A stretch of DNA of 64,000 nucleotides from the NCBI GenBank assembly GCA_022510385.1, contig JAFLTQ010000006.1, forward strand, positions 1 to 64,000, read 5' to 3'. The notes beneath the pieces were generated by a model. It was not told the DNA's origin and did not search any database. It saw nothing but the letters and a program-made list of their open reading frames with translations. Within the stretch, counting starts at the first letter, position 1, and each line of letters begins with the position of its first letter. The translations under genes and the position numbers were made by a program. This stretch comes from Muribaculaceae bacterium. GTDB taxonomy: Bacteria; Bacteroidota; Bacteroidia; Bacteroidales; Muribaculaceae. Positions 1 through 64,000 of this stretch are shown here, one piece after another.

Positions 1-110
1 TTCCTTAATGCCCGAGATTGGGGATACACAGAAACTAACTAAATAACAACTGAAGCCGGTTCTCGTGAGAGCTTCGGTTTCAATAAAAACACTAACCAAA
101 TAAATAAAGT
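1..110 (+). other. Upstream gene tail and susC leader
   Basis: This short stretch precedes the SusC gene. Two + strand frames are open from base 1, ending at TAA codons at 40-42 and 44-46, so the 3' end of an upstream gene may be present, but too little is visible to identify it. Bases 51-85 can fold: CTGAAGC pairs with GCTTCGG around an inner TCTC/GAGA stem. No T-run follows, so this could be a 3'-end hairpin of the upstream transcript or part of the susC 5' leader. Confidence 0.3.
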
Positions 111-3100
111 ATGAGAAAATTATTTCTTATCATGATGACGCTATTGGCGTGCACGGTAGGGATGCAGGCACAGACCCGCACTTATCGGGGCACCATATTG
201 GATGCGTCAGACAATGAGCCTCTCGTAGGGGCTACTGTTATGCCGATAGGCGGCGGCCAGGGAGTCGCAGCCGATGTCGAGGGTAAGTTCGCCATCACAG
301 TTCCGGCAAATGTAACTAAGGTGCAGGTGTCTTATGTTGGTTTTGCAACACAGACAGTAGAGCTGCACGATGGTATGACCATTTACATGCAGAATGCAGC
401 CACAGCGCTCGACAATGTGGTTGTAGTTGCCTATGGTACTGCCTCCAAGGAATCACTAACGGGTTCAGTTGCCGTTGTGGGCTCCCAGGAGATTGAAGAC
501 CGCCCGGTCACTACCGTAACAGCAGCTTTGGAAGGTAACGCTCCAGGTGTACAGGTCAACAACTCTACAGGAACTCCGGGATCATCACCCTCAATCCGTA
601 TCCGTGGTTTCAACTCAATCAACGGTAACAACTCCCCGCTTTATGTGGTTGACGGAGTTACCTTTGAAGGTGATATCAACGACCTTAACCCGGCCGATAT
701 CGAGTCTATGTCTGTATTGAAGGATGCTGCTTCTTCAGCTCTCTATGGTAGTCGTGGAGCTAACGGTGTAATCCTTATCACAACAAAGAAAGCAAAGAAT
801 GTAGGGACAATAGATGTGACAGCTACTATCCGACAGGGTATGTATAACCGTGGTCTTCCATTCTACGATAGACTTGGAATCAATGAATGGATGCAGGCAG
901 AATTCGACGGTCAATTGAATGCTTTAGCCCGTTATGGTGATGTATTCTCCCCCACTTCAGGTGAAGCTTACGACAAAAATAGAGAATTGCTTGCTAATGG
1001 TGGCATAATGTCATTACTCCAATACAACCCTTATGGTGGTATAGCTGAAAACGGCACTCAAATAGGTCTTGGTAATGACCAACTCTTCGACCCCACAACA
1101 GGTAAGTTCTTAGGAAAGTCGGTTCTCCCCGGATACACAGACCTTAATTGGTGGAATGCTGTTGCTCGCAGTGGCTACCGTCAGGAATATAATGTTAACG
1201 CTTCAGGAGCAACCGATAAATTCAATATCTTTGCCTCTGTGGGTTATCTCAAAGAAAACGGTTATATGTATCTCACAGATTTCGACCGTTTCACTGCAAG
1301 GGTAAATGCAAATTTCAATCCTACAAAATATCTAAAATTTGGTGTGAATTTCGCAGGAACCCAACAGGAAAGTCAATATGGTAATGTAGAATCCAATTCT
1401 CTTAACACCACAAACAACCCGTTCCAGGCCCAGTTTATGGCTCCAAACCTCCCATACTATCTCCACAATGGTGATGGTTCCATCATGCGTGATGATAACG
1501 GCCAACCTATTTGGGCAGGTTCTATTAATGGTGCATACTGGTTATCAGGTACCTCAAACTATGCTTGGGAATTACGTGAAAATAAACGTAACTTAAGCAA
1601 GACTTCTCTTGATGGAAATGCTTATATCACTGCTGTGATTCCTTATGGATTTGAACTCACTTTCAGAGGTCAGCTTTATCGTGATAAGGAAACTTACTAT
1701 GAATATGACAACAGATTAGTAGGTTCAGCTGTAGGTGTAGGTCGTTTAGTAAAAGAGTTTGACTTCTTTAAGAGCCATACTTTCATGCAGATGTTGACTT
1801 GGGAACATCAGTATGGCCTCAATCATATCGACGTGCTTCTCGATCATGAGAACTTCAATTATGAATATTCTTATGATTATTTCCAGAATGAATATCAGTT
1901 GATGGATGGCTTCGAAAACAACTTCAACAACTTTGAAGAAAATTATTACACTTTGTCAGGTGGAAACCAGACAAGAACTGAATCTTACTTGGGACGTCTC
2001 CGTTACAATTTCGACCAAACATACTTTGCAGAAGCTTCCATTCGTAGAGATGGCTCTTCAAGATTTTCGAAAGACAACCGTTGGGGTACATTCTGGAGTC
2101 TTGGTGCAAGCTGGGTTATCTCAAAAGAAAAATTCATGCACGACGTTAATTGGGTGAACTTCTTGAAACTCCGTGCTGCTTATGGTACAACCGGTAATGA
2201 CGCTTCTGCTCCTTATTATGGTTATCAGACAACATACGGCTTTTCAACTGCTCTGGGTGGTATGAATATACTTGAAACATCTGTAATTGGTAACACAAAC
2301 CTTAAATGGGAGACAACCAAGACCTTTGACGTGGCTTTGGAAGGCTCGCTCTTCAACGACCGTTTCAATTTCAGCATCGGTTATTTCCATAAGTATAATT
2401 CAGATCTTCTATTCTCAGTAAACCTTCCTTCATCAATGGGTTCTTTAGGCTCTAACGGATGGCCTTCATATACATGGACCAACGTAGGAGACATGCTTAA
2501 CAGAGGATGGGAATTACAGTTTGGTGTAGACATTATTCGCAATAAAGATCTGAAATGGGATTTCAACATTGATGCTACATTCTTGAAAAACAAAATCAAG
2601 AAACTTCCCGAACATGATCTCCCGGGAGAAGGACTTTATGTAGGAAAGAGCATCTATCAGATTCAGACCCTCAATTGGGCTGGTGTTGACCAACTTACAG
2701 GTCAGTCCTTATATGAAATCGAACTTGAATCTCCCGATTTCATGTATTTTGATGCAGATGGGAAAACACTTTATGATGAGGACGCATTTAACTCTTATTT
2801 AGCTGCAGCCCAAAACGCAGCTGCCGGAAGTAACCAATGGATATATTATGAGAAAGATGGTCATTACTACACCAACAATACCGCTTATGCAACTTCAAAA
2901 GCATTTGATGCTCTTCCCACTGTATTCGGTTCTTTTAGCACTAATTTAAGTTGGAAAGGAATCAATCTTGGTCTTTTGTTCACATATCAGGTAGGTGGTA
3001 GAACCCTTGACACCAATTATCGTAGATTGATGGCTACCAGCACAAGTAATACAGGCGCGCTTCACAAAGATGTGCTCAAATCATGGACAGGAACTCCTGC

Positions 3101-3434
3101 AGGAATTACTGCAGACAGCCCTAATCGTATTGACCCGAATGGAACTCCAATACTTGACAATTCCATGTCTTCTTACAACAACGCAACCTCAAGCAGATTC
3201 ATTTTCAGTTCAAGTTATCTTGCACTTAAGAATCTCAATGTTTCTTACACATTCCCCAAAAAATGGGCTTCTGCTATGAAGATGAAAGACCTTAATATAG
3301 GTGCTTACATCGACAATGTTTTCTTGGTGGCTAAGAAGAAGGGTATGAACCCGACTTATGGTTTTAGTGGTGGTCAAGGTTTGTATTATGTACCTGCAAG
3401 AGTATTTGCATTCCAACTACAGGCTAAATTCTAA
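111..3434 (+). CDS. SusC/RagA-family TonB-linked outer-membrane receptor
   Basis: This is an outer-membrane transporter that, with the SusD-like lipoprotein encoded 18 bases downstream, should bind and import a glycan or peptide using TonB energy. It has 1107 residues. A signal peptide occupies about 1-20, ending in GMQA. A carboxypeptidase-regulatory-like domain begins near residue 24 (YRGTILDASDNEPLVGATV). The plug domain contains the family hallmark LKDAASSALYGSRGANG near residue 203, and the rest is barrel ending in Phe. The ATG at 111 is the only start giving a signal peptide. No glycoside hydrolase, sulfatase, protease, sigma/anti-sigma pair or hybrid sensor lies next to the pair within the window, so the substrate cannot be inferred. 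Confidence 0.95.
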   Translation: MRKLFLIMMTLLACTVGMQAQTRTYRGTILDASDNEPLVGATVMPIGGGQGVAADVEGKFAITVPANVTKVQVSYVGFATQTVELHDGMTIYMQNAATALDNVVVVAYGTASKESLTGSVAVVGSQEIEDRPVTTVTAALEGNAPGVQVNNSTGTPGSSPSIRIRGFNSINGNNSPLYVVDGVTFEGDINDLNPADIESMSVLKDAASSALYGSRGANGVILITTKKAKNVGTIDVTATIRQGMYNRGLPFYDRLGINEWMQAEFDGQLNALARYGDVFSPTSGEAYDKNRELLANGGIMSLLQYNPYGGIAENGTQIGLGNDQLFDPTTGKFLGKSVLPGYTDLNWWNAVARSGYRQEYNVNASGATDKFNIFASVGYLKENGYMYLTDFDRFTARVNANFNPTKYLKFGVNFAGTQQESQYGNVESNSLNTTNNPFQAQFMAPNLPYYLHNGDGSIMRDDNGQPIWAGSINGAYWLSGTSNYAWELRENKRNLSKTSLDGNAYITAVIPYGFELTFRGQLYRDKETYYEYDNRLVGSAVGVGRLVKEFDFFKSHTFMQMLTWEHQYGLNHIDVLLDHENFNYEYSYDYFQNEYQLMDGFENNFNNFEENYYTLSGGNQTRTESYLGRLRYNFDQTYFAEASIRRDGSSRFSKDNRWGTFWSLGASWVISKEKFMHDVNWVNFLKLRAAYGTTGNDASAPYYGYQTTYGFSTALGGMNILETSVIGNTNLKWETTKTFDVALEGSLFNDRFNFSIGYFHKYNSDLLFSVNLPSSMGSLGSNGWPSYTWTNVGDMLNRGWELQFGVDIIRNKDLKWDFNIDATFLKNKIKKLPEHDLPGEGLYVGKSIYQIQTLNWAGVDQLTGQSLYEIELESPDFMYFDADGKTLYDEDAFNSYLAAAQNAAAGSNQWIYYEKDGHYYTNNTAYATSKAFDALPTVFGSFSTNLSWKGINLGLLFTYQVGGRTLDTNYRRLMATSTSNTGALHKDVLKSWTGTPAGITADSPNRIDPNGTPILDNSMSSYNNATSSRFIFSSSYLALKNLNVSYTFPKKWASAMKMKDLNIGAYIDNVFLVAKKKGMNPTYGFSGGQGLYYVPARVFAFQLQAKF

Positions 3435-3452
3435 TTTAATAAATGAATCGAT

Positions 3453-5201
3453 ATGAAAATCAATAATATTTTAAAAGGTCTTGGAATAGTTCTCCTTGCA
3501 GGCTCTATGACTGCTTGTTCGAGTGATTACCTTGATTTAACCCCTGATTATGAGGTTTCTGCCGATGATGTAACAGAGTCGGAGTCATCTTTGACATTGG
3601 CAGCCTATGGTATGATAAGCGGAATGTATTGCCAATATTATTCTAACCCGAGCCGATGGACTAACTGGTTTAATGGTGAACCTATGTTCCTTGGTACATT
3701 CGGCGAAGCTACCGGACAGGATTTTATCTCTTACTTCTGGGAGTTCCGTAATAGCAATCTCTCCATTGTAAAATGGTCGGGTATGGATGACAACAGCAAC
3801 CAATATGACTATCAGGCATGGATGTATTGCTACAATCTGATTTCTTTGGCTAATAATCTATTACCGGCCGATACAGAGAATGTATCTGATGAAGCAGCTT
3901 TCCGTATGGCTCAGGCTTACACTATACGTGCTCATGGTTATGTGCATCTTCTTCAGGTCTTCGCTCCAAGATGGCAGGATTCTAACAATGGAGCCACACC
4001 TTGTCTTGTTCTCCGCACTCTTCCTACTAATGAAGAGGACCAAAACAGTCCCTTGGTTAGCATGAATACAATTCTTGACTTAATCTATAGCGACCTCGAC
4101 AGAGCTATAGAATTGTATGAAGTTTCAGGATGGAATCGCGACTATTATTGGGAGCCTGATATTGAAATTGCTTATGGTATATATTCAAGAGCAGCTCTGA
4201 TTAAGAATGATTGGCAGACTGCTTACAATATGTCTAAGAATGCGATGGAAGCTGCTGCTCTCAATATCGGGGCTGATATGATGGATATTGACGAATATGC
4301 AACTTATGGCTTCAATGGTCTTAATAATTCGGAATTGATTTGGGCCTCTTCCGAGACAGAACAGAACCTCTATTGGTGGAGTTCTTTTGGTATCAGAGGC
4401 TGTAATGGAGGTTATGTCACTAACTGGGCTATTCTCGGCGGCGGTGCAATCGACTATAATTTCTATAAAGAAATGTATGATCCCAATGACATTCGTGCTG
4501 AACGCTTCTTTACTCCGGATAAGGTTTCAGACGATCTGAAGGCTGATTTCTGGGATGGCTCTGTTTTCCAGCCAACTGCCGGATTAACACTAAAGGTGGC
4601 TAAAGTATCAGACGGTGAAGTACCTTCTGCAATAGAACAAGCATTTGTTGCCTATAGTGCTGAAATGAGTAATCAAGTTAATTATGACACAGGTTCAGGT
4701 GGTTTCAGAAGAGGTGCATATGTTTCCAATGCAGGCGCTGTTTGTAACGCTCCTTTCGGTGCTCATTATAAATTCTGGTGTAATTCTACTTATGGTTCAG
4801 GTGCTTATCCCTTTATGAGATATTCTGAACTTGTTCTGAATGCTGCAGAAGCTGCTTATCAGCTCGGCAACGTATCCGAAGCTCAAAACCTAATAACAAC
4901 TATTCAGGAAAATCGTATCGAGAATTATGCAGGGACCACTCAGTCCGGAACTGCCCTTTATGATTACATTAAGAATGTACGTCGTTGGGAACTTTGGGGT
5001 GAAGGATTCAATTTCTTCGATTTCAAACGTTGGAATCAACCCATCGTACGTAATGGATGGGTAGAAGGTGACACTAACAGTGGCAACTGGGATTTATTTA
5101 TGACTGGCACTCTCAACGTAAGCGACCATAACGGTTGGAGGTGGACTATTCCTGAGGAAGAAACCAACTACAACAATGAGGTTAGTCCAAGTGGTAACTA
5201 A
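3453..5201 (+). CDS. SusD/RagB-family surface lipoprotein
   Basis: This is the surface lipoprotein partner of the SusC-like receptor and caps it to capture nutrient. It has 582 residues, typical of the family. A lipoprotein signal with lipobox MTAC puts the acylated Cys at residue 22, followed by SSDYLDLTPDYEVS, a common SusD start. Helical TPR-like repeats run through the middle, and the C-terminal part contains the SusD-like motif NVRRWELWGEGFNFFDFKRW. It is co-transcribed with susC (18-base gap) and followed at once by a strong intrinsic terminator, so the transcription unit ends here. Confidence 0.94.
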   Translation: MKINNILKGLGIVLLAGSMTACSSDYLDLTPDYEVSADDVTESESSLTLAAYGMISGMYCQYYSNPSRWTNWFNGEPMFLGTFGEATGQDFISYFWEFRNSNLSIVKWSGMDDNSNQYDYQAWMYCYNLISLANNLLPADTENVSDEAAFRMAQAYTIRAHGYVHLLQVFAPRWQDSNNGATPCLVLRTLPTNEEDQNSPLVSMNTILDLIYSDLDRAIELYEVSGWNRDYYWEPDIEIAYGIYSRAALIKNDWQTAYNMSKNAMEAAALNIGADMMDIDEYATYGFNGLNNSELIWASSETEQNLYWWSSFGIRGCNGGYVTNWAILGGGAIDYNFYKEMYDPNDIRAERFFTPDKVSDDLKADFWDGSVFQPTAGLTLKVAKVSDGEVPSAIEQAFVAYSAEMSNQVNYDTGSGGFRRGAYVSNAGAVCNAPFGAHYKFWCNSTYGSGAYPFMRYSELVLNAAEAAYQLGNVSEAQNLITTIQENRIENYAGTTQSGTALYDYIKNVRRWELWGEGFNFFDFKRWNQPIVRNGWVEGDTNSGNWDLFMTGTLNVSDHNGWRWTIPEEETNYNNEVSPSGN

Positions 5202-5220
5202 ATCAAATTCCTTATATAGT

Positions 5221-5251
5221 AAAAAGGCTGTTCTTCAGAACAGCCTTTTTT
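5221..5251 (+). terminator. Intrinsic terminator after susD
   Basis: Inverted repeat AAAAAGGCTGTTC / GAACAGCCTTTTT with loop TTCA, ending in a T-run and beginning with an A-run, 19 bases after the susD stop. The arms are perfectly complementary. The A and T tails mean it could work in both directions, but only the + strand has a gene ending here. Confidence 0.92.
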
Positions 5252-5321
5252 CATGCAGAATATCTTTTCTTTCATAAAATCAATTGGGACTCAAAAATTG
5301 ATTTTTCAGAAAGTTTTTAAA

Positions 5322-5388
5322 GTGCACTGAATTTGATGCAGTTTTTTGATGAAATTGCACCAAATTTGGTGCAATTTTCTTATATTTG
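5322..5388 (+). promoter_or_regulatory. Promoter with tandem operator-like palindromes
   Basis: A perfect 26-base palindrome lies at 5352-5377 (AAATTGCACCAAA and its complement). About 20 bases upstream is a degenerate copy reading TGCACTGAATTTGATGCA. Immediately after the perfect palindrome is TATATTTG (5381-5388), a match to the Bacteroidetes -7 element TAnnTTTG. A TTG at 5355-5357, inside the palindrome, could serve as the -33 element with a slightly long 23-base spacer. A dimeric repressor bound here would block the ATPase promoter. The promoter match is seen; the repressor is inferred and none is encoded nearby. Confidence 0.6.
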
Positions 5389-5462
5389 CATAAACTCTTT
5401 AATTAACAGCCGTTTATATTTATCATTTTTGCAAATACAATTATCATCTATTGACTCTTTAT

Positions 5463-6635
5463 ATGTTTAGCCTCATTGAAAAATACAGACAAAAAATTGA
5501 TGATATACCTTTGGATTTTATACGCGCCATTCATTCTAAAATAGATTGGGAAGAGAGACTGCTTGCCATCTTAGGAGGGAGAGGTGTGGGAAAATCTACT
5601 ATGATTCTTCAACACATCAAGAAATATGAAAATATAGACAGGTGCTTATATGTTTCAGCTGACGACTTATGGTTTTCTGTCCATTCTATTTACGAACTTG
5701 CCTCTGAATTTCACAAGGAAGGCGGATTCAAACTCTTTATTGATGAAATTCATAAATATAATAACTGGAGTCAGGAAATAAAGAATATTTATGATGACTT
5801 CCCCAAAATGAAGGTGATATACACCGGTTCCTCAATTCTTGATCTTCAAAAAGGGAATGCCGACTTAAGCCGTCGACTTCTGCAATATAACATGTATGGA
5901 CTCTCTTTTAGGGAATATCTTAAGTTTTCACAAAACTTAGATATACCTATTCATTCTTTGGATGATATAATTGAAAATAAAATCCGGTTCCCGGTGAATG
6001 AAGTTCACCCGTTGCCTCTTTTCAAAAAGTATCTTCGGGAAGGTTATTATCCTTACTTCAAGGCTTCCTCCTACTATCAGAGATTATCGAATGTAGTGAA
6101 CCGCGTTTTAGAGATAGATATACCTTTGACTACAGGGATATCCGTTTCAAGGGTGGAAAAACTGAAAAAACTGCTTTACATTATTGTGCAAAGCGTTCCA
6201 TTCAAACCTAATTATTCCAAAATCGGCAGAGATTTGGATATCAGTAGAAATGATGTGGCCGATCTTATGATATGGCTGGAAAAATCTCAACTTATCAACA
6301 TTCTTAGGGAAGAAGCTCGAGGAATAGGGCTCTTGGGAAAAGTGGAGAAAATTTTTCTCTCTAACACAAATTTGTCATTTGCACTTTCAGATAATGGACC
6401 TGATATAGGGAACCTACGTGAAACGGTGTTTTTTTCGTTACTTAAGGAGTCACATAAAATATTTGCAAGCAAGGAATCTGATTTCCAAGTGGGTAAATAT
6501 ACTTTTGAAGTGGGAGGGAAAGGAAAAAAACAAACACAAATCAAAGGAATTGAAAATGCTTTTCTTGTGAAAGACGATATAGAGTATGGTTTTGGCAATA
6601 TCCGACCGTTGTGGGCTTTCGGTTTGTTGTATTAA
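5463..6635 (+). CDS. AAA-family ATPase (AAA_14/DUF4143-like)
   Basis: A stand-alone P-loop ATPase of the kind widespread as single genes in Bacteroidales, Chlorobi and archaea; cellular role unknown. Walker A GGRGVGKST lies near residues 38-46 and Walker B LFIDEIHKY near 91-99, followed by a sensor-like VIYTGSS. The C-terminal half carries a winged-helix-like stretch (SKIGRDLDISRNDVADLM) and then a nuclease-like fold with a conserved-looking EVGGKGKK segment, as in DUF4143-type partners. I chose ATG at 5463 over the TTG at 5451 because it is the better codon. Some relatives are thought to act in toxin-antitoxin or mobile contexts, but no partner gene is adjacent. Its promoter palindromes suggest repression. 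Confidence 0.8.
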   Translation: MFSLIEKYRQKIDDIPLDFIRAIHSKIDWEERLLAILGGRGVGKSTMILQHIKKYENIDRCLYVSADDLWFSVHSIYELASEFHKEGGFKLFIDEIHKYNNWSQEIKNIYDDFPKMKVIYTGSSILDLQKGNADLSRRLLQYNMYGLSFREYLKFSQNLDIPIHSLDDIIENKIRFPVNEVHPLPLFKKYLREGYYPYFKASSYYQRLSNVVNRVLEIDIPLTTGISVSRVEKLKKLLYIIVQSVPFKPNYSKIGRDLDISRNDVADLMIWLEKSQLINILREEARGIGLLGKVEKIFLSNTNLSFALSDNGPDIGNLRETVFFSLLKESHKIFASKESDFQVGKYTFEVGGKGKKQTQIKGIENAFLVKDDIEYGFGNIRPLWAFGLLY

Positions 6636-6826
6636 TATTACCCTTATACTATTTGACTGACTAACTACTAACTTTTGAGCAGGATGTCTGTTTTGTCTCT
6701 TCTTTAATAGGATTCTATTTTTCTGTTTTGTTTCTTTTAGGGCTCTTATTATGAACTTACGTTGACTTATGGTGTTTTAATAGTAGAAAAAGAAATTTTG
6801 AATCTTACTATTAAGAAAAAGATATT

Positions 6827-7750
6827 ATGGAAGAAGATATTAAAATATTGTCAGAACAACCGGTGAATGGCCATAAAGCCGGTTTTGTGAATATTGTAGG
6901 GAATCCGAATGTAGGCAAGTCTACCCTTATGAACGACTTAGTTGGAGAGCGAATTTCCATCATAACCTCTAAGGCTCAGACTACTCGCCACAGGATTATG
7001 GGCATCGTAAACACTCCGGAGTATCAGATAGTCTTTTCAGATACTCCGGGAGTGTTGAAGCCTAAATATAAGCTTCAGGAATCGATGCTTGGTTTCTCGG
7101 AGGGGGCTCTTACAGATGCCGATATACTCCTATACGTCACCGATGTTGTGGAGGATCCGGAGAAAAATAAAGAGTTTCTCGACAGAGTTGCCAACGAAAA
7201 TATCCCGGTGCTCCTTGTCATCAATAAGATCGACCTGTTGAAGAATGATCAGGATCTTCAGACAATTGTAGACAAATGGCACGAGCGGCTTCCAAAGGCT
7301 GAAATTTTCCCGACAAGCGCATCTGAAAATTTCAATGTTGATAACCTGAAAAATAGGATTATAGAACTTCTTCCTGTTTCTCCTCCGTTCTTCGGGAAAG
7401 ATGCATTGACTGATAAGCCGGCGCGTTTCTTCGTGACAGAGATAATTCGCGAAAAACTTCTGCTGAATTATGACAAGGAGATTCCTTACAGTTCGGAAGT
7501 TGTGGTTGAGAAATTTGAAGAGAAGGAAAGCTCTATCCATATAATGAGCGTTATTTATGTGGAAAGAGACACTCAGAAGGGAATTATCATCGGTAAAGGT
7601 GGTGATAAAATCAAGAAAGTTGGTATCGAGGCCCGTCAGGATATAGAGCGTTTCTTCGGCAAGAGAGTCTATCTCGAGATCTTCGTCAAGGTTGAAAAGG
7701 ATTGGCGAAACCGTGAGAACAAACTTAAGGCTTTCGGATATATCGAGTAA
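6827..7750 (+). CDS. era: GTPase Era
   Basis: Ribosome-assembly GTPase that binds the 3' end of 16S rRNA during 30S maturation. It has 307 residues with an intact GTPase domain: G1 GNPNVGKS at about 25-32, G3 DTPG at about 72-75 and G4 NKID at about 133-136. A C-terminal KH RNA-binding domain contains IIIGKGGDKIKKVGIEAR. It lies 31 bases upstream of der, so the two ribosome-biogenesis GTPases probably form one transcription unit. Nothing in the sequence is unusual. Confidence 0.97.
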   Translation: MEEDIKILSEQPVNGHKAGFVNIVGNPNVGKSTLMNDLVGERISIITSKAQTTRHRIMGIVNTPEYQIVFSDTPGVLKPKYKLQESMLGFSEGALTDADILLYVTDVVEDPEKNKEFLDRVANENIPVLLVINKIDLLKNDQDLQTIVDKWHERLPKAEIFPTSASENFNVDNLKNRIIELLPVSPPFFGKDALTDKPARFFVTEIIREKLLLNYDKEIPYSSEVVVEKFEEKESSIHIMSVIYVERDTQKGIIIGKGGDKIKKVGIEARQDIERFFGKRVYLEIFVKVEKDWRNRENKLKAFGYIE

Positions 7751-7781
7751 AAATTAAAACGGCATAATATATTAAAACCGT

Positions 7782-9101
7782 ATGGGAAGATTAGTAGCAA
7801 TAGTAGGACGCCCCAATGTTGGGAAGTCCACCCTTTTCAACCGTTTGACACAGACCCGCTCGGCGATAGTGGACGACACGTCGGGCACTACACGCGACCG
7901 GCAATATGGGAAAGTAGACTGGTGTGGTCAGGAATTCTCGATTGTAGATACAGGGGGATGGGTAGTCAATTCCGATGATGTATTTGAATCTGAAATCAAC
8001 AAACAGGTTGAAATAGCCATTCAGGAGGCCGATGTGATTCTTTTTGTGGTGGATGCATCCAATGGAGTCACTGATCTTGATGACAAGGTTGCTCAGATTT
8101 TGCGTCGTTCAAAGAAACCGGTAATCCTTGTTGCCAACAAGGAGGATAAAGGAGATGCACGTTTCAATATTCCGGAATTCTATTCACTCGGACTTGGAGA
8201 GCCTGTTGAAGTATCATCTGCCAACGGAAGCGGTACAGGTGAACTTCTCGACAAGATAATAGCAGATATGCCGGAGCCCAAAGAGGATGATCAACCGGAA
8301 GATAATGTTGCAAAATTCGCAATTGTGGGACGTCCGAATGCGGGCAAATCCTCTCTTATAAACGCATTCATAGGTGAGGAAAGGCACATTGTCACCGATA
8401 TAGCCGGCACAACCCGCGACTCAATCTATCATCGCTACAATAAATTCGGCTTTGACTTCTATTTGGTTGATACCGCCGGCATCAGGAAAAAGAATAAGGT
8501 CAACGAAGATATCGAATATTATAGTGTGATCCGTTCTATACGTGCAATAGAGGCGAGTGACGTATGTATTCTAATGATAGATGCGACACGTGGCATTGAA
8601 TCGCAGGACGCCAATATTTTTTCGCTGATCCAACGTAATAAGAAAGGATTGGTGGTCTGTGTCAATAAATGGGATCTTATCGAAGACCGGTCGCTGACGG
8701 CCCAGAAACGCTATGAGGAGGCCATCAGGAATAAATTTGCTCCTTTCACCGACTTTCCGATTCTATTCACTTCGGCACTTACAAAACAGAGGATTTTTAA
8801 AGTGCTCGAAACATCTATAGATGTCTTCAACAATCGGAAGCGGATGATTCCTACTTCCCAGCTAAACACCTATATGCTGGAGCAGATAGCACAGACGCCC
8901 CCGCCGGCAAATAAGGGTAAGTTTGTGAAAATAAAATATATCACAATGCTGAAGGATTCAGTAATCCCCACATTTATATTTTTCTGCAATCTGCCACAAT
9001 GGGTGAAGGAACCATATCGAAGATTCCTTGAGAATAAAATCAGGGAACATTGGGATTTCCATGGAACTCCGATCCAGATTTACATGAGGGATAAATCCTG
9101 A
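7782..9101 (+). CDS. der: Double-GTPase Der (EngA)
   Basis: Essential GTPase for 50S subunit assembly. It has 439 residues and carries the diagnostic two tandem G domains: the first P loop GRPNVGKS at about 9-16 with DTGG, the second GRPNAGKS near 184-191 with DTAG and NKWD. The C-terminal KH-like domain ends in the usual [11 protein letters not shown]. It follows era by 31 bases and ends about 215 bases before tRNA-Asp, which has its own promoter. Confidence 0.97.
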
Positions 9102-9225
9102 GGAGAGGAGACCTAAATGTTAATGAGAAAGAGGGTTGGCGGTATCTTGATATTCGAAAGGTAAAACCGATTGACTCTGTTCCCTGAAAAATTGTAAAAA
9201 AAATAGAAAATTTTTTTTGAAAAAA

Positions 9226-9257
9226 TTTGGGGGATTAAAAAATTCGCAATAACTTTG
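9226..9257 (+). promoter_or_regulatory. Promoter of tRNA-Asp
   Basis: TTTG at 9226-9229, a 20-base spacer, then TAACTTTG at 9250-9257. This is an exact fit to the Bacteroidetes primary sigma consensus TTTG-N19-21-TAnnTTTG. Transcription would start about 50 bases upstream of the tRNA. Confidence 0.8.
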
Positions 9258-9316
9258 CACCTGCAAACAGGGAGGAACCTGAATCTACAAGAAGAAGGCC
9301 CTGGAAAGCATACCTT

Positions 9317-9390
9317 GGTGCGGTAGTTCAGATGGTTAGAATACCGGCCTGTCACGCCGGGGGTCGCGGGTTCGAGTCCCGTCCGCACCG
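9317..9390 (+). tRNA. tRNA-Asp (GTC)
   Basis: The 74-base gene folds as a complete cloverleaf. The acceptor stem GGTGCGG pairs with CCGCACC, followed by discriminator G. The anticodon arm CCGGCCTGTCACGCCGG presents anticodon GTC (Asp). The T arm is GCGGGTTCGAGTCCCGT. The CCA end is not encoded: the acceptor is followed by CCGAGG. It has its own promoter and terminator. Confidence 0.97.
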
Positions 9391-9405
9391 CCGAGGAGAG
9401 AGGAA

Positions 9406-9446
9406 GAGTAGCAGCGTAAACTTTGGTTTCCTGCTGCTCTTTTTTT
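9406..9446 (+). terminator. Intrinsic terminator after tRNA-Asp
   Basis: GAGTAGCAG pairs with CTGCTGCTC (nine pairs including one G-U), followed by seven T residues. It sits 16 bases beyond the tRNA and separates it from aroQ. Confidence 0.85.
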
Positions 9447-9497
9447 AATTATTTTCAAGCCTCTTTCTAACAGACCACCTTTAAAATGTAACCTCTT

Positions 9498-9923
9498 ATG
9501 ATTGCGATTATCAACGGACCAAATCTTAACCTACTTGGTAAACGGCAACCCGAAATCTATGGTAGCGAATCATTTGAAACATTCCTACGTTCCCTTCGGA
9601 AGCGTTTCCCGGAAACTCCTATAGAATATTTCCAATCGAATTCCGAGGGCGAAATAATAGATTATATCCATAAACTTGGATATGATTCTCCCGACTGTAA
9701 GGGGATTGTGATTAATCCGGCAGCTTACACCCACTATTCAATCGGCATAGCCGATGCCATAGCCGCTATTCAGATCCCGGTGGTGGAGGTTCACATTTCC
9801 AATATAATGGGTCGTGAAGAATTTCGGCACACATCTGTGACGGCTCCTTATTGTAAGGGATTGTTAGCAGGTTTCGGACTCGAAGGGTATGCTCTCGCAA
9901 TAACATTCCTGCTCGGGAAATAA
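9498..9923 (+). CDS. aroQ: Type II 3-dehydroquinate dehydratase
   Basis: Shikimate-pathway enzyme that dehydrates 3-dehydroquinate to 3-dehydroshikimate. It has 141 residues, normal for the dodecameric type II family. The N terminus INGPNLNLLGKRQPEIYG carries the active-site loop with the catalytic Tyr and Arg. The substrate-binding segments NPAAYTHYSIGI and VEVHISNI and the catalytic His (EFRHTS) are present. It is followed 29 bases later by a methyltransferase gene with no metabolic link. Confidence 0.95.
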   Translation: MIAIINGPNLNLLGKRQPEIYGSESFETFLRSLRKRFPETPIEYFQSNSEGEIIDYIHKLGYDSPDCKGIVINPAAYTHYSIGIADAIAAIQIPVVEVHISNIMGREEFRHTSVTAPYCKGLLAGFGLEGYALAITFLLGK

Positions 9924-9952
9924 GCCGGAGTTTCAAATTTATACAAGAATCT

Positions 9953-10606
9953 ATGGATCAACGGCTTGAGGATTACATACAGAAACATATTTCTGAGGAG
10001 CCTGACAACCTGAAAATTATCGACCGTAGAACAAATCTGCGGATGCTTAACGGCAGGATGTGTTCAGGTCATATCCAGGGGAGACTTCTGAAGATGCTCA
10101 CTGCAATGATAGATCCGAAAAATGTGCTTGAGTTGGGTACATTCACAGGTTATTCAGCTCTTTGCATTGCAGAGGCCTTGAGTGATGGCGCTGTCATCCA
10201 CACCATAGAGATTGATGATGAGTTAGAGGATGAAATCCGATCAAATCTTGCTTCTTCTCAACATGGATCGAAGGTGAGACTGCATATCGGTGATGCCTTG
10301 GAAATTATGAGTGAATTTGAACCTGACTTTTTCGACTTGGTGCTGATTGATGCCGACAAACGTCAATACTCCGCCTATTTCAATAAGGTGATGCCGCTTT
10401 TAAAACCGGGTGGCTTCATAATAGCCGATAACACTCTTTGGGACGGTCATGTGACGGAAACTACAAGACATTCATCTCAAACTTCAGGGATAATGGAATT
10501 CAATGAACTTGTAGTCAACACTCCTGACACTGAAGTGGCCATTATCCCTATCCGTGACGGTCTGACGATTATCCGGAAAAGTGCCGAAAGTCTGTCACCA
10601 TTATGA
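9953..10606 (+). CDS. Class I SAM-dependent O-methyltransferase
   Basis: A 217-residue enzyme of the caffeoyl-CoA/catechol O-methyltransferase family (Methyltransf_3), common in Bacteroidetes. The SAM-binding motif VLELGTFTGYSALCIAEAL is near residues 60-78. The acidic motif IEIDDELE follows, and the metal/catalytic segment FDLVLIDADKRQY with DNTLWDG matches the family. The natural substrate is not predictable. It lies between aroQ and rbfA, both on the same strand. Confidence 0.88.
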   Translation: MDQRLEDYIQKHISEEPDNLKIIDRRTNLRMLNGRMCSGHIQGRLLKMLTAMIDPKNVLELGTFTGYSALCIAEALSDGAVIHTIEIDDELEDEIRSNLASSQHGSKVRLHIGDALEIMSEFEPDFFDLVLIDADKRQYSAYFNKVMPLLKPGGFIIADNTLWDGHVTETTRHSSQTSGIMEFNELVVNTPDTEVAIIPIRDGLTIIRKSAESLSPL

Positions 10607-10743
10607 TCATAGCGTCCAAACAGCTCACGTTTAAAGATAATAGAAGGGGGATTTGAATAGTGGAAAATGAAAACCAAACCATCTATTGTTTCCAAGCGTT
10701 ATATTTCCGAAGGGTTTCTTCAACAACTCTAAAACTATGAATT

Positions 10744-11079
10744 ATGGAAAGCAAAAGACAAGCAAAAATCGCTCGATTCATCCAAAAGGAGTTAAGCGAG
10801 ATATTTAGAAAACAAACTTCTGCCCTTGGAGGGGTATTGGTAAGTGTAAGTCAGGTGCGCGTATCTCCTGACCTTAGCATCGCAAAAGCATATCTTAGTA
10901 TTTTCCCTCCCGAGAGAAGTGCTGAGATTTTGGAAAATATAAAAAGTCAGTCAAAGACAGTGAGATATGAACTGGCACAAAACGTGAAAGATGTGCTTAG
11001 GAAGTGCCCGGAACTACAATTCTATCTTGACGATTCACTCGATTATATCGAAAATATAGACCGCCTCTTAGGTTCTTGA
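10744..11079 (+). CDS. rbfA: 30S ribosome-binding factor RbfA
   Basis: Binds the maturing 30S subunit and is needed for 16S 5'-end processing. It has 111 residues with the family opening RQAKIARFIQKELSEIF and a KH-like fold (VSVSQVRVSPDLSIAKAYLSIF). Its stop overlaps the start of the next gene as TTGA (11076-11079), so translation of the permease is probably coupled to rbfA. Confidence 0.93.
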   Translation: MESKRQAKIARFIQKELSEIFRKQTSALGGVLVSVSQVRVSPDLSIAKAYLSIFPPERSAEILENIKSQSKTVRYELAQNVKDVLRKCPELQFYLDDSLDYIENIDRLLGS

Positions 11080-12296
11080 CAAACTCCTTTCTCATATCAT
11101 GGCGTTATCTCACGGCTCCAAAATCGCATGGAGCTGTGAGTGCTATTGCCATTGTATCGATTGTGGGAGTGGCAGTAGCCACAGCGGCCATAATAATAGT
11201 TCTGTCGGTTTTCAACGGGTTCAGGTATAATCTAAATGAGCGTCTCGACTCATTGACTCCCGACATATCGGTAGCTCCGGCCTATGGAAAAACGATTTCC
11301 GAAGGGGATTCCCTCGCTTTGCGACTTTCCGAGCTTCCTTTTGTAGAAATTGCAATGCCGGAAGTGACCGACAATGCTCTCGTCATCTCAGGAGCTAAGG
11401 AGATGCCGGTGACTCTCAGGGGAGTCAATCAATATATTTTTGGCCAAATCACCGGGATTGATTCCCTATTATTGGATCGAACCCCTATAGGGGATTATAC
11501 AGAAAAAGAGACTTCCATAGCAGTTGGTGTGGCCCAACGGCTGGGTATCTATTCAGCGGGCGACACTCTTTTGATTTTTGCGCCAAAGAGGCTTGGAAGA
11601 GTTAATATTGCGAATCCTCTCTCTTCTTTTATTTCCGATTCAATTGTGGCATCATCTGTTTTCCGCAGCCTGCAGAATGAATTTGATGAAAACACAATCA
11701 TCGCTGATATAGGAGTGGCGCGAGAACTCTTTCAATATGAAACTGAAGCTACAGCCATCCAAATAAAGCTACAAGCCGGGGCTGATATACAGGATTCAGC
11801 CGACCAAATCCGAAACATTTTAGGAGAAGAATATATAGTAAAAGACCGCCTGATGCAACAGGATATCAATTTCCGGATGGTTGAAATTGAGAAATGGCTC
11901 ACATTCATTCTCCTTGTTTTTATCCTCGTAATCGCCTCTTTCAATATTATAAGCACTCTCTGTATGATTATCCTCGACAAAGGAGAGGCAATACGTATAT
12001 TCTCATATATGGGGATGAATAAAAGGAAAATCGGACTGATTTTCTGGTGGGAAAGTATTCTTGTCACGCTTATCGGAGCTGTCTCCGGCATAATCATCGG
12101 AGTGGTGGTGGCACTCTTGCAGGAAAAATTCAGCATCATAAAACTTGCGGGAGATCCGGAAAACTTGGTTATGCGTGCTTATCCGGTCAGAGTGGAATGG
12201 CTTGATATGGCAATAACATTTGTTCCCATCCTTATAATCGGACTGATCTGCGCCCAAGTAAGTGTTGCTTTCGCTAAGAGTCGACTCAATCCTTAA
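11076..12296 (+). CDS. LolC/LolE-type lipoprotein-releasing ABC permease
   Basis: Inner-membrane component of the system that releases lipoproteins for transfer to the outer membrane (FtsX-like/MacB-type permease). It has 406 residues: one N-terminal membrane segment (about 22-45), a large periplasmic domain, and three C-terminal segments (about 270-395) with FtsX-like character. The N-terminal SWRYLTAPKSHGAVSAIAI is typical of LolC/E. The start is a TTG overlapping the rbfA stop (TTGA); no better start exists before the first membrane segment. The partner ATPase LolD is not in the window. Confidence 0.88.
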   Translation: MTNSFLISWRYLTAPKSHGAVSAIAIVSIVGVAVATAAIIIVLSVFNGFRYNLNERLDSLTPDISVAPAYGKTISEGDSLALRLSELPFVEIAMPEVTDNALVISGAKEMPVTLRGVNQYIFGQITGIDSLLLDRTPIGDYTEKETSIAVGVAQRLGIYSAGDTLLIFAPKRLGRVNIANPLSSFISDSIVASSVFRSLQNEFDENTIIADIGVARELFQYETEATAIQIKLQAGADIQDSADQIRNILGEEYIVKDRLMQQDINFRMVEIEKWLTFILLVFILVIASFNIISTLCMIILDKGEAIRIFSYMGMNKRKIGLIFWWESILVTLIGAVSGIIIGVVVALLQEKFSIIKLAGDPENLVMRAYPVRVEWLDMAITFVPILIIGLICAQVSVAFAKSRLNP

Positions 12297-12329
12297 GAGG
12301 ATGACCGGGAAATTTTTATTTCCTGTTTT

Positions 12330-12361
12330 ATTGTAGGAAAGAATATATCGTGCTACTTTTG
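12330..12361 (+). promoter_or_regulatory. Promoter of tyrS
   Basis: ATTG at 12330-12333, a 20-base spacer, then TACTTTTG at 12354-12361. It matches the Bacteroidetes consensus except for one base of the -33 element and gives a leader of about 70 bases before tyrS. Confidence 0.65.
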
Positions 12362-12436
12362 CATAAAATTTAAAGCCCCGATTCCGGTTTATTAAGTGAG
12401 ACATTGGGTTTTGATGATTTACGGTAATTTGTAATT

Positions 12437-13729
12437 ATGGATTTTATTGAAGAATTGACCTGGCGCGGCATGATTCACACAGTGATGCCGGGCACGGATG
12501 AAGAGTTGAAAAAGGGGATGACGACCGCCTATTTAGGAATAGACCCGACAGCTGATTCGCTTCACATCGGGCATCTCTGCGGCGTCATGATGTTGCGTCA
12601 TTTCCAAAGATGCGGCCACAAGCCTCTCGCTCTTATCGGAGGCGCCACAGGGATGATAGGGGATCCTTCCGGTAAAAGTGCGGAGCGTAACCTGCTCGAT
12701 GAAGCGACATTGCGTCATAATCAAGAGGCAATCAAGAAACAGTTGTCACGTTTCCTTGATTTTGACAGTGATGCCCCCAATAAAGCCGAGATGGTGAATA
12801 ATTATGACTGGACCAAAGATGTGACATTCCTGGATTTCGCACGCGAGATAGGGAAACATATCACGGTCAACTATATGATGGCAAAGGATTCTGTGCAGAA
12901 ACGTCTTAACGGAGAAGCCCGTGACGGTTTGAGTTTCACAGAATTCACCTATCAGCTGTTGCAAGGGTTTGATTTTCTGACTCTCTATCAGCAGAAAGGA
13001 TGCAAACTGCAGCTCGGTGGCAGCGACCAATGGGGAAATATCACCACAGGCACGGAACTTATCAGGCGTAAGGCCGGAGGGGAAGCATTCGCCCTCACTT
13101 GCCCTTTGATAACCAAACCTGACGGCTCCAAATTCGGGAAAACCGAAAGTGGAAACGTATGGCTCGACGCCCGCTACACATCCCCTTATAAATTCTATCA
13201 GTTCTGGCTGAACGTAAGCGATGAAGAGGCGGAAAAGTATCTTAAGATATTCACAACGCTGACCCGTGAAGAGATCGATGCCCTCGTGGAGGAACATGCT
13301 CTTAATCCGGGTGCGCGCCCGATGCAACGCCGTCTCGCCGAAGAGGTAACTACTATGGTGCATGGCGAAGAGGAGCTTCAGAAGGCAATAGAGGCCAGCC
13401 GTATCCTTTTCGGGAATGCCACCGACGAGGCCCTGAATAAACTTGATGAAAAAACATTCCTCGAAGTGTTTGAAGGGGTTCCTACTTTTGTGGTGAAGCG
13501 TGATAAATTAGAGGCCGGTATTCCGGTATTGGATTTCCTGGCTCAGGAGACTCAGGTGTTCCCCTCGAAGGGTGAGGCACGCAAGATGTTGCAACAGGGT
13601 GGAGTCAGCATCAATAAAAAGAAGGTGACAGATCCGAATACCACCATAGGCACGGATTCCCTCTTGAACGGAAAGTATATCCTCGCACAAAAAGGTAAGA
13701 AAAATTATTTTCTGATCAACATTGAATAA
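12437..13729 (+). CDS. tyrS: Tyrosyl-tRNA synthetase
   Basis: Charges tRNA-Tyr with tyrosine. It has 430 residues and is a bacterial class I synthetase. The HIGH motif is in SLHIGHLCG (residues 43-46), the KMSKS-type loop is KFGKT near 231-235, and the tyrosine-specific GGSDQWGNI is present. A C-terminal S4-like RNA-binding domain begins near residue 365. No T-box or other leader structure was recognised upstream. Confidence 0.97.
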
Positions 13730-13803
13730 GGTAGAATAACCCGGAGATTTCTATCGGACCTTATATATTTGCCGTCGGTAAAAGCATCTAAAAACAGACT
13801 TTT

Positions 13804-15069
13804 ATGGACGGCAAATTTTTTGATATACCTTTCAGGTTAAAGAGTTCCGACAGTGATTTTATATGTAAGGACGGGGAGATAGCCTCTGCTATTAATTTGG
13901 GTTATGAAGGGGAAATTGAGGGTGATTCTCTTTCAATTTCCGGGATTGCAGGTGCCGGAGTTGATCTTCCACCGGCACCTGATATAGATTTTGCAATTAT
14001 CAGGGATGTTTTGAAAGGATGGCATGCCGTTCCGGATGATTTCCCGAAACAGACAATAATAGCCACCGATCCCTCTTTGGAATACTGGACAAAGATGGCA
14101 TCTCAATTTCTATCCCAATTTCAATCCGAGGGTTCTGTAAATTCTCTTTTCATTGCTCCGTTCTATGTTATGGGAACATGGAAAACCATCGGAGGGAGTT
14201 ATCTTTCCGCCTCAGAGCCGGTTATAATGGTTCCGAACAGCAGCGTTCCTTTGGTTGCCACGGATGATAATCTAACGGCCACGGAGCTCGAATTCCGCGT
14301 GGCTGCGGCAGTCTGTTCTTTATATTTCCGGATGAGGGCTCCGGAGGTGTTGAGAAAATGGGTAGGTAAAATAGAATCTTTGGAGATATTGGTAAGCGAC
14401 CCTTTACAAAAATATGATTCCTATTCAGCATTTTTGCCCCGAAAACGTGTTACGACATCGAATTTCTGTCGAGCTCTCGATCTAACAACAGGTGAAGTTA
14501 AGGAAACGAAAGTATGCACGATGACCCTTCCTGTGGCATGGCAGGCAAATCTCAAGGGAGTCGGAGAAGAGAATCTGGATTCGTGGATAAATGCAGATTT
14601 GAAATTTTATCCGTTTGCTACTATACCGTTGGGCGAGATCGACCGGGCCGGTGAATGGGGAGCTGCAGGGATGCGGGGCATCGGCGACCGGCTCTATGGA
14701 GGAAAGTCAACAGGGGTTGACCTGAAAGAGTTGAAGGGAGAGGGTATCGGGGAGACCAGCAAGAGTGCAGCCCTTATATATTTACGAGGAGAGGATTCTA
14801 ATTTTACATTAAAGACACGTCCCATAAAGCTAACCGGAGCCGGAGCATTGAAAAGCAGCAGGCGCTTATATTTGCGAGGTGAATATCGGCCTGAAAATAT
14901 AGGAATCTCTGTATATGCGAGTCGTGATATGCTGCATTGGTGGCTTGTGTCGCAAAAGCGGGGGAGTACGGTAGTCAGCCTCCCGAAAGCCTCTTTCCGC
15001 TTCTATCGTATTGAGCTTGAAGGATACCTGTCAGCAACGGAAACCTTGCAGGGTATCACGATTTCCTAA
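13804..15069 (+). CDS. Orphan protein resembling phage tail/stabilisation protein
   Basis: Function unknown; 421 residues, no signal peptide or membrane segment. The N terminus (DIPFRLKSSDSDFICKDGEI, then ASAINLGYEGEIEG) recalls the opening of structural proteins of Bacteroidetes podoviruses, which start with a 'dGei..a.Nl' pattern. The C terminus (VYASRDMLHWWLVSQKRG, then FRFYRIELEGYL) recalls the 'gSrD...W.lv.s.......g...fryfRi.l.g.l' ending seen in the same phage proteins. These resemblances are from memory and were not searched. A TATATTTG -7-like element lies at 13764-13771. It stands alone between tyrS and the convergent priA, with no other phage gene, so it may be a retained prophage gene or a domesticated one. 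Confidence 0.55.
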   Translation: MDGKFFDIPFRLKSSDSDFICKDGEIASAINLGYEGEIEGDSLSISGIAGAGVDLPPAPDIDFAIIRDVLKGWHAVPDDFPKQTIIATDPSLEYWTKMASQFLSQFQSEGSVNSLFIAPFYVMGTWKTIGGSYLSASEPVIMVPNSSVPLVATDDNLTATELEFRVAAAVCSLYFRMRAPEVLRKWVGKIESLEILVSDPLQKYDSYSAFLPRKRVTTSNFCRALDLTTGEVKETKVCTMTLPVAWQANLKGVGEENLDSWINADLKFYPFATIPLGEIDRAGEWGAAGMRGIGDRLYGGKSTGVDLKELKGEGIGETSKSAALIYLRGEDSNFTLKTRPIKLTGAGALKSSRRLYLRGEYRPENIGISVYASRDMLHWWLVSQKRGSTVVSLPKASFRFYRIELEGYLSATETLQGITIS

Positions 15070-15075
15070 TCATTA

Positions 15076-17562
15076 TCAGACAGGGTCGACATCATAGTGG
15101 ACCACGGAACTCTTCATCTCTATATTCTGTGCAATCCCGGCATATACCTGCCTTAAAATCTCTTTTACCTTTTTCATGGAGACTCCACTCTCCATTTTCA
15201 ACATAATCGACTGGATATAATAGGAGGCTATCCTTGAGACGTAGGGTTTCTCCGGACCTAAAACACGATCACCGAACACTTTTCTCAACGCCAATGTGAA
15301 ATCCACTGCAGCCTTATCGCACATTTGCGGATTCTTATTCCGGATATAGATATTGATAATCTTGGTGAACGGGGGATAAGCATATTTCCTTCTCTCCATT
15401 ATCTCATTGGAGTAATAACCCTCATAATCATGATTCCTGACATGTTTCAATATTTCATGTTTAGGATTGAGAGTCTGGATCAACACCATCCCTTTTTCAC
15501 GGCGTCTTCCGGCGCGTCCGGCCACCTGCTCCAACATATTGAATGCTCTCTCGTTGCTGCGGAAGTCAGGAAAATTCAGCAGAGTGTCAGCATTCAATAC
15601 CCCCACCGTTGCGACGTCTCCGAAATCGAGACCCTTAGACACCATCTGAGTTCCGATCAAAATTTCAGTGTCATGGTGAGCGAAATCTTCGATTATATTC
15701 TGATATGCATCCTTGTTGCGGGTGGTGTCGAGATCCATTCTCGCAATGTTATTGTCAGGGAAAGCCTCTTTCACTTCTTCTGCAATCCTCTCTGTACCGT
15801 AACCGAAAATTTTCAGGCCGTTCAAACCACAAGCGGGACATAACGAGGGGAGCAAAGTGGAGTAGCCGCAATAATGGCATCTCAACATCCCTAAGTTTTT
15901 ATGATAGACCATTGAGACATCACAATTGGCACATTTGGGAGTCCATCCGCATTGCTCGCAGATAACTACGGGCGCAAACCCTCTGCGGTTCTGGAAAAGG
16001 ATCACCTGCCGCTTGTTCTGAAGGGTACGGATTATCCTGTCGCGCAAGGGTGTGGAAATGATGCCTGAGGCTTCCTTCTTTTTGCGGAGCTCTTTCATGT
16101 CAAGAATCTCGACATCGGGGAGCACGGAACCCTCATATCTTTCCGGGAGTTTCACGAGCCCGTATTTCCCCTCGATGGCTTTGAAATATGTCTCGACAGC
16201 CGGAGTGGCCGACCCCAAGAGAGACTTGGCCCCATGCATTCGGGCAAGCATCAGCGCGGCATCCCTGGCATTATAACGTGGAGCCGGATCATATTGCTTG
16301 AAGGAGGCTTCATGCTCTTCGTCAACCACGACCAATCCCAACCGGGCAAAAGGCAGGAAAATTGATGATCTGGCACCCACCACCACCAAAGGTTCATTGC
16401 TCGTAAGAAGCCGTCGCCATATATCGACTCTTTCGGAGTCGGAAAATTTAGAATGATAAACGAGTAACCGGTGGCCGAAAATCTTACGAAGGCGGTCGGA
16501 GAGTTGTGTCGTCAGAGAGATTTCCGGCACCAAAAAAAGCACCTGATTACCGGCTTCCATAGCTTTAGCCATCAGATGGGTATAGATTTCAGTTTTCCCA
16601 CTGCCGGTGACCCCATGGAGTAATTGGATAGAATTTTCACGAAATCCACGGTCGATCTCTTGAAAAGCCCTTTGTTGAGGTTCTGACAACACCGGCAAGT
16701 CAATTTCCTCTTGTATCTCCGAGAGGGAATCAAACCTGTTGACCGTTTTTTTCTCTATCTTAAGAATCCCCTTGTCGACCATCCCCTTGATAACGGCCGG
16801 TGATACTTTTGCCGTCTCCAACAGTTGCTGTTTGGAGACCATCCGGAGCTTGCTGTTGAGATTCAACCATCCCGACAAATCCAGATATGAAAGGAGAGCC
16901 TTTTCTTGCAGTTGTGAACGCTTCACAGCGTCAAAACTCTCATGGAGTTTCTGCTCGTTATTTCTCTCGAAATTCAATGATACTACCGTTATCTTCTTAG
17001 GTCGGTACCTTTCGGCCACTCTCTCGTCGATTTCGAGGATTCCGGCATCAAGCATCGGCATAATAACTTTCGCCACATTCTTTAAACCGGTCTCTCCTTC
17101 AAGTTCATCTACTCTCATTCGCAAATGCTCCTGAAGGGTCATTATCACGAGGGCCTGTTGCTCAGTGAGCTTTAAAGAATGTTTTTCATCAGCCTCATAA
17201 TCGGGATTTAGGGATATGCGTGTTTCGCTTTCCGGCTTAAGGCCGGTTGGCACGGCGGCTTTATAGACTTCTCCGGGGCTGCATAGATAATAGTCGGATA
17301 TCCATTTCCAGAATTTCAATTGAGGATATCGCAATATGGGTTCGGGATCTAAAAGGGCAACAACGGGTTTCACCTCGTAACCCTTCGGTTCGTTGGAATG
17401 AAGGGCTTCGACTATCCCGGTGTAATATTTCTTTTTGCCGAATTGCACAAGAACGCGCGACCCCGTCTGTATCTCCCCTTCAATCTCTTCAGGCACTGAA
17501 TATGTGAAGGAGGAATAGAGGGGAAGCGGCAGGATTACGTCAACGTAGCGTTGTGAGCTCAA
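15076..17562 (-). CDS. priA: Primosomal helicase PriA
   Basis: Restarts collapsed replication forks by recognising branched DNA and loading the replicative helicase. It has 828 residues. The N-terminal DNA-binding domain begins YVDVILPLPLYSSFTYSVPE. Walker A is GVTGSGKTE and the Walker B-type motif is VVDEEHEASFKQ. The Cys-rich zinc insert runs CEQCGWTPKCANC, then CHYCGY and CPACG. The helicase C domain includes GTQMVSKGLDF. The start is TTG at 17562, overlapping the stop of the upstream barrel gene as TTGA, and it sits exactly at the expected family N terminus. Confidence 0.96.
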   Translation of the reverse strand: MSSQRYVDVILPLPLYSSFTYSVPEEIEGEIQTGSRVLVQFGKKKYYTGIVEALHSNEPKGYEVKPVVALLDPEPILRYPQLKFWKWISDYYLCSPGEVYKAAVPTGLKPESETRISLNPDYEADEKHSLKLTEQQALVIMTLQEHLRMRVDELEGETGLKNVAKVIMPMLDAGILEIDERVAERYRPKKITVVSLNFERNNEQKLHESFDAVKRSQLQEKALLSYLDLSGWLNLNSKLRMVSKQQLLETAKVSPAVIKGMVDKGILKIEKKTVNRFDSLSEIQEEIDLPVLSEPQQRAFQEIDRGFRENSIQLLHGVTGSGKTEIYTHLMAKAMEAGNQVLFLVPEISLTTQLSDRLRKIFGHRLLVYHSKFSDSERVDIWRRLLTSNEPLVVVGARSSIFLPFARLGLVVVDEEHEASFKQYDPAPRYNARDAALMLARMHGAKSLLGSATPAVETYFKAIEGKYGLVKLPERYEGSVLPDVEILDMKELRKKKEASGIISTPLRDRIIRTLQNKRQVILFQNRRGFAPVVICEQCGWTPKCANCDVSMVYHKNLGMLRCHYCGYSTLLPSLCPACGLNGLKIFGYGTERIAEEVKEAFPDNNIARMDLDTTRNKDAYQNIIEDFAHHDTEILIGTQMVSKGLDFGDVATVGVLNADTLLNFPDFRSNERAFNMLEQVAGRAGRRREKGMVLIQTLNPKHEILKHVRNHDYEGYYSNEIMERRKYAYPPFTKIINIYIRNKNPQMCDKAAVDFTLALRKVFGDRVLGPEKPYVSRIASYYIQSIMLKMESGVSMKKVKEILRQVYAGIAQNIEMKSSVVHYDVDPV

Positions 17563-18167
17563 AAGAAATATGCCAACCTTATGAAACCGCCCCTGGGTTG
17601 CGCGGAATAATTGTCGAGCTTGATGGTGCGCAACTGATAACTTACACCCCAGGAATAACCGCCGGAAATTTGAAAACGCTCGAAGAGCTCGGCACCGCCC
17701 CCAAGCTGTATGGCCACATAACCGGCAGGAGTCTCGATTGCCGGTGCATCATTGGTGGCAAGAGTGAAATTAAATACCGGACCTACATATATCAACGGTG
17801 CTATGATTCTCTCAAGCCCGTTCAATCTTGTCCACTTGAATTTCAGGTTTAACGGAATTTCCAAAGTATGCAGCCAAACATTCTGGTTTTCAATGCCATC
17901 AATACTCCACACCTTATGTTCTCCGAAAGCTACGTGAGCACCGTGGAGATTATAGTGGATACCCATATCCACGCCAAATCCTATTCCGGGAATCATCAGT
18001 TCTCCGGCCAAACCAACGTCGAAGCCGGTGCGCATCGTCGTCTTTGCTATATCCTGTTTCCAGTGGAAGGTGGAAAAATTAACACCCGCCGTGGGCCCCC
18101 ACCGGAATTCGGCTGAGGCACACAGGGATGTCATTAATATTATTCCAAGTATTAGTATTTTCCTCAT
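17559..18167 (-). CDS. PorT-like outer-membrane beta-barrel protein
   Basis: A 202-residue exported barrel protein. The signal peptide is about 1-19 (ILGIILMTSLCASA). The mature part alternates amphipathic strands beginning FRWGPTAGVNFSTF and ends in FIRLAYFF, the aromatic C-terminal signature of outer-membrane barrels. It is a paralogue of the next gene (18168-18731), only one base away, and shares its opening 'fk.GvkaGvN...'. Its stop overlaps the priA start. The function of such small barrels is generally unknown. Confidence 0.82.
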   Translation of the reverse strand: MRKILILGIILMTSLCASAEFRWGPTAGVNFSTFHWKQDIAKTTMRTGFDVGLAGELMIPGIGFGVDMGIHYNLHGAHVAFGEHKVWSIDGIENQNVWLHTLEIPLNLKFKWTRLNGLERIIAPLIYVGPVFNFTLATNDAPAIETPAGYVAIQLGGGAELFERFQISGGYSWGVSYQLRTIKLDNYSAQPRGGFIRLAYFF

Positions 18168-18731
18168 TTAGAAGAGATAAGCTGCTGAGATAGTCCAATA
18201 ATTGTTGTGGAGCTTGACAGGATTTGCAGAAGAAGCTACAACCTTTGCGATATTGTTGATACCAAAGCCATAAGATGCTCCGATCTGCACGTGTTTGATA
18301 AGCTCAACACCTAAACCGACATTCCAGACAGCCTGGAAAGTCTTTGTCTTATAATATGACAAGGTTGACTTGTTTAATTTGAAGTCGAATGAGGGTCCGG
18401 TGAAAAGGTAGGGGGCCAAGAATCTTCCAACCACCGGTAAAGAGAATTTATATTTTACATTCAAAGGCACCATGAGGAAATTATTGTTGCCGTCGTTGTT
18501 GTTGAGACGAGCATACATAAGGGAGAGGTCGAGGCAGAGGCCAATAACGGGGACCTGGAATTCAGTCATCACACCGGCAGTCCAGCCTGCTTTATCATTC
18601 TCGGCAAGAGTCGCATTTTTCAATGAGAGATGATTGACATTTACTCCTGCTTTTACACCGAATTTAAATTGTGCGTTTGCCACTCCTACACTCATCACGG
18701 CAATCAGCAACGCTACTAAAATCTTTTTCAT
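18168..18731 (-). CDS. PorT-like outer-membrane beta-barrel protein
   Basis: A 187-residue exported barrel with signal peptide 1-20 (LLIAVMSVGVANA) and mature start QFKFGVKAGVNVNHLSL. It ends in NYWTISAAYLF with the C-terminal Phe needed for barrel insertion. It is the first gene of a - strand unit (this gene, its paralogue, priA). CAAATTTA at 18761-18768 on the + strand reads TAAATTTG on the - strand, a plausible -7 element 30 bases upstream of the start. Function unknown. Confidence 0.82.
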   Translation of the reverse strand: MKKILVALLIAVMSVGVANAQFKFGVKAGVNVNHLSLKNATLAENDKAGWTAGVMTEFQVPVIGLCLDLSLMYARLNNNDGNNNFLMVPLNVKYKFSLPVVGRFLAPYLFTGPSFDFKLNKSTLSYYKTKTFQAVWNVGLGVELIKHVQIGASYGFGINNIAKVVASSANPVKLHNNYWTISAAYLF

Positions 18732-18776
18732 GATCTTATGGTTTTGATATGTTTATTATGCAAATTTAATAAAAAC

Positions 18777-18806
18777 TTTGAAATGCAAGGAAAAATAGTA
18801 AATTTG
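18777..18806 (+). promoter_or_regulatory. Promoter of the SufT-like gene
   Basis: TTTG at 18777-18780, an 18-base spacer, and TAAATTTG at 18799-18806, 21 bases before the start codon. It lies back to back with the - strand -7 element at 18761-18768 for the barrel gene, so this 95-base gap is a divergent promoter region. Confidence 0.6.
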
Positions 18807-18826
18807 CAATCTAAAATTTCTGCTAT

Positions 18827-19174
18827 ATGGACTCTGAAACTAAAGAAATATCTCAGAATGAAGAGACTCTGAGAGTCACTGAGCGTGCGATAGAGATGCT
18901 AAAGACAGTTTTTGATCCCGAAATTCCGGTGAATGTCTATGATCTCGGTCTGATTTATAAGATTGATTACCAACCGGAAGATAAGAGCCTTCATGTGGAT
19001 ATGACCCTGACTGCTCCCCATTGCCCGATGGCAGATTTCATAATGGAGGATGTGCGTCAGAAACTCCTTAGTGTTGACGGCCCGGAGAAACTTGATCTTC
19101 GCCTCGTCTTTGAGCCGGAATGGAATCAAGACATGATGAGCGAAGAGGCAAAGTTGGAGCTTGGGTATCTGTGA
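18827..19174 (+). CDS. SufT/MIP18-like (DUF59) iron-sulfur assembly protein
   Basis: A 115-residue protein of the MIP18 family, implicated in Fe-S cluster assembly or delivery. Hallmarks are DPEIPVNVYDLGLIY (about 32-46), the hydrophobic TLTAPHCPMADF with the conserved Cys, and the C-terminal FEPEWNQDMMSEEAK. It has no suf operon around it here, so it is an isolated member. Assignment as a SufT homologue rests on family motifs. Confidence 0.88.
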   Translation: MDSETKEISQNEETLRVTERAIEMLKTVFDPEIPVNVYDLGLIYKIDYQPEDKSLHVDMTLTAPHCPMADFIMEDVRQKLLSVDGPEKLDLRLVFEPEWNQDMMSEEAKLELGYL

Positions 19175-19181
19175 GGTGGAC

Positions 19182-19946
19182 TCACAACAAATAAAGACTT
19201 AACTCCAGCCCTTCGGGAGAGAGGCGGGCATAGCTGAAAGTGCGGATCCATTCCCCCAAGACAATCATTTCACAACCGTCGGCGATTTCTTCCCTGCTCA
19301 AAATATGGATATGTCCGAAGATAAAGTAGTCTATATCCGGATGTTCCCGATGATAACCGACCGCAAATTCACGCAGATTTTTAAGCAGATTCTCGTCGGG
19401 GATTCCTCTTTCTTCTCCCCCTTTGCGGCTGTGGGCGCTCCAGTTGTAAGCAAACGGGACTGTCCAACGCGGATGTATGCCTTCGAATAACCATTGGCAA
19501 AAACGACTGCGGAAAAGGGATCGGATGAATCTGAAAGAGGGGGCCAATTTGCCTACACCATCGCCATGGTTGAGAAAAATTTTCTTACCGTAGATTTCTT
19601 CAATGAGTGTCCCGTCTCTAACCTCAATTCCTAATTCTTTCGGGAGATAATCGAATATCCAGATGTCATGGTTCCCCTTTAGCCATACGATTTTAATGCC
19701 TGAGTCGGAGAGTTCCGCCAATTTTCCGAAAAATCTGACATATCCCCTTGGGACTACATAGCGGTATTCATACCAATAGTCGAGGATATCTCCAAGCAGA
19801 TAAATAGCATCGGCTTTATCTTTGATGGAGTCGAGAAATCTGACGATACGCAATTCGCTTTCTCTGGAATCTGCCATATAGGGGGCTCCGAGATGCAAAT
19901 CGCTCAGGAAATATGTGGCTTTGGATGTTTCGATAGGTTTAGAGAT
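19182..19946 (-). CDS. lpxH: UDP-2,3-diacylglucosamine diphosphatase, start unclear
   Basis: Lipid A pathway calcineurin-type phosphohydrolase that cleaves UDP-2,3-diacylglucosamine to lipid X and UMP. Metal-ligand motifs are visible: SDLHLGA (first Asp and His), GDILDYW, KGNHD, NHGDG and FGHIH. The start is a problem. The first usable in-frame start, TTG at 19898, lies after the essential Asp of SDLH. The frame is open up to a TAA at 19947-19949, but that extension has no ATG, GTG or TTG. An ATG at 19956 is out of frame by one base, and removing one base of the run at 19946-19948 would restore MRLISKPIETSK followed by the motif. I give the open frame from 19946. Confidence 0.85.
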   Translation of the reverse strand: MSKPIETSKATYFLSDLHLGAPYMADSRESELRIVRFLDSIKDKADAIYLLGDILDYWYEYRYVVPRGYVRFFGKLAELSDSGIKIVWLKGNHDIWIFDYLPKELGIEVRDGTLIEEIYGKKIFLNHGDGVGKLAPSFRFIRSLFRSRFCQWLFEGIHPRWTVPFAYNWSAHSRKGGEERGIPDENLLKNLREFAVGYHREHPDIDYFIFGHIHILSREEIADGCEMIVLGEWIRTFSYARLSPEGLELSLYLL

Positions 19947-19994
19947 TTAGCCGCATGGCGAAAACCAAAGGATGGAAATCTGCGGATTAGACTG

Positions 19995-20021
19995 CAAATA
20001 TACGGGAATTTATTAAATTTG
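19995..20021. promoter_or_regulatory. Divergent -7 elements for lpxH and DUF1599 gene
   Basis: CAAATATA at 19995-20002 is TATATTTG on the - strand and would start transcription roughly 30 bases before the ATG at 19956 upstream of lpxH. TAAATTTG at 20014-20021 is the + strand element for the DUF1599 gene, 29 bases before its start. Neither has a clear -33 TTTG at ideal spacing. Confidence 0.45.
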
Positions 20022-20049
20022 CAGTATAACTATAGCATATAAGATAAAT

Positions 20050-20643
20050 ATGGCAGATAAATTGGATTGCGTGGGTGATGATAAGAAATTAGACAGGGCA
20101 AACGCCAATACAATCAAGGATTTTGAAATTGCAATCAGCAAGTGTCGGGAGATTTTTGAAAAGAAACTAAAGGATTACGGCACATCTTGGCGAGTGATGC
20201 GTCCGTCGAGCCTGACCGACCAGATCTATATAAAGGCACGCCGGATACGCAGCATCGAAGAGAAAGGAGATGACAATATGAAGGTGAAGGAGGGAGTTAT
20301 CCCGGAATTCATCGGTATTGTCAATTATTGCGCCATAGCCCTCATACAACTTGAGAAAGGGAGCGGGGAGAAAATAGATGTGGAAGAGGCTCTCAAGCTC
20401 TACGACCGTGAAATCAAGGCCTCTACTTCCCTTATGCTCGACAAAAACCATGATTATGACGAGGCCTGGCGTCAGATGAGGGTTTCCAGTTTCACGGATA
20501 TAATCCTTCAGAAATTACTCCGCACAAAGGAGATTGAGAGTCATGACGGGAAGACGCTCATCAGTGAGGGGATAGATGCCAATTATCGCGACATTATCAA
20601 TTATGCCCTCTTCGCACTTATAAAGTTAGCAGAGCAGGGATAG
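20050..20643 (+). CDS. DUF1599 domain protein
   Basis: A 197-residue cytoplasmic protein of unknown function. It consists of two tandem copies of one module: the first around residues 30-110 (KKLKDYGTSWRVMRPSSLTDQI) and the second around 118-195 (DKNHDYDEAWRQMRVSSFTDII). Each copy ends in a YREIINYALFALI-like helix. This duplicated D-Y-x-x-x-W-R-x-M-R layout defines DUF1599, common in Bacteroidetes. Nucleotide-pyrophosphatase (MazG-like) relatives are known for helical folds of this type, but no function is established. Confidence 0.85.
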   Translation: MADKLDCVGDDKKLDRANANTIKDFEIAISKCREIFEKKLKDYGTSWRVMRPSSLTDQIYIKARRIRSIEEKGDDNMKVKEGVIPEFIGIVNYCAIALIQLEKGSGEKIDVEEALKLYDREIKASTSLMLDKNHDYDEAWRQMRVSSFTDIILQKLLRTKEIESHDGKTLISEGIDANYRDIINYALFALIKLAEQG

Positions 20644-20674
20644 GGAATAGTTGGCCGAAATTTTAACATAAATT

Positions 20675-21808
20675 GTGGAACGGGCTCTAAGAATCATAAC
20701 CTGGTTGCTGCGCATAGTTTGCGGCGGACTCTTCATCTTCTCGGGGTTTGTAAAAGCCATCGACCCGTGGGGCACAATCTTCAAGGTTGAAGAATACCTG
20801 AATGCTTTCGGTTTTCCACTACCGGTGGCATTGATGCGCTTAGGAGTTTTTGCATTATGTGCAGTGGAGTTTGTGGTGGGTTGTTTTCTTGCCATAGGAT
20901 GTTTCCGCAAGTCATGTCCGGTGTTTGCCGGCTTGATAATGGTGTTTATGCTCCCGCTCTCCTTGTGGATAGCGATGGAGAATCCGGTGGGTGATTGCGG
21001 ATGTTTCGGGGATGCAGTTGTAATCTCGAATTGGGCCACATTCTGGAAAAACGTTGTTTTGACGGCAGGGATCATATGGCTTATCAAATATAATCTTCTG
21101 GGAATATGTCTTATCACCCCGGCTGTGCAATGGCTTGCTGTTGTGGCCTCAGGATGCTTTATAGTGGCCATAGAACTGATAGGTTATTTTTATCAACCCC
21201 TTATAGATTTCCGCTCTTTCCCGGAGGGGACGGCTCTTTTTGCCGATAACAATGATGCAGATTCGGAGGGAATCGACGTTTTCGATGTCGACACCGGGGA
21301 TGATATGAATGAGGAGGCCGTTTCTACAGGAAAGGAATTGGTAGTGATGATGCCGAATGTTGCATACGTATCGCCCTCTACGACGTGGAAACTCAATTCA
21401 CTCTATGAATGGTCGCAGGACAACGGTGTGAAGATGATAGGGATAGTGTCAGGGAGCCGTGAGGAGATAGATGAATGGGAAGACCTCTCGATGGCTTCAT
21501 ATCCGATATATCTGGCAGATGACACGGCCATCAAGGAGGTAGTGAGAGGGAATCCGGGAGTAGTTTATCTCGATGATGGGAAGATAGTATGGAAATCCAC
21601 TCTCAGTGCGATAGATATCGATGATTTTCTTGATCCGGGAGTGTCGCGGGATGCCGGCACGTTTGCGAGTGATAATGAGCGGTTCTTGTGGAACTGCACC
21701 CTTATCTATCTTTTGGTGATGGCTTTTTTGGTGTTTATCTCATTCACACCACGCATGGCCAGGATGTTGGTGCGAATCGGGTCGACGCGTGGTGTCAGAC
21801 ACCATTGA
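20675..21808 (+). CDS. BT_3928-type DoxX-like membrane protein
   Basis: A 377-residue inner-membrane protein in the family NCBI calls BT_3928. The N-terminal half is a DoxX/MauE-like four-helix membrane domain (about 8-170) containing GGLFIFSGFVKAIDPWG and a Cys pair in GDCGCFGD. The C-terminal soluble part (about 225-330) has thioredoxin-like strand order (ELVVMMPNVAYV, then VKMIGIVSG, then GNPGVVYL) but no CxxC; that position reads VSPSTTW. A final membrane segment lies near 340-360. The start is GTG at 20675, 31 bases after the preceding gene. A redox or electron-transfer role is inference. Confidence 0.82.
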   Translation: MERALRIITWLLRIVCGGLFIFSGFVKAIDPWGTIFKVEEYLNAFGFPLPVALMRLGVFALCAVEFVVGCFLAIGCFRKSCPVFAGLIMVFMLPLSLWIAMENPVGDCGCFGDAVVISNWATFWKNVVLTAGIIWLIKYNLLGICLITPAVQWLAVVASGCFIVAIELIGYFYQPLIDFRSFPEGTALFADNNDADSEGIDVFDVDTGDDMNEEAVSTGKELVVMMPNVAYVSPSTTWKLNSLYEWSQDNGVKMIGIVSGSREEIDEWEDLSMASYPIYLADDTAIKEVVRGNPGVVYLDDGKIVWKSTLSAIDIDDFLDPGVSRDAGTFASDNERFLWNCTLIYLLVMAFLVFISFTPRMARMLVRIGSTRGVRHH

Positions 21809-21883
21809 AAAAATATATAATTTTGGGAAAATGATAGGGGAGAGGAAGAAAATTGATTAATTTTGCTAAAATTGGAGAATTAT

Positions 21884-22540
21884 ATGGAAATAATAAATCT
21901 CGAAGAGCAACCCAGTTTGCTCAACCGATATATACGTGAATTGCGCGATGTAACCATCCAGGGTGATCCCCTCCGATTCCGCAAAAACCTTGAGAGGATA
22001 GGCGAGATCATGGCATACGAGATCTCCAAACGCCTTAACTACCATGAAGAGGAGGTGACAACACCTTTGGCGACTGCAAAGGTGAAAGAGCCAAGCGACA
22101 AGATTGTTTTGGCCACTATATTGCGGGCCGGTCTCCCATTCCATCTTGGTTTTCTGAATTATTTCGACAGGGCAGAGAACGCATTTGTGAGCGCCTATCG
22201 AAAATATCGCGAGAAGGGGGAAACCTTTGACGTATTGGTGGAATATCTGGCATCTGCTGATATTGAGGGTAAGACACTTATAATTGTCGACCCGATGTTG
22301 GCGACGGGGTCAAGTATGGAGTTGGGCTACCGTGCGTTGCTTAACAATGGTACGCCGGCGAAAATCCATGTGGCATCAGTGATCGCTTCGCAACAGGCCA
22401 TAGATTATGTGGCGAAGGTTTTTCCTGCTGACAAGACTACTGTGTGGAGTGCCGCAATAGATCCGGAAATTAATGCCCACAGCTATATAGTGCCGGGTCT
22501 CGGGGATGCCGGTGACTTGGCTTTTGGAGAGAAACTCTGA
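21884..22540 (+). CDS. upp: Uracil phosphoribosyltransferase
   Basis: Pyrimidine salvage: converts uracil and PRPP to UMP. About 218 residues from ATG at 21884, which I prefer to the TTG seven codons upstream because the family opens MEIINL. The PRPP-binding loop is LIIVDPMLATGSSM, and the uracil-binding C terminus is VPGLGDAGDLAFG. It is 26 bases upstream of recF, without metabolic connection. Confidence 0.95.
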   Translation: MEIINLEEQPSLLNRYIRELRDVTIQGDPLRFRKNLERIGEIMAYEISKRLNYHEEEVTTPLATAKVKEPSDKIVLATILRAGLPFHLGFLNYFDRAENAFVSAYRKYREKGETFDVLVEYLASADIEGKTLIIVDPMLATGSSMELGYRALLNNGTPAKIHVASVIASQQAIDYVAKVFPADKTTVWSAAIDPEINAHSYIVPGLGDAGDLAFGEKL

Positions 22541-22566
22541 GAGAAGAAATCGGGAGGGAATAAGAT

Positions 22567-23664
22567 ATGAGGCTTGAGAATATAGAGATATTGAACTTCA
22601 AGAACATCGGGAATACAAAGCTTGACTTTTCACCCGGTGTCAACTGTCTTTTGGGGATGAACGGCATGGGTAAGAGCAATCTTTTAGATGCCATCCATCT
22701 TCTGAGCATGGCGCGTTCCATGAGTTCATTGCCTGATTCATCTCTGCTCAAGCATGGAGAAGAATTGATGCTCGTGAAAGGGAGTTTCGCCACGGATGCC
22801 GGAGGGAGTGACACTATCAGCTGCGGACTCGCCAAGGGAAAGCGCAAGAGCTTGAAACGCAACGGCAAGGAGTATCAGAAACTCTCGGAACATATAGGCC
22901 GGTATCCGGTGGTCATATCCACGCCGGAAGATTCCCGGATAGTGTCAGGGAGCGGCGAGGAGCGCCGTAAATTGATGGATATGGTGATATCCCAGGCCGA
23001 CGCCCGATATATATCCGCCTTAATCAGATATAACAAGGCGTTGGAAAATCGTAACAAGATGTTGCGGGCAGGCGTGAAAGACAGCATCCTCTACGAATCT
23101 ATCGAGAAGACAATGACAGAGACGGCGGCAGTGATCCATGAAGCACGAAAGGAGTGGGTGGCAGCTATAACGCCGATAGTGGAGGAGATATATCAGAGAA
23201 TATCGGGAGGACGTGAAAAGACCGGGCTCAACTACAAGAGTTCACTGAATAGCGCCACGATGCAAGAAGTGCTTGATTCACATCGTGAAAAAGACCATAT
23301 ACTCGGATTCACTTCGGCAGGGGTGCATAGAGATGACCTTGAGACGAGTCTTGACGGTTACAGCCTTAGGGCATTGGGGAGCCAGGGTCAGCTGAAGAGC
23401 TTTGCCGTGGCTTTGCGGCTTGCCATCTATAGATACCTTAGAGAGAAAAAAGGAATGGTTCCTCTTTTACTGCTTGATGATATCTTCGACAAACTTGATT
23501 CCTCAAGGGTCGAGAATATTATGAGGGAAGTGAGCCGTGAAGGGGATTTCGGCCAGATATTTATTACCGATACCAACCGTAAGCATCTTGACGATATCCT
23601 TTCGGGAATCGAAGGGCCGAAGATTTTGATAAATGTTGAGGAGGGAGAATTCGAGGTGATATGA
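22567..23664 (+). CDS. recF: DNA repair protein RecF
   Basis: SMC-like ATPase that binds gapped DNA and helps load RecA. It has 365 residues. Walker A GMNGMGKS lies at about 30-37, the signature segment LGSQGQLKSFAVALRLA near 270, and Walker B PLLLLDDIFDKLD near 298-310. The stop overlaps the next start as ATGA (23661-23664). In this genome recF is unlinked to dnaA or gyrB within the window and instead heads recF-DUF721-thioesterase. Confidence 0.95.
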   Translation: MRLENIEILNFKNIGNTKLDFSPGVNCLLGMNGMGKSNLLDAIHLLSMARSMSSLPDSSLLKHGEELMLVKGSFATDAGGSDTISCGLAKGKRKSLKRNGKEYQKLSEHIGRYPVVISTPEDSRIVSGSGEERRKLMDMVISQADARYISALIRYNKALENRNKMLRAGVKDSILYESIEKTMTETAAVIHEARKEWVAAITPIVEEIYQRISGGREKTGLNYKSSLNSATMQEVLDSHREKDHILGFTSAGVHRDDLETSLDGYSLRALGSQGQLKSFAVALRLAIYRYLREKKGMVPLLLLDDIFDKLDSSRVENIMREVSREGDFGQIFITDTNRKHLDDILSGIEGPKILINVEEGEFEVI

Positions 23665-23954
23665 AAAGACATGAACCGGAGAGCATCGGGGATGTGATAC
23701 GGGTACTCCTCGAGGAGAGTTCCTTGGCCAACCGAATGGAAGAGCTCAGGGCTGCGAGGATGTGGAAAGGAATTGTCGGAGATTATATAGCGACTCAATG
23801 CAGCATACCGTTGGTGAGAAAAGGAGTTATGTTGATTGGAGTCCCGAATGCATCTCTGCGAAATGAATTGTATATCAGTCGGAGCACTCTTCGTCAGCTG
23901 ATCAACCAAAGTATAGGAAAAGAGATAATAACAGAGATAAAATTCACATCATGA
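23661..23954 (+). CDS. DciA-like DUF721 protein
   Basis: A 97-residue protein of the DUF721 family; relatives named DciA help load the replicative helicase. The layout is typical of the Bacteroidetes form: R-x-P/E-SIGDVIRVLLEESSL, a central RMWKGIVGDYIATQC, and strand-rich LMIGVPNASLRNELYISRS. It overlaps both neighbours by four bases (ATGA), so its translation is coupled to recF, and a link to DNA metabolism is reasonable. Confidence 0.85.
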   Translation: MKRHEPESIGDVIRVLLEESSLANRMEELRAARMWKGIVGDYIATQCSIPLVRKGVMLIGVPNASLRNELYISRSTLRQLINQSIGKEIITEIKFTS

Positions 23955-24388
23955 ACCCAAAAGAGTTGCCGGCATTGGAGATATTCCGCCATCGGGAGCC
24001 AATCCAGCTCCGTTTCAGTGATATCGACGTGGTAGGCCATGTCAATAACATCAACTTTTTCTCCTATTACGACACGGGGAAGGCGGCTTTTATGACCAAT
24101 GTTTTGGGTAAAAACATCAACTGGGATGAGGTGGATACAGTGGTGGCAAATGTAGACTGTGCCTTTATCGCTCCGATATTGTGGGGTGAGAAAATAGAGG
24201 TTCTGACGGCATGCGTGGGGATACACGACAAGAGCTTCAGGTTGCTTCAGATGTTGCGCAATAGTGAAAGCGGGGAGGTAAAGTCGGTGTGTGAGACAGT
24301 GATGGTGTCATTTGATCCGGCCACCCAGAAGGTGGCACCGCTGAGCGAAGCCTGGCGTAATGCGCTAGGGGAAGTGATAAGTAAATAA
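23951..24388 (+). CDS. Acyl-CoA thioesterase (YbgC/FadM-like hot-dog)
   Basis: A 145-residue hot-dog-fold thioesterase. The catalytic region reads IQLRFSDIDVVGHVNNINFFSY, with the conserved Asp and His-x-Asn of the 4-hydroxybenzoyl-CoA thioesterase family. The natural acyl substrate is unknown. It is the last gene of the recF-DUF721 unit (ATGA overlap). Confidence 0.88.
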   Translation: MNPKELPALEIFRHREPIQLRFSDIDVVGHVNNINFFSYYDTGKAAFMTNVLGKNINWDEVDTVVANVDCAFIAPILWGEKIEVLTACVGIHDKSFRLLQMLRNSESGEVKSVCETVMVSFDPATQKVAPLSEAWRNALGEVISK

Positions 24389-24407
24389 GTAAGATAGAAA
24401 GCTGACT

Positions 24408-24423
24408 ACGCGACCTTTCGCGT
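24408..24423. repeat. REP-like palindrome copy 1
   Basis: ACGCGACCTTTCGCGT forms a hairpin (TACGCGA/TCGCGTA with loop CCTT when the flanking bases are included). It differs by one base from the palindrome core at 28079-28094. It lies in the gap between the thioesterase and the TPR-like gene. Confidence 0.6.
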
Positions 24424-24474
24424 AAACCGAATATAGGAGGCTTAAAAAAGAGTGAGAGAGGACAAAGAAGATTT

Positions 24475-25317
24475 ATGAAACAAATAGAACTGAATTTAAA
24501 CTTTGATGGCTTATCGGAGGAAAGCGCAGCAAAATTACGGAAGAGTCTTGACTACCGTAAAGAGGCCGGTGAATATATAAAGGAGGGAAAATATCTTGAG
24601 GCAATGGAGCGCACCGTCGCCGCATTGAAGAATATGCGAGAGTTCCCGGATTATCAAAACCCGGAGTTCCGGATGTTGCTTGTGGCGATCCTTTTTGATC
24701 TCGCCGAACTCCATTATAGCTTGAAAAACTATAAACGGAGCGAGAAAGAGGTAGAGATGCTCTTCAAAGTTTTAGATCCTTTGGTGAAGGATGATGACGA
24801 GCGTTTCGGCGAGTATCATATCCTTGCCATGGAACTCTCCACGAGGATCCTGCGGAGCCGCAGGAAGGCTATGGATTTGTTGGTGAAACAACAGATCACT
24901 ACCGGATTGCTCCTTGAGAAAGTGAATTCGGGAATAGTTGCTGCCACCGACAAGTTGGTGGATAGTCTGTGTGAGACTGCCCGGTTGTTGGCTGCTACGG
25001 GTGATGTGCGCGGAGCATTGAAATTTTACGCCGAGGCTATAAAATATTCAAAGAAGCGTACCGGCAAGGTAACTCCCAAGGAGGTTAAGATGAGTATGGA
25101 AATGGCATCAGTGATGATGCGCCTGAAAAATCTGCAACCGCGTGCAAAGCGTCTTCTCAATACAATACTGCCGCATGCAGTGGCATTGAAACTTCCGGAG
25201 TTGCAGCAGGATATTATCTCGCTGATAGAGATGCTTGATGAGACGGAAGAGCCGGAATCTACCTGGAGAGTATTCCTGCATAAAGTAATCACGGGATCTT
25301 ATCGCAAGAAGAAGTGA
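24475..25317 (+). CDS. TPR-like helical protein, function unknown
   Basis: A 280-residue cytoplasmic protein with no signal peptide or membrane segment. It is almost entirely helical with repeat-like blocks (YRKEAGEYIKEGKYLEAMERT near 22-42, LFDLAELHYSLKNYKRSEKE near 77-96, GDVRGALKFYAEAIKYSKKR near 182-201), which fit tetratricopeptide-type repeats. No catalytic motif was seen. It probably mediates protein contacts; I do not recognise a named family. Confidence 0.65.
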   Translation: MKQIELNLNFDGLSEESAAKLRKSLDYRKEAGEYIKEGKYLEAMERTVAALKNMREFPDYQNPEFRMLLVAILFDLAELHYSLKNYKRSEKEVEMLFKVLDPLVKDDDERFGEYHILAMELSTRILRSRRKAMDLLVKQQITTGLLLEKVNSGIVAATDKLVDSLCETARLLAATGDVRGALKFYAEAIKYSKKRTGKVTPKEVKMSMEMASVMMRLKNLQPRAKRLLNTILPHAVALKLPELQQDIISLIEMLDETEEPESTWRVFLHKVITGSYRKKK

Positions 25318-25363
25318 TAGAGGGTAACATTCCTTGAGATAAAAGTTCAATTAGAAAAAAATT

Positions 25364-25849
25364 ATGGCAACAGAATTAAATAAAGGGAAGGAACTTGAGA
25401 TAGTGCGTCTACCCCATTATGTAAGAGGAAAATTCTACGTGTTTTCAGCGAAATGGAATGATGACGTTGTAGGGAAACTGCGCGAAGGGTGCATAGAAAC
25501 ACTTCTGTCAGCCGGTGTGAAGGCTGAGAATATAGTATGGCGGGAAGTTCCCGGCACAGTTGAACTCATCTATGGTGCAGCCTCCGTGATAGAACATTTT
25601 GAACCGGCGGCAGTCATCATCTTGGGTTGTGTCATAAGAGGCGATACTCCTCACTTCGACTATGTTTGCCATATAGCTTCGGAGGGAACTGCACTCCTCA
25701 ACAGTCGAGGGAAAGCACCGGTGATTTTCGGGGTTCTGACAGTGGAGAACCGTGAACAGGCCCTGGCACGCGCCGGAGGAGAATTGGGCAACAAAGGGTC
25801 GGAGGCCGCCGTGGCCGCCATAGAGATGGCAAGCCTGTTGTTGGAATGA
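25364..25849 (+). CDS. ribH: 6,7-dimethyl-8-ribityllumazine synthase
   Basis: Penultimate step of riboflavin synthesis: condenses 5-amino-6-ribitylaminouracil with dihydroxybutanone phosphate. It has 161 residues, the usual size. Substrate-binding motifs are VPGTVELIYGA, ILGCVIRGDTPHFDYV (with catalytic His) and FGVLTVENREQA. No FMN riboswitch was recognised in the 46-base gap upstream. It is 10 bases before the (p)ppGpp synthetase gene. Confidence 0.95.
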   Translation: MATELNKGKELEIVRLPHYVRGKFYVFSAKWNDDVVGKLREGCIETLLSAGVKAENIVWREVPGTVELIYGAASVIEHFEPAAVIILGCVIRGDTPHFDYVCHIASEGTALLNSRGKAPVIFGVLTVENREQALARAGGELGNKGSEAAVAAIEMASLLLE

Positions 25850-25859
25850 AAGATTATAA

Positions 25860-27983
25860 ATGACAGATAATAAGGGATATTCACCATTTTTGCAACCGGT
25901 AGAGGGGGCTACATCCTACGAAGATAAGGTAGTGGATGCGGCCTTCCGCGACTTGTTGAAATGCTATGTGGAAAGCAACCATCGGAAGAAGGTTGAAATC
26001 ATTGAGAAGGCATTCAAGTTTGCAAAGGAGGCACATAAAGGGGCCAGGAGGCGCAGCGGAGAACCTTATATACTACATCCGATAGCTGTGGCTCGTATTG
26101 TCGTGGAGGAATTAGGGCTCGGGTCTACCTCCATATGTGCAGCCTTGTTGCATGACGTGATAGAGGATACCGCTTACACACGCGAAGATATAGAAATAGC
26201 ATTCGGAAAGAGGATTGCTGATATAGTGGAGGGGGTTACAAAAATCTCCGGTGGTATTTTCGGTGACAAGGCATCAGTTCAGGCAGAAAGTTTCCGCAAG
26301 TTGCTTCTGTCGATGAGCACTGATATAAGAGTAATACTGGTCAAGATGGCCGACAGGCTCCACAATATGCGCACTTTAGGTAGCCTTAGGCCCGAAAAAC
26401 AGTTTAAGATAGCGGGGGAGACCCTATATGTCTACGCCCCATTGGCTCATAGGTTAGGACTCAGTAAAATAAAATATGAACTTGAAGACTTGGCCTTCAA
26501 ATATGAACATCCTCAGAAATACCGGGAAATTATCGAGAAGATAAACGAGACGGAGGAACATCGCGAGGCAATAGTGGAGAAATTCGTGACTCCGATACGT
26601 AGAATGCTTGATGAAGCCGGCTTCAAATATGAGATAAAGGCCAGGGTGAAAAGTGCCTATTCCATCTATAAGAAGATGGAGAACAAAAAGATACCCTTTG
26701 AGGAGATTTATGATGTTTATGCGGTAAGGGTAATCTTCGAGAATGATGATGATAGTCTCGAGAAATTAAGGTGCTGGCAGATCTATACCTTCTTTACAGA
26801 GGGTCATAAACTGCATCCGGAACGATTGAGAGACTGGGTATCGGTTCCGAAAGCGAATGGATACCGGGCATTGCACCTGACGGCCATGGGACCGGAAGGA
26901 AAATGGATAGAGGTGCAGATACGTTCCCGGAAGATGGACGAGATTGCCGAATTGGGGTATGCGGCACATTGGAAATATAAAGATGGAGTGAATGAGGATG
27001 AGACTGAACTTGACACCTGGATGAACACCATCAAGGATATCCTTGCCCATCCGGAGCCGAATGCTCTCGATTTCCTCGACACTATAAAGCTGAATCTTTT
27101 CTCTACGGAGATCTATGTCTTCACTCCGAAAGGGGATTTGCTGACATTGCCAAAGGGTGCTACCGTTTTGGATATGGCATTTGCGATCCATAGTCAGCTT
27201 GGACTTCACTGTATGGCAGGGAAAATAAGTCATAAGCTTGTGCCGTTGAGTCATGAGCTTCAGAGCGGAGATCAGGTGGAGTTAATCACCTCCAATAGTA
27301 GGATCCCGACCCCGGAATGGATGGACTTCTGCCACACGGCGAAAGCAAAGACGAGAATAAGAACATTTCTGAAAAAGGCAAACAATGTGGAAATCCTGAC
27401 TCCTGAGGAGATGGAGAGGATTGCCACTCCGGAAAGCAGTCAGGAGGAGAAACGTTCGTTAGTGAAACGTCTGTTGCGAAATCCTTTCTCCTCCAAGAAG
27501 AAAAAGGGGGAAAAGAAATCGCCGAAGATCGACCGCGGGAAGGTTTTCAGACTCTATCCCGATGACAAAGAGCCCAACTATCACATAGAAACATGTTGCT
27601 CACCGTTGCCGGGAGATGAGGTTTTGGGATTTGTAAATGAGGATGAGGAGGTGGTGCTTCATAAGGTTGAGTGCCCTATAGCAATGAGGTTGAAAAGTGT
27701 CTATGGGTCACGCTTAGTGATGACTGAATGGGGCGGCTCATCCTCCCGTTTCATGGCAAGTGTAGAGCTTGACGGGATAGACCGGAGAGGAATTTTGGAA
27801 GAGATAGTAGACCTTGTGTCACACAAATTTGACATTAATATTCGTTCTATGAATATATCGACGAGTCAGGAGGTTTTTCATTGCGAGATGTCATTTTTTA
27901 CAGACACGGCAGAAAGGGTAGATAATTTGTGTGAGAGTCTGCTCCATCTTAAAGGGATAAAGTTTGCCCATAGGAAGGGGTAG
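25860..27983 (+). CDS. Bifunctional (p)ppGpp synthetase/hydrolase (Rsh)
   Basis: Stringent-response enzyme of the RelA/SpoT family, 707 residues. The HD hydrolase domain is intact (ILHPIAVARI and HDVIEDT at about 98-104, plus VKMADRLHNMRTL). The synthetase domain has KIPFEEIYDVYAVR and PKANGYRALHL. It is followed by TGS (IYVFTPKGDLLTLPKGATVL) and a C-terminal ACT domain (VELDGIDRRGILEEIV). Both active sites look intact, so it is likely bifunctional. The 7-nt repeat block begins a few bases after its stop. Confidence 0.95.
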   Translation: MTDNKGYSPFLQPVEGATSYEDKVVDAAFRDLLKCYVESNHRKKVEIIEKAFKFAKEAHKGARRRSGEPYILHPIAVARIVVEELGLGSTSICAALLHDVIEDTAYTREDIEIAFGKRIADIVEGVTKISGGIFGDKASVQAESFRKLLLSMSTDIRVILVKMADRLHNMRTLGSLRPEKQFKIAGETLYVYAPLAHRLGLSKIKYELEDLAFKYEHPQKYREIIEKINETEEHREAIVEKFVTPIRRMLDEAGFKYEIKARVKSAYSIYKKMENKKIPFEEIYDVYAVRVIFENDDDSLEKLRCWQIYTFFTEGHKLHPERLRDWVSVPKANGYRALHLTAMGPEGKWIEVQIRSRKMDEIAELGYAAHWKYKDGVNEDETELDTWMNTIKDILAHPEPNALDFLDTIKLNLFSTEIYVFTPKGDLLTLPKGATVLDMAFAIHSQLGLHCMAGKISHKLVPLSHELQSGDQVELITSNSRIPTPEWMDFCHTAKAKTRIRTFLKKANNVEILTPEEMERIATPESSQEEKRSLVKRLLRNPFSSKKKKGEKKSPKIDRGKVFRLYPDDKEPNYHIETCCSPLPGDEVLGFVNEDEEVVLHKVECPIAMRLKSVYGSRLVMTEWGGSSSRFMASVELDGIDRRGILEEIVDLVSHKFDINIRSMNISTSQEVFHCEMSFFTDTAERVDNLCESLLHLKGIKFAHRKG

Positions 27984-28175
27984 TGGGGGAGTTGGGAGTT
28001 GTGAGTTTTGAGTTGTGAGTTGTGAGTGGGGAGTTGTGAGTTTTGAGTTGGGAGTTGTGAGTTGGAGGGCTTGTAGGGACGCGACCTGTCGCGTCCGCCG
28101 GGCAAAGGGAGCGGGGAGTTGTGAGTTGGGAGTTGGGAGTTTTGAGTTTTGAGTTGGGAGTTGGGAAGTAACAAA
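27984..28175. repeat. Heptad GAGTT repeats with embedded REP-like palindrome
   Basis: About 190 bases made largely of 7-base units ending in GAGTT, with the first two bases being GG, GT or TT (GGGAGTT, GTGAGTT, TTGAGTT). The array is interrupted at 28077-28096 by a perfect palindrome, GGACGCGAC/GTCGCGTCC with loop CT. Its core is shared with 24408-24423. The array begins about eight bases after the rsh stop. Similar arrays lie at 30283-30340 and 62563-62592. Confidence 0.85.
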
Positions 28176-28205
28176 TGATTAGATATAAGTAAGAGGGATG
28201 ACTTC

Positions 28206-30290
28206 ATGTTAAAGAAGATATTTTCGAAATTAAATATATTGCGGTTTATACTTGCGGCAGCCTCGATAACGTTGATACTGCTTGTATTGCCGCGTGCCGA
28301 CCATCAAGGATTCTCATACGAACAGAATCAGCCCTGGAAGTATCCTTTGTTGACGGCAGAATTCGATATCCCGATAATGAGAGACTCAGCCTCCATGAGA
28401 GAGATGCGCGACAGTATCGACAGCAAGTTTGTACCCTTCGTAAAGAGGGATCTTCAGGAGGAGAAGGCAAATATCGATAGATTCAGGGCGATTATTTCAG
28501 AACATTCCACTCCGGAGCAAACACAATTGCTTACCCGGTTGATGACTCAGACCTACCGTCAGGGTATTCTTGACAATCCGCTGATTGAGTATTTGAATAA
28601 GAATAACTCATCGATGATGCGCTTGGTGGCATCGGAGGGGAGTTCACGCGAGATTATGATGCTCGATGCTTCAAAGATGATGTCGCCCCGCCGAGCTTAT
28701 TCCTATTTAGATTCTTTATACAACCGTGAGAAGAGTCCTTCGATGCAACCGCTGTCTCAGGAGCTCACGCGAGCCATCAATCTGTGTCTTAACCCGAATT
28801 TTGTGATAGATTCTTTGACCGACACCAGATATCGCGACCAGGAATATCTGACTGTGACCGGCGCTATGGGAGTCATAAAGACCGGCCAAAGGATTGTTGA
28901 CCGCGGCGAGATAATCACTCCGCAGATATATACGAACCTGAATACATATATGGAGATGATGGCGAGCCGTCAGAGCGACCGCCATGACCACACCTATTTC
29001 ATAATCGGGCAAGGAATATATATATCCATCATTCTGTCGGTTTTATACATCTTCCTGATGATATACCGACCGCTTTTCTTTTCGGATATCCGGAAGATGA
29101 CTTTCTTGATGAGCTTCATCACACTCTTCACGATGTTTGCCATCTTCATGTTCGAGAATGTCGTGTCGGGACTGTTTGTGGTGCCATTTGCGGCAGTTCC
29201 GGTGATAGTGCTTGTTTTCTTTGATTCCCGAACAGCTATTTTCTCATTGATAACGACAGTATTTTTAGCTGCGTTAGTGTCCACCTATCCTTTGGAATTC
29301 CTCTTTATGGAATTGGTGGTGGGTCTTGTAGCCACTTTCAGTATATGGCAACTTGACCGGAGGTCACAACTTTTGCGTACAGCGGCCCTCTCGCTTCTGA
29401 CCTATATGGTTACATATTTCACGATGCTGTTGATCATGGAGGGAAATTTAGGACAATTCTCATGGCGAGTATTGATAATGTTCGTTATCAATGCAGTGAT
29501 CCTCTCTTTTGCCTACGTCTTGATTTTGGTGATAGAAAAGATATTTGGTTTCACGTCGGCAGTGACCCTTGTGGAACTTAGCGATATCAACAGTCCGTTG
29601 CTGAGGCGTCTTGCCGAAGAGGCCCCCGGAACGTTCCAACATTCCATTCAAGTTTCTACAATAGCTGCGGAAGCAGCCCGGGCCATAGGGGCTAACACTA
29701 CGCTTGTGAGAACCGGTGCGCTTTATCATGATATCGGGAAATTATCAAGTCCGATCTTTTTCACGGAGAATCAGCACGGAGTTAATCCTCATGCGGGGCT
29801 TGATCCGGTGACGAGTGCCAAGAAGATAGTGAGTCACGTCACAGAGGGAGCAAATCTTGCCAACAAACATAAATTGCCGCCACTCATAAAATCCTTTATC
29901 CTTGAACATCATGGAAAGGGGATGGCTAAGTATTTCTACACAACCGCAGTGAATAATAATCCCGATAAGGTAATCGACAAGAAGGATTTCTCCTATCCGG
30001 GACCTAATCCACAGAGCATAGAGACATCTATCCTGATGATGGCCGATGCCGTGGAGGCGGCTTCTCGTTCGTTGACGGATTATTCACCGGAGTCGATCGA
30101 CCGATTGGTGGAAAACATAATTAATGGCCAAATTGCAGACGGGATGTTTAAGGAATCTCCCATTTCATTCCATGATGTTGAGGTGATCAAGAAGGTTTTC
30201 AAACAGAGACTTGCCACAATCTATCACACGAGGGTGAGGTATCCTGAGCTTAATAAGGAGGCAGCGAGTGTAAAGGAGGTTGGGAGTTAG
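28206..30290 (+). CDS. 7TM-HD phosphodiesterase (PgpH-like)
   Basis: A 694-residue membrane protein of the 7TMR-HD family; characterised PgpH members degrade c-di-AMP. Layout: N-terminal membrane anchor (about 10-28), an extracytoplasmic 7TMR-HDED domain to about 265, a cluster of membrane segments (about 268-470), then a cytoplasmic HD domain with RTGALYHDIGKLSSP near 501-515 and FILEHHGKGM. The ATG at 28206 gives a good membrane anchor. The stop codon lies inside a 7-base repeat array, so the last residues (EVGS) are partly repeat-derived. c-di-AMP specificity is by family only. Confidence 0.9.
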   Translation: MLKKIFSKLNILRFILAAASITLILLVLPRADHQGFSYEQNQPWKYPLLTAEFDIPIMRDSASMREMRDSIDSKFVPFVKRDLQEEKANIDRFRAIISEHSTPEQTQLLTRLMTQTYRQGILDNPLIEYLNKNNSSMMRLVASEGSSREIMMLDASKMMSPRRAYSYLDSLYNREKSPSMQPLSQELTRAINLCLNPNFVIDSLTDTRYRDQEYLTVTGAMGVIKTGQRIVDRGEIITPQIYTNLNTYMEMMASRQSDRHDHTYFIIGQGIYISIILSVLYIFLMIYRPLFFSDIRKMTFLMSFITLFTMFAIFMFENVVSGLFVVPFAAVPVIVLVFFDSRTAIFSLITTVFLAALVSTYPLEFLFMELVVGLVATFSIWQLDRRSQLLRTAALSLLTYMVTYFTMLLIMEGNLGQFSWRVLIMFVINAVILSFAYVLILVIEKIFGFTSAVTLVELSDINSPLLRRLAEEAPGTFQHSIQVSTIAAEAARAIGANTTLVRTGALYHDIGKLSSPIFFTENQHGVNPHAGLDPVTSAKKIVSHVTEGANLANKHKLPPLIKSFILEHHGKGMAKYFYTTAVNNNPDKVIDKKDFSYPGPNPQSIETSILMMADAVEAASRSLTDYSPESIDRLVENIINGQIADGMFKESPISFHDVEVIKKVFKQRLATIYHTRVRYPELNKEAASVKEVGS

Positions 30291-30395
30291 GAGTTGTGAG
30301 TTTTTAGTTTTGAGTTGTGAGTTGGGAGTTTTGAGTTGGAATTAGATATATTTATGCATCATCCATTATGAATTAGCGAATTATGAATTATGCAT
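30283..30395. repeat. Heptad repeats, GAGTT type then ATTATGA type
   Basis: Starts within the last codons of the PgpH-like gene (GGGAGTT, AGGAGTT, GTGAGTT and so on, to about 30340) and passes into ATTATGA units around 30366-30392. The start codon of the DUF4919 gene lies inside the second type. The same two repeat types occur in the same order after clpB. Confidence 0.75.
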
Positions 30396-31141
30396 TTGTA
30401 ATAAGAAATTTATTGATAATAGCTGTTGTAGTCTTAAGTGTTGCAACAACGGGAATCTGCCAGGATAATTCAGCGGCCAATAAAAGGAAGATAACTGTGG
30501 AAAAACCTGACCTGGAGGATATCCGGCAAAAGACTTTGGACCCCAAGAGTCCTTATTATTTCCCGAAACTTATGGCGAAATATACCCGCAACGATACCAT
30601 TATGACTAATGATGAGTACCGCTATTTCTATTTAGGCTATATGTTTCAGGAGGATTATGATCCCTACCGCACCTCACCCTATTCGGGAGTGACCGATGAA
30701 TTACGGATGAAATCTACCCATAGTAAAGAGGAGATCGATACCATCCGTAAATATGCTGAACTCTCTTTGAGAGATAATCCCTTTGATTTGCGCCAAATGT
30801 CATTCTTAGTGCATGTGCTAAAGGAGAAAAGGAAGGATATGAGCGCCAAGATATGGGAATACAGGCTTGAACATCTGTTGGGAGCAATCAAGAGCACGGG
30901 GACCGGGGAGGATGCCGAGAATGCCTGGTATGTGATCTATCCCGTGCATGAATATGATTTGGTGAGGTTATTGGGTTATGAAGCCACAGATGTTGATTTT
31001 ATAGAACCCTATTACGATTATCTGAGTGTAAGGCCTGATGAGGAAACACAAAGGCGGCTTAGAGATAAAGCCGCCCAAGGATTCTATTTTAATATAGAGG
31101 TTCCAACGTCGCAGTATGTGATGAAACATCCGGAGTTGTAA
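30383..31141 (+). CDS. DUF4919-like exported protein
   Basis: A 252-residue protein with an N-terminal signal (about 10-25, LLIIAVVVLSVATTGICQ; a Cys near the end could be a lipobox, but the context is weak). The body contains YPKL/FPKLMAKYTRNDTIMTNDEYRYFYLGY, typical of DUF4919, a Bacteroidetes family of unknown function. The start codon ATG is embedded in the ATTATGA heptad repeats, so the exact start and its 5' leader may vary between strains. Confidence 0.72.
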   Translation: MNYAFVIRNLLIIAVVVLSVATTGICQDNSAANKRKITVEKPDLEDIRQKTLDPKSPYYFPKLMAKYTRNDTIMTNDEYRYFYLGYMFQEDYDPYRTSPYSGVTDELRMKSTHSKEEIDTIRKYAELSLRDNPFDLRQMSFLVHVLKEKRKDMSAKIWEYRLEHLLGAIKSTGTGEDAENAWYVIYPVHEYDLVRLLGYEATDVDFIEPYYDYLSVRPDEETQRRLRDKAAQGFYFNIEVPTSQYVMKHPEL

Positions 31142-31153
31142 CCCTGACTGAGG

Positions 31154-31179
31154 TCCTGATAAGGGGTATCAGGATTTTT
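31154..31179 (+). terminator. Terminator overlapping the slyD stop codon
   Basis: TCCTGATA pairs with TATCAGGA (eight pairs) around loop AGGGG, followed by TTTTT, 13 bases after the DUF4919 stop. The 3' arm includes the complement of the convergent slyD stop codon (31169-31171), so the hairpin is shared with coding sequence. Confidence 0.8.
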
Positions 31180-31774
31180 CACACCCTCCGTCACCATCTC
31201 CACAACAACCACCGTTGTTGCAAGAACCGGTGTCACAACCGGAGCCGCCACATCCGCAGCAACCACCTTGCGGAAGATCTTCCGGGGTTGCATCCCTGAC
31301 TTCCTCAATTTCGCCTTCATATCTGACAGTGAGACCGGCAAAAGGATGATTGAAATCCATGATGATCTTGTCGGGAGTGATGTCAGTGACAGTTCCATTT
31401 ACTGTGAAATTATCTTCAGTGAGCATCGGAAGGGTCGCTCCCTTTTTCACTTCTTGCGCCAATTTGCCGTCACGCATGAAGATCTCTTTGTCGAGAGTCA
31501 TTATAAGTTCATCGTTTTTATTACCAAAAGCGGCGGCTGGAGGGAGTGTGATTTCAAATCTGTCTCCCTTTCCGAGACCCTCCATGACAGCGAGGAGACC
31601 GGGCACTATATTCGGAGTGACCCCGAAAACGAGCTCATCGGGAGCTCCTTTTGGAGTTTGGAAAAGGAGTTTGCCGTCGGCATCGTTATAAAGTCTATAA
31701 GAGTATTCTACGAATTTACCGGGTCCCACCACTTCTCTGTTCGGGTCGGTTGAAGTTGATTTATTTTTATCCAT
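31169..31774 (-). CDS. slyD: SlyD-type FKBP prolyl isomerase
   Basis: Peptidyl-prolyl cis-trans isomerase and chaperone, 201 residues. The FKBP domain has the flap and active-site segments (PDELVFG, then GLGKGDRFEITLPPAAAFG) split by an insert-in-flap chaperone domain, ending FNHPFAGLTVRYEGEIEEV. This NHPLAG-like motif defines SlyD. The C-terminal tail is Cys/Gly-rich: 9 Cys in about 31 residues (from GGCCGCGGSGCDTG to the end), suggesting metal binding. The typical enterobacterial tail is His-rich, so the Cys-only composition is a variation. Confidence 0.92.
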   Translation of the reverse strand: MDKNKSTSTDPNREVVGPGKFVEYSYRLYNDADGKLLFQTPKGAPDELVFGVTPNIVPGLLAVMEGLGKGDRFEITLPPAAAFGNKNDELIMTLDKEIFMRDGKLAQEVKKGATLPMLTEDNFTVNGTVTDITPDKIIMDFNHPFAGLTVRYEGEIEEVRDATPEDLPQGGCCGCGGSGCDTGSCNNGGCCGDGDGGCEKS

Positions 31775-31798
31775 AAAAAAATGATCTGAAAATTTTAA

Positions 31799-31830
31799 GA
31801 GGGTGGGTCAACTCAGATTGAACCACCCTC
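31799..31830 (-). terminator. Terminator of pckA
   Basis: On the - strand GAGGGTGG pairs with CCACCCTC (eight pairs, extendable after one mismatch), followed by TTAAAATTTT. It lies 65 bases after the pckA stop and before slyD. The T-run is interrupted, so efficiency is uncertain. Confidence 0.6.
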
Positions 31831-31894
31831 CTGTATTACTTAATGCTTGTAATATTCACTATTTGAGAATAATCAGCAAGCTCTGTAAATCCCA

Positions 31895-33499
31895 TCAAAG
31901 TTTCGGACCTGCAGCAACAAGTTTTTTACCGGCTTCGTTGTATGTGAACTTCTTGAAGTTCTTGATAAACATACCGGCGAGTTTTTCAGCCTTCTCTTCC
32001 CATTGTTTCGGGTCGGCATAAGTGTCGCGCGGATCAAGGATCTTAGGATCTACGCCCGGAAGCTCTGTAGGTACAGTGAAATCGAAGATAGGAATTTGTT
32101 TTGTAGGAGCATTGAGGATAGCGCCGTCGAGGATAGCATCGATGATGCCGCGAGTATCTTTGATAGAGATACGTTTGCCGCTACCGTTCCAACCTGTGTT
32201 TACAAGATAAGCCTTAGCACCGCTCTTATGCATCTTCTTCACGAGTTCCTCAGCATATTTAGTCGGGTGGAGCTCAAGGAAAGCCTGTCCGAAGCAAGCA
32301 GAGAAAGTAGGAGTCGGCTCAGTGATACCACGCTCTGTTCCTGCGAGTTTGGAGGTGAAACCGCTGAGGAAATAGTACTGAGTCTGATCCGGAGTAAGGA
32401 TAGATACCGGAGGCAATACACCGAAAGCGTCGGCAGAAAGGAAGATCACATGCTTGGCGTCAGGACCGGCAGAAACGGGTTCAACAATGCTCTCGATATG
32501 GTTGATCGGATAAGAAACGCGAGTGTTTTCAGTCACGCTCTTGTCGCAGAAATCAATCTTACCATCTTTGTCAACTGTAACGTTTTCGAGGAGTGCGTTC
32601 CTGCGGATAGCGTTATAGATATCGGGCTCGCTTTCCTTGTCGAGGTTGATAACCTTAGCATAGCAACCGCCTTCATAGTTGAATACGCCGTTGTCGTCCC
32701 AGCCGTGTTCGTCGTCACCGATAAGGAGACGTTTCGGGTCGGTTGAAAGAGTAGTCTTGCCGGTTCCGGAGAGACCGAAGAAGATAGCAGTGTTCTTACC
32801 CTCTTTGTCGGTGTTGGCAGAGCAGTGCATTGAAGCGATGCCACGAAGCGGAAGGTAATAGTTCATCATGGAGAACATACCTTTCTTCATTTCGCCGCCA
32901 TACCAAGTGTTGATGATCACCTGCTCTTTTGATGTAGTGTTGAAAACTACAGCAGTTTCGGAATTGAGGCCGAGTTCTTTATAGTTTGTGAGTTTAGCTT
33001 TAGAAGCGTTATAAACGATAAAGTCAGGTTTGAAATCTTTTAGTTCCTCTTCAGTGGGAGCAATAAACATATTTGTCACGAAGTGAGCTTGCCAAGCTAC
33101 CTCCACGATGAAGCGGACAGCCATGCGAGTGTCGGCATTAGTTCCGCAGAAACGGTCAACTACATAAAGTTTCTTGCCGGAGAGCTCTTTCACTGCCACT
33201 TCCTTAATTTCTTTCCAAGCCTCTTCGGTGACAGGTTTATTGTCGTTGGGATATTCTTCAGAAGTCCACCATACAGTATCTTTGCTGTTAGCGTCGAGAA
33301 CGATGAATTTGTCTTTAGGGCTACGACCAGTATAGACACCGGTCATAACGTTTACAGCTCCAAGCTCGGTTACAGTACCTTTTTCAAAACCTTCGAGAGA
33401 GGGGTCAGTTTCTGCTTTGTAGAGCTCCTCGTAGGAAGGATTGTAGATTACTTCCTTGACATCTTTGATGCCATACTGTGAAAGATCGATTTTTGCCAT
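31895..33499 (-). CDS. pckA: Phosphoenolpyruvate carboxykinase (ATP)
   Basis: Interconverts oxaloacetate and phosphoenolpyruvate with ATP/ADP; in gut Bacteroidales it works mainly as the CO2-fixing entry to the succinate pathway. It has 534 residues. The ATP loop [11 protein letters not shown] is near residue 240. Other family signatures are [21 protein letters not shown], the kinase-2 motif LIGDDEHGW and the adenine-binding [17 protein letters not shown] on the - strand (33575-33582) is a plausible -7 element about 75 bases upstream. Next to it lies a phage relic. Confidence 0.97.
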
Positions 33500-33666
33500 T
33501 TCTTAATTATTGGGTTTTATTTGTTTGTGATTTCTAAACGTAAAGGTGTAAATAACCCGGGAAAAGTCCCATGGCAAATTTAATGATTTTTTTGCCATAA
33601 TGAAAGTAAAAAATATTAAAAATTCGGGAGCGAAAGAGTTCCGTCCGGAATTTATAAAAAAATTAA

Positions 33667-34020
33667 TCAGGAGGAGAGATGATTGAGCAGAATGTTGTCT
33701 TTGCGGGCGTTATCTCTGATGAATGCCTTGAAAGAATCGAGGATGTCGGCCAGGGAGTATAGGGCGTTTGCGGTCTGTGCATTATAAAGCTCCCCGCTTA
33801 CATTTCCTCCCCCGGTGTTTCCTTGTAAAATACCATTGACACCGGAGACGTCTTCCATCATCTTAAGCTGGATTTCAAGCAGGTCGGAAATTCCGATATT
33901 GGAAAGATTACTGTTGATTTGCTTGGGTTCCGGATTCCCGTTTTTGTTTTTATAGACAATGACGCCGTTGAATCGGCTCCACTGGTCGGCGACGGCCTTG
34001 ATATTACGGTTGCCACGGCT
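33667..34020 (-). pseudogene. Phage portal-like protein, C-terminal fragment
   Basis: A - strand frame open to a TGA at 34141-34143 carries a coherent protein tail of about 118 residues from 34020 to the stop at 33667. Its segment VSGVNGILQGNTGGGNVSGE followed by LYNAQTANALYSLADILDSF recalls the C-terminal region of portal proteins of Bacteroidetes podoviruses and prophages. Upstream of about 34020 the frame stays open but turns into unrelated low-quality sequence, and no ATG, GTG or TTG precedes the fragment except the internal ATG near 33861. I read it as a truncated relic. The homology is from memory. Confidence 0.55.
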
Positions 34021-34149
34021 ATTTCGGACTGGTTTGCAATAACCGCCAAGGGAGAGACGGCTGAGTACAGACCGGTGGCTGATGCCGGGTTGCAGATACT
34101 TGAGGAGGCCCTCAGCAAACGACGTCGTCCGGAACGAGCCTCAAGTTGA
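34012..34149 (+). pseudogene. Phage-like protein, 3' fragment
   Basis: On the + strand, from about 34012, the frame reads ATAISDWFAITAKGETAEYR and continues to a basic tail (SKRRRPERASS) and a TGA at 34147-34149, followed by a strong terminator. Such '..SDWy.it.k.e...y...a..........rkRP' endings occur in small phage head-tail or connector-type proteins of Bacteroidetes. The upstream part of the frame (33919 to about 34011) is only antisense of the portal-like fragment. The two fragments meet head to head near 34015, which suggests an inversion-deletion of a prophage. Confidence 0.4.
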
Positions 34150-34173
34150 AAACTTTTGTCTTTTAGAAAGTAA

Positions 34174-34207
34174 CCCTTCCCTGTTTGCTCAAGCAGGGGA
34201 GGGTTTT
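34174..34207 (+). terminator. Intrinsic terminator after phage fragment
   Basis: CCCTTCCCTG pairs with CAGGGGAGGG (ten pairs, one G-U) around loop TTTGCTCAAG, followed by TTTT. It lies 24 bases after the phage-like fragment stop, which suggests it once closed a + strand phage or host transcript. Confidence 0.85.
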
Positions 34208-34278
34208 AATATAACAGGAAACATAAATCGGAGAGAGTATAAAAATAGCGGGGATAGAAAAATATTAAGGAGGTAAAA

Positions 34279-34309
34279 TTTGAATAGTTGGAGGAATTTC
34301 TTAATTTTG
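34279..34309 (+). promoter_or_regulatory. Promoter of recQ
   Basis: TTTG at 34279-34282, a 19-base spacer, and TAATTTTG at 34302-34309, 22 bases before the recQ ATG. A full match to the Bacteroidetes consensus. Confidence 0.75.
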
Positions 34310-34331
34310 TATATATTATCACCTAAAACAG

Positions 34332-36509
34332 ATGATAGACCGCAAAAGGATACTTGAAGCATTAAAGGTAAATTTCGGATTTGATTCATTCAAAGGGAAT
34401 CAGTTAGAGATAATCGAAAGTCTTCTGAATGGAGAAGATGTCTTTGTATTGATGCCCACCGGCGGGGGCAAATCTTTATGTTATCAATTGCCGGCATTGC
34501 TGTCGGAAGGGACGGCGATAGTGATTTCCCCGTTGATAGCATTGATGAAAAATCAGGTAGACTCCATGCGGAATTACGGGGAAGATGACGGTATAGCCCA
34601 TTTTTTGAACTCATCACTGACAAAGACGATGACCGACAGAGTCAAGAAAGATGTGATGGAGGGAAAGACGAAATTGCTATACGTTGCACCCGAGTCATTT
34701 ACAAAAGGGGAGAATATGGCATTCATCAAGCAGATGAATATTTCCTTTTTTGCGGTTGATGAGGCTCACTGTATATCGGAATGGGGACATGATTTCAGGC
34801 CGGAATACCGACGTATAAGGTCGATTATCAATGAAGTAGGGTCACGCCCCGTGATAGCCCTGACAGCCACGGCCACTCCAAAAGTGCAGCATGACATACA
34901 GAAGAATCTCGGGATGCTTGATGCCGCGGTATTTAAATCGAGCTTTAACCGCCCCAACCTCTATTATGAGGTGAGACCAAAGACAAAGGAGATAGACCGA
35001 GACATAATCAAATATATACGCAACAATCCCGGGAAATCGGGAATTATCTATTGTCTTAGTCGAAAGAAAGTTGAGGAGCTGACAGAGGCATTGAGAATCA
35101 ATGAGATATCAGTTTTGCCCTATCATGCGGGGATGGACTCGGCAACAAGGTCAAAAAATCAGGATTCTTTCCTTCAGGAAGAGGTGCAGGTGATTGTGGC
35201 CACCATAGCATTCGGTATGGGAATCGACAAACCGGATGTGAGATTTGTGATCCATTATGATATTCCGAAGAGCCTGGAAGGGTACTATCAGGAGACGGGA
35301 AGAGCCGGACGTGACGGAGGAGAGGGTCGATGTATAGCTTTCTATACCAACAAGGATCTGCAGAAGCTTGAGAAGTTGATGCAGAGCAAGCCGTTGGTGG
35401 AACAAGAGATCGGGAGACATCTGCTTGCGGAGACGGCAGCCTACGCAGAATCGAGCCTGTGTCGCCGGAGAATCCTGCTCCATTATTTCGGAGAGAATCA
35501 TGAAGAGGCGGAGTGTGGCAATTGCGACAACTGTGTCAACCCGCGGGAGATGATAGATGTCACCGAAGAACTGAAGGGAGCCATAGAGGGGCGTCTTGAG
35601 ATAAAGAGAAAAGTGACGCCGGAAAATCTTGTCAATGTTTTGATAGGGAGAGCTACCGATGAATTGAAATCATATGGATATGATAAGCTTGAATCCTTCG
35701 GTATCCTTTCAGACAAGGATGACAAGTTTGTCTTGTCGCTTATAAGACAGGCCTCGGTGGATGGATACTTCGAGAAAGACATCGAAAATTACGGCTATAT
35801 AGATGTCACCAAAAAGGGTAAGGAATTCTTGAATTCAAAAGAAGTTTTCAAGATAGCCGAAGACAGGGAGTTTGCAGATATAGATACTGAGATGGCTCCG
35901 AGAGCAGGAAGCGGGGCGGCAGATCCGGAGCTTTTCAGCATGCTCAAGGATTTGCGTAAAGATTTGTCAAGGAAACTGAATCTTCCGCCCTATGTTTTGT
36001 TCCAGGAAAGTTCCTTGGAATGTATGGCTACCACCTATCCTGTGACTCTTCAGGAATTGTCGGCCATCCCGGGAGTGGGAGAGGGGAAGGCAAAAAGATA
36101 CGGTGAAGCCTTCATATCCTTGATATGCCGTCATGTCGAGGAGAATGAGATAGAGCGACCCATAGATATGAGGGTGAGATCGCTGGCCAACAGGAGTAAG
36201 CCCCGGGTAGACCTTATAAGATGTGTAGACAAAAAAATAGACCTTGAGGAGTTTGCACAAAGCAAGGGGCTTGAGTTTGATGAGTTGCTTAGTGAACTGG
36301 AGGCAATAGTCGAAGCCGGCACCAAGATCAATATCGATTATTTTATCGATAATATAATGGATAATGACCATAAGCTTGATATTTTGGAGGTGTTGACCGA
36401 TCTTCAGGAAGATAGCATCGATGATGTGCTTGAAGAACTGGGAGAGGATTACACGGAAGAGGAAGTCAGGCTTGTCAGAATAAAATTTCTCTCCGAAATG
36501 GGGATATAA
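34332..36509 (+). CDS. recQ: ATP-dependent DNA helicase RecQ
   Basis: 3'-5' helicase acting in recombination and fork repair. It has 725 residues. Walker A PTGGGKS is at 42-48, the DEAH motif AVDEAHCISEWGHDFR near 141, and helicase motif V/VI segments are IAFGMGIDKPDVRFVIH and YYQETGRAGRDG. RQC zinc-binding Cys lie in SLCRRRILLHYFGE and CGNCDNCVNP. The HRDC domain spans about 533-610. A further C-terminal extension (about 615-725) is typical for Bacteroidetes RecQ. It heads the + strand run into the SurA cluster, 51 bases away. Confidence 0.95.
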   Translation: MIDRKRILEALKVNFGFDSFKGNQLEIIESLLNGEDVFVLMPTGGGKSLCYQLPALLSEGTAIVISPLIALMKNQVDSMRNYGEDDGIAHFLNSSLTKTMTDRVKKDVMEGKTKLLYVAPESFTKGENMAFIKQMNISFFAVDEAHCISEWGHDFRPEYRRIRSIINEVGSRPVIALTATATPKVQHDIQKNLGMLDAAVFKSSFNRPNLYYEVRPKTKEIDRDIIKYIRNNPGKSGIIYCLSRKKVEELTEALRINEISVLPYHAGMDSATRSKNQDSFLQEEVQVIVATIAFGMGIDKPDVRFVIHYDIPKSLEGYYQETGRAGRDGGEGRCIAFYTNKDLQKLEKLMQSKPLVEQEIGRHLLAETAAYAESSLCRRRILLHYFGENHEEAECGNCDNCVNPREMIDVTEELKGAIEGRLEIKRKVTPENLVNVLIGRATDELKSYGYDKLESFGILSDKDDKFVLSLIRQASVDGYFEKDIENYGYIDVTKKGKEFLNSKEVFKIAEDREFADIDTEMAPRAGSGAADPELFSMLKDLRKDLSRKLNLPPYVLFQESSLECMATTYPVTLQELSAIPGVGEGKAKRYGEAFISLICRHVEENEIERPIDMRVRSLANRSKPRVDLIRCVDKKIDLEEFAQSKGLEFDELLSELEAIVEAGTKINIDYFIDNIMDNDHKLDILEVLTDLQEDSIDDVLEELGEDYTEEEVRLVRIKFLSEMGI

Positions 36510-36560
36510 ATATAATTATCTTCTATAAATATAGTTATTTATAATAAAGACTAAAGAAAC

Positions 36561-38021
36561 ATGAAGATAAAAACGATATTAACGCTATTGGTAATCATAG
36601 GCAACCTTCTGCCTGTCAGTGGAAAAGAGAAGGAAGGAGTGATAATGCAAGTGGATGGAGAGGAAGTTCCCACGAGTGAATTCCTCTATCTGTTCAATAA
36701 GAATAATCTTCAACAAGTGGAGCCGCAGACTCTTGAAGAGTATCTTGAGCTATTCAAGGTGTATCGCTTGAAGGTGGCTGAAGCGAAGAGTCAGGGAGTA
36801 GACACGACAGCCTCTTTCCGTAATGAGATGGCACAATACCGTCGGGAATTGTTGGAGCCCTACGTAAGCGACACCACCTATTTCCGTCAGATGGTGGAAG
36901 AGGCTGTGGGAAGAGACAGTATACTTGTGGAATCGAGCCATATAATGATAATCCGCACTCACGATGAAGAGAAGGATCAGAAGAATCTGGCGATGCTCGA
37001 CAGTTTGCGCAAGGAAATATTATCGGGAGGAGACTTCATACAGGCAGCGAAGAATTATTCGGAAGATAAATTTTCATCCGACAAGGGGGGATATTTAGGA
37101 TATAACCCTGCCGGGACATTCCCCTATGATTTTGAGACTGCAGTCTATGAAACTCCGGAGGGAGAAATCTCAGAAATTGTAGAATCTCATGTAGGATGGC
37201 ATATCGTGAAACCGGGAGGAAGGAAACGTACCGGAGAGTTCGACCGTCAGGTGAGGCCCTATGAGACTATCAGAGGAGAGGTTGAGAAACGCACATCATC
37301 CCCCTTTGATTCCCGCTATCACAAGATTCGTAAGAATGTGATAAATCGCCTTGGAGCGAGACACCCGGAGATTGACTTGTCTCAGATGGATGAAGATGAG
37401 GCATTTAATAAGCTGATGTCGGCAGAGGAGGTGACCCAATATGCAGAGAATCCCGACTATCGCAATCTGATTGACGAATATATCAACGGTAGTCTTCTCT
37501 ATGTGGTAAGTGTGGATAACATCTGGGATAAGGCATCCAACGACACTGAGGGATTGGAATCATTCTATCAGGCGCATAAGGATAATTACAAATGGGATAA
37601 GCCTCATGCCAAGGGATTGCTGGTGCAGGCACGCAATGATTCAGTGGCAGCTTTAATTATGTTGGAGGTTGCCGGTATGCCTACAGATTCTGTGGGTCCA
37701 TACATACGCAAGAACTTCAAGAGAGATGCATCGGTCGACCGTTTTAATGTGGGAGAGGGCACAAACGCCATGATAGATCATCTGATGTTCGGAGGGGAAG
37801 AAACGACACCAAAGAACAAAAACTTCACATCCTATTTTATACTTGAGGGAAGATTGGTGGAAAATCCCGAAGAATTGGGAGACGTCAGAAGTGCGGTTAT
37901 CAACGACTATCAGGAAGCTCTTGAAATAGATTGGATCAAGTCGCTGAGGGCTAAACATCAGTTGGAAGTCAATAAATCGGAACTTAAACGTATAAAGAAG
38001 TCACTGGAAAAAAAGAAGTGA
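36561..38021 (+). CDS. Periplasmic SurA/PpiC-type prolyl isomerase
   Basis: A 486-residue exported chaperone or isomerase. Signal peptide about 1-21 (LLVIIGNLLPVSG). A SurA-like N-terminal region precedes a clear parvulin rotamase domain (about 120-220) with SSHIMI, DFIQAAKNYSEDKFSSDKGG, LGYNPAGTFPYDFETAVYET and VESHVGWHIVKPG. A further helical and second degenerate rotamase-like part follows. It is the first of three consecutive chaperone genes leading to the OstA-like gene, which points to outer-membrane protein and LPS-transport biogenesis. Confidence 0.88.
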   Translation: MKIKTILTLLVIIGNLLPVSGKEKEGVIMQVDGEEVPTSEFLYLFNKNNLQQVEPQTLEEYLELFKVYRLKVAEAKSQGVDTTASFRNEMAQYRRELLEPYVSDTTYFRQMVEEAVGRDSILVESSHIMIIRTHDEEKDQKNLAMLDSLRKEILSGGDFIQAAKNYSEDKFSSDKGGYLGYNPAGTFPYDFETAVYETPEGEISEIVESHVGWHIVKPGGRKRTGEFDRQVRPYETIRGEVEKRTSSPFDSRYHKIRKNVINRLGARHPEIDLSQMDEDEAFNKLMSAEEVTQYAENPDYRNLIDEYINGSLLYVVSVDNIWDKASNDTEGLESFYQAHKDNYKWDKPHAKGLLVQARNDSVAALIMLEVAGMPTDSVGPYIRKNFKRDASVDRFNVGEGTNAMIDHLMFGGEETTPKNKNFTSYFILEGRLVENPEELGDVRSAVINDYQEALEIDWIKSLRAKHQLEVNKSELKRIKKSLEKKK

Positions 38022-38029
38022 CGAAATAG

Positions 38030-38899
38030 GTGAAATATCTTTCCTTTATATTAGCTATTCTGTTATTCTCATGCTCTTCGAAAAGAGAGGATGAGAATAA
38101 CGTGTTGTTAAGATATGGGGAAAAAGAGTTGACGGTAGATGATGTGACGGGATTGATTCCGGAGGGGCTTTTATCTGCAGACAGTGCAGCCATGTTCCAC
38201 AGCATAATAGAGGGATGGATCCGGGATGAAGTGCTTGCAGAATTGGCTGAAGACCGTCTCTATGATATGGAGGCGATAGAGAGGAGGGTGAATGATTACC
38301 GCAACAGCCTGATAGTGCAAGAGTATCTTATGCGTATGCGGGAAAGTCATGCCACGGAGATAGATGAGTCAAAGGTCAGAGATTATTACACCACCCATCG
38401 TAAAGGGATAAAATTGGAAGTTCCCTTAATAAAGGGAATTTTCCTGAAGATAAACAAGGATTCCCGGGGAAAGGAAGAAATCAAGAATCTGCTGACATCG
38501 GGAGATCCCGAAAAGATTGACAAGTTAGAACAGGAGTGGTTGGACAGATCTCTTGAGTATACCTATTTTCAAGACAAATGGATAGATTGGGAAACAGTGA
38601 GCGGGTTGATACCGCATAGGTTCGGAGATCCCGATGAGTTTCTCAAAAAGGAACATTATTTTGAAGGAGAGTATGGAGATTGCGCCTATTATTTAGAGGT
38701 GACAGATTATCTTCCAAGTGGAGAGGAGCAGCCCTTCGAATATGCGAGAGGATGGATATCCGAGATATTGACCCAGGGACAACTTGCTGAGTATGAAAAT
38801 AATCTCGTTGAGTCTTTGGTGAAGAAATCAATCCGGGATAAAAGGATGGAAGCAGTGGGTTATGATCCTTTGAGGCATGAGATGATAGAGACGAGATGA
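38030..38899 (+). CDS. SurA-like lipoprotein without rotamase domain
   Basis: A 289-residue lipoprotein: GTG start at 38030 gives MKYLSFILAILLFSCSS with the lipobox Cys at residue 15. The helical N-terminal region resembles SurA_N (IIEGWIRDEVLAELAEDRLY). No parvulin signature such as FxxxAxxxSxD...GG...G is visible in the remaining part, so it probably works as a chaperone rather than an isomerase. It starts eight bases after the preceding isomerase gene and the next gene follows within 41 bases, indicating one operon. Confidence 0.75.
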   Translation: MKYLSFILAILLFSCSSKREDENNVLLRYGEKELTVDDVTGLIPEGLLSADSAAMFHSIIEGWIRDEVLAELAEDRLYDMEAIERRVNDYRNSLIVQEYLMRMRESHATEIDESKVRDYYTTHRKGIKLEVPLIKGIFLKINKDSRGKEEIKNLLTSGDPEKIDKLEQEWLDRSLEYTYFQDKWIDWETVSGLIPHRFGDPDEFLKKEHYFEGEYGDCAYYLEVTDYLPSGEEQPFEYARGWISEILTQGQLAEYENNLVESLVKKSIRDKRMEAVGYDPLRHEMIETR

Positions 38900-38939
38900 C
38901 ATGGGAACAAAAGGAAATGATAGAAATAAAGGAAAGATA

Positions 38940-40325
38940 ATGAGATATATAAGATCAAAAATTGTGAAGCGGACAATAGGAGTCTTATCCCTGACGCTCA
39001 TGGTTTTGCCGTTGATGAGTCAGGCTGACAAGAATGTAGTAGACGAGGTTGCATGGATAGTAGGTGACGAGGCTATTTTCCGGTCGGACATTGAGGAGCA
39101 GTATCAGCAGATGAGGTCGGAAGGGATAAGCATGTCAGGAGATCCCTATTGTTTCATACCGGAGCAGTTGGCAGTTGAAAAGCTCTATCTTCATCAGGCA
39201 AAGATGGATACCATAGAGGTGCCGGAATCGAGTGTGAGAAGTATGGTGGATCAGCGCATCAACTTTTTTATCAATCAGTTGGGAAGCCAGGAGAAAGTGG
39301 AGGAATATTTCCATAAGTCATTACCTGTTTTGAGGGAGAGTCTTATTGAGATGATGAAGAATAACTCTATAGTGTCACAAGTTCAGAGGAATCTCACCCA
39401 GGATGTGACTGCGACCCCGAATGAGGTAAGGAAATATTTCAACAGTTTGCCGGCCGACTCAGTTCCATACGTACCGATGCAGGTAGAGGTTCAGCTTATC
39501 ACCCTCAACCCGAATATCCCGCGTCAGGAGATAGAGGATGTCAAGGCACGCCTAAGGGAATATGCCGACAGAGTCAACAAAGGGGAGATAGATTTCTCCA
39601 CACTTGCCATCATGTATAGTGAAGATGGCAGCTCGATGCAGGGAGGAGAGTTAGGATATAACGGGCGAGCTGCATGGGTGCCGGAGTTTGCGAACGTTGC
39701 CTTTAACCTTACCGACCCCAAGAAAGTGTCGAGGATAGTGGAGACGGAATATGGATTTCATATTCTGCAGTTGATAGGGAAGAGAGGTGATCAGGTGAAT
39801 GTGAGACATATCCTGTTGACCCCCAAAGTGAGTCAGAAGGATTTGACAGATGCCACCAACCGACTTGATTCGATAAGAAAAGAGATAGTGGGAGGAGCCT
39901 TCACGTTTGAAGAGGCGGCATCATATATTTCACAAGATAAAGACACCCGTAATAACAAGGGAGTCATGACCAACAACAGTGAGTATAGCGATCTCTACCG
40001 TAGTAGTAAATTCGAGATGCAAGACTTGCCTACGGAGGTGGCGAGACGTGTCGAGAAGCTGAATGTTGGAGATATCAGCGAAGCCTTTATAATGAAAAAC
40101 AACAGTCATAAAGATGTGGCTGCGATAGTGAAACTAACCGAGCGAATTCCGGGCCATAGAGCAAACCTGTCGGATGACTACAATCTTCTGAAGAAGATGT
40201 ATGAAAACCATAAGAGGGAGATGATACTCAAGGAATGGCTTGAGAATAAGATAAAAGATACCTACGTAAAGATAGAACCCGGCTGGCAAAACTGTGAATT
40301 CCATTATCAAGGTTGGATAAGGTGA
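38940..40325 (+). CDS. surA: SurA-like periplasmic prolyl isomerase
   Basis: Periplasmic chaperone that escorts outer-membrane proteins to the BAM machine. I use ATG at 38940 (461 residues), which gives a signal peptide (VLSLTLMVLPLMSQA), rather than the ATG at 38901. A SurA_N region (IVGDEAIFRSDIEEQYQQM) is followed by a rotamase domain (DFSTLAIMYSEDGSSMQGGE, then VETEYGFHILQLIGKRGDQV) and a second (NVRHILL, FEEAASYISQDKDTRNNKG). This is the member of the trio closest to classical SurA. Its stop overlaps the OstA-like start as GTGA. Confidence 0.88.
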   Translation: MRYIRSKIVKRTIGVLSLTLMVLPLMSQADKNVVDEVAWIVGDEAIFRSDIEEQYQQMRSEGISMSGDPYCFIPEQLAVEKLYLHQAKMDTIEVPESSVRSMVDQRINFFINQLGSQEKVEEYFHKSLPVLRESLIEMMKNNSIVSQVQRNLTQDVTATPNEVRKYFNSLPADSVPYVPMQVEVQLITLNPNIPRQEIEDVKARLREYADRVNKGEIDFSTLAIMYSEDGSSMQGGELGYNGRAAWVPEFANVAFNLTDPKKVSRIVETEYGFHILQLIGKRGDQVNVRHILLTPKVSQKDLTDATNRLDSIRKEIVGGAFTFEEAASYISQDKDTRNNKGVMTNNSEYSDLYRSSKFEMQDLPTEVARRVEKLNVGDISEAFIMKNNSHKDVAAIVKLTERIPGHRANLSDDYNLLKKMYENHKREMILKEWLENKIKDTYVKIEPGWQNCEFHYQGWIR

Positions 40326-42943
40326 GAAGATATTTCGTTGCTTACTTTGTCGGGTTGATCATCCTGGGTTTTATCATAAACACCGGGATGAAAGCGTATG
40401 CCCAGGCACAAAGGAAGCAGGAAATAAAAGAGGAGGATACCTTCTCACGTCCGGAGCCTTCACGTCCGATACAACCGGAGTTGCCATCCACCAACCGTTA
40501 CCAGGAAGACAAGATATTTTTAGAGTATGCCGACAGTTTATACAAACAGACCCACAAACGAGACACAATAGAGAAACAGATCCTGAAAGGGAATGTAAAA
40601 TTCCGTCAGGCCGATATGTGGATGTATTGCGACTCGGCTTACTATTATCCCGAGGAGAATTCCCTGGATGCTTTCAGCAACGTCAGAATGGAACAGGGCG
40701 ATACATTGTTTGTATATGCCGACCAACTGTTCTACAATGGCGATACCCATCTTGCCAAGCTCAAAAACGGACCGACCCGAAGTAAGGTGACTCTTATCAA
40801 TAATGATGTAACCCTGACAACAGACAGCCTCGACTATGATATGAATATCGATTTGGGTTGGTATACACGCTGGGGTACGATTGATGATAAGGTAAACACT
40901 CTGACATCGTTATACGGAGAATATTCGCCGGCAACCAAAAGAGCTGAGTTTTTTACAGATGTGGAGCTTGTCAACAGTAAGGATGGTTTCGTCATGCTTA
41001 CCGACACGCTTTATTACAGCACGGAAACACATATTGCAGAAATAGAGAGCAGAACTATCATCCAGGGAGAGAATGATACAATCATAACCAACTTAGCCAC
41101 TTATTACACCGACAGCGGGAATGCCGACCTTTTGTCGCGTTCATTGATAATCCACAGGGATTCCACCGGGAATGTAACCACTCTTGAGGGGGACAGCATT
41201 ATTTACGACAATGCTACCCGGGTAAGCCGCGCTTATATGTTTCAAGACCCATTCAAGAGGAGCGCCCCCATGGTGATAACCGACACGGCACAAAAAACAA
41301 CTCTGATCGGAGGTTTTGGAATTTATAATGATTCCACAAAAGAGGCGCTTGCCACTATCTATCCCCTTTTGATGGAGTATTCTCAAAATGATACTATATT
41401 CCTTCGAGCCGACACCATAAAGACCTACATAGTCACCGAGATGGTGGCAGATAGAAGAAGGAAAACAAAATCGGGTTTCCCGGAACACATGGGTATTCCG
41501 ATAGTGATGCCCGATTCTGTGAACGGCGGCCTATGGATAGACACAACATTCTTTGCAGTGAAGATTCCTTATGTCGAAACTCCCCTTGTGATGCTTTTGA
41601 AAGAGGCACCTCCGGCTAAACCAAAGAATGAGGCGGCACAAATGGAAATTTCAACATTGGCGTCGGAACTGCATGAAAGTTTTCCGGCTGATTCTATTGG
41701 GGCATTGCAAAAGATAGCTGAGCTGGATTCAATAAATGTTGAAAGGAATCTTGCCGAACTCGATTCAACGGGAAGGGTAAAAAATCAGATTGGCGACTAT
41801 ATTTCAGAAGATTTTGAGAGAATGTCGCAAAGAGAAGATACAATTTCAGCTGATACTATCGCGATGGCTGAGGAGATATTGAGAGTTGACTCGATTCCGG
41901 TGGAACATCATGTGGCTCTTGCCTACCATCGTGCCCGATTCTTTAAGCAGGATATGCAGGGAGTTGCGGATTCCATGGTATTCTTGGAGAGGGATTCGAT
42001 TTTATATATGTTCCGGAAACCGATTATCTGGAGCGGGGAGAGACAGGTGACAGGTAATCGTATAGATGTGCATTTCAACGATTCCACCGCTGATTGGGCA
42101 CTCTTGCCTGAATTCGGCCTCATGTCGGAACACGTTGAAGAGGACTTTTATAATCAGATATTCGGCAAGGAATTGAAGGCCTATTTCGAGGGGAACGGTT
42201 TGAGAAGAATGGAGGTGAATGGAAATGTTGAAACGATCTTTTTACCGCAAGAGGAAGACTCCACTTATAACAGGCTGGTGAATGCAGAAAGTTCCTATCT
42301 TGATGCTTATTTAACTGATAATGAGCTCGACCGTTTGAAGATGTGGCCGGAAGTGAGTGGCACGGTAACGCCGCTTTTCCTTGTGAAACGAGCACAGATG
42401 TATCTTCAAAAATTCAAATGGTGGGGATTTTTGCGACCTGAAAGGGAATGGTATGGCGACCGTCTGCGATGGGCAGATAATCTTGGAGAGGTGCCCGAAG
42501 AATTAGAGCAATATTTTCTGTCTCCGTCAGATTTTGGAGAGCCTAAAAGTTTTACAGGCGCACGGTTTACACCGCCACCCACATCCCTTATTACATCGGC
42601 GGCTCTTCCGGATCTGATGTTGAATGATTCCATCGGAGCCCGTGGTGACAGCTTACAGGTTGTAAAGATTGAGGAATCGGAGACGTTGCCGGAGATAGAG
42701 TCGATGGAAAATGAAGAGCATACCGAGCTTATAGAAATGGAAGAAGAGGGGAAAGAGATCGAAGATGCAGTAGAGGATGCAGACGCGGGAGAATCAGGGT
42801 TGCAACAATCAGAGATTGCTGTTCCCGAGGAAGAAGAGGATGCAACGGAGGTAGTCGGCAATGATAGCGGAAATAATCAAGAGGAGGACGAGGAAGAATT
42901 GATAGAAATAACCGGCGAAGAAGAGGAGGTGACAGATGAGTGA
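40322..42943 (+). CDS. OstA/LptA-like LPS transport protein
   Basis: Bacteroidetes OstA-like protein, about 873 residues, presumably a periplasmic component of LPS export to the outer membrane. GTG at 40322 overlaps the surA stop (GTGA); a TTG at 40313 is the alternative. The N-terminal hydrophobic segment FVAYFVGLIILGFII anchors or exports it. From about 50 onward there are repeated short beta-strand blocks typical of the OstA/LptA jelly roll (FRQADMWMYCDSAYYYPEEN; GDTLFVYADQLFYNGDTHLA). The last 100 residues are strongly acidic, rich in Glu. It overlaps mutL by eight bases. Confidence 0.85.
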   Translation: MRRYFVAYFVGLIILGFIINTGMKAYAQAQRKQEIKEEDTFSRPEPSRPIQPELPSTNRYQEDKIFLEYADSLYKQTHKRDTIEKQILKGNVKFRQADMWMYCDSAYYYPEENSLDAFSNVRMEQGDTLFVYADQLFYNGDTHLAKLKNGPTRSKVTLINNDVTLTTDSLDYDMNIDLGWYTRWGTIDDKVNTLTSLYGEYSPATKRAEFFTDVELVNSKDGFVMLTDTLYYSTETHIAEIESRTIIQGENDTIITNLATYYTDSGNADLLSRSLIIHRDSTGNVTTLEGDSIIYDNATRVSRAYMFQDPFKRSAPMVITDTAQKTTLIGGFGIYNDSTKEALATIYPLLMEYSQNDTIFLRADTIKTYIVTEMVADRRRKTKSGFPEHMGIPIVMPDSVNGGLWIDTTFFAVKIPYVETPLVMLLKEAPPAKPKNEAAQMEISTLASELHESFPADSIGALQKIAELDSINVERNLAELDSTGRVKNQIGDYISEDFERMSQREDTISADTIAMAEEILRVDSIPVEHHVALAYHRARFFKQDMQGVADSMVFLERDSILYMFRKPIIWSGERQVTGNRIDVHFNDSTADWALLPEFGLMSEHVEEDFYNQIFGKELKAYFEGNGLRRMEVNGNVETIFLPQEEDSTYNRLVNAESSYLDAYLTDNELDRLKMWPEVSGTVTPLFLVKRAQMYLQKFKWWGFLRPEREWYGDRLRWADNLGEVPEELEQYFLSPSDFGEPKSFTGARFTPPPTSLITSAALPDLMLNDSIGARGDSLQVVKIEESETLPEIESMENEEHTELIEMEEEGKEIEDAVEDADAGESGLQQSEIAVPEEEEDATEVVGNDSGNNQEEDEEELIEITGEEEEVTDE

Positions 42944-44852
42944 TATAATAAGATTGTTGCCGGATTCCGTCGCCAACCAGATTGCCGCGGGAGAGGTGAT
43001 ACAGCGCCCGGCCTCCGTGATAAAGGAATTGGTGGAGAATTCAGTAGATGCGGGAGCCACCGATATAAGGATATTCATCAAGGATGCAGGAAGAACCCTC
43101 ATACAGGTGGTGGATAACGGTAAAGGGATGTCAGCAACAGATGCGCGGATGGCCTTTGAGCGTCATGCCACCTCTAAAATCAGCAGTGCAGCCGATTTGT
43201 TCACCCTCCATACGATGGGATTTCGCGGGGAAGCCTTGCCATCAATATGCGCAATATCGCAAATAGAGATGCGCACCAAGCCGGAAGGGGCTCAAATAGG
43301 TACCAGACTGATGATAAATGCCACAAAAGTTGAGACTCAGGAATCAGTGGCATGTGATAAGGGCACGAATATCATGGTGAAGAATCTCTTCTTCAATGTG
43401 CCGGCACGACGTAAGTTTCTGAAGAGCGATAACGTGGAGTTGTCGAACATCATGCGTGAATTTGAACGCCTTGCCCTGGTCAACAACAGTATCCGAATGA
43501 GCATAGACACCGGCACCCGGGTGATTGACTTAAAACCGGGAAGCTTTCATCAACGTATCGAGGATATCTGGAAGAATTCCCTGGATTTGCATCTCATTCC
43601 TATAGAAGTGGAGACTTCATTAATAAAGATATCGGGTTATATTTCTCGACCCGAATATGCCAGGAGGCGCAATCCGTTACAATATCTTATAGTCAACGGA
43701 CGAAACATGCGTCATCCCTATTTTCATAAGGCAATAGCGGGATGTTATGATTCTTTGATAGCCCCCGACACACAGCCTTGCTATTTCTTGAAATTCAAAG
43801 TGGATCCTGAAAGTATAGATGTCAATATCCACCCTACAAAGAATGAGATAAAATTTGAATATGAACAGGAGATCTGGCCCATCTTGCAGGCGGTAGTGAA
43901 ATCAGCCTTAGGCAAGTTTGGGGCAGTCCCTTCGATCGACTTCTCCATAGACCCGGTGCCTGTGGCTCCCAAACAGGGAGGAGAGACTCCGAAGCCTCCC
44001 ACTCTTGATATTCCGGGAGATTACAATCCTTTCTCAGGAACAAACTATGAAGGACCCCGATATCCGGGGACTCGGACCACAGAGGGCTTTAAAACCAATC
44101 GTCCGGGAAATCCGGCAGACATGGGGCGTAAGGTTCCTTCCAACTGGGAGTCGCTCTATTCGGAATTTATGAGAGGATCCCATGGATTCGGAGGTTTGCA
44201 GAGTATTAAGGAAGATAGGAAGGATTCCTCCGAAGATGGAATTATAGAAGAGTTTAAGGATTCATCTGTTCCGGTAAATATTTGTATCCAGTGGGGAGAC
44301 AGATTTATAGTCTCATCCACAAAGGATGGAATATTACTGATCGACCAGCGAAGGGCACATATAAAGATATTATATGAGGAGTTTCTGGCTCATATAAAAG
44401 GAGGGGATCATAGTTCGCAGGGGATTATGTTTCCGGATACTCTTGAGATAGATGCGAGCCAACAGGATGCTTTGGAAGAGATAATCCCGGAATTATATAA
44501 GATAGGGTTCAGAATTGAGTATGATAGTGACAACCGCTGGAGCATTACGGGGATTCCCTCCTATGCTACAAATCTTGATTCCAGAGATATTGTAATGCGG
44601 ATGATTGAGAGTATCGATGATTCCACCCGAAATTATGGTAAAGAGGAAAAATCGACAGATGCCTTGATGTCGAGGATAGCATTGGTGATGGCACGCAGCG
44701 GGGCTATCAATTACGGAAAAAGATTAACCCCGGAAGAGATGGAACATATCACTACCCGGTTATTTTCACTTCCCGATCCCTCATATACTCCGTCGGGACA
44801 TAAAATCTTCCACCTGCTGGATCAGACCTATCTAATTGGACTCTTTAAATGA
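42936..44852 (+). CDS. mutL: DNA mismatch repair protein MutL
   Basis: Couples MutS mismatch recognition to strand removal. It has 638 residues. The GHKL ATPase motifs are intact: ELVENSVDAGATDI, DNGKGM, and GFRGEALPSI. A conserved N-terminal region VNGRNMRHPYFHKAI and a C-terminal dimerisation domain follow. I did not find the DQHAx2Ex4E endonuclease motif; the aligned spot reads IDQRRAHIKILYEEF, so endonuclease activity is doubtful from this view. It overlaps the OstA-like gene by eight bases. Confidence 0.93.
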   Translation: MSDIIRLLPDSVANQIAAGEVIQRPASVIKELVENSVDAGATDIRIFIKDAGRTLIQVVDNGKGMSATDARMAFERHATSKISSAADLFTLHTMGFRGEALPSICAISQIEMRTKPEGAQIGTRLMINATKVETQESVACDKGTNIMVKNLFFNVPARRKFLKSDNVELSNIMREFERLALVNNSIRMSIDTGTRVIDLKPGSFHQRIEDIWKNSLDLHLIPIEVETSLIKISGYISRPEYARRRNPLQYLIVNGRNMRHPYFHKAIAGCYDSLIAPDTQPCYFLKFKVDPESIDVNIHPTKNEIKFEYEQEIWPILQAVVKSALGKFGAVPSIDFSIDPVPVAPKQGGETPKPPTLDIPGDYNPFSGTNYEGPRYPGTRTTEGFKTNRPGNPADMGRKVPSNWESLYSEFMRGSHGFGGLQSIKEDRKDSSEDGIIEEFKDSSVPVNICIQWGDRFIVSSTKDGILLIDQRRAHIKILYEEFLAHIKGGDHSSQGIMFPDTLEIDASQQDALEEIIPELYKIGFRIEYDSDNRWSITGIPSYATNLDSRDIVMRMIESIDDSTRNYGKEEKSTDALMSRIALVMARSGAINYGKRLTPEEMEHITTRLFSLPDPSYTPSGHKIFHLLDQTYLIGLFK

Positions 44853-44899
44853 TTGATAATTATTATTGTCGTTGATAACGATTTAAATATAAAAATGTT

Positions 44900-45400
44900 A
44901 TGAGAAAGATTTACACACTGACCATAGCACTCCTTGCATTTATGACCTTTCTTCCCTTGACATCCTGCAATGATGATGATGATGAAAAGGAAACCGTCGT
45001 GACCGAAGAATCATTGCCGGAAGCGGCAAAGGAATTTCTGACTAAATTTTTTCCGGATGATAAGGTAGTAAAAATAGAGGAAGAGAATGCCGGAGATATT
45101 ATAGTGTATGAAGTGTCGTTGGAAAGCGGTTTTGAAATAGTATTCAACTCCGAGGGAGAATGGCAACAGGTGGAGGCCCCCTACTATAAGACAGTGCCGA
45201 CGGGGATAATTCCGGAGCAGGTGATGAAGACCTTGTCGCAACAATATTCGAGCTATGGAATAAAGGAAATCAACACTGATGACCAAGGATGGAAGGTGGA
45301 ACTCAGCAATAATCTGACCAATGAACCGGGTGGTGCCGGTCTTAACTTATGGTTTAATTTTTCAGGAGAAATCACGTCAACATCTCAGGATAATGCCTAA
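44900..45400 (+). CDS. PepSY-like (DUF2874) lipoprotein
   Basis: A 166-residue lipoprotein. The signal ends in LPLTSC with Cys at about residue 23, followed by an acidic run (NDDDDEKE). Two repeats of the PepSY-like fold follow: LPEAAKEFLTKFFPDDKVVK with YEVSLESGFEIVFNSEGEW, then IPEQVMKTLSQQYSSYGIKE with WKVELSNNL. Each has the pattern 'lp..v...l...fp...i......yev.l..g..i.Fd..G.w' seen in Bacteroidetes PepSY-like proteins of unknown role. It is separated from the DUF4493 operon by a 222-base gap holding a promoter. Confidence 0.78.
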   Translation: MRKIYTLTIALLAFMTFLPLTSCNDDDDEKETVVTEESLPEAAKEFLTKFFPDDKVVKIEEENAGDIIVYEVSLESGFEIVFNSEGEWQQVEAPYYKTVPTGIIPEQVMKTLSQQYSSYGIKEINTDDQGWKVELSNNLTNEPGGAGLNLWFNFSGEITSTSQDNA

Positions 45401-45523
45401 AAAAGCGGAATAATCCATCAACAAATGTGGGAGAACAATTCATAAAGAAAAATAAAAAAGAGAGGGGAAATGGGTAATTCGAGCCTTTAAAATTGTTCTT
45501 TTTGGTACATTTTTAGGAGATAA

Positions 45524-45565
45524 GGGGCAAATTTTTGCCCCTTTATTGGTTTATTTGTAGTTTTG
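45524..45565 (+). promoter_or_regulatory. Promoter of DUF4493 operon with overlapping palindrome
   Basis: TTTG at 45534-45537, a 20-base spacer and TAGTTTTG at 45558-45565: an exact Bacteroidetes promoter. The -33 TTTG is inside a perfect inverted repeat, GGGGCAAA/TTTGCCCC (45524-45541, two-base centre). This could be a regulator site or, as an alternative, the terminator hairpin of the preceding PepSY-like gene. The predicted leader is about 50 bases. Confidence 0.7.
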
Positions 45566-45622
45566 TGCCGGAAAAGGCCTTCTGAATAAGGAGGAATAAT
45601 TTGCAATAATTAACCTGACATA

Positions 45623-48250
45623 ATGAAACTAAACAAAACGGTTTTCAGTGTGGGAATTCTGGCTCTTGCTCTTAGTTCTTGCACAAATGAAACGCCATGG
45701 GACACAGGAACCACCGGGGAAGGAAGCATAAAACTTCATCTGAGTTCATCTGTTGACTTGGAAAGTGAAATGCCATCCGTGAGAAGTGTTTCATCAGAAA
45801 TTATACCTCCGGCAGTGGAAGATTTCCAAATAAGAATGACTAACACTTCCGGCAGTTATGTAAAATCATGGAGTTCTATCGCCGAATTTGAGAAAGAGAC
45901 TGAATTTAGAGCTGACACATATCATTTGGAAGCGTTTTATGGCCATGAGGGCTCTCAAGGCATAGTGAGGGCCGGCGATAAGGGTCATGAACATTCCTAT
46001 TTCTATGGAAAGGCAGAAAATATAAAGATCGAACCCGGAAAGTCCACCGATGTGCAGATTCAGGCATCTCTGGGTAACTCTGTGGTGATAATCGAATATT
46101 CAGATGCCTTCAAAAATTATTTCAAGGATTGGTCTACCAAACTTATCACTAAAGGTGAATCATCGTTAGATCTAGGTAATGAAGAGGGTATGTGTTATGT
46201 AGTGCCCGGCGATGTGGATGTTGTGATTGAAGCAACACAGCAAAACGGAAAAAGCGTTAAGTTGAATCCGGCAATCTTTAAAGCCGAGTCACAACATTTG
46301 TATAAGATCAAATATAACGTCTACAATGGCGAGGTAGGTCATGCAGATAAACTACAGGTTATTTTCAATGATCAGCCGGATGCCGAACATACCATTGAAA
46401 TTGAATTAACCGATGATCTTTTATCGGGCGAGGGTCCGAAAATTACAACCGAAGGTTTCATCACTGAAGACATTATTGAAACTTTGTCCGGTTCTCCATA
46501 TGAAGGAGTAGTGAAATTTCATATTGACTCGCCCGACGGATTCAGTCAGGTTTTATTGAATATAAGTTCAAAAGAATACAATGCACAATTCCTTGATGAT
46601 GGATGGGTGGATTTGTGTCAGGCAGATGCCGATAAGCAGGCTGAACTGAGCAACGCAGGAATTAAAGTGTTAGGTCTATATGGTAGTCAAGAAAGAATGG
46701 CCCTTATAGACTTGACAGAGTTTTGTCGTTATTTGCCGGAAGGAGAACACAATGTAAGTCTGATAGTGAAGGATAGAGCCAGATTGGCAGAATCGTCGTT
46801 AAAATTTGTGACTTATCCTGTGGAAATCGATATGGTTCCGGAAGCTCCCTCCGTGTTTGGAAGACGCTATGCCGATATCCGCGTGGCTTATAACGGTGCT
46901 GACCCGACCGTGGCAGGAAACAATCCGTTTTCCTTCCAGGTAAACGGTGACACCGGAATGCATGAAGCTAAAATACTTGGTATAACAAAGGCAGAGACTA
47001 CCAGGGCATTTGATAGGGTTGATTATATCTACAGGATAGAAATGGGTGAAGCTTATTTCGATGAAATACCTGTGGATATCTATTATAATTCAGGAAATAT
47101 ACCTGTGGCCACTTCAAATATCAAGATAGAATATCCGGAATATGAAGTGGGTTATGACCCGATGGCCAAGCGTGTGATGATGCGTGTGGAAAGCGTGAAT
47201 GACCCGGAAGTGGATTTTAACAAAGGAGAAATCAAAAAAGCTTTCGCCGACAGATTGAGAGTGTTCGTGGATAATGCCGAGACCACCAATCTAACAAGAA
47301 ACGAAACCACATTTGTGGTGACCGCAAAGGGTCTTGCGGGCGGAGATACATTCAAAGTTAAGACCAGTCTTGCCGTTAATCCGGAAAACTATCCTTATTC
47401 AGAGGAGAAAACCTTAACTTATGAACCGGAATTGCCTGTGCCCAATGGAGACTTTTCGCAGACGGATCCTAAAAGAAGCATTTATATCAATCCAATCGAT
47501 GTGGGCGGGAAATATTGGGTCAGAGTTTTTGTTAGATCGGATCAGCAAATAACGTCAAGTATAGAAAGAGATGTACCCCTATACTGGGCTACATTAAATG
47601 ATTTGACATGTTTTGAGGGTTCCAAGAGAATGAATTCATGGTATCAAGAACCGTCAGCATTCATTGAGGGTAATGAAGTAGTGATCCGTTCGGTAGGATA
47701 TAATCATGATGGCAAGGAAATCCCGGAATCTGGAAGAGCAGCAAACACGACATATTATTGTGAAAATTATCCATCCGAAGAAGAACTTGAGAAATCAATT
47801 GGAGAACTATTTCTTGGGACTTATTCTTATAATGGAACTCCAAGCAGGAAAGAAGGAATAGAATTCAACAGCCGACCCTCGATTTTTACTTTTAATTATT
47901 CTTATTCTTCAATAAATAATGAGAAAGGAGTGGTTATACTAAGTCTATTTGATTCTGAAGACTTGATTATTTTCTCCACAACTCAAGAGATAGAAAATGG
48001 CAACGACGAGGGAAAAATAATGATTCCGGATTATGCATTTAACCGGAAAGTTGCTAAACTGGAAATAGGTTTTAAATCCGCAAATGTATCCGGTTCTCCC
48101 GCCATTATTATACCGACTGGAAATGATTTGGATGAAGGCTTCTCGGCAACGACTTATTTGGCTAACCGTCAAAAAGGAGCAAATGATTATCATGCTTTCG
48201 CTAAGGGCTCTGAATTAAGAGTTTCGAATCTAAAGTTTCAATATGATTAA
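45623..48250 (+). CDS. DUF4493 lipoprotein, large, fimbrillin-like N terminus
   Basis: An 875-residue surface lipoprotein, first gene of the six-gene exported locus. Lipobox LALSSC puts Cys at residue 20. A strand-like GSIKLHLSSSVDL follows, then SVR|S with Arg at 54. The N-terminal beta domain (about 60-270) has the pilin-like pattern FRADTYHLEAFYGHEG and QHLYKIKYNVYNG. A second module shared with the next two proteins (about 275-400) ends MALIDLTEFCRYLPEGEHN. Ig-like and Fn3-like regions follow, and a C-terminal jelly-roll-like region starts VPNGDFSQ near 612. The DUF4493 family label is from recognition; function is unknown. Confidence 0.78.
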   Translation: MKLNKTVFSVGILALALSSCTNETPWDTGTTGEGSIKLHLSSSVDLESEMPSVRSVSSEIIPPAVEDFQIRMTNTSGSYVKSWSSIAEFEKETEFRADTYHLEAFYGHEGSQGIVRAGDKGHEHSYFYGKAENIKIEPGKSTDVQIQASLGNSVVIIEYSDAFKNYFKDWSTKLITKGESSLDLGNEEGMCYVVPGDVDVVIEATQQNGKSVKLNPAIFKAESQHLYKIKYNVYNGEVGHADKLQVIFNDQPDAEHTIEIELTDDLLSGEGPKITTEGFITEDIIETLSGSPYEGVVKFHIDSPDGFSQVLLNISSKEYNAQFLDDGWVDLCQADADKQAELSNAGIKVLGLYGSQERMALIDLTEFCRYLPEGEHNVSLIVKDRARLAESSLKFVTYPVEIDMVPEAPSVFGRRYADIRVAYNGADPTVAGNNPFSFQVNGDTGMHEAKILGITKAETTRAFDRVDYIYRIEMGEAYFDEIPVDIYYNSGNIPVATSNIKIEYPEYEVGYDPMAKRVMMRVESVNDPEVDFNKGEIKKAFADRLRVFVDNAETTNLTRNETTFVVTAKGLAGGDTFKVKTSLAVNPENYPYSEEKTLTYEPELPVPNGDFSQTDPKRSIYINPIDVGGKYWVRVFVRSDQQITSSIERDVPLYWATLNDLTCFEGSKRMNSWYQEPSAFIEGNEVVIRSVGYNHDGKEIPESGRAANTTYYCENYPSEEELEKSIGELFLGTYSYNGTPSRKEGIEFNSRPSIFTFNYSYSSINNEKGVVILSLFDSEDLIIFSTTQEIENGNDEGKIMIPDYAFNRKVAKLEIGFKSANVSGSPAIIIPTGNDLDEGFSATTYLANRQKGANDYHAFAKGSELRVSNLKFQYD

Positions 48251-48272
48251 TTAAGAAGATACCAATTAGGTT

Positions 48273-49598
48273 ATGAAAACAATATATACCATTGCTTTAG
48301 GTTTTTTATTATCATTGGGCTTTCTCTCTTGTAACAAGGAAAAACCTTTCGAGGGAGAGTCAACCGAAGGAACAGGAAGATTCCTTACTTCAGCAATCAA
48401 TGTGGAAGTAAAGGCAGAGGAAGCTGTGACCCGAACTGCAGGGGTGCCGACACCCGATGAGTTCACCGTGGCATTCTGTAAAAAAGAAACCCTCAATGAG
48501 GCCCTCTATCAATACAATTACAAGGAAATGCCGGAAGTGGTGACACTTCCTGTTGGAGAATATATCGTTAAAGCTTTCTATGGAAATGATAATATAGTGG
48601 CAGCTTTCGATGCTCCGGCCTATTACGGTGAGTCCGAAATCCTCAAAGTGGAAAACGGGAAAGTGATAGATGTGGTTAATCCCATTGTCTGCACACTATA
48701 TAATGTGAGGGTAGCTGTTTATTTCGATCAAGCACTCAAAGAAGTGATGGGTGAGGATGTAAAAGTGGCCGTTAAGGTTGGAGAAAGCGGGGCACTTGAT
48801 TTCACCTCCGGGACTGAGTCAGACGGTTTCTTCAAATATGATGAAGACAGCAGCACTCTGTCGGCAGTATTCACGGGTACAGTTAACGGAGCTTACCTTA
48901 CAGAAACCAAGACCTATGACAAGATAAAACGAGGAACATACTATAAGCTCACATTCAAGCTTCATGGAGTGGAGACAGGAGCAGAGGAACCGGGCAGCAG
49001 CAGCGGCTCTTTGAAAATCGACGCAACGGTGACCTTCCACGATCAATCAGGCAACGGAGGATTGAACGTGGACCCTGACAGCGAGGAATATCTGGAAGAT
49101 GACCGTTATCCCGGCAACGGAGATACGGAAGATCCCGGAGAGCAACCGGGCCAACCCGTAGATCCCGACAATAAAACCCTCCCTTGGATGGAATCCGATG
49201 ACGTGGATATCAACACTGTGACAGATATTTCTGATTGGGAGGAAGGTAAAAGTTTGGCCGTGAAGATCCTTTCACCCTCTCTTCTTACAAAGTTTGTCTG
49301 CATAATAGATTCCTCCACCCTCACTCCTAAGGAATTGGAAAGTGTTAATCTAAAATCCGAACTGGATTTGATTAACGATACGGATTTATTCGACAATTTA
49401 GGTGGTTTGGGTTTCCCGGTGGGGGAGGATATCACTAATCCCAAGACTCAGGATGAAGATGGCAACTACATCATTGTATTCGATATCACAAAGTTTGTGA
49501 CAATGCTTAATGCATTGGGAGAAGGAACTCATAATTTCATTTTCAACCTTGAAAATGAAGCGGGCGAAAAAGTTTGTACCTTAAAACTTAAAAGCTGA
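48273..49598 (+). CDS. DUF4493 lipoprotein, short, fimbrillin-like N terminus
   Basis: A 441-residue lipoprotein. Cys is residue 20 in LGFLSCNKEK, followed by a TEG motif, a strand segment (FLTSAINVEVKAEE) and VTR|T with Arg at 54. The N-terminal domain contains LPVGEYIVKAFYGNDNIVAA and a second half ending GTYYKLTFKLHG and SLKIDATVTFHD, as in two-domain fimbrillins. An acidic Pro/Gly linker (about 275-300; GNGDTEDPGEQPGQPVDPD) leads to the module shared with its neighbours (about 310-441), which ends the protein. There is no PCMD domain. It starts 22 bases after the first gene. Confidence 0.78.
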   Translation: MKTIYTIALGFLLSLGFLSCNKEKPFEGESTEGTGRFLTSAINVEVKAEEAVTRTAGVPTPDEFTVAFCKKETLNEALYQYNYKEMPEVVTLPVGEYIVKAFYGNDNIVAAFDAPAYYGESEILKVENGKVIDVVNPIVCTLYNVRVAVYFDQALKEVMGEDVKVAVKVGESGALDFTSGTESDGFFKYDEDSSTLSAVFTGTVNGAYLTETKTYDKIKRGTYYKLTFKLHGVETGAEEPGSSSGSLKIDATVTFHDQSGNGGLNVDPDSEEYLEDDRYPGNGDTEDPGEQPGQPVDPDNKTLPWMESDDVDINTVTDISDWEEGKSLAVKILSPSLLTKFVCIIDSSTLTPKELESVNLKSELDLINDTDLFDNLGGLGFPVGEDITNPKTQDEDGNYIIVFDITKFVTMLNALGEGTHNFIFNLENEAGEKVCTLKLKS

Positions 49599-49609
49599 CA
49601 ACTAAGACT

Positions 49610-51823
49610 ATGGTAAGAAATAAAAATATAATTCTGAAAGGAATTATGGCTGTTTCGATAGTTGCAGCTCTTGGTTCCTGTGCGGTCGAGGAGCCATTTA
49701 ATAGTGACACCGAAGGTCAAGCTCTGGTGAAAATGAATTTATTGGTGAATTCCGAATTGACCAGGGCAGACTATAATCCGGCTGAAGACTGCCGACTCTA
49801 TATTTCCAACGATAAGGGAGTGCTTTTTAAATGGCAAGGTCTTCAAAACATACCTTCTCAAGGAGTCTATCTGCGCTATGGAGATTATCTTGCCCAAGCA
49901 TGGGCAGGAGATTCCATTCCCGCCTCGTTTGATACCAAATATTATAAGGGTGAAACTAATTTCACAGTTTCATCAAATCAGATAGCCACTCAGGTGACAG
50001 TGGTGTGTAAGATATCTAATGTAGTGGTGTCGGTGGATGCCTCTGATTTAGGGGAGGAAGTTGTGAAGACAGCTACCGTGGATGTGGAATCGTCCACCGG
50101 CAATTTGACGTTTGAAAATGCCACATTCTCACAGAAGGGTTATTTCATGCGAAATTACAACAAAGAGACTGAGTCATATGACGATGGATTGAAGTATACA
50201 TTAAAACTTACAGACATTGACGGAAAGGAAGTCATAAAGACCGGAAATATTGCTAACATACTCCCGGCACATGAATACTGTATTGTCTTGAAGCAGGATA
50301 AGGCCGAAGAGAACATTGGAGGTGCAGCAATCAAAATCGAGATAAGAGACTGGGAAGTGGAAGTAGATGATGAGTATATTATCCATGGTAAACCTGAATT
50401 CTCATATGAGAACAATAATCCCACGATTGATAAGCAAATATATGGGAAAAACGGGGAGTTTACCGACCAGACACTATTTATAGGAGCTTACAACGATTTC
50501 AAATCTGTGAAGATCACCACTGAAGATGAAACCGTGAAGAATTCTTTAGGCGGATATGGAGAAATTGATCTCCTTAATTCTTCTGATTTAGTAAAAAATA
50601 CTTTAAAAGAAAAAGGCTTTACAATCGAAGACGGATACACAGGCCGCTTCAGGCAATTCCGTATACATCTTTCATCGGGATGGTTGTCGAGTTTACCTGA
50701 TTCCGAAACCCAATATGTCTTGGATGTAACTGCCATGGACACAAGAGGGATGTCAAATTCCATGAAGATAAGAATTGCCAATAACGAAAAGGCGATGGAT
50801 GCTCCCTTTGCAATTGATGAAGATTATTGGAAAAAGAATCTGTTGGCCATACGTGCCTATTCTGCAGAATTGAAAATCAATCAGTATGAAGCCGTGAATG
50901 ATGTGGTGGTTCAATATCATGCGGAGGGAGAAACCGGGTGGAAATCCATTTCTTTAGGAAATAAGGCTACCGAAAGTTACACATATAAATTGACGGGTCT
51001 TGCCCAGAACACCGGTTATGAATGTAGGATTGTAGGCGGAACCCTTTCCGGTGATGTTTACCAATATGAATCGGAACCGGTGTCTTTCAAGACTGAAGAA
51101 GTGTTTGAAATACCAAATGCATCAATGGAGAATTGGTGGTTGAACGGTAAAGTGTGGATGCCAAACCAAGATTCCTATAACCAATACTGGGATTCCGGCA
51201 ATCATGGATCACAAACCCTTAGTGTAACTTTGACAAGTCAGTTCAAGGAATTCTATCATTCAAATGGTTCTTGTGCTAAACTTGAAAGTAAATTTGTCGC
51301 AGTTATTGGTACCTTAGGTAAATTAGGCTCCGGTAATATCTTTATAGGTAAATACGCCGGCACTGAGGGAACCAACGGAAAGATAGATTTCGGCAAAGAA
51401 TATAATGCCACCCATCCAAGCAAAGTGAAGGTATGGGTTAACTATCGCCCCGCAAAAGCGGTAAGTGGTAAAGGTTCTGACAATAAATATATTCCGGCTG
51501 GAGAGTTTGATAAGGGACAAATCTATATCGCGCTATCCGACCAAATTAAGAGTGTGAATACCGGAAACGAATCCACATTGGTGACGGAAGAAAAGGCACC
51601 CGAACTCTTCCTGGCTTACGGTCAGCAAACGTTTGAATCGGATTACGGAGAAGATGGCCAGCTTTTGGAAGTGGAAATTCCTTTCACGTATTTTGATAAG
51701 GCCAAAACCACTCCTACTAAATATTTGATCATAGTTTGTTGTGCATCCAAATATGGAGACTATTTCTCCGGAGGGGATGGTTCAGTGATGTATGTCGATG
51801 ATTTTGAGCTGATTTATGAATAA
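49610..51823 (+). CDS. DUF4493-PCMD lipoprotein
   Basis: A 737-residue lipoprotein. Cys is at residue 24 (AALGSC), then a TEG motif, strand ALVKMNLLVNSEL and TR|A with Arg at 52. The N-terminal pilin-like domain includes VYLRYGDYLAQAWAGD and HEYCIVLKQDKAE, with EIRDWEVEVDDEY. The shared module lies at about 285-385 and an Fn3-like segment at about 395-495. A C-terminal PCMD (putative carbohydrate metabolism domain, about 499-737) has IPNASMENWWLNGKVWMP, NQYWDSGNHGSQTL and YVDDFELIYE. It lies 11 bases after the second gene. This is the most complete member of the trio. Confidence 0.8.
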   Translation: MVRNKNIILKGIMAVSIVAALGSCAVEEPFNSDTEGQALVKMNLLVNSELTRADYNPAEDCRLYISNDKGVLFKWQGLQNIPSQGVYLRYGDYLAQAWAGDSIPASFDTKYYKGETNFTVSSNQIATQVTVVCKISNVVVSVDASDLGEEVVKTATVDVESSTGNLTFENATFSQKGYFMRNYNKETESYDDGLKYTLKLTDIDGKEVIKTGNIANILPAHEYCIVLKQDKAEENIGGAAIKIEIRDWEVEVDDEYIIHGKPEFSYENNNPTIDKQIYGKNGEFTDQTLFIGAYNDFKSVKITTEDETVKNSLGGYGEIDLLNSSDLVKNTLKEKGFTIEDGYTGRFRQFRIHLSSGWLSSLPDSETQYVLDVTAMDTRGMSNSMKIRIANNEKAMDAPFAIDEDYWKKNLLAIRAYSAELKINQYEAVNDVVVQYHAEGETGWKSISLGNKATESYTYKLTGLAQNTGYECRIVGGTLSGDVYQYESEPVSFKTEEVFEIPNASMENWWLNGKVWMPNQDSYNQYWDSGNHGSQTLSVTLTSQFKEFYHSNGSCAKLESKFVAVIGTLGKLGSGNIFIGKYAGTEGTNGKIDFGKEYNATHPSKVKVWVNYRPAKAVSGKGSDNKYIPAGEFDKGQIYIALSDQIKSVNTGNESTLVTEEKAPELFLAYGQQTFESDYGEDGQLLEVEIPFTYFDKAKTTPTKYLIIVCCASKYGDYFSGGDGSVMYVDDFELIYE

Positions 51824-51832
51824 GTGATTACT

Positions 51833-51864
51833 GAGTCGATTCTTATTGCTATAGGAATCGACTC
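51833..51864 (+). terminator. 3' hairpin after DUF4493-PCMD gene
   Basis: GAGTCGATTC pairs perfectly with GAATCGACTC around a 12-base loop, immediately after the gene at 49610-51823. No T-run follows (TAAATAATAG), so it is more likely an mRNA-stabilising or attenuating hairpin than a full terminator. It could set different dosage for the lipoproteins and the barrel proteins. Confidence 0.5.
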
Positions 51865-51905
51865 TAAATAATAGTCATATCTAACTAAATTCTAAAAGAA
51901 ACCCG

Positions 51906-53027
51906 ATGAAGGGCTTGAAATATATTTTGATTGTAGTAGTAGGGATGGCTTGGGCCCCGACCCGGGCCGAATCCAATCCGGAAGCGGATCCCGACTACAG
52001 GTATATTGTGAGGAAGAAGATTGATACATCCTTACAGCAAAAGAAGGATTCGATATCCGACATGATGTTTGAGAATCCTCCGCGCATTATGGATGTGCCA
52101 AATAAGGCTGAAAAGAAGGATTCGATATCCGACATGATGTTTGAGAATCCTCCTCGCATTATGGATGTGCCAAATAAGACTGAAAGGAAGGATTCGATAT
52201 CCGACATGATGTTTGAGAATCCTCCTCTTATTATGCCTGTTCCCGTCACAAATAAGGAAAATGTAATAGAAGCGCCCGAAGCACAGGAATGTAATCTCCC
52301 GGTAGTAAATAGGCCGGATACCGTGTATGTGGAAGCAAAACCGCAGTCTCATGAAATTGAAGAATTCCAGAGGGATATAGAGTCGGTTGTCTTTATTCCC
52401 AAAGGGTGCTGGATTTTTGGTCTTTCGGTGTCATACACTCAATCTTCGCAAGATAAATACCAGTTCCTGATTTTAGAAGGGATATCAGGAGACACCTACA
52501 GTTTCAAGGTTTCTCCGATGGCAATGTTTACTGTGAAAGCTGATTTAGGTTTGGGAGCACGATTCGCATACGCGAGAAATCTGACAAAGGTGGCTAACGC
52601 TGATATTGTTCTTGATGCGGAAACCGACTATTCATTCGACCATCTATATCGCCTGTCTCATAATTATTATGGGACAATTTTAATGAGGAACTATTTCTCA
52701 ATAGGTAAAAGCAAAAGATTTGGATTTTTCAATGAAGTCGGTTTGCAACTTGGAGGAGGTCAGAGTAAACTTACCACAGGAGTAGGAGAAGATTTGACCG
52801 GTACCTACGAGCACAATTTTTCTCTGAATGTGGGTTTGACGCCCGGTATCTGCATCTTTTTGAATAATTATTCCGCCTTGGAGGTCAACGTGGGGTTATT
52901 GGGGTTCAATTACAATAAGACAAAGGCGGTGAAAGACCAGATTTATGTATCCAACCGGAACTACCAGTCGGCTAATTTCCGGATAAATCTGTTTTCGATT
53001 ACTTTTGGAGCAACCTTTTATATATGA
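51906..53027 (+). CDS. Outer-membrane barrel protein with tandem repeats
   Basis: A 373-residue exported protein. The signal peptide is about 1-20 (IVVVGMAWAPTRA). The periplasmic N-terminal region (about 22-155) contains three near-identical 24-residue repeats (about 46-117; KKDSISDMMFENPPRIMDVP). From about 160 an 8-10-strand-like barrel follows, starting FIPKGCWIFGLSVSYTQSS and ending FSITFGATFYI. It is a paralogue of the next gene over the barrel region. The last bases overlap the next start (ATGA-type). A role as anchor or secretion channel for the neighbouring lipoproteins is inference. Confidence 0.72.
   Translation: MKGLKYILIVVVGMAWAPTRAESNPEADPDYRYIVRKKIDTSLQQKKDSISDMMFENPPRIMDVPNKAEKKDSISDMMFENPPRIMDVPNKTERKDSISDMMFENPPLIMPVPVTNKENVIEAPEAQECNLPVVNRPDTVYVEAKPQSHEIEEFQRDIESVVFIPKGCWIFGLSVSYTQSSQDKYQFLILEGISGDTYSFKVSPMAMFTVKADLGLGARFAYARNLTKVANADIVLDAETDYSFDHLYRLSHNYYGTILMRNYFSIGKSKRFGFFNEVGLQLGGGQSKLTTGVGEDLTGTYEHNFSLNVGLTPGICIFLNNYSALEVNVGLLGFNYNKTKAVKDQIYVSNRNYQSANFRINLFSITFGATFYI
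52041..52256 (+). repeat. Three tandem 72-bp in-frame repeats
   Basis: Three consecutive 72-base units (starting 52041, 52113 and 52185), nearly identical in DNA, encode KKDSISDMMFENPPRIMDVP plus four residues. The third copy diverges at its end. Being a multiple of three, the copy number can change without a frameshift. Confidence 0.92.
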
Positions 53028-54160
53028 TAGTCGCCATGAGGAAAAAGATAATAACAACAGTATCCCTCCTGGTGACCATCTTTATGGGAATGGCCCAAGA
53101 GATTCAAAGAGATAGGGCCGATCAGGAAATAGAATTTGGGAAAGAGAAGATATTACGTAGCGATACCATATATCGGAGCGATACTGTCTGTGTGAGGGAG
53201 GTGATAACAAGAACAGATGTTATCAACCGTACGGAACAGATAGTAAGATATTATGACAGCAAATTGCCGGCAGACACATTGTCAGAAAACAGATTGCTGT
53301 CTGAACCGGTGAGCCGCCCGGGTGGCAGCTATGTGTGGGTGCCTGACTCTATGGAAGGGAAAGTAGAGAAAGTGCTTCATGGGGCACCCCTTGAGGTTAT
53401 AACTACACTCTATGATGGGATTGATCTTAATGAAAAGGTTATATTTAGGGGTGACACCATCAATATGATCTTGAAAGATCGTAATTTAGGTAGATATGAC
53501 CGCGGCCTTTTTAACTTTTTGTTTATTCCAAAGGGGATATGGCAGGTTGGATTGACAGCCTCCTACGGAGAATTCTCAACAGCAAATCTCCAGATTCTTG
53601 ATTTAGTCTCTGATGTAGATTTCAGGGGTAAACTGTGGTCAATCAGGCCCTACTTCCAATATTTCTTAAAAAGTAATATATCTGTAGGTCTCCGATTGGG
53701 CTACACTGAGGGTAAGGCCAGCATCGGAGCATTCAACGTAGATATCGATGAGGATATGAGTTTCAACCTCCATGATATTCTCTATAAAAGTAACAGTTAT
53801 TCAGCTGCGGTGACTTTCTCACAATATCTCGGAATAGCACGCAAGGGAAGATTCGGAGTGTTTAATGAGGTCGAGCTGGCATTGTCGGGAGGAAATTCAG
53901 ATTTCCATCGTCCTTTCAATGGTGAATTGCGGAAAACGCATACCGACACTTTCCAGGCAGCATTGAATTTCTCGCCGGGAGTCTGTGTCTTTGTGCTCGA
54001 CCAAGTGTCGTTTAACGTATCGCTTGGAGTTTTCGGTTTGAATGTGAAACATGAGAAACAGAAAGTGGATGGCGAAGAATTGGGATGGCGCACAACTTCG
54101 GGAGCCAATTTCCGATTCAATATCTTTAATATCAATTTCGGTATAGCCGTAAATATCTGA
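53024..54160 (+). CDS. Outer-membrane barrel protein, paralogue of previous
   Basis: A 378-residue exported protein. The ATG at 53024 overlaps the previous gene by four bases; an ATG at 53036 (MRKKIITTVSLLVTIFMGMAQ) gives a cleaner signal peptide and may be the true start. The periplasmic N-terminal region (about 25-165) is rich in SDTIY/SDTVC-type repeats. The barrel part starts FIPKGIWQVGLTASYGEFS and ends FNIFNINFGIAVNI, matching the previous protein position by position. It has no 24-residue repeats. Function unknown. Confidence 0.72.
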   Translation: MIVAMRKKIITTVSLLVTIFMGMAQEIQRDRADQEIEFGKEKILRSDTIYRSDTVCVREVITRTDVINRTEQIVRYYDSKLPADTLSENRLLSEPVSRPGGSYVWVPDSMEGKVEKVLHGAPLEVITTLYDGIDLNEKVIFRGDTINMILKDRNLGRYDRGLFNFLFIPKGIWQVGLTASYGEFSTANLQILDLVSDVDFRGKLWSIRPYFQYFLKSNISVGLRLGYTEGKASIGAFNVDIDEDMSFNLHDILYKSNSYSAAVTFSQYLGIARKGRFGVFNEVELALSGGNSDFHRPFNGELRKTHTDTFQAALNFSPGVCVFVLDQVSFNVSLGVFGLNVKHEKQKVDGEELGWRTTSGANFRFNIFNINFGIAVNI

Positions 54161-54199
54161 TTAAAAGAGGAGTTCTCCGCTTAATAAAAAAAGGGAAAG

Positions 54200-55771
54200 A
54201 TGAGGCAATCATTATATATATTAATTTTCACAAGTTTGATGTTATTGGCAGGTTGTATAAAGAATGATTTGCCATATCCAAAAATTCAACAGAATATCAC
54301 AATTCTAATTCCGGTGGGAGAGAGGAGCGCTACTCTGATCGACTCCGTCTCGTTAACGGCAACAGTTTATCTCACAGAGGATGTTGATATATATAATGTT
54401 TCATTTTCAGATTATCAGACTACTCCTGGAGCGGAGTCAGATCCGGACTTATCCGAAGGCAGCTACAATTTATCCCGTCCGATTATTGTGAATCTAAGCC
54501 TATATCAGACTTATCAATGGCTTGTAAAGGCTGAACAGCCGATAGAGAGATATTTTGCTGTTGAAGGAGAGATAGGGGAGTCAACTGTTGACGCTGTAGG
54601 TAAAAGGGTTATTCTCCAAGTGCCATTTTCAGCAGATATAACCTCACTGAAAGTAACGGCCATAAAACTTGGGCCGGCCGGTCATACTGTCATGACCCCG
54701 GATATTATTGAAGGATACAGTTATGATTTCAGTAGTCCGGTTGACATAGAAGTGACATCATGGGGGAGATCTGAAGCCTGGACAATATATGTTGAGAGGG
54801 TGGAACAGAGCGTGAGCACTGACAATGTTGAGGCCTGGAGTCAGGTAGTGTGGGCATACGGAAGCTGTGAGGCTGACAAAAACGGCTCTTTCCAATACAA
54901 GCTCTCCACCTCAGAGGAATGGCTTGATATAGACCCGGCGTGGCTGACACAAACCGGAGGGGCAATCTCTTGTTATATCCCGCATCTCCAACCGCTCACA
55001 TCGTATGACATAAGGGCTTATTCGGAAGGAGAATATGCTAATGTGATAACTGTTACTACAGAGGATACCATGGTTCTCCCAGACGGCTCTTTTGATCAAT
55101 GGTGGCTGAAGGATAACAAGATATGGTGTCCGTGGGATGAAGGTGGTACTCCATATTGGGATACCGGAAACACCGGTGCAGCAACATTGGGACAAAGCAA
55201 CGTAGTGCCCACCGACCATACGGTGACCGGCCAGGGACGTGCCGCAGAATTGAATACAAAATTCGTGGGTCTTTTCGGTATCGGCAAGTTGGGAGCGGGG
55301 TCAATCTATACCGGTAGTTTTGCCAAGGTTGATGGCACCAACGGTATTTTGGATTTCGGGCGTCCCTTCACACTGCGTCCCACTAAATTGAAGGGTTATT
55401 ATCAGTATAAGACCGCCACTATCGACTACACCAATTCCGAATGGTCGGATCTTAAAGGGCGACCGGACACGTGCCATATCTACATAGCGCTGACAGATTG
55501 GACAGCACCTTATCAAATCCGCACAAATCCCAACAATCGTCAGTTGTTCAATAAGGATGCCGATTATGTCATAGCCTACGGAGAGTTGCTTTACAGCGGC
55601 ACCATGGACGATTATGCGCCGTTTGAGATAGAATTGCAATATCGTGATTATTTCACTACGCCAACTTATCTCCAGATCACGTGTGCCGCCTCAAAATATG
55701 GAGACTTTTTCACCGGGGCAAATGGAGCGACTCTCTATGTTGACGAGTTCTCGCTCGATTATGACTATTAG
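54200..55771 (+). CDS. PCMD-domain lipoprotein
   Basis: A 523-residue lipoprotein, last gene of the locus. The lipobox LLAGC puts Cys near residue 19. The N-terminal half (about 30-290) has two or three beta-sandwich regions, the last Fn3-like (about 215-290). The C-terminal PCMD domain (about 292-523) starts LPDGSFDQWWLKDNKIWCP, includes YWDTGNTGAATLG and ends ATLYVDEFSLDYDY, closely parallel to the end of the DUF4493-PCMD protein. It has no DUF4493 module and no obvious TEG-strand-Arg opening, so it may act as an adhesin tip or anchor. That role is inference. Confidence 0.78.
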   Translation: MRQSLYILIFTSLMLLAGCIKNDLPYPKIQQNITILIPVGERSATLIDSVSLTATVYLTEDVDIYNVSFSDYQTTPGAESDPDLSEGSYNLSRPIIVNLSLYQTYQWLVKAEQPIERYFAVEGEIGESTVDAVGKRVILQVPFSADITSLKVTAIKLGPAGHTVMTPDIIEGYSYDFSSPVDIEVTSWGRSEAWTIYVERVEQSVSTDNVEAWSQVVWAYGSCEADKNGSFQYKLSTSEEWLDIDPAWLTQTGGAISCYIPHLQPLTSYDIRAYSEGEYANVITVTTEDTMVLPDGSFDQWWLKDNKIWCPWDEGGTPYWDTGNTGAATLGQSNVVPTDHTVTGQGRAAELNTKFVGLFGIGKLGAGSIYTGSFAKVDGTNGILDFGRPFTLRPTKLKGYYQYKTATIDYTNSEWSDLKGRPDTCHIYIALTDWTAPYQIRTNPNNRQLFNKDADYVIAYGELLYSGTMDDYAPFEIELQYRDYFTTPTYLQITCAASKYGDFFTGANGATLYVDEFSLDYDY

Positions 55772-55889
55772 GGAAATAGATAAAATCAGGCGTCCCGGTT
55801 TAAAAAAATCGAGGAAAGAAAAAGAGAGGAAGACAATTTGAGGCACAAAATAATAGGAATGGAATGTGAGTAAGAAAATAACAAATATT

Positions 55890-55919
55890 TTTGTAATTAG
55901 GTTATTTTCTGTAAATTTG
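55890..55919 (+). promoter_or_regulatory. Promoter of rplM-rpsI
   Basis: TTTG at 55890-55893, an 18-base spacer and TAAATTTG at 55912-55919. It leaves a leader of about 125 bases before rplM. Confidence 0.7.
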
Positions 55920-55925
55920 CAGCGC

Positions 55926-56052
55926 CGATTATATCCAGTTATTTCGTCAGCCAATAAATCGGGAATGATTTGGCCGTCATTCCGGGTTGGATTGGATGGC
56001 ATAATTTGTGTCTAAGACACGGATAATGAAATAAATAACAAACAAATTAAAA
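55926..56052 (+). ncRNA. Structured leader of rplM
   Basis: Between the promoter and the rplM start are two hairpins: GGAATGA/TCATTCC (55962-55968 with 55977-55983, loop TTTGGCCG) and GTGTC/GACAC (56008-56012 with 56016-56020). The region is conserved-looking but not identified with a named RNA family. It may let L13 or S9 regulate its own operon, as ribosomal leaders do elsewhere. Confidence 0.4.
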
Positions 56053-56532
56053 GTGGATACTTTAAGTTACAAAACCGAATCAGCCACCCCGACAACAATA
56101 GAAAAGGAATGGGTGGTAGTAGACGCAGAGGGACAGGTATTAGGCCGTCTGTGTTCAAAAGTTGCGAAAATCCTTAGAGGTAAGAATAAACCTGACTACA
56201 CTCCGAACTTGGATTGTGGCGACAATGTTATTATCATCAATGCTGACAAGGTAGTGATGTCACGCGATAAGATGAACAGTAGAGAATACCTGCGCTACAC
56301 CGGCTATCCCGGCGGACAGCGAGTATTTACTCCGTCAGACCTTATGGCGAAATCATTCAACAAGACAGTGAAGGAAGGGAAACACCCCCTCTTCATTAAG
56401 GTGGTTAAGGGTATGTTGCCAAAAGGTCCGTTAGGCCGTGCATTAATCAACAACATGTATGTTTATAACGGTCCGGAACATCCGCATGCAGCCAACAATC
56501 CGAAGGAAATAGATATCAACAAAATGAAATAA
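56053..56532 (+). CDS. rplM: 50S ribosomal protein L13
   Basis: Large-subunit protein, 159 residues. The start is GTG at 56053. The N-terminal extension before WVVVDAEGQVLGRLCS is usual in Bacteroidetes. Family motifs LRGKNKPDYTPNLDCGDNVI and GMLPKGPLGRALINNM are present. It is paired with rpsI, nine bases downstream, as in most bacteria. Confidence 0.97.
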   Translation: MDTLSYKTESATPTTIEKEWVVVDAEGQVLGRLCSKVAKILRGKNKPDYTPNLDCGDNVIIINADKVVMSRDKMNSREYLRYTGYPGGQRVFTPSDLMAKSFNKTVKEGKHPLFIKVVKGMLPKGPLGRALINNMYVYNGPEHPHAANNPKEIDINKMK

Positions 56533-56541
56533 TAGAAGAAG

Positions 56542-56928
56542 ATGGATAAAGTAAATGCAGTAGGACGCCGTAAGGCCGCAGTAGCACGAGTTTACGTGAC
56601 GGAAGGAAGCGGTAACATAGTTATCGACAAAAGACCATTAGAGGTTTATTTCCCTTCTTCTATACTTCAATATGTAGTAAAGCAGCCGCTTAATAAGCTT
56701 GACGTAGCCGGAAAGTATGACATTATGGCTCATATCGATGGCGGTGGCTTCAAAGGACAGGCAGAGGCTTTACGTCTTGCAATAGCAAGAGCTTTGGTGA
56801 AAATTAATCCGGAAGACAAGCCGGCTCTTCGTTCAGAAGGATTTATGACCCGTGATGCACGTGTCGTAGAGCGTAAGAAACCGGGACGTCCCAAAGCACG
56901 CAAGCGTTTCCAGTTCTCAAAACGTTAA
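56542..56928 (+). CDS. rpsI: 30S ribosomal protein S9
   Basis: Small-subunit protein, 128 residues, with the P-site contacting C-terminal basic tail (KARKRFQFSKR). Family motifs AVGRRKAAVARVYV and GGGFKGQAEALRLAIARAL are present. It is co-transcribed with rplM. Confidence 0.97.
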   Translation: MDKVNAVGRRKAAVARVYVTEGSGNIVIDKRPLEVYFPSSILQYVVKQPLNKLDVAGKYDIMAHIDGGGFKGQAEALRLAIARALVKINPEDKPALRSEGFMTRDARVVERKKPGRPKARKRFQFSKR

Positions 56929-56936
56929 TATATTTG
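56907..56936 (+). promoter_or_regulatory. Possible promoter of rpsB
   Basis: TTTC at 56907-56910, an 18-base spacer and TATATTTG at 56929-56936, at the very end of rpsI. It gives a leader of about 240 bases. The -33 element is imperfect, so rpsB may also be read through from rpsI. Confidence 0.45.
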
Positions 56937-56942
56937 GGAAAA

Positions 56943-57180
56943 TCTCGACCTGTTGCGGCATAGAGGATATATGGGAAAATGTCTGCTCCCGTCTGTTCCA
57001 ATGCTGCCGGAGAATTTCCTTCTTATTAGGGAAACGAGAGAAAGAATAGATGTTTAGTATCTAAACTTGCGGGACGAAGCATGCGAAAGCTTGAGATTCC
57101 TACCCGCAGGTTGGATTTTGTGAGATAAAATTTAAAAAGAAAGTAAACACGGGCAAAAGCCCACAAACCAATCAAAAAGA
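56943..57180 (+). ncRNA. Structured leader of rpsB-tsf
   Basis: A 238-base gap before rpsB contains a strong long-range stem, CTTGCGGG (57066-57073) with CCCGCAGG (57103-57110), eight pairs with one G-U. It encloses a hairpin AAGC/GCTT with a GCGA-containing loop (57077-57092). This compact stem with inner hairpin resembles ribosomal-protein autoregulatory leaders; S2 is a known autoregulator in other bacteria. The RNA family is not identified. Confidence 0.5.
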
Positions 57181-58026
57181 ATGGCAACACCAACATTTGA
57201 ACAATTATTGGAAGCCGGATGTCACTTCGGCCATCTGAAACGTAAATGGAATCCTGCAATGTCTCCCTATATTTTTATGGAGCGCAACGGTATTCATATC
57301 ATCGACCTTTATAAGACAGCAGCCAAACTTGATGAGGCAGCCAACGCCCTCAAGCAGATTGCAAAGAGTGGTAGAAAGGTTCTTTTCGTAGCCACAAAGA
57401 AACAGGCCAAAGAGTCGATTGAAAACCATGCACAGTCAGTAGGCATGCCATACGTTACAGAGCGCTGGCCGGGCGGTATGCTCACCAACTTCCCCACCAT
57501 AAGAAAGGCTGTCAAGAAGATGACCACAATCGACAAGATGAGCAAGGATGGCACATTTGACAACTTGTCAAAGCGCGAGAAATTGCAAATCACACGTCAA
57601 AGGGCAAAATTGGAGAAGAATCTTGGCTCAATTGCTGATCTTTCAAGACTTCCAAATGCGCTTTTCGTGGTAGACGTTATGAAAGAGCATATTGCAGTTG
57701 CAGAGGCAAAACGTCTCGGTATTCCTGTATTCGGTATTGTTGATACAAATTCAGATCCTGCAGATATCGATTTCATCATTCCTGCAAACGACGATGCATC
57801 AAAGAGCATAGACCTTATTCTCGATACAGTTTGTGCTGCAATGGCAGAGGGTCTCGAAGAGAGGAAAGTGGAGAAACTTGACTCAGCTGAAGAGGATAAA
57901 GAAGCAGTTGCAGAGGCAGCTCCCGGAAAACGTCGCAGAATGCGCAGAGGTGAAAACAAAGAGACAGCTCCTGTAGAAGCAGAGGTGGCTGTTGAGGAAA
58001 CGGAAGAACCTGCAGATGCAGAATAA
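57181..58026 (+). CDS. rpsB: 30S ribosomal protein S2
   Basis: Small-subunit protein, 281 residues. Motifs include EAGCHFGHLKRKWNPAMSPY, VGMPYVTERWPGGMLTNF and VFGIVDTNSDPADIDFIIPA. The C-terminal tail beyond about 235 is acidic with a basic KRRRMRRGENK patch, longer than in E. coli but usual in Bacteroidetes. It precedes tsf by 34 bases, the standard pair. Confidence 0.97.
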   Translation: MATPTFEQLLEAGCHFGHLKRKWNPAMSPYIFMERNGIHIIDLYKTAAKLDEAANALKQIAKSGRKVLFVATKKQAKESIENHAQSVGMPYVTERWPGGMLTNFPTIRKAVKKMTTIDKMSKDGTFDNLSKREKLQITRQRAKLEKNLGSIADLSRLPNALFVVDVMKEHIAVAEAKRLGIPVFGIVDTNSDPADIDFIIPANDDASKSIDLILDTVCAAMAEGLEERKVEKLDSAEEDKEAVAEAAPGKRRRMRRGENKETAPVEAEVAVEETEEPADAE

Positions 58027-58060
58027 GAATTTGTAATCCCATTAAAACAGGTAACACAAC

Positions 58061-59053
58061 ATGGCAGTATCTATAGAAGATATCAAAAAGCTGCGCAACA
58101 TGACAGGCGCAGGAATGATGGACTGCAAGAATGCCTTGGCAGAGACTAATGGCGATATAGAAGCAGCTATCGAGATAATACGTAAGAAGGGACAGGCTGT
58201 AGCAGCTAAACGTGAAGACCGTGAAGCAGCCGAAGGTTGCGTTTTAAGTGCAGCTGAAGGAGATTTTGCAGCAATTGTAGCGTTGAAATGCGAAACAGAC
58301 TTCGTAGCAAAGAATGAATCTTTCAGAGCTCTGACAAAAGCAATTCTTGATGCAGCTATGGCAGCTAAGGCAAAATCCCTTGAAGAGGTGAAAGGTTTGC
58401 TTATCAATGGTCGCACAGTAGAGGCTAACATCACCGATGAAGTAGGCAAGACCGGTGAAAAGATGGAACTCGGTGCTTACGAATATGTAGAGGCTCCCTC
58501 AGTGGCAGCTTATGATCACCTTGGCAACAAGTTGGCGACTATCGTAGGTTTGAGCCTTCCCGGCATCGATCAGGCAGAAGGAAAAGAAGTTGCAATGCAG
58601 GTTGCAGCTATGAATCCTGTAGCTGTGGATCGCAATCATGTGGATCCCGCAGTCATTCAGAAGGAGCTTGATATAGCTATTGAAAAGACTAAAGAGGAGC
58701 AGGTTAAGAAGGCTGTTGACGTTGCTTTGAAGAAAGCCGGCATCAATCCTAACCTCGTAGATAGCGAAGACCATATCAATTCAAATATGGCTAAAGGATG
58801 GCTCACTCAGGAAGAGGCTGACAAGGCTCGCCAGATCATTAAGGAGACTTCTGAAGCAAAAGCAGGAAATCTTCCCGAGCAAATGATCCAGAATATCGCT
58901 AACGGAAGAATCAACAAATTCTTGAAAGAGAATTGCCTGATGGAACAGGAATTCCACAGAGACACTAAGATTACAGTGGCTCAATTCCTCGACCAGACTG
59001 CCAAAGGTCTTGTGGCTGTTGACTTCAAACGTGTGAATCTGAATCAAGATTAA
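58061..59053 (+). CDS. tsf: Elongation factor Ts
   Basis: Nucleotide-exchange factor for EF-Tu, 330 residues. The N-terminal UBA-like domain (IKKLRNMTGAGMMDCKNALAE) and the core motif VALKCETDFVAKNESF are intact. An extended C-terminal domain is present, as in other Bacteroidetes. It is the last gene before a strong convergent terminator. Confidence 0.97.
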   Translation: MAVSIEDIKKLRNMTGAGMMDCKNALAETNGDIEAAIEIIRKKGQAVAAKREDREAAEGCVLSAAEGDFAAIVALKCETDFVAKNESFRALTKAILDAAMAAKAKSLEEVKGLLINGRTVEANITDEVGKTGEKMELGAYEYVEAPSVAAYDHLGNKLATIVGLSLPGIDQAEGKEVAMQVAAMNPVAVDRNHVDPAVIQKELDIAIEKTKEEQVKKAVDVALKKAGINPNLVDSEDHINSNMAKGWLTQEEADKARQIIKETSEAKAGNLPEQMIQNIANGRINKFLKENCLMEQEFHRDTKITVAQFLDQTAKGLVAVDFKRVNLNQD

Positions 59054-59071
59054 GAATCCTGATATAAACAT

Positions 59072-59115
59072 AAAAATCCGGAGAGAATTTTTAATTATTC
59101 TTTCCGGATTTTTTT
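59072..59115. terminator. Bidirectional terminator between tsf and VTC gene
   Basis: A long stem of about 16 pairs: AAAAATCCGGAGAGAA with TTCTTTCCGGATTTTT (one G-U), loop of about ten bases, followed by a T-run on the + strand and an A-run on the - strand side. It sits 19 bases after tsf and its end touches the stop codon of the convergent VTC gene (59114-59116). Confidence 0.9.
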
Positions 59116-59869
59116 AATGCTCTTCTATCTTGTTGATTTTGCGTAGACGTTCCTTTAAGCGGTTTTGTTTAAGGGATGGATCGGTGAGGGCCATTCCGAT
59201 ACAATATTTACTGAATCCCGATTGATGGATATGCAATTTTCTCAACAGCATCCCCATCCCGGATTTTCCGGAGATACCATCACGCTTCCATTCCACAATC
59301 CCGATTGAGGGGAGTTTTTTACTACACCCGGTTTGTAGATTATGGAATTCTATATCAGTGTCTATGGTGATTCTTTCCGTCAGTTCCTTATTGACAAGAG
59401 TGATTCTATAAAAGTGATTCTCTATTTGGGGAGTAAGAGAATTTGATTCATAACGGCAGTTATTCTCCAGAAATTCTGAATAATTGAGGAGCTCGTCGCC
59501 GGTCTCCATTTCGACGCGTTTCTTTTTTGTTCTCCCTTTGTTGTTTTTACTTTTAATTTCCAAGAAGGGGAGGTTGGCGGTGGTTTCATAAACGCGTAGC
59601 CTTACTTTCTGGCGCACTTTTTTGCCACGTTGGTGCTGATAAAACATATCTGTGTCAGAGGTGTCAAAATAGCGTGTAAAATAAGGCATACATCTTTTCC
59701 CTTCAATTTCCTGAATAAAATAATCGGGGGCTGCCATTTCCAACAACTCATTTATTTTATCGATATGAGCCACAAATTTAGAGTCGACACGGTTCATAAG
59801 TTTCACCTTTCCCATCTCTTCGAGGGAAATGGGCTCAAAATTTGCGAGAATATTAGCATTGAACGCCAT
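59114..59869 (-). CDS. VTC-type polyphosphate polymerase domain protein
   Basis: A roughly 251-residue cytoplasmic protein with a VTC/triphosphate-tunnel fold. Basic and acidic strands typical of the family are visible: NRVDSKFV, YFDTSDTDMFYQHQRGKKVR, KVRLRVYETTANLPFLEIKSK and IVEWKRDG. These residues usually line the tunnel for polyphosphate or nucleotide. I use ATG at 59869 (MAFNANILANFEPIS) rather than the TTG at 59890. Bacterial members are annotated as polyphosphate polymerases; activity here is by family. No membrane partner or spore-coat CotH gene is adjacent. Confidence 0.82.
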   Translation of the reverse strand: MAFNANILANFEPISLEEMGKVKLMNRVDSKFVAHIDKINELLEMAAPDYFIQEIEGKRCMPYFTRYFDTSDTDMFYQHQRGKKVRQKVRLRVYETTANLPFLEIKSKNNKGRTKKKRVEMETGDELLNYSEFLENNCRYESNSLTPQIENHFYRITLVNKELTERITIDTDIEFHNLQTGCSKKLPSIGIVEWKRDGISGKSGMGMLLRKLHIHQSGFSKYCIGMALTDPSLKQNRLKERLRKINKIEEH

Positions 59870-59977
59870 CAATAAATTTTTAGGATTCAAAGTGTTTTTA
59901 TAATAAAACTATTTTAGTCCTAAAAATGTTAATAAAATGAAAGAAAAAATTGATAAAAAATAAAAAATTATAAATCA

Positions 59978-62566
59978 ATGAATTTCAATAATTTTACAAT
60001 TAAGTCGCAAGAGGTTGTTCAAAAGGCCATCGAACTCACCCGTCAGAATGGCCAGCAACTCATTGAGCCTGTGCATATTTTAAAGGCATTGATAGGCGAG
60101 AGCGAGACCATAGTAAATTTCGTGTTCCAGAAATTGGGAGCCAATCTGAATTCTGTAAATCTTTCATTAGACAAAGATATTCAGAGCCTGCCGAAAGTTA
60201 GTGGCGGGGATGTCACCCTGAGCCGCGAGTCAAACGAGGCATTACAGAAAGCCATAGATTTTTCGAAATCAATGGGGGATGAGTATGTATCGGTAGAGGC
60301 AATATTGATGGGAATTCTGCGGACACGTTGCAAGGCATCCCAGATATTGAAAGATGCGGGCGTGACGGAGGATGGCCTGAAGGCTGCAATAAATGAGCTG
60401 CGCAAAGGAAACAAGGTGACACAGCAAAGTGCCGAGGAATCTTATCAGGCGCTATCAAAATATGCAATAAATTTAAATGACAGGGCACGCAACGGGAAGC
60501 TTGATCCGGTGATAGGTCGAGATGAGGAGATAAGGCGTGTGCTCCAGATATTGTCAAGAAGGACAAAGAATAATCCTATGCTTGTGGGAGAACCCGGCAC
60601 AGGAAAGACAGCAATTGCAGAGGGCCTTGCCCATAGGATTGTGAGAGGAGACGTGCCTGAAAATCTTAAGAGCAAACAGATTTATTCGCTTGATATGGGA
60701 GCACTTGTAGCAGGTGCCAAATATAAGGGAGAATTTGAGGAAAGATTGAAAGCGATAGTCAATGAGGTGACTCAAAGCGACGGCGAGATAATTCTATTTA
60801 TCGATGAGATCCACACTTTGGTGGGAGCCGGAAAAGGAGAGGGTGCAATGGATGCCGCCAATATCTTGAAACCGGCATTGGCACGCGGTGAGTTGCGTTC
60901 AATCGGCGCTACCACCCTTGATGAATACCAGAAATATTTTGAAAAAGATAAGGCCCTGGAAAGAAGGTTCCAGAAGGTGATGGTGGATGAGCCTGATGAA
61001 ATGGCGGCAATCTCAATTTTGCGTGGTTTGAAAGAGAGGTATGAAAACCATCATAAGGTGCGCATTATGGATGAGGCCATTATAGCAGCCGTGCAGTTGA
61101 GCGTAAGATATATCACCGACCGTTTCCTGCCTGACAAAGCAATCGACCTTATAGACGAGGCAGCTTCCAAACTAAGGCTTGAGATGGACTCCATGCCTCA
61201 GGCATTGGATGAGGCATCCCGCAAGATCAAACAATTGGAGATTGAGCGTGAGGCAATCAAACGGGAAGGCGACGACTATAAGATTAAGGAGATAGATGAA
61301 GACCTTGCCAACCTTAGAGACACGGAGAAATCACTCCTGGCAAAGTGGAAAGCCGAGAAGGAGGAGATCAACAAGATCCAACAGAATAAAATCGATATTG
61401 AGCAACTCAACCATGAGGCTGAAATAGCCGAAAGGGAGGGAGATTATGCAAAGGTGGCTGAAATCCGCTACAGTCGTATAAAACAAAAGGAGGAGGAGAT
61501 CAAACAATTCCAGGAGAAACTTCATCAGATGCAGGGAGAGGGTGCCCTTATCAAAGAGGAAGTTGATGCCGAGGATATTGCCGAGATAGTGAGCAGATGG
61601 ACCGGTATTCCGGTAAAGAAGATGGCACAGAGCGAGAAAGACAAATTGCTCCATCTTGAAGAGGAACTCCATCATCGTGTCATAGGCCAGGATGATGCCA
61701 TAAAGGCTGTCAGCGATGCAGTCCGCAGGTCGAGAGCCGGCCTTAACGATCCTCGCCGTCCTATAGGTTCCTTCATTTTCCTTGGTACCACCGGTGTTGG
61801 AAAAACCGAGCTGGCAAAGGCTCTTGCTGAATATCTTTTTGACGACGAAGACATGATGACTCGTATCGATATGTCGGAATATATGGAGAAACACTCTGTT
61901 TCGAGACTCGTCGGAGCGCCTCCGGGATACGTGGGATATGAAGAGGGTGGTCAACTCACCGAGGCAGTGAGACGTAAACCATACAGCGTAGTCCTTTTTG
62001 ATGAGATAGAAAAGGCAAATCCGGATGTTTTCAATATCCTTTTGCAAGTGCTCGACGATGGAAGGCTCACCGACAATAAGGGTAGATTCATTAACTTCAA
62101 GAACACTATCATTATAATGACCTCAAATGAGGGTTCCAACATCATCCGTGAAAACTTTGCAAATATGAAGGAAGGTGAACGCGAAGATGTGATTTATAAG
62201 ACGAAACAGGATGTGATGGATCTTCTCAAGATGAAGATACGTCCGGAATTCCTCAATCGTATAGATGAGATAGTGATGTTTACTCCTCTTAATAAGAAAG
62301 AGATTCAGGAAATCGTGGATTTGCAGGTTAAGGGAGTTCAGAAGATGCTTGCATCAAACGGAGTCACATTGGAGGTTACTCCTCAGGCTTTGGAACTTTT
62401 GGCTGAAGATGGATATGATCCTGAATTTGGAGCACGTCCTGTGAAGAGAACAATCCAAAGAATGGTGCTTAATCAGCTTTCAAAAGATATTCTTTCTCAG
62501 AAAGTGAATAGGGATCATCCTATCAAGATCGATAGGGAAGGAGACGAGCTGGTGTTTAGGAATTGA
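59978..62566 (+). CDS. clpB: Disaggregase chaperone ClpB
   Basis: Hexameric AAA+ chaperone that dissolves protein aggregates with DnaK. It has 862 residues. The N domain (about 1-145) is followed by NBD1 with Walker [14 protein letters not shown] near 203-215 and [12 protein letters not shown]. The long coiled-coil middle domain (about 405-520) distinguishes ClpB from ClpA, and NBD2 has Walker [15 protein letters not shown] near 604. The C-terminal sensor-2 segment [13 protein letters not shown] is present. The stop TGA is inside a GAGTT heptad. No CIRCE element or HrcA site was recognised upstream. Confidence 0.97.
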
Positions 62567-62660
62567 GTTGTGAGTTGTGAGTTTTGAGTTTTTAGAATTC
62601 ATAATTCATAATTCCTAATTCATAATTCATAATTAAGAATTAAGCATTAAGCATTAATAA
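62563..62660. repeat. Heptad repeats after clpB
   Basis: The clpB stop codon falls in the first unit (TTGAGTT), followed by GTGAGTT, GTGAGTT, TTGAGTT. From 62596 the array changes to AATTCAT units (AATTCAT, AATTCAT, AATTCCT, AATTCAT, AATTCAT, AATTAAG, AATTAAG, CATTAAG). Both parts keep a 7-base step. Confidence 0.85.
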
Positions 62661-62681
62661 AATATTAAGGACTTGAATATA

Positions 62682-62720
62682 AAAAATGTCGGGATGTAAA
62701 AGCTCGGCATTTTTATTTTT
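62682..62720 (+). terminator. Probable clpB terminator
   Basis: AAAAATGTCG pairs with CGGCATTTTT (ten pairs with one G-U) around a 13-base loop, followed by ATTTTTG. It separates clpB and its repeats from pyrF. Confidence 0.65.
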
Positions 62721-62722
62721 GT

Positions 62723-62791
62723 TATCTTTGCAATAGTAATGTCGAACACCCGATAGGTTGACATATCGGTGAAAAAGTCAAAAAGCAAAAT
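62723..62791 (+). promoter_or_regulatory. Promoter and leader of pyrF-pyrE
   Basis: TATCTTTG at 62723-62730 fits the -7 element; the -33 region is poor. The leader contains a CCGATA/TATCGG hairpin (about 62749-62775) shortly before the pyrF start. Pyrimidine-sensitive control is possible, but no PyrR or known riboswitch sequence was recognised. Confidence 0.4.
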
Positions 62792-63532
62792 ATGAAAAGA
62801 GACGTTATCATAGCCTGTGATTTTGGATCTGCGGAGGAATGTCTGAACTTTTTGGATAAGTTCTCTCATTTGGAGAGGAAACCCTTCCTGAAAATAGGGA
62901 TGGAACTCTTTTATTCTGCAGGGCCTGAGATAGTGAAAAAACTGAAAGAGAAAGGGTTCAAGATATTTCTCGACTTGAAGTTGCACGACATACCCAATAC
63001 CGTCAAGAAGGCGATGAAAGTGCTTTCGAATCTGGATGTAGATATGGTGAATGTTCATGCAGCGGGCACCAAAGAGATGATGAGTGCAGCCTTAGAGGGT
63101 TTGACAAGGGCAGATGGCACAAGACCCCTTTTGATTGCAGTGACTCAACTGACGTCAACATCTCAGCAGGCCATGACCGAACAGCTTCTTATAGATAATC
63201 CGATAGATGCGACAATTGCTCATTATGCACATAATGCTATGGAAGCGGGTCTTGACGGAGTGGTTTGTTCTCCATTGGAGGTGGGGAAGGTCAAAGAGAG
63301 TTGTGGTCCGGATTTCATTACCGTGACCCCGGGAATACGATTTGCCGACTCTGCAAAGGATGATCAAGTCAGGATCACTACTCCTGCGCTGGCCCGGGAA
63401 TTGGGGTCTGATTTCATTGTAGTGGGCCGACCAATTACAGCGGCCGTCGATCCGGTTGCCGCATATCAAAGATGCGTTGAAGAATTTCTGACGGAAGAAG
63501 AGTTTATATATAATCCCTCTAATTTTATCTGA
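62792..63532 (+). CDS. pyrF: Orotidine 5'-phosphate decarboxylase
   Basis: Last step of UMP synthesis: decarboxylates OMP. It has 246 residues and is of the common short bacterial type. The N terminus [20 protein letters not shown] and the catalytic motif [16 protein letters not shown] (Lys and Asp) are present. The phosphate-binding C-terminal segment is VTPGIR and IVVGRPIT. Its stop is followed one base later by pyrE, so the last two pyrimidine steps are co-translated. Confidence 0.96.
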
Positions 63533-63533
63533 C

Positions 63534-64000
63534 ATGAACGAGATAGCTATAGCAAAAGAATTGCTTCGTATTAAAGCAGTGTTTCTGCGGCCGAATGACC
63601 CCTTTACATGGGCCAGCGGAATAAAGAGTCCGATATATTGCGACAATCGTTTAATATTGTCAGACCCTCAGGCAAGAAAACTTGTGGAGGAAAGCATAGC
63701 AGCTATCGTCAGAGAGAAATATCCGGAAGCTGACTCACTTATGGGGACAAGCACGGCAGGAATTGCCCATGCTGCCATAGCAGCATGGATACTCGACAAA
63801 CCGATGGGTTACGTCAGGAGCGGCAATAAAGACCATGGGAGAGAGAACCGTATCGAGGGACGCCTTAATAAGGGGGATAAAGTGGTGGTGATAGAAGACC
63901 TTATTTCTACGGCAGGCAGCTGTATAGAGGTGGTGGATGCTCTCAGAGAGGCTGAGGCAGATGTGCTCGGTGTTGTCAGTATTTTCACCTACGGAATGGA
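63534..64000 (+). CDS. pyrE: Orotate phosphoribosyltransferase (partial, runs off the window)
   Basis: Joins orotate to PRPP, the step before pyrF. About 155 residues are visible, beginning [20 protein letters not shown]. Family motifs are [29 protein letters not shown] and the PRPP loop [14 protein letters not shown]. The frame is open to base 64000, so the C terminus lies beyond the window. Confidence 0.95.

Follow-up and report, generated by a model that had tools for sequence, protein, structure and literature searches.

Six consecutive genes at 45524..55771 on the forward strand of contig JAFLTQ010000006.1 (Muribaculaceae bacterium, assembly GCA_022510385.1) encode what we consider, with about an even chance of being right, to be an adhesive surface appendage that belongs structurally with the fimbrillins (type V pilins) and has its own outer-membrane base (Table 1). 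The window referred to below is the whole stretch of DNA analysed, 64,000 nucleotides. In our best reading the appendage would be heteromeric, would be matured by a protease and would present ligand-binding domains; the locus has no evident shaft gene. A further-reaching proposal, which we make tentatively and to which we give rather less than an even chance, is that the genes define a separate appendage class: a fixed hetero-trio of adhesin-bearing pilins with no repeating shaft, matured by an Arg/Lys protease, seated on two eight-stranded barrels and a PCMD lipoprotein, extending beyond one Bacteroidota class and not yet described as a system.

Table 1 Features of the six-gene locus (window positions)
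Feature	Position	Strand	Description
Palindrome	45522..45543	+	Perfect 9-bp stem AAGGGGCAA/TTGCCCCTT, 4-base loop, overlapping the -33 element
Bacteroidota-type promoter TTTG-N20-TAGTTTTG	45534..45565	+	Upstream of D1; exact match
D1 (gene 1)	45623..48250	+	Lipoprotein, 875 aa: DUF4493, middle region, C-terminal region
Arg54 codon of D1, candidate processing site	45782..45784	+	34 residues after Cys20; column not conserved
D2 (gene 2)	48273..49598	+	Lipoprotein, 441 aa: DUF4493 (fimbrillin-like by model), disordered linker, Ig-like domain
Arg54 codon of D2, candidate processing site	48432..48434	+	34 residues after Cys20
D3 (gene 3)	49610..51823	+	Lipoprotein, 737 aa: DUF4493, middle region (weak Fn3 match), PCMD
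Arg52 codon of D3, candidate processing site	49763..49765	+	28 residues after Cys24
PCMD domain of D3	51125..51814	+	E 9.7e-35
Stem-loop	51833..51864	+	10-bp perfect stem in the 82-base D3-B1 gap
B1 (gene 4)	51906..53027	+	Exported outer-membrane barrel protein, 373 aa, from paralogy with B2 and weak OMP_b-brl matches in relatives
Tandem repeat in B1	52039..52235	+	72 bp, in-frame, 2.7 copies, 96% matches, N-terminal extension
B2 (gene 5)	53024..54160	+	Exported, predicted eight-stranded OmpA-like barrel with N-terminal extension, 378 aa
P6 (gene 6)	54200..55771	+	Lipoprotein, 523 aa: N-terminal region (P6N), PCMD at 55088-55756

The open reading frames agreed exactly on recheck with the sizes and spacing given in an earlier note on this DNA, the gaps from gene 1 to gene 6 being 22, 11, 82, -4 and 39 bases. 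That all six proteins are exported was borne out by lipoprotein signals in D1, D2, D3 and P6 and by apparent signal peptides without a lipobox, judged by eye, in B1 and B2. For comparison we used a scan of named genomes with the D3 alignment, which gave at least 532 relatives; the best 80 loci were kept, which are not a random draw and include related genomes. Among these best 80 of at least 532 relatives the lipobox Cys was present by a simple rule in 70/71 D1, 77/77 D2 and 80/80 D3 proteins, and by a stricter pattern in 58/70, 72/76 and 62/79. The P6 proteins conserve I-x-N-D-[LI]-P-Y-P after the lipid Cys.

Pfam found DUF4493 in the three proteins for which the earlier note had claimed it, D1, D2 and D3. 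The PCMD lipoprotein of that note is gene 6 (PF13201, 1.2e-44); a second PCMD domain, at the C-terminus of D3 (1.9e-33), had been overlooked. The C-terminal region of D1 is tied to PCMD via a shared profile; D1 of the window did not reach the Pfam PCMD threshold, which the first gene of the Flammeovirga locus described below does reach. B1 and B2 matched no Pfam family at E <=1, and none of the six proteins matched an NCBIfam model at E <=1. The only DUF4493 genes of the host genome are D1, D2 and D3, all with extra domains, and its one PCMD match beyond D3 and P6 lies on another contig.

The relationship to pilins was found in the fold. An AlphaFold2 model of D2 gave DUF4493 a fimbrillin fold comprising both domains (D2 residues ~31-260, ~190-210 residues matched), the structural matches being Mfa3, FimA, Mfa2 and Mfa1; a low-confidence linker and an Ig-like domain lie beyond the pilin part. 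This comparison with fimbrillins had been proposed in the earlier note, and for the D2 model its outcome was fimbrillin-like. The link rests on fold because the D2 alignment profile found no PDB match at E <=10; nor did the window proteins have a sequence match to fimbrillin Pfam families. Through their shared Pfam family, D1 and D3 probably have the same fold at their N-termini. The idea that the trio are pilus structural subunits stays a proposal, given the extra domains on all three proteins and the lack of any further DUF4493 gene. A tree was built from 100 DUF4493 domains, taken from the window, from a third of the 80 loci and from solo genes. Every one of its 28 D3 rows fell into a single group (support 100/99), as did 28/29 D2 rows (100/99), and the 27 D1 rows grouped with one mislabelled row at weaker support (87/88). 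L164_D2_6278, classified as D2, lies with D1, and the 13 solo rows were little supported as one group (46/69). The separate D1, D2 and D3 groups argue that these are old distinct lineages rather than recent copies.

The paralogy claimed for the two barrel genes was confirmed: iterated profiles started from B1 and from B2 each gathered 42 proteins, and the union was also 42. The B2 model has eight long strands with the barrel reaching the C-terminus, and its best structural matches were OmpA, OprF and NspA, with OmpW further down. Pfam found no C-terminal peptidoglycan-binding OmpA domain in B1 or B2. For B1, a weak OMP_b-brl match was present in 7/46 relatives. Compared with OmpA/OmpW/OmpX-type barrels, B2 shares the eight predicted strands and differs in that its extension is N-terminal, not C-terminal, and that it usually adjoins P6-type lipoproteins. 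The tandem repeat in the B1 extension, which the earlier note had overlooked, encodes a 24-residue repeat; many homologues (~245 aa) have a much shorter N-terminus. The notion of an outer-membrane platform suits the B2 model, but an eight-stranded barrel is too small for an usher-like pore. Against PDB the B2 profile matched nothing beyond SP15 (E 0.012) and two entries for nitrate reductase, which we took as chance.

Another set of small eight-stranded Bacteroidota barrels is the BT1926 type, which the available part of PMC12228718 describes as modelled in radial oligomers, with one family member tied to adhesion. The likeness to B1 and B2 is one of description, an idea only. No family named for BT1926 came up when 46 alignment members of B1 and 43 of B2 were scanned against NCBIfam, and an assignment to the B. 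thetaiotaomicron BT1926/BT1927 S-layer type was dropped, as it had no sequence support.

The PCMD domains of D3 and P6 matched BT2081-type structures (PDB 3hbz, 4het, 4jrl, 3s30). With the D3 counts drawn from the best 80 of at least 532 relatives, the equivalent of calcium-site residue Asp351 of BT2081, mapped on the structure alignments, is Asp in 80/80 D3 and 42/43 P6 proteins. The equivalent of the second calcium-site residue, Glu122, which lies outside the alignments and was mapped by conserved context only, is Glu in 78, Asp in 1 and Asn in 1 of the 80 D3 proteins, and Asp in 31 and Glu in 12 of the 43 P6 proteins. The Asp338 position is Asp in all 80 D3 and all 43 P6 proteins. The Asp259 position is Gln in the D3 and His in the P6 of the window; D3 proteins as a group mostly have Gln or Ile there and P6 proteins His, and its five commonest residues (covering 73/80 D3 and 39/43 P6) do not include Asp. 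Hence, the two-carboxylate glycoside hydrolase signature proposed for BT2081 (Asp259 plus Asp338) is mostly not preserved. As the calcium-site residues are kept and one of the two proposed catalytic acids is mostly lost, binding is favoured over hydrolysis. To this extent the adhesive PCMD ends suggested in the earlier note gain partial support, from the domains on D3 and P6.

The same domains raise the question of a polysaccharide-utilisation accessory locus, in which PCMD proteins and barrels would capture and import glycan as proposed for BT2081. BT2081 and several paralogues are placed in PULs of B. thetaiotaomicron by the part of PMC2954218 available to us, and D3 and P6 match those structures, with the calcium-site acids and the Asp338 equivalent kept. 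Here, however, PCMD is fused to DUF4493 (D3) or lies beside barrels (P6), and not with SusC/SusD: in Pfam scans the six proteins have no SusC, SusD or enzyme domain. Given also that no flanking family is present in more than 19 of the best 80 of at least 532 loci, that the Asp259 position has changed and that DUF4493 is fimbrillin-like by model, we judge this explanation unlikely.

The candidate processing site is an Arg in the N-terminal part of the trio. Among the best 80 of at least 532 relatives, the D2 Arg54 column is R in 75/76 aligned proteins and K in the other, and the D3 Arg52 column is R in 78/79 and M in the other. In D2 no other column from 36 to 63 reaches 70%, and in the D2 model Arg54 falls in the stretch that joins the first strands to the body, within a lower-confidence block. 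In D1, again from the best 80, the Arg54 column is R in 20/70, and x-R-[ASTGV] occurs in the region in 54/70, whereas four stretches elsewhere gave it in 3 to 21 of 70. Several solo DUF4493 types have Lys-Ser at the Arg place (by eye). The precursors of type V pili are lipoproteins that Arg-gingipain cleaves, with Arg49 as the processing site in Mfa1, and the N-terminal strand of FimA covers a groove later taken by a partner strand (available parts of PMC5954841, PMC7616799 and PMC11316588). A conserved Arg ~30 residues past the lipid Cys is at about the cut position of the FimA and Mfa1 precursors and by analogy would be cleaved. A processing enzyme is possible, since the host genome encodes clostripain-type (C11) and gingipain-type (C25, 1142-aa frame) proteases. 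We take the C25 frame to be possibly a type IX sortase.

The near-invariant Arg also bears on whether the proteins polymerise at all. D1-D3 could instead stay lipid-anchored or barrel-bound, with the fimbrillin fold as a mere stalk and the barrels and P6 forming a fixed glycan receptor-like complex. Such a non-polymerising adhesin complex, which we regard as a real if doubtful possibility, would account for the Ig-like end of D2, the PCMD end of D3, the missing shaft gene, the small eight-stranded barrel of the B2 model and the kept PCMD calcium site, and the anchor Mfa2 shares the fimbrillin fold. It finds the Arg hard to explain, however, as without processing there is little reason for one residue to be near-invariant in an otherwise variable D2/D3 loop.

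Conservation of the gene set was examined in an order-level sample of 393 genomes, which include related and hence non-independent genomes. DUF4493 was present in 44/393, and neighbourhoods were fetched for 40 of the 43 other DUF4493-positive genomes. All six genes in the same order were found in 12/40, a one-barrel form in 8 more (with the D1-type gene moved or missing in some), and a stand-alone DUF4493 gene of ~385-425 aa with no adjoining barrel or PCMD gene in 10/40. In the best 80 of at least 532 relatives, D1-D2-D3 run together in 69/80 and the whole six-gene run is present in 33/80, with gaps of <=100 bases for D1-D2 in 68/69 and for D2-D3 in 75/76. The placement of the barrels varies: before D1, divergent, or absent from the locus. 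Within this best 80 a barrel gene lies inside the fetched locus in 45/80, and in the other 35 genomes barrels were found outside it in every case (33/33 plus 2/2), and the idea that genomes with trio-only loci lack barrels was rejected. Some trio-only loci are cut by contig ends (in L131 a barrel fragment begins at the contig end behind D3); 17/33 have at least 3.8 kb free of barrels on both sides. Stand-alone barrel loci, fetched for 20/33, had two barrels then P6 in 19/20; in the twentieth, L182, there is no labelled P6 and the contig ends there. Because the barrels accompany the trio even when non-adjacent, the system appears to consist of two co-inherited halves, the trio and barrel/P6. 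The co-occurrence of DUF4493, barrel and PCMD genes that the earlier note had asked to be surveyed was therefore found, also without adjacency.

The B1 profile matched 41/393 genomes at E 1e-3, so that both families occur in 34 genomes, barrels alone in 7, DUF4493 alone in 10 and neither in 342; at a barrel threshold of 1e-40 the numbers were 33, 1, 11 and 348. The 11 genomes having DUF4493 without a strong barrel mostly carry lone DUF4493 genes. By our operon/solo grouping, which is partly circular in being drawn partly from neighbourhoods, the 33 are all the operon-type DUF4493 genomes and the 11 are solo types; G383, put in the solo group, has five DUF4493 matches and a barrel match of 1.8e-25 beside a PCMD gene. 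The sole barrel-only genome at 1e-40, G461 (L173, C24), has B-B-P6 without the DUF4493 part of D3, by loss or an assembly gap. It is given as 99% complete, and two others of its genus label carry DUF4493 clusters. G471, with no DUF4493 match, has one barrel (E 2.8e-18) adjoining a PCMD lipoprotein.

Co-occurrence also bears on a further proposal, that D1-D3 are a tip set capping a canonical Mfa/FimA-type shaft encoded elsewhere, the barrels being incidental helpers. The adhesin-like C-terminal domains suit a tip role and there are three Mfa_like_1 matches elsewhere in the genome: contig C21 has two, of which one is above cut-off, and the contig of the window has a third, which lies beyond the window and is below cut-off. 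The co-occurrence found is, however, with barrels, and we think a tip set improbable.

Upstream of D1 the window has the exact promoter noted earlier, which is weak evidence by itself as the window contains 5 matches to TTTG-N20-TAGTTTTG versus 1.35 expected (5 were reached in 2/100 shuffles). The relatives add to it: in the 250 nt that precede the gene, the -7 box TAnnTTTG is present for 57/66 D1 homologues (versus ~9% of random pieces), compared with 12/45 for the first barrel, 14/79 for D3, 3/76 for D2 and 4/44 for P6. The full exact promoter precedes 11/66 D1 homologues. The palindrome may be an operator or the end of an upstream unit. Of the claim that six genes lie behind one promoter, the tight row stands; the stem-loop that parts genes 1-3 from 4-6 had been overlooked. 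A perfect stem of at least 7 bp is present in 11/17 relatives' D3-B1 gaps of >=40 nt, a raw count without a shuffle background. We read the stem-loop as a point that may let the two halves be expressed in different amounts.

The stem-loop, and the finding that the two halves can lie apart, could also mean that these are chance neighbours or several unrelated transcription units. The tight conserved spacing and the co-occurrence contradict this, and we consider it very improbable.

Our preferred reading, an adhesive appendage with its own base, may be put as a sequence of steps. D1, D2 and D3 are exported as lipoproteins, as their sequence signals show, and each would have an N-terminal two-domain fimbrillin-fold module (from the D2 model and, for D1 and D3, the shared Pfam family). 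In the loop that follows the first strand, a surface protease would cleave on the C-terminal side of the conserved Arg, as residue and place suggest; the cut would release the module from its lipid and open a groove, in the way that Rgp acts on FimA and Mfa1. The three subunits would then join each other, or a shaft encoded elsewhere, by strand exchange, and so present the C-terminal Ig-like and PCMD-type domains. B1, B2 and P6 would form the outer-membrane anchoring base, a role suggested by the B2 model and co-occurrence. The PCMD jelly rolls would bind glycan and not cut it, given the kept calcium site and the loss of one proposed catalytic acid. If this mechanism is true, fimbrillin-type assembly is not confined to the FimA/Mfa plan, a dedicated outer-membrane base is possible, and there are consequences for the attachment of Bacteroidota, of the gut and elsewhere, to glycans and surfaces. 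The scheme proposes for DUF4493, PCMD and a barrel family that has no Pfam name of its own a role that can be tested, and ties them into one system found in 33/393 sampled genomes of the order.

Among the closest known systems are the type V pili (FimA-E, Mfa1-5) of Porphyromonas and other Bacteroidales, which share lipoprotein precursors, several different subunits per operon, the two-domain transthyretin-like fimbrillin fold (by the D2 model) and a basic residue ~30 residues after the lipid Cys. The window subunits differ in their additional C-terminal domains, there is no evident shaft gene, and a barrel family accompanies the trio in 80/80 genomes (the best 80 of at least 532 relatives). 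P. gingivalis has no apparent ushers or chaperones according to the available part of PMC5954841. The earlier idea of a pilus-like surface system survives in fold (D2 model) and gene co-occurrence; we do not file the system as a canonical type V pilus. Many relatives have the combination, which looks like a so far undescribed cousin of these pili. The one literature collection searched contained no mention of DUF4493, PF14900, PF13201, 'PCMD domain-containing' or 'putative carbohydrate metabolism domain'.

The combination was also found outside the order. A plasmid record (p1) of Flammeovirga kamogawensis, of NCBI class Cytophagia, has three DUF4493 genes, a 259-aa hypothetical protein that matches the barrel profile at 1.1e-87, and a PCMD protein; its first and third DUF4493 proteins also carry PCMD. 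Viral contigs scanned with D2 gave 7 pattern hits, none of them a relative. In Parabacteroides distasonis the set comprises five DUF4493 genes and one barrel gene (L203, 4025-13516). Its record (NZ_OY725756.1) is labelled a plasmid and has metG beside the DUF4493 operon, and thus may be a chromosomal piece. By eye, 4/5 of its DUF4493 proteins have Lys at the Arg place, which might track a change of protease.

Several smaller observations concern the surroundings and variants of the genes. Upstream of the operon lie mutL and a PepSY-like gene (window 42936-45400); mutL-like and PepSY-like neighbours (named by eye) also precede the cassette in L087, L098, L122 and L123, in three of which the barrel genes come before D1, not after D3. 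The shared flank with a differing barrel position indicates that module order changes at apparently one chromosomal site. A DUF4923 lipocalin-like family gene, absent from the window, is present in 19/80 trio loci (L089, L096, L154 and others, of the best 80 of at least 532) and in stand-alone barrel loci in 1/7 of one set and 4/20 of another (L170, L187, L190, L195, L199); it may be a further partner of the cassette. In L191, L198 and L201 the stand-alone barrel genes come after the gene of a PCMD protein of ~820-840 aa that lacks DUF4493. Some relatives have DUF4493-only genes of ~225-285 aa, with proteins of ~610 aa upstream of the small DUF4493 genes in L058 and L065. L172 and L174 have a single barrel gene adjoining a PCMD lipoprotein with no DUF4493 beside it, perhaps an older form of the base module.
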